Shown: piece after piece, positions 1-22,634 of the stretch
Numbering within the stretch: position 1 is the first letter of the stretch
Layout of the letters: every line of letters begins with the position of its first letter
From: a virus
Length of the DNA: 22,634 bases
Strand: one strand, 5' to 3'
Virus record (IMG/VR): IMGVR_UViG_3300049846_000645
Location: 1-22,634 of that record
Notes under the pieces: generated by a model
The model's input: the letters and a program-made list of their open reading frames with translations, nothing else
The model's database searches: none
Told to the model about the DNA's origin: nothing
Position numbers and translations under genes: made by a program

Positions 1-33
1 TAAAAAAAGCCCGGTATTTATTACCGGGCTTTT
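1..33 (-). terminator. Rho-independent terminator closing the replication gene group
   Basis: A 12-bp perfect stem (positions 5-16 with 22-33, arms AAAAGCCCGGTA/TACCGGGCTTTT) has a 5-nt loop. On the minus strand it is followed by seven T residues. It sits 22 bases past the stop codon of the 69-aa gene and is the only GC-rich hairpin in this part of the window. The plus-strand reading also ends in TTTT, so it may stop transcription from both sides. Confidence 0.9.
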
Positions 34-54
34 CTCTTTAATATTTAAAATTTG

Positions 55-264
55 TTATTTAACTAAAAAATTAGATTTTGTTAATTGGTTATATATTTTT
101 TTCCAATTCTTTACAAGTAGTTTATATTCAATAAGTTCTTGCAATAAATCATTTCTTCCATCAGAGTATCCTTCAACATATCCTATAGTTTTTGCTTCAT
201 CCAAAGGATGTGGTTTTTCCCATACTACTTTTAGTTTTTTCTTAGTGGTCTTTTTTTTACTCAT
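55..264 (-). CDS. small basic protein of unknown function (69 aa)
   Basis: I do not recognise this protein. The first 12 residues are almost all Lys, Ser and Thr, followed by a mixed-charge stretch with PHPLDEAKTIGYVEGYSDGR and a helical C-terminal half. The lysine-rich start would suit nucleic-acid binding, but that is inference. Its ATG overlaps the stop codon of the upstream 5' nuclease gene by four bases (ATGA), so the two are probably translationally coupled. It is the last gene before the terminator at the left edge. The coupling and the downstream terminator make it a real gene despite its size. Confidence 0.65.
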   Translation of the reverse strand: MSKKKTTKKKLKVVWEKPHPLDEAKTIGYVEGYSDGRNDLLQELIEYKLLVKNWKKIYNQLTKSNFLVK

Positions 265-1331
265 AATACAAAATTATCTAATTTTTTAAATACACTTTCT
301 AACCAAACTCCATGGTTTGGTATCGCATTCCACATTTTATCTTCTGTAATCATATTATTAAATTGGAACCGATTTAGTTTATTCTTTTTCTTTAAAATAT
401 CTTCAATATTTAATTGTGCAAACGTAGCTATAATCGTTTCAGATAATTGCATTAATTGATAATTTCTTTCTGCAATATTTGGATTATCTAATAAATTTTG
501 ATAGGCTTTATATTTCCCTTTATTAGACTCTGCGTATTTTATAAGATCTTCTACTAAATATTTTTTACTTTCAGATAAAAATGGAAAACATTTTACCACC
601 GTTTTAATTCCAAATCCTTTAATTCCATCGATGTTATCAGATACATCCCCATCCAAAATTCTATATAAAACAAAATTATTTGGATGAATATTATATTCAT
701 TTATTACATCTTGAACCCCATATAACTTTTTCTTAGCAGGATTATAAATTTTAACTCTATCAGATACTAATTGATAAAAATCTTTATCTGATGATAATAT
801 TGTTATATTAGAATTTTTTAACGACTGATTTGATAAATATGCTATTACATCATCTGCTTCTACATTATCAACTTGAATAGTAGTTACAGGCAATGTATCT
901 ATATAATGACTTATCCTTAACAATTGTCTGGCTAATGCTTGCGATTCTAATTCTGAAGTTGATCCTTCTTCGAAAATTCTATTTAATCTAATTTTATTCG
1001 CACGTCTATCTTTATAATTCGGAAACATAGCTTTTCTTCTAACAGATCCGCCTGTTCCATCAAACACAATTATACAACGTGTAGGATTCATTACTTTTAT
1101 TGAATGTCCTATACTTTTCAAAAATCCAGCAATTCCTCCTGTATGAAGTCCATCATCATTAAGTTGTGGATTAGCACTAAATGCTCTAATGTAGAGGTTC
1201 ATACCATCAACAATTAAAACATCACTATTTTGTGTTTTATTTAAACCTACATTTTCATGTAAATCGCTTTTAATATTTTCAAAAATCGAAAATAGTTTTT
1301 TCTTCTCGTTATTATCTAAATTGGTAGACAT
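261..1331 (-). CDS. 5'-3' exonuclease / RNase H-type flap nuclease (PIN-like, FEN family)
   Basis: This metal-dependent 5' nuclease of the FEN/T4 RNase H class would remove RNA primers and 5' flaps during lagging-strand synthesis. The PIN-like acidic residues are in place: D42 in LIVDGMNLYIRAF, D91 in CIIVFDGTGG followed by the basic RRKAMFPNYKDRR stretch, E158/D160/D161 in VEADDV, and D182/D184 in SSDKDF. A helix-3-turn-helix segment, DGIKGFGIKT (235-244), follows D227/D229/D232. The 30 N-terminal residues before the fold look like a tail without known function. It lies downstream of uvsX and the SSB, the same company as rnh in T4. It overlaps the next gene by four bases. Function is confident; whether it is closer to T4 RNase H or to the Pol I 5' nuclease domain is not settled here. 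Confidence 0.92.
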   Translation of the reverse strand: MSTNLDNNEKKKLFSIFENIKSDLHENVGLNKTQNSDVLIVDGMNLYIRAFSANPQLNDDGLHTGGIAGFLKSIGHSIKVMNPTRCIIVFDGTGGSVRRKAMFPNYKDRRANKIRLNRIFEEGSTSELESQALARQLLRISHYIDTLPVTTIQVDNVEADDVIAYLSNQSLKNSNITILSSDKDFYQLVSDRVKIYNPAKKKLYGVQDVINEYNIHPNNFVLYRILDGDVSDNIDGIKGFGIKTVVKCFPFLSESKKYLVEDLIKYAESNKGKYKAYQNLLDNPNIAERNYQLMQLSETIIATFAQLNIEDILKKKNKLNRFQFNNMITEDKMWNAIPNHGVWLESVFKKLDNFVL

Positions 1332-1359
1332 AATATATCTATAATATATAACAGAAAAT

Positions 1360-1398
1360 GTTTTTCCACTTTATTTTTTAATCATAAAGCAGAAAAAC
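1360..1398 (-). terminator. terminator-like hairpin after the 57-aa gene
   Basis: A 15-bp stem pairs 1384-1398 with 1360-1374 around a 9-nt loop. In the minus-strand RNA all 15 positions pair, two of them as G-U wobbles. On the plus strand the same two positions are A-C mismatches, so the structure is selective for minus-strand transcripts. The 3' flank is AUUUUCUGU, a weak U tract, so it may be a partial terminator or a processing or stability hairpin between uvsX/57-aa and the 5' nuclease gene. Confidence 0.55.
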
Positions 1399-1419
1399 AT
1401 TTGTGTAACTTTTATTTTT

Positions 1420-1593
1420 TTATCTATAAGTCCAAGTTCCTCTTATCGACTTTACTTGGAGTTTATTGTGTTTTATTCTTACTTCTGTTTTGCCTAATTT
1501 CTTTCTCAAGGCATTATAAGTTTTTCTTACACCATATTCTTTTGTCAAAGAATATGCAGAAGCACCATGTTTATATTGTTTATATATTCCCAT
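1420..1593 (-). CDS. small very basic protein (57 aa), unknown function
   Basis: A short open frame of 57 codons fills the gap between uvsX and the 5' nuclease gene. It starts 8 bases after the uvsX stop codon and ends just before a stable hairpin. The product begins MGIYKQYKHGASAYSLTKEY and is rich in Lys and Arg with few acidic residues. The stretch SAYSLTKEYGVRKTYNALRK has the rhythm of a helix-turn-helix, and the end, LQVKSIRGTWTYR, looks like a short beta strand. It may bind DNA, but no family was recognised. Support comes from the tight spacing, the co-orientation and the protein-like composition. An overlapping plus-strand frame (1401-1595) is Phe/Leu-rich and is its antisense shadow. 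Confidence 0.6.
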   Translation of the reverse strand: MGIYKQYKHGASAYSLTKEYGVRKTYNALRKKLGKTEVRIKHNKLQVKSIRGTWTYR

Positions 1594-1601
1594 AACTTTA
1601 T

Positions 1602-2759
1602 TTAATCTTCTTCTATTACTTTATTTGTTTCACCATCCGCTGATTCGGTGGTCAAATTTTCTAATATTGTTGAGTTAGGAGTTTTATATTGCATAATTAC
1701 AGCATCACATATTTTATGATATAATTCATTACGAAACTCCAAATCCTTATTAAGATTTTCTACTAATGTCTGTGTATTCCAATTTTGACCTTTGTAGACC
1801 ATCCATGCTCCCTTTTTCTCGATAATATTTTTCTTCTTAGCAACTTCAATCCAAGATGCATAATCAGCAATTCCGCTATCGAAATAGACATCGAATTCTG
1901 CTGCCTTAAATGGAGGTCCCAATCTGTTTTTTCTAACAGTTGCTCTTGTATGAGTACCAATTATTTCTTTATCTGTGTTTTTTAACTTTTCTACTGTTTC
2001 AAACCTAATTTTAACAGAACTATGAAATGAAGTTGCCTTACCACAAGGTTCAATCCACTTATCACCAAAGGCCATTGCTTGGAGGTTTTGTCTTAATTGA
2101 TTTGTCATAACAAGAAGAATTCTTCGTTTTGCAATCAAATTAGTAAGTTTTCTCATTGCTTCCGAAACAATCAAAGCCTTTCCTGTAGCAAATCCTTTGC
2201 GTTCATATCCTGCTTCTAATTCCATTTTAGTTGACGCACCAGCTATAGAATCAATTACGATAGTACATAACCTATCACTATTTGATTTTCTAACAATGCC
2301 AACCATGTCTTCAACTTTTTGAAACACATCTTCCATTGTTGTCAATGAAAGATATAACATATCTTTTAAGTTTACTCCGAGAGATGACCAAAATTCAGGA
2401 GCAGATGCAGCTTCTGTATCAATATACACTGCCATTCCACCTTTTTTTTGGGTATTTGCTATTATATGAGCACATAATAGAGACTTTCCTGTACCTTCTA
2501 GCCCAGTTAAAGTAACTATACGTCCAACAGGAAGACCCCCATCAGGACGGTTACTTATAGCTAAATCCAACATTGTCGATCCTGTGGATATCCAATCTGT
2601 CACAGAAGATGGATCGTCTTTTTCATCTAAGAAATATGCGATTTTTCCACCGTCTTTATTAGCTTTATTTAATTCATTGGCTAAAAGTTCTGCTAATTCG
2701 TCTCTTCCAACTTTTGTTTCAACTTCTACGTGTTTTGATGATGTATCTTTTTTTGCCAT
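1602..2759 (-). CDS. uvsX: UvsX-like RecA-family recombinase
   Basis: This ATP-dependent strand-exchange protein forms filaments on single-stranded DNA and drives recombination-dependent replication and repair. The Walker A loop is GLEGTGKS (86-93). The catalytic Glu region is VYIDTEAA (111-118). Walker B is CTIVIDS (165-171, D170). The L1/switch segment is VMTNQLRQ (217-224), and the conserved GGKA-type motif appears as PCGKATSFHSSVKIRFE (238-254). Length (385 aa) agrees with T4 UvsX (391 aa). The C-terminus is acidic (ESADGETNKVIEED), as is common in RecA-family proteins. It lies between the SSB and the 57-aa gene and is preceded by a 17-bp hairpin that may tune its expression relative to the SSB. 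There is no visible Shine-Dalgarno sequence before the ATG. Confidence 0.95.
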   Translation of the reverse strand: MAKKDTSSKHVEVETKVGRDELAELLANELNKANKDGGKIAYFLDEKDDPSSVTDWISTGSTMLDLAISNRPDGGLPVGRIVTLTGLEGTGKSLLCAHIIANTQKKGGMAVYIDTEAASAPEFWSSLGVNLKDMLYLSLTTMEDVFQKVEDMVGIVRKSNSDRLCTIVIDSIAGASTKMELEAGYERKGFATGKALIVSEAMRKLTNLIAKRRILLVMTNQLRQNLQAMAFGDKWIEPCGKATSFHSSVKIRFETVEKLKNTDKEIIGTHTRATVRKNRLGPPFKAAEFDVYFDSGIADYASWIEVAKKKNIIEKKGAWMVYKGQNWNTQTLVENLNKDLEFRNELYHKICDAVIMQYKTPNSTILENLTTESADGETNKVIEED

Positions 2760-2779
2760 AACAGAACTTATATATTTGT

Positions 2780-2820
2780 ATAAAGGGAATATTGTAGTTT
2801 TAATACAACATCCCCTTTAT
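2780..2820 (-). terminator. hairpin between SSB and uvsX (attenuator or terminator)
   Basis: A 17-bp stem pairs 2780-2796 with 2804-2820 around a 7-nt loop. All positions pair in the minus-strand RNA, two as G-U wobbles that become mismatches on the other strand. It occupies most of the 77-base gap between the SSB stop and the uvsX start. The following sequence is AUACAAAU rather than a U run, so partial termination, mRNA protection of the abundant SSB message, or processing are all possible. Confidence 0.6.
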
Positions 2821-2836
2821 TTGTTAATTTGTATTA

Positions 2837-3688
2837 TTACGATTTGGTAAATAAATTATCAAATGCAGATGCAACATCATCTACCTTCGGTGCTGTTGCC
2901 AATGGTTTTGGGGCCACAGATTGTGTCTTTGTTGACACATTAACTTCAGGAAGAGCATCATGATTTGCAGGAGTTGTTCCATCTACTATAGCCATTACTG
3001 TTGCTATATCAGGATCTCCTGAGGGTTCTCCATTTTCAGGATGTAACCATGCATCCATTACCTCTTTCAATTCGTCGTAAGATAATTCAGGGAATAGATC
3101 CAAAATTCTAGTTTGGTTAGAAATTTTCTCTAACAATTCTCTGTTAGAAGGATCTACTGCTGGTTTTGTATTTGGTTTAACTCGAATAGCTGTTTCAGGA
3201 AATTGCTTTCCTGTTTCCTCCGCAGTTTTAAACTCTACAACAATATCACGTCCGTTAGCCAGATCTGTAATATCACCATAATCAGGATCGCTCATAATAG
3301 AAAGCAATTCTTGATACACTTGTTTTCCAAACCCCCAAAACTTAACTCCTTCATGCTCCAATCCTCTAACAACTACAGGAGCAAATGTCCTCATCTTAGG
3401 TTCAAGCTTCCTAGACAACTTCCATTCCTCTTTATCACCGCTTCTTTTCAACCGAGTTGCAAATTCAACAATTGGATCTGGTCGGCCAAAAGAATCAGGA
3501 GACAAATACGTTTTACCATTCAAGTTATAGTGAAACTTCAATTCAATAAACGGATTGTCAGGTTGAAACTTATATGGAACTATTCTAACTTCTTGTTTTC
3601 CAGGATTAGGCTTCCATAGAAGATTAGTTTTTTGGTTGGTGTTGGATAACGAATTTAAACGACTTTTAATTTTATTAATGTCTAACAT
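2837..3688 (-). CDS. gp32-like single-stranded DNA-binding protein
   Basis: This cooperative ssDNA-binding protein belongs to the T4 gp32 class, coating replication and recombination intermediates. The N-terminal segment INKIKSRLNSL is basic, as in the gp32 self-association region. The core holds the gp32-type stretch WKPNPGKQEVRIVPYKF, then FIELKFHYNL and APVVVRGLEHEGVKFWGFGK. The C-terminus after about residue 240 is Ala/Pro/Thr-rich and ends DDVASAFDNLFTKS, an acidic tail with aromatic residues as in gp32. Length (283 aa) is close to T4 gp32 (301 aa). The protein contains no cysteine at all, so the gp32 zinc site is absent. It is encoded directly upstream of uvsX, and its leader carries a hairpin and an A/U-only TTAAA tract described separately. 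Confidence 0.88.
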   Translation of the reverse strand: MLDINKIKSRLNSLSNTNQKTNLLWKPNPGKQEVRIVPYKFQPDNPFIELKFHYNLNGKTYLSPDSFGRPDPIVEFATRLKRSGDKEEWKLSRKLEPKMRTFAPVVVRGLEHEGVKFWGFGKQVYQELLSIMSDPDYGDITDLANGRDIVVEFKTAEETGKQFPETAIRVKPNTKPAVDPSNRELLEKISNQTRILDLFPELSYDELKEVMDAWLHPENGEPSGDPDIATVMAIVDGTTPANHDALPEVNVSTKTQSVAPKPLATAPKVDDVASAFDNLFTKS

Positions 3689-3760
3689 AATTTTTAATTT
3701 TTTAATTATTTAATTTTTAACTGATAAATGTTAATTACTTACTCGGTAATTTATTATCAG
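3689..3760 (-). promoter_or_regulatory. SSB mRNA leader: hairpin plus A/U-only tract, candidate autogenous operator
   Basis: In the mRNA sense, positions 3760-3721 fold into a two-part stem: outer arms CUGAUA/UAUCAG, inner arms AAUUAC/GUAAUU, and a CGAGUAA loop. The 32 bases from 3720 to 3689 that follow contain only A and T, include four TTAAA units, and run straight into the ATG with no Shine-Dalgarno sequence. T4 gp32 represses its own translation by binding an unstructured leader with UUAAA repeats nucleated at a 5' pseudoknot. The layout here is the same in outline. I could not identify a pseudoknot pairing with certainty. Confidence 0.5.
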
Positions 3761-3767
3761 TAAATAC

Positions 3768-3795
3768 ATAGTATCATCATAAAACAAAATGTAAA
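3768..3795 (-). promoter_or_regulatory. candidate sigma70-type promoter for the SSB gene
   Basis: On the minus strand TTTACA (3795-3790) and TACTAT (3773-3768) are separated by 16 bases. Initiation about 7 bases further on would start the transcript at about 3761, immediately before the leader hairpin. The agreement with hexamer consensus is 5/6 and 4/6. AT-rich sequence gives such matches by chance, so this is tentative. The surrounding gap 3761-3881 holds no gene. Confidence 0.3.
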
Positions 3796-3881
3796 TTTAT
3801 TTTAAATGAACTGTATTTTCATAATTTCAAATGCATTGCATTTTAATTATGTAGGTAAGATATATTAGAAAAAAAACGTGA

Positions 3882-4277
3882 TCAATTAATTATATCAAAA
3901 ATTTTAATTGATATTATTTTTATAAACGATTCGTTTATTATAATCAAAGAGTCTTTATATAATTCCCAATTAACTTTATAAGTTTTATCAAACACCCCAG
4001 CATTTTCATCACAAATGATTTTATTCATTGCGTTTAACGTATATAATGTGTTTGTTTGTTTTTTTCTGTGAATAGAAATTGTATGAGGAAATTTCGGAAG
4101 ATCAAAAAAATTATTTATAATATTATATGTGACAAATATTTCTTTTTCATTTTTAACATTACTGAAAATAAAAAGCTGGTTATTATACACTTCGTAAAAT
4201 TCACAAATTTTATTTACTACGTTTTTAAAATTTGTTACATCCGAAAATGTACAAAGTAACTGTCTTTTATCAGTCAT
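3882..4277 (-). CDS. conserved-looking phage protein of unknown function (131 aa)
   Basis: The protein starts MTDKRQLLCTFSDV and contains a central basic, conserved-looking segment, TISIHRKKQTNTLYTLNAMN. The rest alternates short hydrophobic strands (QLFIFSNV, EIFVTYNI, SLIIINESF) with helices, which suggests a compact alpha/beta fold. I associate this kind of sequence with small uncharacterised proteins of T4-like phages but cannot name a function. It starts 4 bases after the stop of the proline-rich gene and lies immediately upstream of the SSB promoter region. In T4, the accessory genes 59 and 33 neighbour gene 32. No resemblance to gp59 or gp33 was visible, so that comparison is positional only. 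Confidence 0.7.
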   Translation of the reverse strand: MTDKRQLLCTFSDVTNFKNVVNKICEFYEVYNNQLFIFSNVKNEKEIFVTYNIINNFFDLPKFPHTISIHRKKQTNTLYTLNAMNKIICDENAGVFDKTYKVNWELYKDSLIIINESFIKIISIKIFDIIN

Positions 4278-4281
4278 AAAA

Positions 4282-5073
4282 TTAAATCAATTTGCTTAAA
4301 ACTTTTACTGCTTCATTCAGTTCCATCTCTAAAGCAATTTTCATTAACTTTTTTAACTGTTGTTCTGCTACGGCTACTCCTCCCACACCAGGCACAGTAG
4401 GAATTGTATCGCCGGTATCTAACATCTGTTTAATAATTTCTTTTTCAGCAGTTATTTCTTGTGGAGTTTTTTTAATAGCAGGAACAGGCTTTGGTTCAGG
4501 AACAGCAGCTACATTAGGTGGAGTAGATGGATCTTGCGCTATAGGTTCAGTAGCTAGTTGTCCCTGAGCTGGAGTTTGTAAAGCCGATGGTGCCGAAGAT
4601 GGAGCTGGTGATGAAGCCGGTGTTGGTGATGTGGGTTGATCAGCATTTGATTCAGGCTTTCCAGAATCAGAAGGTGGTAAAGAAGATCCATCAGAAGATG
4701 GTGCCGGTTGTTGAGGGTCTGCTTGAGGAGTAGGTTGGTTTGGTGCCTGTTGACCCCCTCCAAACAAATTAGACTGACTAATTTTAGGATTCTTTTCAAA
4801 ATGAGTTCCTTTAGCTATTGCTCTAGCTTTATATTCTGGAGTCGGAAAAGTTACAAGTAACCCATTCTTATTGTAAGCCTGTCGTTCAGGATATTTTCCC
4901 TTTTCAGCTATAATAGATGCTATATTATAAGCTTCCTCTTGCTTTATACCATTGTAAATTAATGATTCATACAAAGATTGAATACCAGAATCATCTAATG
5001 TTGGTATGCCGTCGTCTGAATTTGCGGCCCATTCTAATAATATAGAATTAATAGTATTTTCAAAATTACTCAT
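4282..5073 (-). CDS. two-domain protein with long Pro/Ser/Ala-rich linker, unknown function
   Basis: Residues 1-105 form a folded-looking region with an acidic N-terminal helix (INSILLEWAANSDDGIPTLD) and the stretch GLLVTFPTPEYKARAIAKGT followed by HFEKNP. Residues 106-205 are a low-complexity linker of Pro, Ser, Ala, Gln and Thr, surely disordered. Residues 206-263 are helical (EITAEKEIIKQML, EQQLKKLMKIALEMELNEAV). The layout of globular head, flexible tether and helical tail suggests a virion-associated or scaffolding-type protein, but this is inference. It lies between the DNA polymerase and the 131-aa gene and is preceded by a TATTTATA element. The Pro-rich part also yields a false open frame at 4554-4799. 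Confidence 0.8.
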   Translation of the reverse strand: MSNFENTINSILLEWAANSDDGIPTLDDSGIQSLYESLIYNGIKQEEAYNIASIIAEKGKYPERQAYNKNGLLVTFPTPEYKARAIAKGTHFEKNPKISQSNLFGGGQQAPNQPTPQADPQQPAPSSDGSSLPPSDSGKPESNADQPTSPTPASSPAPSSAPSALQTPAQGQLATEPIAQDPSTPPNVAAVPEPKPVPAIKKTPQEITAEKEIIKQMLDTGDTIPTVPGVGGVAVAEQQLKKLMKIALEMELNEAVKVLSKLI

Positions 5074-5087
5074 ATGCTTTTAATAAA

Positions 5088-5095
5088 TATAAATA
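5088..5095 (-). promoter_or_regulatory. TATTTATA element upstream of the proline-rich protein gene
   Basis: The minus-strand sequence GATATTTATATT ends 14 bases before the ATG at 5073. It is one of six intergenic copies of the same octamer in gene-sense orientation; see the finding on this motif. Confidence 0.35.
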
Positions 5096-5124
5096 TCTTA
5101 TAAATTATTCAAATACAGAGTATT

Positions 5125-6480
5125 TTATAAAGATATTTGATTCAATTCAGCATACGATTTCCCTATATAACACTTAACTGGAAACCTATTTTGACAAGTC
5201 ATTATGTTTATTATATCATTTTTAATAGTATCCAACTCATTTTTGTTTATATCAAACAATAAAGAATCATATGTGTATAATATAGCTTTAGACTTTTTAT
5301 TCCTTAAAAAGTCATTAATCTTCCCAATTATAGGAACTACTAACTCGGTTTCTGTAGCTTGAAGAATATAATTAAAAATTTTACTAGGATTTGGGTCAAT
5401 TACTCCTCTAACTTTTCTTTTAAAAATTGGAGTATATGTAAATCCTTTATCTTGATATTCTTTCCAATGAAAGTTAACAAACCCTTTTAAATTATGAAAA
5501 AACCTTATATGAGAATATTCTTCTTCTACACCGCCATATAATTGTTTAAACGTCAATCTTTTAACCTCAGATATTTCTTCTTTTTCAATCTCATCTTTTT
5601 TCAAACATAACTGTGCTATATAATAGTAAAAATCTAACCCTTTGGGTAATTCAAAATCAGTCAGTTCACAAATAATTCTAGGATGAAATGCTGAATAATC
5701 TACTAACATCATCATTCCCTCTTCACCAAACCGTGAAATAAAACATGACCGAGATCCATTATCTTTTTGCAATGCTGCATAATTTATACCACCAAACCTA
5801 TTACTTGGTCGTCCAGTTGATGTGTAAATATTATATTGGGAATATACGATCCCATCGTGTGTCTTTGTTTCAAAATGTTTATAAAACAGATCTTTATCAA
5901 CACAAATTCCATTCGACTCTAATTCAGATAATATAGGTATTATCTCGTTATTAATTCTTAAATATACCTGATCTCCAAATATAGATTTATCATTTAATAT
6001 TATTTTTTCAATTTTATCAAATAATAAATCCGATACTTCTTTATGTTTAACATAGGGAATTATATTATTCTGCATGTGATACTGTCCCATATATTGTTTT
6101 ATAAATTTATGAGCATTAGTATCATATTCTACAATATCAATAATTTTATTATCGGTTAAATGACATACTAAATTTATATCAAATATATTATTTGGGATAG
6201 TAAAATGTTGTAGGAATTTTTTCTTATCTATTACATAGAAACTTCCTTTGAATTTAGAAATATCTAAAGTTATTTCTGATAAAGATTTAACTTTTTGTAT
6301 ATCCTGATGGTTTATAGTTAAACTATATGACTTTTTTGTTCTACAGTTTTTTATAAAAAGTAAAGATGGTAATTCTACAGATGGATGGTTCCTATCATCT
6401 GTCAACACCAAATTTAAAATTAAATCATCATCCTTATTATCGGATAAAAATTTTTCATATTCTTCTATAGAATCTATCAT
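5125..6480 (-). CDS. divergent family A DNA polymerase
   Basis: This is a template-directed DNA polymerase of the Pol I/T7 class. The palm and fingers motifs are in order: TSTGRPSNRFGGINYAALQ (220-238, the TGR motif), motif A LVDYSAFHPRI (259-269, catalytic D261), and motif B KRLTFKQLYGG (307-317, K307, F311 and Y315 spaced as in the O helix). They continue with FNYILQATETELV (369-381) and motif C YTYDSLLFD (402-410, catalytic D405 with YDS in place of HDE). The Arg that normally stands four residues before the O-helix Lys is not at its place. Residues 1-165 occupy the position of a 3'-5' exonuclease domain but lack the expected D-x-E and Y-x3-D motifs, so proofreading is doubtful. At 451 aa it is short for the family. 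It sits directly after the tail hub gene and upstream of the SSB/UvsX/5' nuclease genes, so it is probably the phage replicase or an accessory polymerase. Confidence 0.85.
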   Translation of the reverse strand: MIDSIEEYEKFLSDNKDDDLILNLVLTDDRNHPSVELPSLLFIKNCRTKKSYSLTINHQDIQKVKSLSEITLDISKFKGSFYVIDKKKFLQHFTIPNNIFDINLVCHLTDNKIIDIVEYDTNAHKFIKQYMGQYHMQNNIIPYVKHKEVSDLLFDKIEKIILNDKSIFGDQVYLRINNEIIPILSELESNGICVDKDLFYKHFETKTHDGIVYSQYNIYTSTGRPSNRFGGINYAALQKDNGSRSCFISRFGEEGMMMLVDYSAFHPRIICELTDFELPKGLDFYYYIAQLCLKKDEIEKEEISEVKRLTFKQLYGGVEEEYSHIRFFHNLKGFVNFHWKEYQDKGFTYTPIFKRKVRGVIDPNPSKIFNYILQATETELVVPIIGKINDFLRNKKSKAILYTYDSLLFDINKNELDTIKNDIINIMTCQNRFPVKCYIGKSYAELNQISL

Positions 6481-6498
6481 GTCGATTCTATCGTATCC

Positions 6499-6514
6499 AC
6501 TAAAATTTTTTAGT
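6499..6514 (-). repeat. small inverted repeat before the DNA polymerase gene
   Basis: ACTAAAA and TTTTAGT pair around a 2-base loop in the 43-base gap between the hub gene stop and the polymerase start. The stem is all A-T except one pair and too weak to call a terminator. No Shine-Dalgarno sequence is visible before the ATG at 6480. Confidence 0.35.
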
Positions 6515-6523
6515 CAAATTTAT

Positions 6524-9013
6524 TTATGTGTTTATGCCCATTTTATTTTTGACATATCCTCTTAAAGGTATTATACCAGCTTTTATAGTAGTCTCCCATT
6601 TTCCTTCTTGAAGCGTATGATGTACATCTACAATTCTATATGCAACATCCTTGTGGTTATAAGGATTTGGTAAATTTCGTATCATAAATGTCATAAACGT
6701 TCTTAATCCACCAATTCCTTGTAAAGAAACTTCAACAGTAATTGGTTGTAACCCAGAATATCTCTGATTTTTTTCTAAATTATTATCATCTATCAAACAT
6801 TTTAATAACTCCGGATCAGGCAAAACTAATCTTTTACTATCCGTTATACCGTCAGAAATAATTGTAAATGGATACATTTCATCTGTAGGTTGTTGATTTT
6901 GAAGAGTTTGTATCTGTTTCAAAAATGGATTAGTAGAATATGTTTGATTATCTGAAAAGTTTATACTAGCATCAAACTTATTTCTTTCAGATAAAATTCT
7001 ATCTTCAAATTGATAGTCTAATAAATCGTTTTCATCATCTATAGAAACTTTTGCTTTTTTATTATTTGTTTCAGAAAAAACAACTCTAGCCGCTTGTGCT
7101 TCTGACATTTTAGGTTTAAATGCAAGAGAAGTCATTAACTGATCTGCATCTGCATAATCAAAATACCAAGGAGTGGAGACATTGTTTCCACTAGGTAACA
7201 TATTATTATCTACAATTACCAGTTTAGAATTTAATTCGTTCAATGTCAGTGAAAAATTCCAAAAATTTCCTCCTGCAGAATTTATATCATCAAAAATAGC
7301 ATTATATAAATCAAAATATGTTTTAGTATTACTATCCTCAACTAATTGAATAAACCTTGTCAAATTAAAATATAAATCTTTAAAATATCCATATAAATAA
7401 GGTTCATATTTAGCTTCAGTTTCACCAATTTTAATTGTTTCTTCACTTTGAAAAGGGAAACAATATTTTTTTCTTTCAGTTTTCCAAATATATCTATTTA
7501 CATTTATAACTTCATCTAAATTATCTCGTAAAGGATATGTCCCTTGTTTAAAAATTTCACATAATTGGACATTAGAAAACCAATATGGGTCATTTTTATT
7601 TACTGTATTTTTTTCTACCGTCTGAGTTTTTTTTCTTAACCGTATCCATTCTTTATCCCAATCGGACCCTGGACCATTACTTTTTAATCCCTCACTTCCA
7701 TACATATATCTCGGTGCTTTTGCATTTGGTATTAACAATACATTACCTTTAGTCGAAATATGATTTGGATGTGCTCCAATAACTGAATTTTCAACATCTA
7801 CTGAAAAAAATAACGATCCTTTTGGATTTGGTGTAGGTAAACATCTATTTAATAACTCACATAAAAATCCAAGATTTACCCACATCTGAGATCCATTCAG
7901 ATCTTTATCAAAATCTGTTTTTGTTCCTTTTGACCATTTTTGAGAAAAATCTTTATTGTTAGATGAATTGACTTTTGTTATTATTTTTTCATCCCTTCCC
8001 CAAAACACGCCTCTCCAATATTCATCAGGCATTTGTTGTATTCCTGTTCCTCCTTTAATCGTTTGTAAAAGTTGTTTATTAGAATCAGTTTCCAATACTT
8101 GGTCTAAAGAAGTTGCAGATGATATAGCTTTTAAGTTATTAATAAAATTGGATTTACAAATCTGTCTAATGTTTGAAAAATATATTTTATTTTGTTCTTC
8201 ATTTCTCTCAACATTCTTTTTTTGAGATACTATAGCTGATATAGGAATTCCGCTATAAAGTCTATCTTTAGAAGTAATTTCAGTAATACAATTAATCGTA
8301 TTTCCTTCAACAGACCATTCATAATTAGTTACCATTCCAAATACTACATCGTAATTTCCATTTGATTCTAATATGTTTTTACTATATAATTCATATGGAT
8401 TTTCCCAATAATATCGTGCTAGAGCATCTGTGTCGTTTAAATTTAATAATGATTTGGGATTATAATGATTCCACCCAAATTCCACAGTCATTGTAATTCC
8501 AGGAATTAAAAAATATGGAGTCATGTATTCCAATTGTTTAGCCGAAAAACATTTCCAATGAATTGTAACTCTTCTAAACAACTCTTTATTTATAATACTT
8601 TCTACTCTAACTATTTCAGGAGTAGGAACGTGAATTGGAAATTGACTGGTTTTTGCATCATATTCCAATGTATGTGGATGTTTATTATCTGCAGTCCATC
8701 CTAATATTTGTTGATTGGCTTCTTGATTCCATTTAAATCCATAAGTTTGATAAAACCCTTTACCTCCCATAAAAACAAAAGTAGGTTTATTTATTTCTGG
8801 ATGTCCTAAACTATTAGAACATACACGAACCCATGAAGTCATAGGTCCTTTATATTTTTCCCAATCACCGCCCTCTTTTTCCCAACCATTTCCATCCGTT
8901 TTAGAATTTTCTGCTCTATAATTAAAACCAAAATTTGTTTTCCTTCTATTCCATTCTTTTTGAATTTCAGTAGGAATATTACACGTTTCCCATGGTATAA
9001 GTGGTGCGCTCAT
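6524..9013 (-). CDS. large baseplate/hub-like tail protein
   Basis: This 829-aa protein is most likely part of the central baseplate. Around residues 140-182 it carries INKELFRRVTIHWKCFS followed by YFLIPGITMTVEFGWN, a signature I associate with large virion proteins of T4-related marine phages. Its last 110 residues, with PITVEVSLQGIGGLRTFMTF, AYRIVDVHHTLQEGKWETT and a final KAGIIPLRG, resemble the end of hub proteins such as gp27 and late-control gpD, where a closing beta barrel defines a coordinate frame. The middle is Asn/Lys-rich without recognised motifs. It follows the gp53-like gene by 7 bases in the run TMP-48-54-53-hub. The hub assignment is an inference from sequence pattern and position; a wedge or other baseplate component is possible. 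Confidence 0.6.
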   Translation of the reverse strand: MSAPLIPWETCNIPTEIQKEWNRRKTNFGFNYRAENSKTDGNGWEKEGGDWEKYKGPMTSWVRVCSNSLGHPEINKPTFVFMGGKGFYQTYGFKWNQEANQQILGWTADNKHPHTLEYDAKTSQFPIHVPTPEIVRVESIINKELFRRVTIHWKCFSAKQLEYMTPYFLIPGITMTVEFGWNHYNPKSLLNLNDTDALARYYWENPYELYSKNILESNGNYDVVFGMVTNYEWSVEGNTINCITEITSKDRLYSGIPISAIVSQKKNVERNEEQNKIYFSNIRQICKSNFINNLKAISSATSLDQVLETDSNKQLLQTIKGGTGIQQMPDEYWRGVFWGRDEKIITKVNSSNNKDFSQKWSKGTKTDFDKDLNGSQMWVNLGFLCELLNRCLPTPNPKGSLFFSVDVENSVIGAHPNHISTKGNVLLIPNAKAPRYMYGSEGLKSNGPGSDWDKEWIRLRKKTQTVEKNTVNKNDPYWFSNVQLCEIFKQGTYPLRDNLDEVINVNRYIWKTERKKYCFPFQSEETIKIGETEAKYEPYLYGYFKDLYFNLTRFIQLVEDSNTKTYFDLYNAIFDDINSAGGNFWNFSLTLNELNSKLVIVDNNMLPSGNNVSTPWYFDYADADQLMTSLAFKPKMSEAQAARVVFSETNNKKAKVSIDDENDLLDYQFEDRILSERNKFDASINFSDNQTYSTNPFLKQIQTLQNQQPTDEMYPFTIISDGITDSKRLVLPDPELLKCLIDDNNLEKNQRYSGLQPITVEVSLQGIGGLRTFMTFMIRNLPNPYNHKDVAYRIVDVHHTLQEGKWETTIKAGIIPLRGYVKNKMGINT

Positions 9014-9020
9014 ATAACAA

Positions 9021-9317
9021 TTAACTATTTAACCTATCGTATTCGGATAATATATTTTGAATATCAGTAGGAATTCTCAACTGAATTCCTCCTTCAACTG
9101 ACATTCTTCCTTTTCCTATATTATTAGCTAATGCTATAATCCACCATAACGTAGGGTCTTTATAATATTTGAATGATAATGTATCTAAATAATCAGTATC
9201 ATTGCTGACTATATAAATATCATTATCTGACACAGGAATTTCAGGATAATGAGTTGTATTATAAACTCGTTTTCCATCCCATCTATGTTTAATTTCAATG
9301 TTACTGTATCTTTTCAT
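9021..9317 (-). CDS. LysM/gp53-like baseplate wedge protein
   Basis: This short protein carries a LysM-type fold. DIYIVSNDTDYLDTLSFKYY is followed by KDPTLWWIIALANNI, then a turn and the strand IQLRIPTDIQNIL. The pattern of leave-or-stay helix, D-P-x-L-W-W and I-P near the end is shared with T4 gp53 and tail protein X-like proteins, which attach tail or baseplate parts. T4 gp53 (196 aa) is longer, so this would be a minimal version. It is packed between the gp54-like gene (9-base gap) and the hub gene (7-base gap), so all belong to one operon. LysM folds also occur in lysis proteins, but the context argues for baseplate. Confidence 0.75.
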   Translation of the reverse strand: MKRYSNIEIKHRWDGKRVYNTTHYPEIPVSDNDIYIVSNDTDYLDTLSFKYYKDPTLWWIIALANNIGKGRMSVEGGIQLRIPTDIQNILSEYDRLNS

Positions 9318-9326
9318 ATTATTTGT

Positions 9327-10211
9327 TTACAATTGACTTGCATATAGTTTATTTCCGTAATGATTTCCCGCTACTATCGCTCGTTCTTTTTCTAAAACAT
9401 TACAAGTTACAGAGATTTCAACCTCTCTAGGAACTTGTCCAATATCTCCTTTAGAAACTTTATTTGATTTAATTATATCGGACAAATACGACCAATTATC
9501 AGAAGAATCTTCGGATATAGTTTCCCATGCCGCATCTTCAGGAACGTTAATATTCATTGTAGTTATAACTATTGGATGGTATTTGTATAAATCGCCAATA
9601 GTTAACATAAACATTGGTGGTATAATAAATCTATTTGTTATACCATCATTTTGAGTTTTTCTAGTATAATTAGACGGTTTAACTGCACTAGCCATATAAC
9701 TTATTCTTTGCCATGTAGGGGCTAGTTCTATGAGGCTGTTAATCAATACTGTAAAGCTAAAAGATAAATTTCTAGTAAATCCTGAATATGAATATAAAGC
9801 ATCTGCTCTTCCAATAAATTTTAATTCATCCCATAAAGCATTGTTTGTTTCCGTCAGACCTTTAATTGTTGCTCTAAATGGTATATGTTTCTCATTAACT
9901 ACATCATAAAAAAAGAACGCAATTAAATCATCATCATATGGACTCCATTCAGTATAACCAGAAAGTAATTGATGTCCTATTTTTTTATCCTTTCCTAACA
10001 CGGTTAACACGTTAATTTTATCAGGACGACCATTTCCAGCCAATCCATAGTTTTTATTAGGGTTAATATTGGAATCTAATGTTCTAATATTTCTACTAGT
10101 ATATGCACGTTCCACACTGTTAGGATTATTTTTTATATTATAAGGAGAGGTTTTAGATATATCATATAAACGATCATAACCTTGTTTAGATGTTTGTCCC
10201 GATGAAAACAA
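9327..10211 (-). CDS. baseplate tail-tube initiator-like protein (gp54/gp48 position)
   Basis: The protein has the look of a tail-tube-fold initiator that caps the baseplate and starts tube polymerisation. Typical segments are LKFIGRADALYSYSGFTRNL, FSFTVLINSLIELAPTWQRI, then PPMFMLTIGDLYKYHPIVIT, INVPEDAAWE, and the closing beta strand PREVEISVTCNVLEKE. Length (294 aa) is close to T4 gp54 (320 aa). In T4 the order downstream of the tape measure gene 29 is 48 then 54; here it is the second gene after the tape measure. The fold assignment is my recognition of pattern; which of gp48 or gp54 it matches best is not decided by the sequence alone. Confidence 0.65.
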   Translation of the reverse strand: MFSSGQTSKQGYDRLYDISKTSPYNIKNNPNSVERAYTSRNIRTLDSNINPNKNYGLAGNGRPDKINVLTVLGKDKKIGHQLLSGYTEWSPYDDDLIAFFFYDVVNEKHIPFRATIKGLTETNNALWDELKFIGRADALYSYSGFTRNLSFSFTVLINSLIELAPTWQRISYMASAVKPSNYTRKTQNDGITNRFIIPPMFMLTIGDLYKYHPIVITTMNINVPEDAAWETISEDSSDNWSYLSDIIKSNKVSKGDIGQVPREVEISVTCNVLEKERAIVAGNHYGNKLYASQL

Positions 10212-10220
10212 TAAAGTATC

Positions 10221-11705
10221 TTAATTATCAAAATTTACATTATAAATTTTACTATTGTTAATATTATTAATAACTCTTTTTAGACTTTCGTTGAATTGAG
10301 AAATCGGTGAATCCGGTTTAGAAATATCATTAAGTTTTGTGTTATCATCTGTAGACCTTTTATTAGCTTTACTGCCTTCTGTATTATTATACTTATATCC
10401 ATTTTTCAATTCATCATCAGTATAATTACCTTCGTATTTTTTATTATAATTACTCTCCTTAACTAAATCTTTAGAAGTAACTTGTGAACCTTCTTTTGCA
10501 TATTTTTCAAAAGCTTTATCTATAATGGAACGGTTTTCGTTTACTTTTTTAGACGATTCATTAACATATTTATCATTTTGAATTTTTTCTGTTTGTTTTG
10601 TTCTAACAGAATTTTCAAATTTCGTTATTATTATTTGTTCTTTTTTTTGTGACTCGATATAGATATTATCAGGTTTATTTTTTACACTTTTATAATATTT
10701 GACCTCAAATAAATTTTTTTCCTGAGTGTTTCTGTTTACTACTAAATCATTAGAAAAACTTTTTAGTGAAATTCCCATAAAACTAACAGCAAGTCCTGTT
10801 TTTGCAAACGTCGCTACAGTGTTTTTTGCGGTATAATTGTTATAATAATTTAACATCCATCCATACGCATCTTCATCAGCTCTTTGTTTGTAATTTTGTT
10901 TATCCGCACTAAATGTTTGTGGAATTATAGATCTAGCAATTCCCTTTAAAAATCCTAACACTCCTCCGCCGTTTGATGAATCTGGAATACCCCATTTCTG
11001 TTGAAGAATACTTCTAGCTTTATTAGCCGTTTTAGCTCTTAACAAACCTGTACCGTTTCCATAATTCTGAATAGGAAGTACTTCAGTTTCTCTATTCTGT
11101 CCACTATTGCCTAAAAGACTTATGCCTCCAAAAAAAGTTCCTTCTGACGATCCGCCTAAACCGTTACCAGCTGCTACTGTAGATGGGGGTGGAGCAGATC
11201 TACTTACACTAACACCTATTAAGCCTGCTAATCCTCCTAAAAGGCCACCAGATTTATCAATATGTCTTTTTGGTTTTTGTAATATTCCACCTGTTAAATT
11301 AGCTGTTGCCGAAAGTATTACTTCAGTAGGGTTGTAAATATTCGTTTCATCAAATGGTTGAAATCCTTGGAGTAAAAATTGTTTAGCTATAAAAATTACT
11401 CCTCGGCCTGATGCAATAAATTTAGTTACACGTTTTACATCATTTACTCCTTGTCCCAATGTTAATCCTCTATCTCCCATTTTCATGAAACTGTTAGGAG
11501 GATCGTCTGGAAAGTAATAAACATAAGGTTGATTAAAACCAAAGATATTACCGCCATCATAATCCCATGGTGAAAATTTTCTATAAAGATCCTTTTTATT
11601 AGCATCAAACAGAAGACTTATTTTTCCTGGTTGAGGAACCATCGGATAATCAACAGGAATTGACACTGTAGACGGTGTTGAATTTGAAAGATTTACATTA
11701 GCCAT
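10221..11705 (-). CDS. tape-measure-adjacent baseplate protein, unknown fold (gp48 position)
   Basis: Residues 1-150 look globular: PGKISLLFDANKKDLYRKFS, YVYYFPDDPPNSFMKMGDRG, then VKRVTKFIASGRGVIFIAKQ and YNPTEVILSATANLTGG. A Gly-rich hydrophobic segment (GGLLGGLAGLIGV) follows, then a region with LRAKTANKARSILQQKWGIP. The last 180 residues are extremely Lys/Asn/Asp/Ser-rich and probably disordered or coiled. It lies directly after the tape measure gene, where T4 carries gene 48, and 9 bases before the initiator-like gene. A role at the junction of tape measure, tube and baseplate is a positional inference. No catalytic motif is visible. Confidence 0.6.
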   Translation of the reverse strand: MANVNLSNSTPSTVSIPVDYPMVPQPGKISLLFDANKKDLYRKFSPWDYDGGNIFGFNQPYVYYFPDDPPNSFMKMGDRGLTLGQGVNDVKRVTKFIASGRGVIFIAKQFLLQGFQPFDETNIYNPTEVILSATANLTGGILQKPKRHIDKSGGLLGGLAGLIGVSVSRSAPPPSTVAAGNGLGGSSEGTFFGGISLLGNSGQNRETEVLPIQNYGNGTGLLRAKTANKARSILQQKWGIPDSSNGGGVLGFLKGIARSIIPQTFSADKQNYKQRADEDAYGWMLNYYNNYTAKNTVATFAKTGLAVSFMGISLKSFSNDLVVNRNTQEKNLFEVKYYKSVKNKPDNIYIESQKKEQIIITKFENSVRTKQTEKIQNDKYVNESSKKVNENRSIIDKAFEKYAKEGSQVTSKDLVKESNYNKKYEGNYTDDELKNGYKYNNTEGSKANKRSTDDNTKLNDISKPDSPISQFNESLKRVINNINNSKIYNVNFDN

Positions 11706-11709
11706 AAAT

Positions 11710-11717
11710 TATAAATA
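11710..11717 (-). promoter_or_regulatory. TATTTATA element before the tape-measure-adjacent gene
   Basis: The minus-strand sequence AATATTTATAATTT runs straight into the ATG at 11705 with only 4 bases between octamer and start codon. It fills the whole 14-base gap after the tape measure stop. If it were a -10 element the transcript would be nearly leaderless. Confidence 0.35.
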
Positions 11718-11719
11718 TT

Positions 11720-14608
11720 TTAACGTTGCATTGCACCATAGGTTCCACGGAAACTATTATTTCTATTCATTGTAGTACTAACCAATTGTCCATCAAGATT
11801 AACGGCGATTTTTCCATCAAGAAGATCTTTTCGGATATTTTTTAATTCTGTTAGAATAGCGGATTGCATTTCAGCTATAGATGTAGTATTTTCTTCTGTA
11901 GATTTAGAAGTTTGTTTTACTGAATCTTTTGTGATTCCTTTATCAAGTTCTTTATATGATTTTATTTCTGAATCAGATAATGCCTTATCTAATGGAATAT
12001 CTAAAGATGCTGCTTTAGCAGATAAAATAGGTTTTTCAATAGAAGCTTGAATTACTCTCTTGTTTCCTATAAAATCCCATATCTTTTTAAGAGGAGTTGT
12101 TATAATATTACCAATACCACTCCAAAGATCTATAATCCAATTATATGCACTTTTAAACGGAGATGTTAACAAATCAAATAACGTATTACCAACAAGTTTT
12201 ATACTGTTTATTATCAACATACCTGGTTTTGAATTTATAATCCATTTAAACATGTTTTTAAAAGGAAATATTAAATTATTAAATAACATTCCTCCTACAG
12301 CTTTTATTCCTTCCACAATTAAAAGTCCCATATAAGATGGTGACTGTCCTAATATATGTTCTTTAGCCCAATTCCATAAATCCACAAAAGGTTGAACCAA
12401 TACTTCATATAACGATTCTCCTATTGCCCAAAAGCCTGCCCATATTTTTTGTGCAAAGTTCATATTCGGATCATTGTATATTTTTATCAATCTTTTTGCG
12501 TATTCATATATAAATTGTAATCCTGATATAATCCAACCGATTACAGGAATTTGTTTTATGAATGGTCCTGCAAATTTAATTACTCCAAATAATCTACCCA
12601 CAAGCGTAAATATTTTTCCTAACCATTGAAACTTTGTTCCTAATGTTGTAACTACATCGACAATTTTATGAAAATAGTTAACAAGATGTAATCCTATTAC
12701 ATTTTTTGGTATTTTAGATAATGCTGCAGAAATTAAAGAAAATGGGATCATCATTCGCATACCAATTCCGATTAATGGTGTTAATGCAGCAGCAATTTTT
12801 AAAACATTATCAATTATAGGTAAAAACTGATACCCCAATTCCATTACAACTTTCTTGTAAGAATTTGTTATAGAAGTTAATCTATCTTGATTTTCTCTTG
12901 TTTTTAATATATAATTGGCATCTTCTCCTCTAGCCCTAGCTATAGATTCACTGGCCTCTTTCATTTTTTCTAAATCTCGTAATCTTTTTGCAATGCTTGG
13001 ATCTGTAGATGCTTTTTGTCTTAAAAGAATATCTTCTCTATTTGCTTGTAACATTGATTTCAATTCACTTACTGTTTTCCCTGTAGCTCTCGCAAAAGCT
13101 TCAGCAGTAAATGGATCTAAATGATCGAAATCTATTTGTTTAGAAATTCTTAATATTTCTAAATTGGCCTCTTTTATTTTTCCTGCATAAGATAACTGTC
13201 TAGCTAATTGTAAATTAATAGGTCTTCCTAATAAAACCGAAGCTTCCATTTCAGATTCCATAGATTCGGTAAAATTCAAAATCTTTCTAGAAGATTCTGA
13301 CATTTTATCTAATGTCGTTCCTAATCTACGAGCTTCTACAGCCGCTTTCATCATGTCTAATGGAGTTTTTGCAAACATTATACGAGTCGTTTCCGATGCA
13401 TTTGCGATATCTTGCATTACTTGAGGAAGAGGCACTCCAGATGCATTAGACAATTCTCTAACGAATCCAGACATGGATATTTGAGCATTAGCAGTTGTTG
13501 AAAACATTTGTCCCATATTTTTCAACATTTTAACAGTGGTTTCTTCAGCTATACCAAATTGAGACGACATCAATGAAGTTTGTAGAACTATATCTTCTGT
13601 TGCAGATAAAGTTGATCCTAATTCTAATGCGATTTGTTTTTGGGATCTGTATACATGATCAACAGCTACTCCTAAATTAGCATATTTTTTATATAAATCT
13701 TCGGCTTGAGATCTTAGAACCTGATGTTCTTCTCTCATCATACCCATTTCTTTTCTAGCTTTAAAAGCTTCTTCATCTAATTTTTTGAAAAGATTCCATG
13801 ATTCTGATAATAATTTTGTTATTCCTACTAACGTAAATAATACAGGACCACTCATTAACTTTGCTATAAGATTTGTTTTAATTCCAGAAGCTTTTAATAA
13901 AGCATCTAATAGATCTATTTTACTTACAACTTTTTGTACTATGGCTTTTTGTTTAAACCAATTTTCAATTTGTAGTTTACCGCCTTCTATATATTCTTTT
14001 TTTAATCGATCTTGTTCTCGTAATATTTCCAATTTATCATACTCAATTTTTCTTTCTAAATCCAAAATCTGAGCATACCTCATCATAGCTATAGTTTTTT
14101 GACGAATGTTTTTATTTGAAACTAATACTCTATTTAATGATACACCCTGTATTTGTGCCGCTTTGTTTAAAATTGCAAGATCCTCTTTCGAAATGGCTTT
14201 AGAATGAACTTGTGCATCTCTTATTTTACCCCATATCTTAACCAAATCCAACATTGCTTGTTGAGATTCTTTTGTTTTAAGTAAATCTTTTGATCTTTGT
14301 GAAATTTTTTTCTGATTTAAAAGATCTAATTGCGTTTCGTTTTCAAGAAGTCGTTGGTTTCTTTTTAAAATATTATTTTCAAGAAGGTTTGTTTTCTGTG
14401 AGTTAGTTTCTGATTCTTTTTGAAGTCTATTTGTTAATGCTTTTGCTATATTAATTTCTTTTAATATTTCATATTGATGAGCTAAAATTTTAGCTTGTGC
14501 TTCCAATGAATCTACCAAATTCTCTTGCAGATGTTTTTCTTCATCTAAAAGAGAATTAAGCTCCCTAATATGAGATGCGATTTTATTTGTAGGAGTTTTA
14601 TTTGCCAT
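11720..14608 (-). CDS. tail tape measure protein
   Basis: This 962-aa protein spans the lumen of the tail during assembly and sets its length. The first ~230 residues are long charged heptad-like helices. Hydrophobic stretches capable of crossing membranes lie near residues 250-265, 593-630 (LTPLIGIGMRMMIPFSLISA) and 663-703 (FGVIKFAGPFIKQIPVIGWI). Residues ~730-840 hold three imperfect 35-40-residue repeats around (L)-x3-PF-x4-(W/F)-x-W-(A/I). The middle (MSSQFGIAEETTVKMLKNMG, FARATGKTVSELKSML) is typical of tape measure proteins of T4-like marine phages. It is preceded by a gp26-like/frameshift chaperone pair, which is the conserved position for tape measures. The family rule of about 0.15 nm per residue gives an expected tail near 140 nm if the whole protein is extended. 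Confidence 0.88.
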   Translation of the reverse strand: MANKTPTNKIASHIRELNSLLDEEKHLQENLVDSLEAQAKILAHQYEILKEINIAKALTNRLQKESETNSQKTNLLENNILKRNQRLLENETQLDLLNQKKISQRSKDLLKTKESQQAMLDLVKIWGKIRDAQVHSKAISKEDLAILNKAAQIQGVSLNRVLVSNKNIRQKTIAMMRYAQILDLERKIEYDKLEILREQDRLKKEYIEGGKLQIENWFKQKAIVQKVVSKIDLLDALLKASGIKTNLIAKLMSGPVLFTLVGITKLLSESWNLFKKLDEEAFKARKEMGMMREEHQVLRSQAEDLYKKYANLGVAVDHVYRSQKQIALELGSTLSATEDIVLQTSLMSSQFGIAEETTVKMLKNMGQMFSTTANAQISMSGFVRELSNASGVPLPQVMQDIANASETTRIMFAKTPLDMMKAAVEARRLGTTLDKMSESSRKILNFTESMESEMEASVLLGRPINLQLARQLSYAGKIKEANLEILRISKQIDFDHLDPFTAEAFARATGKTVSELKSMLQANREDILLRQKASTDPSIAKRLRDLEKMKEASESIARARGEDANYILKTRENQDRLTSITNSYKKVVMELGYQFLPIIDNVLKIAAALTPLIGIGMRMMIPFSLISAALSKIPKNVIGLHLVNYFHKIVDVVTTLGTKFQWLGKIFTLVGRLFGVIKFAGPFIKQIPVIGWIISGLQFIYEYAKRLIKIYNDPNMNFAQKIWAGFWAIGESLYEVLVQPFVDLWNWAKEHILGQSPSYMGLLIVEGIKAVGGMLFNNLIFPFKNMFKWIINSKPGMLIINSIKLVGNTLFDLLTSPFKSAYNWIIDLWSGIGNIITTPLKKIWDFIGNKRVIQASIEKPILSAKAASLDIPLDKALSDSEIKSYKELDKGITKDSVKQTSKSTEENTTSIAEMQSAILTELKNIRKDLLDGKIAVNLDGQLVSTTMNRNNSFRGTYGAMQR

Positions 14609-14624
14609 ATAGTATTACTCTCTT

Positions 14625-14632
14625 TATAAATA
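14625..14632 (-). promoter_or_regulatory. TATTTATA element upstream of the tape measure gene
   Basis: The minus-strand sequence CTATTTATAAAGAGAG ends 16 bases before the ATG at 14608. The adjacent GAGAG may also serve as a weak ribosome binding site. It lies just past the hairpin at 14638-14664. Confidence 0.4.
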
Positions 14633-14637
14633 GTTAT

Positions 14638-14664
14638 AAACAATAGATTTTTTATCTATTGTTT
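14638..14664 (-). terminator. hairpin between frameshift frame and tape measure gene
   Basis: An 11-bp perfect stem (AAACAATAGAT at 14638-14648 with ATCTATTGTTT at 14654-14664) has a 5-base loop. On the minus strand it is followed by TATAACTATTTATA rather than a T run. It lies about 20 bases after the TAG stop of the +1-frame extension. A partial terminator followed by a fresh promoter element would separate chaperone and tape measure expression; this is inference. Confidence 0.4.
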
Positions 14665-14683
14665 TAAATAAAAAGACAAAATA

Positions 14684-14908
14684 CTATTTTTTAGAAATAG
14701 AATTCTGAGATTTTTCTGCTGATTCTATAGAATCTTTTTCTTCTTCTTTAGCTTTAACCAGACATTTTGTATAAAAATGTCTTAAATGAACAGGAAGTTC
14801 ATATACTTGAGGAATAGTGATTGCTCCTTGAGAATAATAGGCTAAATCGAAACACTGTTTATGGATTAAAATTCGGTCTTCAGGCTGAAGGCCAAAAAAA
14901 GGATACCG
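14684..14908 (-). CDS. +1-frame extension of the gp26-like gene: tail assembly chaperone C-terminal part
   Basis: An open frame runs from just after the TGA at 14911-14909 to a TAG at 14686-14684 and contains no ATG, GTG or TTG codon at all, so it cannot start by itself in the normal way. Entered by a +1 (or -2) shift at the T7 run (14900-14894), it adds 69 residues, beginning GLQPEDRILIHKQCFDLAYY. The core IPQVYELPVHLRHFYTKCL has the shape of short tail-chaperone helices, and the end is highly charged (KAKEEEKDSIESAEK). The fused product would have 370 residues. Its position immediately upstream of the tape measure gene is where gpG/gpT-type frameshift chaperones lie in other tailed phages. 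The coding character and the missing start are seen; the frameshift itself is inferred. A sequencing indel is the alternative. Confidence 0.65.
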   Translation of the reverse strand, partial: RYPFFGLQPEDRILIHKQCFDLAYYSQGAITIPQVYELPVHLRHFYTKCLVKAKEEEKDSIESAEKSQNSISKK

Positions 14909-15797
14909 TCATCGGTATCTCCATCCTTTCTGAGTGATCGCAATGTGGACAAATAAAATCAAACGTCATGTCCATATCTGGAATATTAGCTCTAATATGT
15001 TTCCTAAGTTCTAATGCGTCTTTTGAAACCAACTCTGTTTCAATAAACTTGCGAATAGCAACTTTATCATCATCACCGTCAACAGATTGAATTACATATT
15101 TCAATCTTGTAGTGACCTCAGAAGATCTTTCTTTATTAACCCTTGATAAATTCTTGATTTCAACATCAACCATATTATCTTCTTTTTGGGTAAGTATTTT
15201 ATAAGAAATTAACTTTTTAGAATATGGTAATGTAAAATTAAATATGTTTTGTCCTCTTGGATAGTTTTCAAACTCAAACGGTCGTGGTTCAAGTTTACCT
15301 AAATCAACTGTATGTTGAGACTCTTCCCCACATGTCGGACATTTAATTTTTAAAGGTCCGTATTGATCACCATAAGCTAATCGTCTTACTGCAACAAAGA
15401 TTCCATTCATGTCGCATAACAGAATATCATCTTGTTTAACTTTTTTATCTACAATTAAAGAATCCAGCAATTTTTGAAGCACGATTCCTTTTTTAATTAA
15501 ATTTTGGGATGTTAAAATATCTTCTTCTCTGGCGGTCATCATTTTAATTTCTATTTTTCCTGATGACAGAGGGTGTCCTTGTGGATAAAACCAACCTTTA
15601 GATGGTAATTCAACCACCTCAGTAGGATATGTTATTTTCTCTACAAATTGAGAAGGTATTTCATTATATTCTTCCGAAGGAGGTTGTGGTGTTGTTTGTG
15701 ATAATTTACCTTCTTTTTCCAACACTTTTTGTACTACTGGTGGTATATGTGAATGTTGTGTAGAAGGTCTAGTAATTGGGATTGTATTTTCGTCCAT
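14880..15797 (-). CDS. gp26-like T4 baseplate-family protein with zinc ribbon (zero-frame product)
   Basis: The 305-aa product belongs to the T4 gp26-type baseplate family. Its family region starts at VVELPSKGWFYPQGHPLSSG and continues KIEIKMMTAREEDIL. Two CxxC pairs, C153/C156 (CPTCGEE) and C283/C286 (CPHCDHSE), can form a zinc ribbon split by a beta-rich insertion. The N-terminal 50 residues are Pro/Thr/Ser-rich and probably flexible. It ends MTVSFFWPSA, and its last codons overlap the TCC TTT TTT TGG slippery site. In T4 the homologue helps assemble the baseplate hub; here the location right before the tape measure suggests a chaperone whose longer frameshift form binds the tape measure. 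The start is preceded by AGGTT, one of the few Shine-Dalgarno-like sites here. Confidence 0.82.
   Translation of the reverse strand: MDENTIPITRPSTQHSHIPPVVQKVLEKEGKLSQTTPQPPSEEYNEIPSQFVEKITYPTEVVELPSKGWFYPQGHPLSSGKIEIKMMTAREEDILTSQNLIKKGIVLQKLLDSLIVDKKVKQDDILLCDMNGIFVAVRRLAYGDQYGPLKIKCPTCGEESQHTVDLGKLEPRPFEFENYPRGQNIFNFTLPYSKKLISYKILTQKEDNMVDVEIKNLSRVNKERSSEVTTRLKYVIQSVDGDDDKVAIRKFIETELVSKDALELRKHIRANIPDMDMTFDFICPHCDHSERMEIPMTVSFFWPSA
14894..14903 (-). promoter_or_regulatory. slippery sequence for candidate programmed frameshift
   Basis: In the mRNA the zero frame reads UCC UUU UUU UGG. A tRNA-Phe on the second UUU can slide one base forward and keep full pairing, after which GGC CUU CAG CCU continues in the open +1 frame; the -2 direction reaches the same frame. 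A -1 shift would lead to a different frame. The zero-frame stop UGA follows four codons later, so the short product keeps only WPSA after the site. Confidence 0.6.
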
Positions 15798-15855
15798 AAC
15801 CTATTTAATATTTAATTGTCTTCTTATATATATAAAGAAGAGTTAAATAATTTCA
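15798..15855 (-). promoter_or_regulatory. AT-rich gap with palindrome before the gp26-like gene
   Basis: The 58-base gap holds an inverted repeat of TCTTCTT and AAGAAGA around an alternating TA centre, about 25 bases upstream of the ATG. The TTATATATATAA centre could serve as a -10 region or the arms as a short hairpin. No TATTTATA octamer is present here. Confidence 0.3.
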
Positions 15856-16764
15856 TTATACCGCTTTTTTTAATTGTTGAATATCTTTATTAATAGATGG
15901 GATAACAAATCGTGTTTGATAATCAGTTTTTTGTTTTTGGAAATCTCGTTCTTTTTTAGCTGTTTTTAATTCTGTATCTTTTTGTTTCAATAAATTTGCT
16001 GCTTGTGCTCTTTTTTCTCTATCATCTTCTTCTGAATTTTGAACATTAGATATAGAATTTGAAGGGTCTGTAGTGTTTGAATCTGATTGGGGTGTAGATA
16101 ATTGACCTAAAACTTGTTCTACTATTTCTTTTATAAACGGTTTTAATGTTCTTCTGATAATAGGAGTTTTAGATTCTGTGACCCTTTCTTTAACAGTACC
16201 AGCTTCAGAAAACTTCTTTTTTAACAAATCAAAAAGAGATATATCATACCAACCAAAAAGTTGTTTAAATACAGACTTTTTCTTTTCATCATTTAAATTT
16301 TTAGATCCAAATATTTTTCTAAGAGTTGATGGATTTAATTTTTGATTTATATATAAAACTTCATCAGGAATACTTAAAATATATCCCTTTTTATTTAATG
16401 GTTCCATGTTTGGTGTTAAACCTGTAAATGGAACAAAATAACCATTTGGATTTCTTAAAGCCATTGTGGCTTCTTTGACTGTCATTGCAAATACAACGAC
16501 AGTCCGATCCGCTCCAAACTTTTGTGTTATTTCAACCGCTTTTACAGGATCTTTAGCAAGTATTACTTTATCAACAGGAACTCCATGTTTAACCCAAATG
16601 TTTTGTTTATCTTGAAAGGTCAATGGAGAGTTAGGCAAATCTACCGTATCATTTGTTGTAATAAACGTGTTTGTCCCAGTATGACTTTTAAGCATTTGAT
16701 ATGCTCTATAATTACCTTCTGTAGGAGGTTGAAACCTGCCTGGATATATGCCAATTATATTCAT
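15856..16764 (-). CDS. nucleotidylyltransferase-fold protein with degenerate HxGH motif
   Basis: Residues 1-150 match the NMN adenylyltransferase/cytidylyltransferase fold: IIGIYPGRFQPPTEGNYRAY at the start, an Asp/Lys-rich middle (VPVDKVILAKDPVKAVEITQ) and LNPSTLRKIFGS (143-154) in the place of the ISSTxxR motif. The signature H-x-G-H is T15-E-G-N18 here, so both catalytic histidines are lost while GRFQP is kept. The C-terminal half has SKTPIIRRTLKPFIKEIVEQ, a Ser/Asn/Pro linker and a long charged coiled coil (about 245-302). Because it sits between the tail tube and the chaperone/tape measure genes, it may have a structural or nucleotide-sensing role rather than catalysis. It lies 61 bases after the tube gene. 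Catalytic loss is seen; the role is inferred. Confidence 0.75.
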   Translation of the reverse strand: MNIIGIYPGRFQPPTEGNYRAYQMLKSHTGTNTFITTNDTVDLPNSPLTFQDKQNIWVKHGVPVDKVILAKDPVKAVEITQKFGADRTVVVFAMTVKEATMALRNPNGYFVPFTGLTPNMEPLNKKGYILSIPDEVLYINQKLNPSTLRKIFGSKNLNDEKKKSVFKQLFGWYDISLFDLLKKKFSEAGTVKERVTESKTPIIRRTLKPFIKEIVEQVLGQLSTPQSDSNTTDPSNSISNVQNSEEDDREKRAQAANLLKQKDTELKTAKKERDFQKQKTDYQTRFVIPSINKDIQQLKKAV

Positions 16765-16825
16765 TTTTAATATATAGTATTAAACTCATTACCAATATAC
16801 TTTATAGTAATTGTTTAAATCAATA

Positions 16826-17317
16826 TTAATATTGAAGAATGCAATAATCTACAGATAATGTTACAGTTACTCCTAAAGCATCCCCATCATTTGTCCAATC
16901 CACGTTTCCAAAGTCTGCATTAAGTGGAAAAGCTCCAACTAACTTCCATTCTTCTACTTTATCTCCAACAGGACCAAGGACGTTTATTATAAGATCTTTT
17001 TTATAAAAATCCATATATCCATCACGGCCGGTTACGGATTCATGTGAAAGACGTACCCATTCCATAACTGCTTGTGCAGCTGAAGGAACAATTGGATCGT
17101 ATAATTCCATTGTAATTTCTTGCCATGTTGTTTTGCCCTTGTAATATCTTTGTAAGTTAATGTGGTCAAGAGCTTTTCTTGGACTTTGTACTTTTGGTCT
17201 ATCTGTTTTACGGATAGTAAAAGCAGGAATTCCATCTATATACATTATAAACCTATTTTGCGTTTTAGGCTCAAATGCTGTAAAAAACGCTTCTTGTGCT
17301 TCAATTAATTCTGCCAT
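16826..17317 (-). CDS. tail tube protein (gp19-like)
   Basis: This 163-aa protein has the length of T4 gp19 and its strand pattern. The N-terminal part has EPKTQNRFIMYIDGIPAFTI, then PRKALDHINLQRYYKGKTTW and the beta-loop-beta EITMELYDPIVPSAAQAVMEW. The C-terminal half has GYMDFYKKDLIINVLGPVGD, then EEWKLVGAFPLNADFG and the closing strand VTVTLSVDYCILQY. It polymerises into the inner tube through which DNA passes. It follows the sheath and the nucleotidyltransferase gene. A purine-rich AGAGAG precedes the ATG by about 6 bases. Another open frame at 17032-17235 is a shadow of this gene. Confidence 0.92.
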   Translation of the reverse strand: MAELIEAQEAFFTAFEPKTQNRFIMYIDGIPAFTIRKTDRPKVQSPRKALDHINLQRYYKGKTTWQEITMELYDPIVPSAAQAVMEWVRLSHESVTGRDGYMDFYKKDLIINVLGPVGDKVEEWKLVGAFPLNADFGNVDWTNDGDALGVTVTLSVDYCILQY

Positions 17318-17407
17318 AAATTTTCTCTCTTTCTGTTGCCTTTTACGGTCATAAAATAAATATAATTAACTCCATATTAAAATATCAAAATTATTTTATA
17401 TTTACTA

Positions 17408-17415
17408 TATAAATA
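17408..17415 (-). promoter_or_regulatory. TATTTATA element upstream of the tail tube gene
   Basis: The minus-strand sequence GATATTTATATAG begins 9 bases after the nucleotidyltransferase gene stop and ends about 90 bases before the tube ATG. That distance would allow a normal leader if the element is a -10 box. The 106-base gap has no other recognisable structure. Confidence 0.4.
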
Positions 17416-17423
17416 TCTAAATT

Positions 17424-18230
17424 TTATCTTTTCCTCATTAAATTAAGTTGATTTTGATAATAATTCTTTTCGTGGTTTCCATCTGAAGAAAATAATGAAA
17501 CACCTACAGTAGCAGAAGGATTTGGACCAAATGATGTTGGATCATACCCATCTTTAAGCGATAATTCTTTATTTTGTAAAATTACTATGGCATCTTTTAA
17601 CTTTTTAATAATATTTTTTTGCCTTAAAATTTTAAATACTATGTTTTCTGTTGAAAATTCCCCAGAGCTTGATAAGCCTGATTCTCTCATATTAGTTAAA
17701 TGTTTCATTACATTTTTAATTTTATCAATATCATTGGATTTAAGAGCTAAAGCAATCTTATTTACTAAATTATAATATTTCGACTTTATAAGCGGTTTAT
17801 TTAATACTATGTTTTGAGGCATAGCTTTTTTAATCCATTTATCTTGCAACAATGAATAAACCCCTGTAGCTCTATTTTCTTCATCAACATCTTGTATATA
17901 AAGTTCAACCTTATGTCCTTTAATAAAAATATCATGTTCACTATTCCATTTTTTAGCTAATAAACTTGTAAACTCTTTAGCTAATTCAGATGTCATTGGT
18001 AATTCTTTTAAATCAACAAGTATATGAAGATCGCAATCTGAAGTAGGCGACCAGTTATAATTAGCAGATGAACCTAAAAAATATATATCCTTAATATTTA
18101 TATCAAGCTTGGAATCTTTAAAAAAAGAATAAGCTATTTTTAATAAAGCATTTTTTATTTCTACTTTTAATTTTTTATCTTTATCCCAAAACGTAGGATT
18201 GAGATTTTTATTATAGATTATTATCTTCAT
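17424..18230 (-). CDS. DNA polymerase beta-type nucleotidyltransferase
   Basis: This 268-aa protein carries the nucleotidyltransferase superfamily signature IYFLGSSANYNWSPTSDCDL followed by HILVD. It includes the GS motif (G53-S54) and the two metal-binding Asp residues D65 and D67. A third acidic residue, E109 in GHKVELYIQD, is at the expected place. Residues 125-230 are helical and rich in Lys, and the final 40 residues (GYDPTSFGPNPSATVGVSLF) are probably flexible. Such enzymes transfer nucleotides to RNA, proteins or small molecules; the substrate cannot be read here. All three acidic positions are kept, so it is likely active. It lies alone between the sheath terminator and the tube gene, with a TATTTATA element 5 bases before its ATG. 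A tail role is not obvious. Confidence 0.82.
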   Translation of the reverse strand: MKIIIYNKNLNPTFWDKDKKLKVEIKNALLKIAYSFFKDSKLDINIKDIYFLGSSANYNWSPTSDCDLHILVDLKELPMTSELAKEFTSLLAKKWNSEHDIFIKGHKVELYIQDVDEENRATGVYSLLQDKWIKKAMPQNIVLNKPLIKSKYYNLVNKIALALKSNDIDKIKNVMKHLTNMRESGLSSSGEFSTENIVFKILRQKNIIKKLKDAIVILQNKELSLKDGYDPTSFGPNPSATVGVSLFSSDGNHEKNYYQNQLNLMRKR

Positions 18231-18428
18231 GTAACTATAAATATTGATTCAAATTAAAATAAATTGACTTATAAATTTCCTAGCTTATTGTACTTGTACA
18301 ACAAGCAAAAATAATTAATATTCTTTTTTAATATTTTTTAAATCTTTTTTAAATATTTTAAATTAACAAGTACAACTAATAAATTTAATAAGCTAAATAA
18401 GCTTAATAAGTACAGAAAAATTAAAAAA
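18231..18428. other. AT-rich intergenic region with inverted and tandem repeats
   Basis: This gap between the nucleotidyltransferase start and the sheath terminator holds no open frame. TAGCTTATT (18281-18289) and TTGTACTTGT (18288-18297) recur inverted as ACAAGTACAA (18366-18375) and AATAAGCTA (18387-18395), the second copy carrying an 11-base insertion. AATAAG-units repeat in tandem at 18387-18410. The centre (18310-18362) is A/T runs built from TTTTTTAAAT-like units. It could be a structured RNA, a protein-binding array or a decayed sequence. Confidence 0.5.
18236..18243 (-). promoter_or_regulatory. TATTTATA element before the nucleotidyltransferase gene
   Basis: The minus-strand sequence AATATTTATAGTTAC leads into the ATG at 18230 with 5 bases between octamer and start codon. 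The very short distance is like that at 11710-11717. Confidence 0.35.
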
Positions 18429-18460
18429 AATAAACCCAACTTTTTACGGTTGGGTTTATT
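18423..18460 (-). terminator. Rho-independent terminator after the sheath gene
   Basis: A 12-bp perfect stem (18429-18440 with 18449-18460, arms AATAAACCCAAC/GTTGGGTTTATT) has an 8-base loop. On the minus strand it runs into an eight-T tract. It lies 24 bases past the sheath stop codon and isolates the highly expressed sheath message from the next gene. Confidence 0.9.
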
Positions 18461-18483
18461 GGTGTTTGTTTAAATTTTATATA

Positions 18484-21400
18484 TTAAGCTCCTGGGAAAC
18501 TAGCTCCAGTTGGTAATATATTGAAATCAAGTATTATAAATTCAGCAGTTTTTGCTGGTTTCAAATAAATCTGTCCATAGAGAATATTTCTATCAACTAT
18601 GTCAGGAGTATTATTTGTTTCATCCATGACAACTTGGAAAGCATATAATCCACTTCTTTGTTGTATGCTTTCAAGATAAGGATTGACTATTGCTAAAAAC
18701 TTATTACGTGTTGAAGCAACATTCTGTTCGAATACCAAGTATTTAGCTGTGGAAGCAAAGAACTTTTTGATAGCAATTAACAATCTTCTGACATTAACTC
18801 TATCCAAAGCAGATGCTTCGTTTTGAAGTGTTTTTTGACCCCAAACACATATTCCTTGACCAGGGAATGCTGCGATTGGATTTACTTTACCTTCATACAA
18901 AGTATCTCTTTCTTCATGTGTAGTTCTATCACATACTTGAACAGCCTGTGTAATTCCACCACGGTTTAATCCAGCAGGAGCAAACCATTCAGCAGAAACT
19001 TTATCATTTGCTGCATAAACTGCTGGTAAAACAACAGACGGAGGAACTGTTATAATTTTATTAGTATTAGTGTCAAGAATTTTAATCCATGGATAATAAG
19101 CAGCAGCATAATTTGTATCATACTGCGAAGCATAGTAAACAGCATTATCAATTTGACCAACAGAACCTTCGGTTGCTGGTGTTACATGAAGATCCATGAT
19201 ATAGAAACAATCTCCACGTTTTTCACACATTTCAACTACTAAATTAGTAACGTATGAGTGATGTTCATGAACAATACCAGGCAATGCGATTAAATTAATA
19301 TCAAATTCGTCAGCATTTCCTAAAGCAGCTATACATTGTTTATATGCTATAGAACCTGCCGAATTAATATCTGTGCAATCCAACCCTTGAGTATTTCCAG
19401 GTATAATATCAGATCCAATATTTATTGGAATTGATGGAGATTGTCCATCAAATCCTCCTTGGAAGCCGACCACAAACTTACGCATTTTTACAATAGTAGT
19501 TTCATCAGAACGAGCAATAAACGGAATAGAACCGCTTAATGAATCTTCTAAATATGAACCTGTTGATGCGGGAGCATCAAATCCCCAATCTGCAATAGTT
19601 TGATCAAGAGCAAACACTGTATTACGACCTATGCTTGGATATGCTCCAAAACTTGGTAATGGTGCGAAATATTGCTTATTATCATCCGAAACACCATTTC
19701 CAGTAGAAGAGGTTGGATATAATGCGGAGAGTTCAGCATCTGCACCTGTAGGAGCATCATTGAATGCTATTCCAGATGGATATTTTCCAGGATCTACACC
19801 GTAGATAGATGCTCTAGTATATCTCATTGGAACAACCCAATGTGCCATTGAACTATTAATAGGAACAGACAACGCCTCAAATCCAGCTGGAACAGCTGAT
19901 AGTGCCCATGGATTAGTTGACATTTCAATTCTAACATATTTACTTAAATTAGTATATGTTCCAAATTCAATTATTTTACCAGCAAAATTGATGTAGTTAT
20001 ATCTATCACCAATCCTACGAGCTATATAATTTGAAGAATCAGGATCCAAATTCAAGTTTTGGAAAGTTTCCAATATTTTTGGTCTTTTATCAGTATCACT
20101 ATATGCTCTGATAGTAAGTGTGAACGATCCCCAATCACTTCCTGGAACTTGACCTGCTAATTTAACATTAGATATTTCAACTTTATAAGAAGTGTTAGTA
20201 TTTGTTCCATCTGATAAAGTGTGAACTTTAAACAAACGATATCTAGTTGGAGCCGAGGTTCCATCCCATGAAGCTACAGCTTGAGAAATAATCCAAGGAG
20301 TAGTTGCGTGGGTTACACTAAACTCCGAATCGCCGTTATTTAAATCTCTTGAATAATCATCGGTGAAATCTAATGGTGAACCTGCCCAAAGAGCCGATCC
20401 ATTAGGAAGATACGATCCACTAATAAACCATTTAGTATTTTCAGAAGAAACTTTAGCAAGTTGATTTTCAAAAACTTTATATAAATAAGCAGCTTCTATT
20501 TTTTGTCCTCTTGCAATTTCATCAGGATCACCAGCAGTAGCATCTTTACCAAATACATTTGTTATGAATTTTGGAGATGAAGGATCTATTGAAAATGCAT
20601 AAGTTCCATAAGCCGTTGAACTGTTGGATGATTTTAACCAAATAGCAAAATCTTTTGATATAGATGAACTATTTGAACCAATCAATACCGAATGACTTAA
20701 TTGACCACTGTTAGGACCTTGATAAAATAAAGATCCGGAAAATCCAGGAGCGATTAAATCAGAAATAGTAGCATATTGTGTATCAGCTAATACTGCCAAA
20801 ACTCTGTAATCAGCACCTGAAGATGTCCATTGATTAGTACAAACATCTAATACTGGATCTGTTCCAGTCGGAGTAAATTTTCCACTATAAGGTCCAAAAA
20901 ACCCATTCAACGAACCACTCATTAACAAACTGTAATTAGAACAATTGCTAAGTTTTGCTGTGGTTAAAGATCCACTCCAAGTGAATGTTCCATCAAAAGG
21001 ACTAGAACCATTGCCTGTAAAAGATATATATCCAATAGAGGACGAAAATTGTCCAGCTGCAATAGATCCGGTAATTTTGTCGTATAGAGTTGATCCTGTA
21101 CTAAACCCAGATCCACCGATTCTTAATGAGTCAATATTTATAGCCCCAAAAGCTTGAGTAGTTCCATAATAAAGGGAATTACTAATTATATCGGTAGCTG
21201 TAGATCCAAAAGTTAAATTTGCTGCAGAAAAATTAATTCTAGCATTTGTTTCGGTTCCATATGCCGACGATACCGTTAAAATAGAAGAACTAACTAACAA
21301 ACTTCCGGTTGCTGCAATTCTTGCATAAGTTCCTTTTAAGGCCCATATAACAAATGGGTAGTTTTGTTTATAACCTGTCAATGCTCCTACACGACAAACA

Positions 21401-21669
21401 GTTACAACGCCTCTTTCCAAGAGGTATTCTTTGGCGGTGTATGGTCCATAATAGACTCCATCGGCAACACCGAATTTACTTTCTAATGTATTAACGTCAG
21501 TGATTAGAGTTGGCGTAAAAGCTGGTCCTTTCGGAAATGGTGCTACTATAGCTCCACCGATATCAGCAACTCCTTGTGCTATACCTGACAAATCATTTTC
21601 CCGAGTGAAGACGCCTGGACTTACAATTCTATCAACTGGACTGAATCTTCCACCTTCTGTGATTGGCAT
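18484..21669 (-). CDS. tail sheath protein (gp18-like), enlarged
   Basis: This is the contractile sheath subunit. The N-terminus, SPGVFTRENDLSGIAQGVAD and then GAIVAPFPKGPAFTPTLITD, is the sheath arm and first domain. The C-terminus, AANDKVSAEWFAPAGLNRGG, then VNPIAAFPGQGICVWGQKTL, SALDRVNVRRLLIAIKKFFA and a final QIYLKPAKTAEFIILDFNI, is the conserved domain that packs on the tube and contracts. Length is 1061 aa against 659 for T4 gp18. The extra sequence lies between about residues 115 and 700 and is rich in Gly, Ser, Thr and short beta-type stretches, so it probably forms added surface domains. The ATG is preceded by AAAGGA at a good distance, the clearest ribosome binding site in the window, as expected for an abundant protein. 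A terminator follows. Confidence 0.93.
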   Translation of the reverse strand: MPITEGGRFSPVDRIVSPGVFTRENDLSGIAQGVADIGGAIVAPFPKGPAFTPTLITDVNTLESKFGVADGVYYGPYTAKEYLLERGVVTVCRVGALTGYKQNYPFVIWALKGTYARIAATGSLLVSSSILTVSSAYGTETNARINFSAANLTFGSTATDIISNSLYYGTTQAFGAINIDSLRIGGSGFSTGSTLYDKITGSIAAGQFSSSIGYISFTGNGSSPFDGTFTWSGSLTTAKLSNCSNYSLLMSGSLNGFFGPYSGKFTPTGTDPVLDVCTNQWTSSGADYRVLAVLADTQYATISDLIAPGFSGSLFYQGPNSGQLSHSVLIGSNSSSISKDFAIWLKSSNSSTAYGTYAFSIDPSSPKFITNVFGKDATAGDPDEIARGQKIEAAYLYKVFENQLAKVSSENTKWFISGSYLPNGSALWAGSPLDFTDDYSRDLNNGDSEFSVTHATTPWIISQAVASWDGTSAPTRYRLFKVHTLSDGTNTNTSYKVEISNVKLAGQVPGSDWGSFTLTIRAYSDTDKRPKILETFQNLNLDPDSSNYIARRIGDRYNYINFAGKIIEFGTYTNLSKYVRIEMSTNPWALSAVPAGFEALSVPINSSMAHWVVPMRYTRASIYGVDPGKYPSGIAFNDAPTGADAELSALYPTSSTGNGVSDDNKQYFAPLPSFGAYPSIGRNTVFALDQTIADWGFDAPASTGSYLEDSLSGSIPFIARSDETTIVKMRKFVVGFQGGFDGQSPSIPINIGSDIIPGNTQGLDCTDINSAGSIAYKQCIAALGNADEFDINLIALPGIVHEHHSYVTNLVVEMCEKRGDCFYIMDLHVTPATEGSVGQIDNAVYYASQYDTNYAAAYYPWIKILDTNTNKIITVPPSVVLPAVYAANDKVSAEWFAPAGLNRGGITQAVQVCDRTTHEERDTLYEGKVNPIAAFPGQGICVWGQKTLQNEASALDRVNVRRLLIAIKKFFASTAKYLVFEQNVASTRNKFLAIVNPYLESIQQRSGLYAFQVVMDETNNTPDIVDRNILYGQIYLKPAKTAEFIILDFNILPTGASFPGA

Positions 21670-21746
21670 ATCTTTATCCTTTCAAAATTCTCAATTAGTT
21701 TAAACTTTTTTTACACTCACCCGAGTTGTATTCTTATTAAACTAAT

Positions 21747-21754
21747 TATAAATA
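21747..21754 (-). promoter_or_regulatory. TATTTATA element upstream of the sheath gene
   Basis: The minus-strand sequence AATATTTATAATTAG ends 77 bases before the sheath ATG. It is one arm of a 10-bp inverted repeat, TTATAAATAT at 21746-21755 with ATATTTATAA at 21779-21788, spaced by 23 bases. Confidence 0.4.
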
Positions 21755-21779
21755 TTATCGGAAAATTGAAAGTGTTAGA

Positions 21780-21787
21780 TATTTATA
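21780..21787 (-). promoter_or_regulatory. candidate T4-type late promoter TATAAATA for the sheath gene
   Basis: On the minus strand the exact T4 late consensus TATAAATA is present in the 125-base gap before the sheath gene. It would start a transcript about 100 bases before the ATG. It is the only gene-sense copy in an intergenic region of this window, and the octamer is expected several times by chance in such AT-rich DNA, so this is tentative. Confidence 0.3.
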
Positions 21788-21794
21788 AACTTTC

Positions 21795-22079
21795 TCAATC
21801 AGTTTTTTTAGAAGGTATAAATACTCCATCTTTAATATTTAAATTACCTTCACCATATTTTTGTAGAATTTTATTCATTAAGTCAGCTTCTCTTTGTTTA
21901 AAATTACCAACTTTGTTCCTTAATTCAGTTTCTTTGTCTGATAAGTTCTTAAATAAAACATCCAATTCCAATTTTTCTAAATATAGAACACCCAATTCAA
22001 AAGTATTTATTTGAATTTCATGTTTTAAGTTTTCAAATTCTTGCAACTCTTCCGGTGAAATTTTTATTACATCTGTCAT
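21795..22079 (-). CDS. small coiled-coil protein of unknown function (94 aa)
   Basis: Residues 8-72 form a continuous charged helix with heptad-like hydrophobics (ELQEFENLKHEIQINTFELG, ELDVLFKNLSDKETELRNKV), then ILQKYGEGNLNIKDGVFIPS. The ending, a short KYG-x-G-x-L-x-I-x-D-G segment, is typical of small conserved proteins in T4-like marine phages, but I cannot give a function. It starts 4 bases after the glycosyltransferase stop, so the two are co-transcribed, and it precedes the sheath. A role as adaptor or chaperone is possible only by position. Confidence 0.75.
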   Translation of the reverse strand: MTDVIKISPEELQEFENLKHEIQINTFELGVLYLEKLELDVLFKNLSDKETELRNKVGNFKQREADLMNKILQKYGEGNLNIKDGVFIPSKKTD

Positions 22080-22083
22080 ATGT

Positions 22084-22634
22084 TTATATATCTGTTTCTA
22101 TTAATTTATTTATTTCTTTTATTACATCGGTTGATGAAATTTCTGTCGAACATTCAAATTGTTTGTTTTTAGGACACCAAAACCAGTTGGATCTATCAAA
22201 TATATAGTTCTTATCAGACCAACATCCATGACAAACAGAAGTATTAATAACTCTATAACAATTCTCTTTAAATTCGATATTTGGATTTGTAAACCCTGAT
22301 ATTAAAACTACTTTTTTATTTAACGTCCACGATAACCAAGATAATCCAGAACTTAAACCAATAAAAAATTTACAATTTTTAATAATATCAATGGTTTCAT
22401 TAATATCATCAATTCCGGATTTATTTATTACATTTTTAAATTTATTAGTTACTTCTTTTTGTAAAATTACAACTTTTAACCCTTTAGAATTCAAATAATC
22501 AATTATTTCTTGCCATCCGTTTTTATTATTCCAAAGTTTAGCTTTAGCTGTAGACATAGTTGCGATTACTACATAATCACCATCTATTGGAGTAAAAACA
22601 TTAGAAGTATTTATTAAAGGTTTTATTTCTTTAT
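22084..22634 (-). CDS. glycosyltransferase, TibC/Aah heptosyltransferase-like (GT9-related), 5' end outside the window
   Basis: The open frame continues to the right edge without a stop; codons before the first internal ATG (22557) read GDYVVIATMSTAKAKLWNNK, a single coherent GT-B sequence, so that ATG is not the true start. The visible part is the C-terminal nucleotide-sugar domain: NGWQEIIDYLNSKGLKVVIL, IIKNCKFFIGLSSGLSWLSW, LNKKVVLISGF. It then has a cysteine cluster, VCHGCWSDKNY, WFWCPKNKQFECS. A four-cysteine metal site with W-x-W-C-P is characteristic of the TibC/Aah-type autotransporter heptosyltransferases. GT9-like enzymes transfer heptose from ADP-heptose to LPS or proteins. In a phage it could modify virion proteins or the host surface. 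The family is well supported; sugar and acceptor are not known. Confidence 0.8.
   Translation of the reverse strand, partial: KEIKPLINTSNVFTPIDGDYVVIATMSTAKAKLWNNKNGWQEIIDYLNSKGLKVVILQKEVTNKFKNVINKSGIDDINETIDIIKNCKFFIGLSSGLSWLSWTLNKKVVLISGFTNPNIEFKENCYRVINTSVCHGCWSDKNYIFDRSNWFWCPKNKQFECSTEISSTDVIKEINKLIETDI

Follow-up and report, generated by a model that had tools for sequence, protein, structure and literature searches.

Probable +1 ribosomal frameshifting beside a conserved upstream hairpin in gp26-family genes of T4-related phages

How could an open frame be translated that contains no start codon, lies across the end of a gene resembling T4 gp26 and closes shortly before a putative tape measure gene? 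The question is raised by the minus strand of the window, by which we mean the whole stretch of DNA analysed here (22,634 nucleotides), and the answer that we favor is a slip of the ribosome by one base.

The gp26-family gene and its start-less tail

The gp26-family gene of the window (14880..15797, minus strand), present in single copy in this 22.6-kb record, encodes 305 amino acids with two CxxC pairs. It matches the PF12322 T4_baseplate family (E 2e-14, 54.2 bits against a gathering cut-off of 24.5) as well as PHROG 150 baseplate hub, and we regard its product as the candidate short form of a tail assembly chaperone (TAC-N). The gene ends in ACG GTA TCC TTT TTT TGG CCT TCA GCC TGA, where UGA (14880..14882) is the 0-frame stop and UUU UUU UGG (14892..14900) is the shift site, delimited from the sequence, the site alignment of 126 loci and a re-pairing test; a run of seven U (U7) occupies 14900-14894. 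The last column of the PF12322 profile aligns to residue 302, so that the end of the profile coincides with the shift site. When the sequence was read directly, all coordinates of the original prediction held: the gp26-like frame ends just past UCC UUU UUU UGG, and the +1 frame runs without a stop from 14908 as far as the TAG at 14686-14684 (74 amino acids plus stop) and contains not one ATG, GTG or TTG. Its part past the shift (14684..14893, minus strand), hereafter the tail or TAC-C, comprises 69 amino acids plus stop, and a gap of 75 bases separates it from the ATG of the tape measure gene at 14608. The joined product, the long form (TAC-NC), is predicted to have ~370 amino acids. The -1 frame of the window meets a stop at 14866.

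In the window, as in annotated phages, the gp26-family gene and the tail are placed between the tail tube and tape measure genes. The upstream tube gene (gp19-like, 16826..17317, minus strand) matches PHROG 4542 with E 1.1e-19 and PF06841 with E 5.9e-5, the latter under the family cut-off. The next gene (11720..14608, minus strand, 962 amino acids) matches TMP_3 weakly (E 0.41) and is putatively assigned as tape measure by its position and size; in Flavobacterium phage immuto and Listeria phage LIS04, the gene at the same place is annotated as tail tape measure. Three neighboring genes deserve a remark. An ORF between the tube and chaperone genes (15856-16764, N-terminus MNIIGIYPGRFQPP) has a weak CTP_transf_like match (E 0.014), an odd location for a nucleotidyltransferase-like gene; another (17424-18230), between sheath and tube, carries the nucleotidyltransferase-like motif GSSANYNWSPTSDCDLHILVD; and the tail sheath itself (18484-21669, 1061 amino acids) contains large insertions relative to the 496-position PHROG 23 profile. 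No tRNA genes were found in the window.

One IMG/VR scan with a single sequence, two with profiles, and a set of annotated phages yielded 126 non-redundant loci, which are interrelated, so that counts over them are not independent. The +1 tail occurs at the same place in 125 of the 126, one of them running off its contig. In these 125 loci the 0 frame closes a few codons past F-F/L-W/Y-P, and the +1 frame follows the pattern FFGL..(E/D)Y..........Y..P..LR.FY. Substitutions in the tail fall on +1-frame codon positions 1, 2 and 3 in the numbers 937, 563 and 2008, a third-position excess similar to that of the 0-frame core (1390, 895 and 2886), which bears out the claim that the 69-residue tail is coding. 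Because 125 of 126 relatives share the offset, despite differing lengths of the T run, and the tail substitutions follow the +1 codon phase, both an assembly indel and a decayed frame are excluded. Neither a continuous gene, nor an indel, nor a start codon of the tail's own came to light among the relatives. At the level of sequence, the +1 recoding event is real and conserved, and it lies in a known kind of gene; the proposal of a programmed shift by which a start-less C-terminal domain is added to a gp26-family short form is thereby supported. The long form is absent from the existing annotations that we inspected (Mel-JY01, immuto, SP-15, GXN1 and LIS04): the downstream frame is annotated as separate small ORFs in the first three and carries no annotation in GXN1 and LIS04.

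The shift site and the hairpin upstream of it

The site itself varies within narrow bounds. The 126-locus alignment contains 80 cases of TTT TTT TGG CCT, 20 of TTT CTT TGG CCT, 10 of TTT TTT TAC CCT and 3 of TTC TTT TGG CCT, the remainder being single variants such as TTC TTT CGT. The last was found near 3209-3217 of L015 (PQ819873.1, GXN1) and resembles the +1 motif UCC UUU CGU of influenza PA-X (PMC7230728). Flavobacterium phage immuto has TTT CTT TGG. Re-pairing in +1 is possible at codon 1 or codon 2 in 125/125 of the +1 loci, and the variants TTC TTT TGG, TTT CTT TGG, TTT CTA and TTT TTA all retain it. Where codon 2 encodes Phe, it is TTT in 72 of 73 cases (expected ~52). Nearly all loci place UGG or UAC in the 0-frame A site, neither of them a stop codon or an obviously starved one. 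Since the site of the window permits both +1 and -2, its +1 direction is taken from the relatives.

Immediately 5' of the site lies a feature that the original prediction had missed, a 7-bp hairpin (GATACCG-ATGA-CGGTATC; 14902..14919, read 14919-14902 on the minus strand), whose 3' end is separated from the U7 by a single C and which we propose as a +1 stimulator. Against synonymous-codon shuffles it has a z of -5.6, and 0 of 200 shuffles were as stable. By the same kind of shuffle, the mean z of the upstream hairpin over the 125 related loci is -1.48, with 59 at p<=0.05 and about half not significant, and control windows within the same genes have a mean z of 0.04. The hairpin ends 0-4 nt 5' of the shift codons in relatives; among the first 79 loci, 49 of the 50 stems of at least 5 bp ended at this distance from the site. 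Furthermore, two aligned groups show covariation in which both sides of a pair have changed, with scores that none of 500 shuffles attained in either group and that lie well above those of slid versions. The hairpin accounts for a skewed choice of codons just before the site: in 64 of 74 loci (expected ~13) a C or G directly precedes the shift codons, and a Gly codon at -3 is GGG in 19 of 36 cases, against a background of 4%. An Rfam search gave no match above chance. Our results indicate that the hairpin is conserved beyond synonymous codon choice, which is a new observation. As far as we can tell, the +1 direction within the gp26 family is also new, but it is above all the conserved upstream hairpin that is.

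Two further elements were seen near the site. A strong downstream hairpin is present in 23 of the 125 loci, instead of or besides the upstream one and mostly where the latter is weak (Fisher p 0.01); in L032, L040, L045 and L030, for example, it spans bases +10 to +45 past the site, and in the window itself it is not significant. A downstream pseudoknot lowered +1 shifting in 70S work (PMC6321510). In addition, most relatives have a purine-rich, Shine-Dalgarno-like stretch (GAGGAG) 23-31 nt 5' of the first shift codon, where pairing with the anti-Shine-Dalgarno sequence peaks above the synonymous expectation (z about -12). We rejected an internal Shine-Dalgarno as stimulator, since 23-31 nt is too distant for a push of the RF2 type; part of the signal may come from the hairpin's 5' arm.

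A probable ribosomal slip and its alternatives

We consider it likely that the two frames are joined by a +1 programmed ribosomal frameshift next to an E-site-adjacent hairpin, so that one gene gives both a short and a long tail assembly chaperone (TAC-N and TAC-NC). Most ribosomes would reach the UGA and release the short gp26-like form. A minority at UUU UUU UGG would slip one base forward, with peptidyl-tRNA-Phe re-pairing from UUU to UUU in the +1 frame and GGC as the next codon (in some relatives tRNA-Leu on CUU might re-pair instead), and would translate 69 further codons into the long form. The hairpin would refold in the ribosome's wake, with 1-4 nt between its 3' end and the two shift codons, and probably aids the forward slip in the role that the Shine-Dalgarno duplex beside the E site plays in the RF2 gene. 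Presumably the two forms would then act like lambda gpG and gpG-T, loading the tape measure protein and recruiting subunits of the tube. The frames, their conservation, the pattern of the site and the conserved hairpin are observed; from them we infer a ribosome rather than an RNA polymerase as the slipping machine, the function of the hairpin, the efficiency and the chaperone role.

On balance we lean, by a modest degree, towards a broader reading in which a large T4-related clade makes its long chaperone through a +1 shift driven by a co-translationally refolding hairpin behind the E site. This would be a natural, conserved form of an effect that, to our knowledge, is otherwise documented for engineered reporters alone. 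Engineered upstream hairpins adjacent to the site raise +1 and lower -1 shifting in both 70S and 80S systems, and the stimulatory hairpin mimics the Shine-Dalgarno duplex of the RF2 gene (PMC6321510, PMC3639245); in the 70S system, hairpin-driven +1 shifting was found solely in the absence of RF2 (PMC6321510). Existing reporters could be used to test the upstream hairpin, which would be a naturally occurring stimulator of +1 shifting.

The strongest alternative is stem-loop-mediated transcriptional slippage, in which the hairpin, as it forms in the nascent transcript, would act on RNA polymerase at the U7 and some transcripts would lose one U. The hairpin passes directly into the U7, with the look of an intrinsic terminator, and a precedent exists in a Roseiflexus IS (Penno 2015, via PMC5009743), whose transcripts lack one base and whose inverted repeat lies 5' adjacent to the slippage motif, as in the window. 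The homopolymer on which such slippage depends is, however, not retained throughout: the T run is of at most 4 (mostly TTTCTTT) in 26 of the 125 loci, where realignment would be mismatched, yet the +1 tail is kept and the hairpin is equally strong (15 at p<=0.05). That hairpin strength is unaffected by an interrupted run argues against slippage of the polymerase. Moreover, the downstream hairpin of some loci would be of no use to a nascent RNA, and several gp26-family phages have a heptamer for ribosomal -1 shifting at the equivalent position (see below). Given the interrupted T runs, the -1 heptamers and the results with engineered hairpins, we prefer +1 ribosomal shifting and regard transcriptional slippage as unlikely.

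The hairpin and U run could also serve as an intrinsic terminator or attenuator and have nothing to do with the change of frame. They do fit the terminator pattern and are the sole terminator-like element in 14300-17400, but such patterns were no commoner there than in shuffles (1 observed vs 1.2). Termination at this point would give mRNAs lacking the stop codon, the U runs of many relatives are interrupted, and the conserved +1 tail would be left unexplained; we judge this reading very improbable. About as improbable is a tail made as a separate protein, whether begun within the +1 frame or re-initiated at the 0-frame stop. In its favor, short ORFs have been called at this place by annotators, and the tails of several relatives contain an ATG, GTG or TTG. 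However, no such codon occurs in the tails of the window, L021 and L039; between the site and the LPxxLR motif, start codons are lacking in 39 of 74 loci; and the conserved FFGL at the tail's beginning lies upstream of most candidate start codons. A -2 ribosomal shift with the junction FFF/GL, of a kind known for the phage Mu chaperone and the second half of the original "+1 (or -2)", is feasible at the U7 of the window but deserves next to no credence, as -2 re-pairing is impossible in six relatives whose tail lies in the same frame and a single +1 rule covers all 125.

T4, -1 relatives and other recoding systems

T4 has long been listed as an exception to frameshifting in tail chaperones, and G-T type frameshifting has been described as widespread "except T4" (PMC5009743). 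Both T4 gp26 and T4 gp51 are full-length PF12322 matches; gp26 terminates at the equivalent FF, and gp51 continues with an extension. A profile comparison (hhalign) of the +1 tails with gp51 C-termini plus -1 tails gave a probability of 68%, E 4.8e-5 and a score of 26.2, against maxima of 14.8 in 60 column shuffles and 9.9 in reversed profiles; against the T4 gp51 C-termini alone, the +1 tails gave no significant match. The end of gp26 at FF, the run-on of gp51 and this profile match suggest that T4 splits into two genes what the phage of the window seems to make from one: T4 has a short gp26 and a long gp51 without a frameshift or a shift site at gp26. Separate short and long chaperone genes in T4-like phages are attributed to Vladimirov et al. 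2022 (Virology 566:9) in the accounts of that work in PMC10885494 and PMC12846349. The proposed tie between the T4 hub assembly factors and the frameshift chaperones was thus right in substance and, to judge from those accounts, largely known.

The canonical -1 heptamer, usual though not universal in frameshift tail assembly chaperones, is absent in the window. The gp26-family phages S-PM2, OLIVR5, ZPAH1 and LR756511 have U UUU UUC at the same place, and poly-T -1 signals are mentioned in summaries of Vladimirov, Gautam and Davidson 2022 (PMC10885494, PMC12846349). In S-PM2 (gp26 and "gp51"; L110, 472-1364), OLIVR5 (L111, 5980-6860) and ZPAH1 (L112, 5923-6876), a short tail ORF follows gp26 directly, before or near the tape measure gene, as in the window, but these tails are in the -1 frame and that of the window is in the +1 frame. 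The ORF annotated "gp51" in S-PM2 is the tail alone (about 58 amino acids). The nearest -1 outlier of the +1 clade is L016 (LR756511.1, a 595 kb uncultured phage), which at ~3285-3567 has GG[T TTT TTC] and a -1 tail. In a tree the +1 phages were separated from T4 as well as from three of the -1 phages (support 100/99), with long branches that make the order of changes unsafe. The gp26 family seems to hold three solutions, a +1 shift, a -1 shift and separate genes, and the evolution of recoding might therefore be traced within one gene.

Several known systems resemble the window in part. Lambda gpG/gpG-T (Xu, Hendrix, Duda 2004; PMC5009743) likewise makes a short and a long product from a single gene that lies between those for the tube and the tape measure; the window differs in its +1 rather than -1 shift, its T4 gp26 zinc-ribbon family and its hairpin upstream of the site. 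At the CUU U site of E. coli prfB (RF2), a P-site CUU/UUU slips to UUU with a duplex just 5' of the E-site codon, as proposed here, but prfB combines a Shine-Dalgarno duplex with a UGA stop and the window a hairpin with a sense codon. The haloviruses HF1 and HSTV-2 have a tail chaperone pair that needs a +1 shift near TTT-CGC (PMC7230728), comparable to TTC TTT CGT in L015, and the HSTV-2 shift has been described as "very likely +1" (PMC5009743). These are archaeal viruses for which PMC7230728 describes no upstream hairpin, and the likeness drawn here concerns the presence of such a gene pair and its site.

Predicted structures were obtained by folding core and tail separately with AF2. The core model (pLDDT 92.5) has BFVD matches to gp26/gp51-family proteins. 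A PDB fold search with it returned nothing significant, and its comparison with HK97 gp13 (2ob9; TAC-N fold) fell below significance (E 3.2, probability 0.23). The tail model (pLDDT 83.8) is all helix, and its weak matches are mostly small phage proteins, with a tape measure chaperone of Moogle at rank 14.
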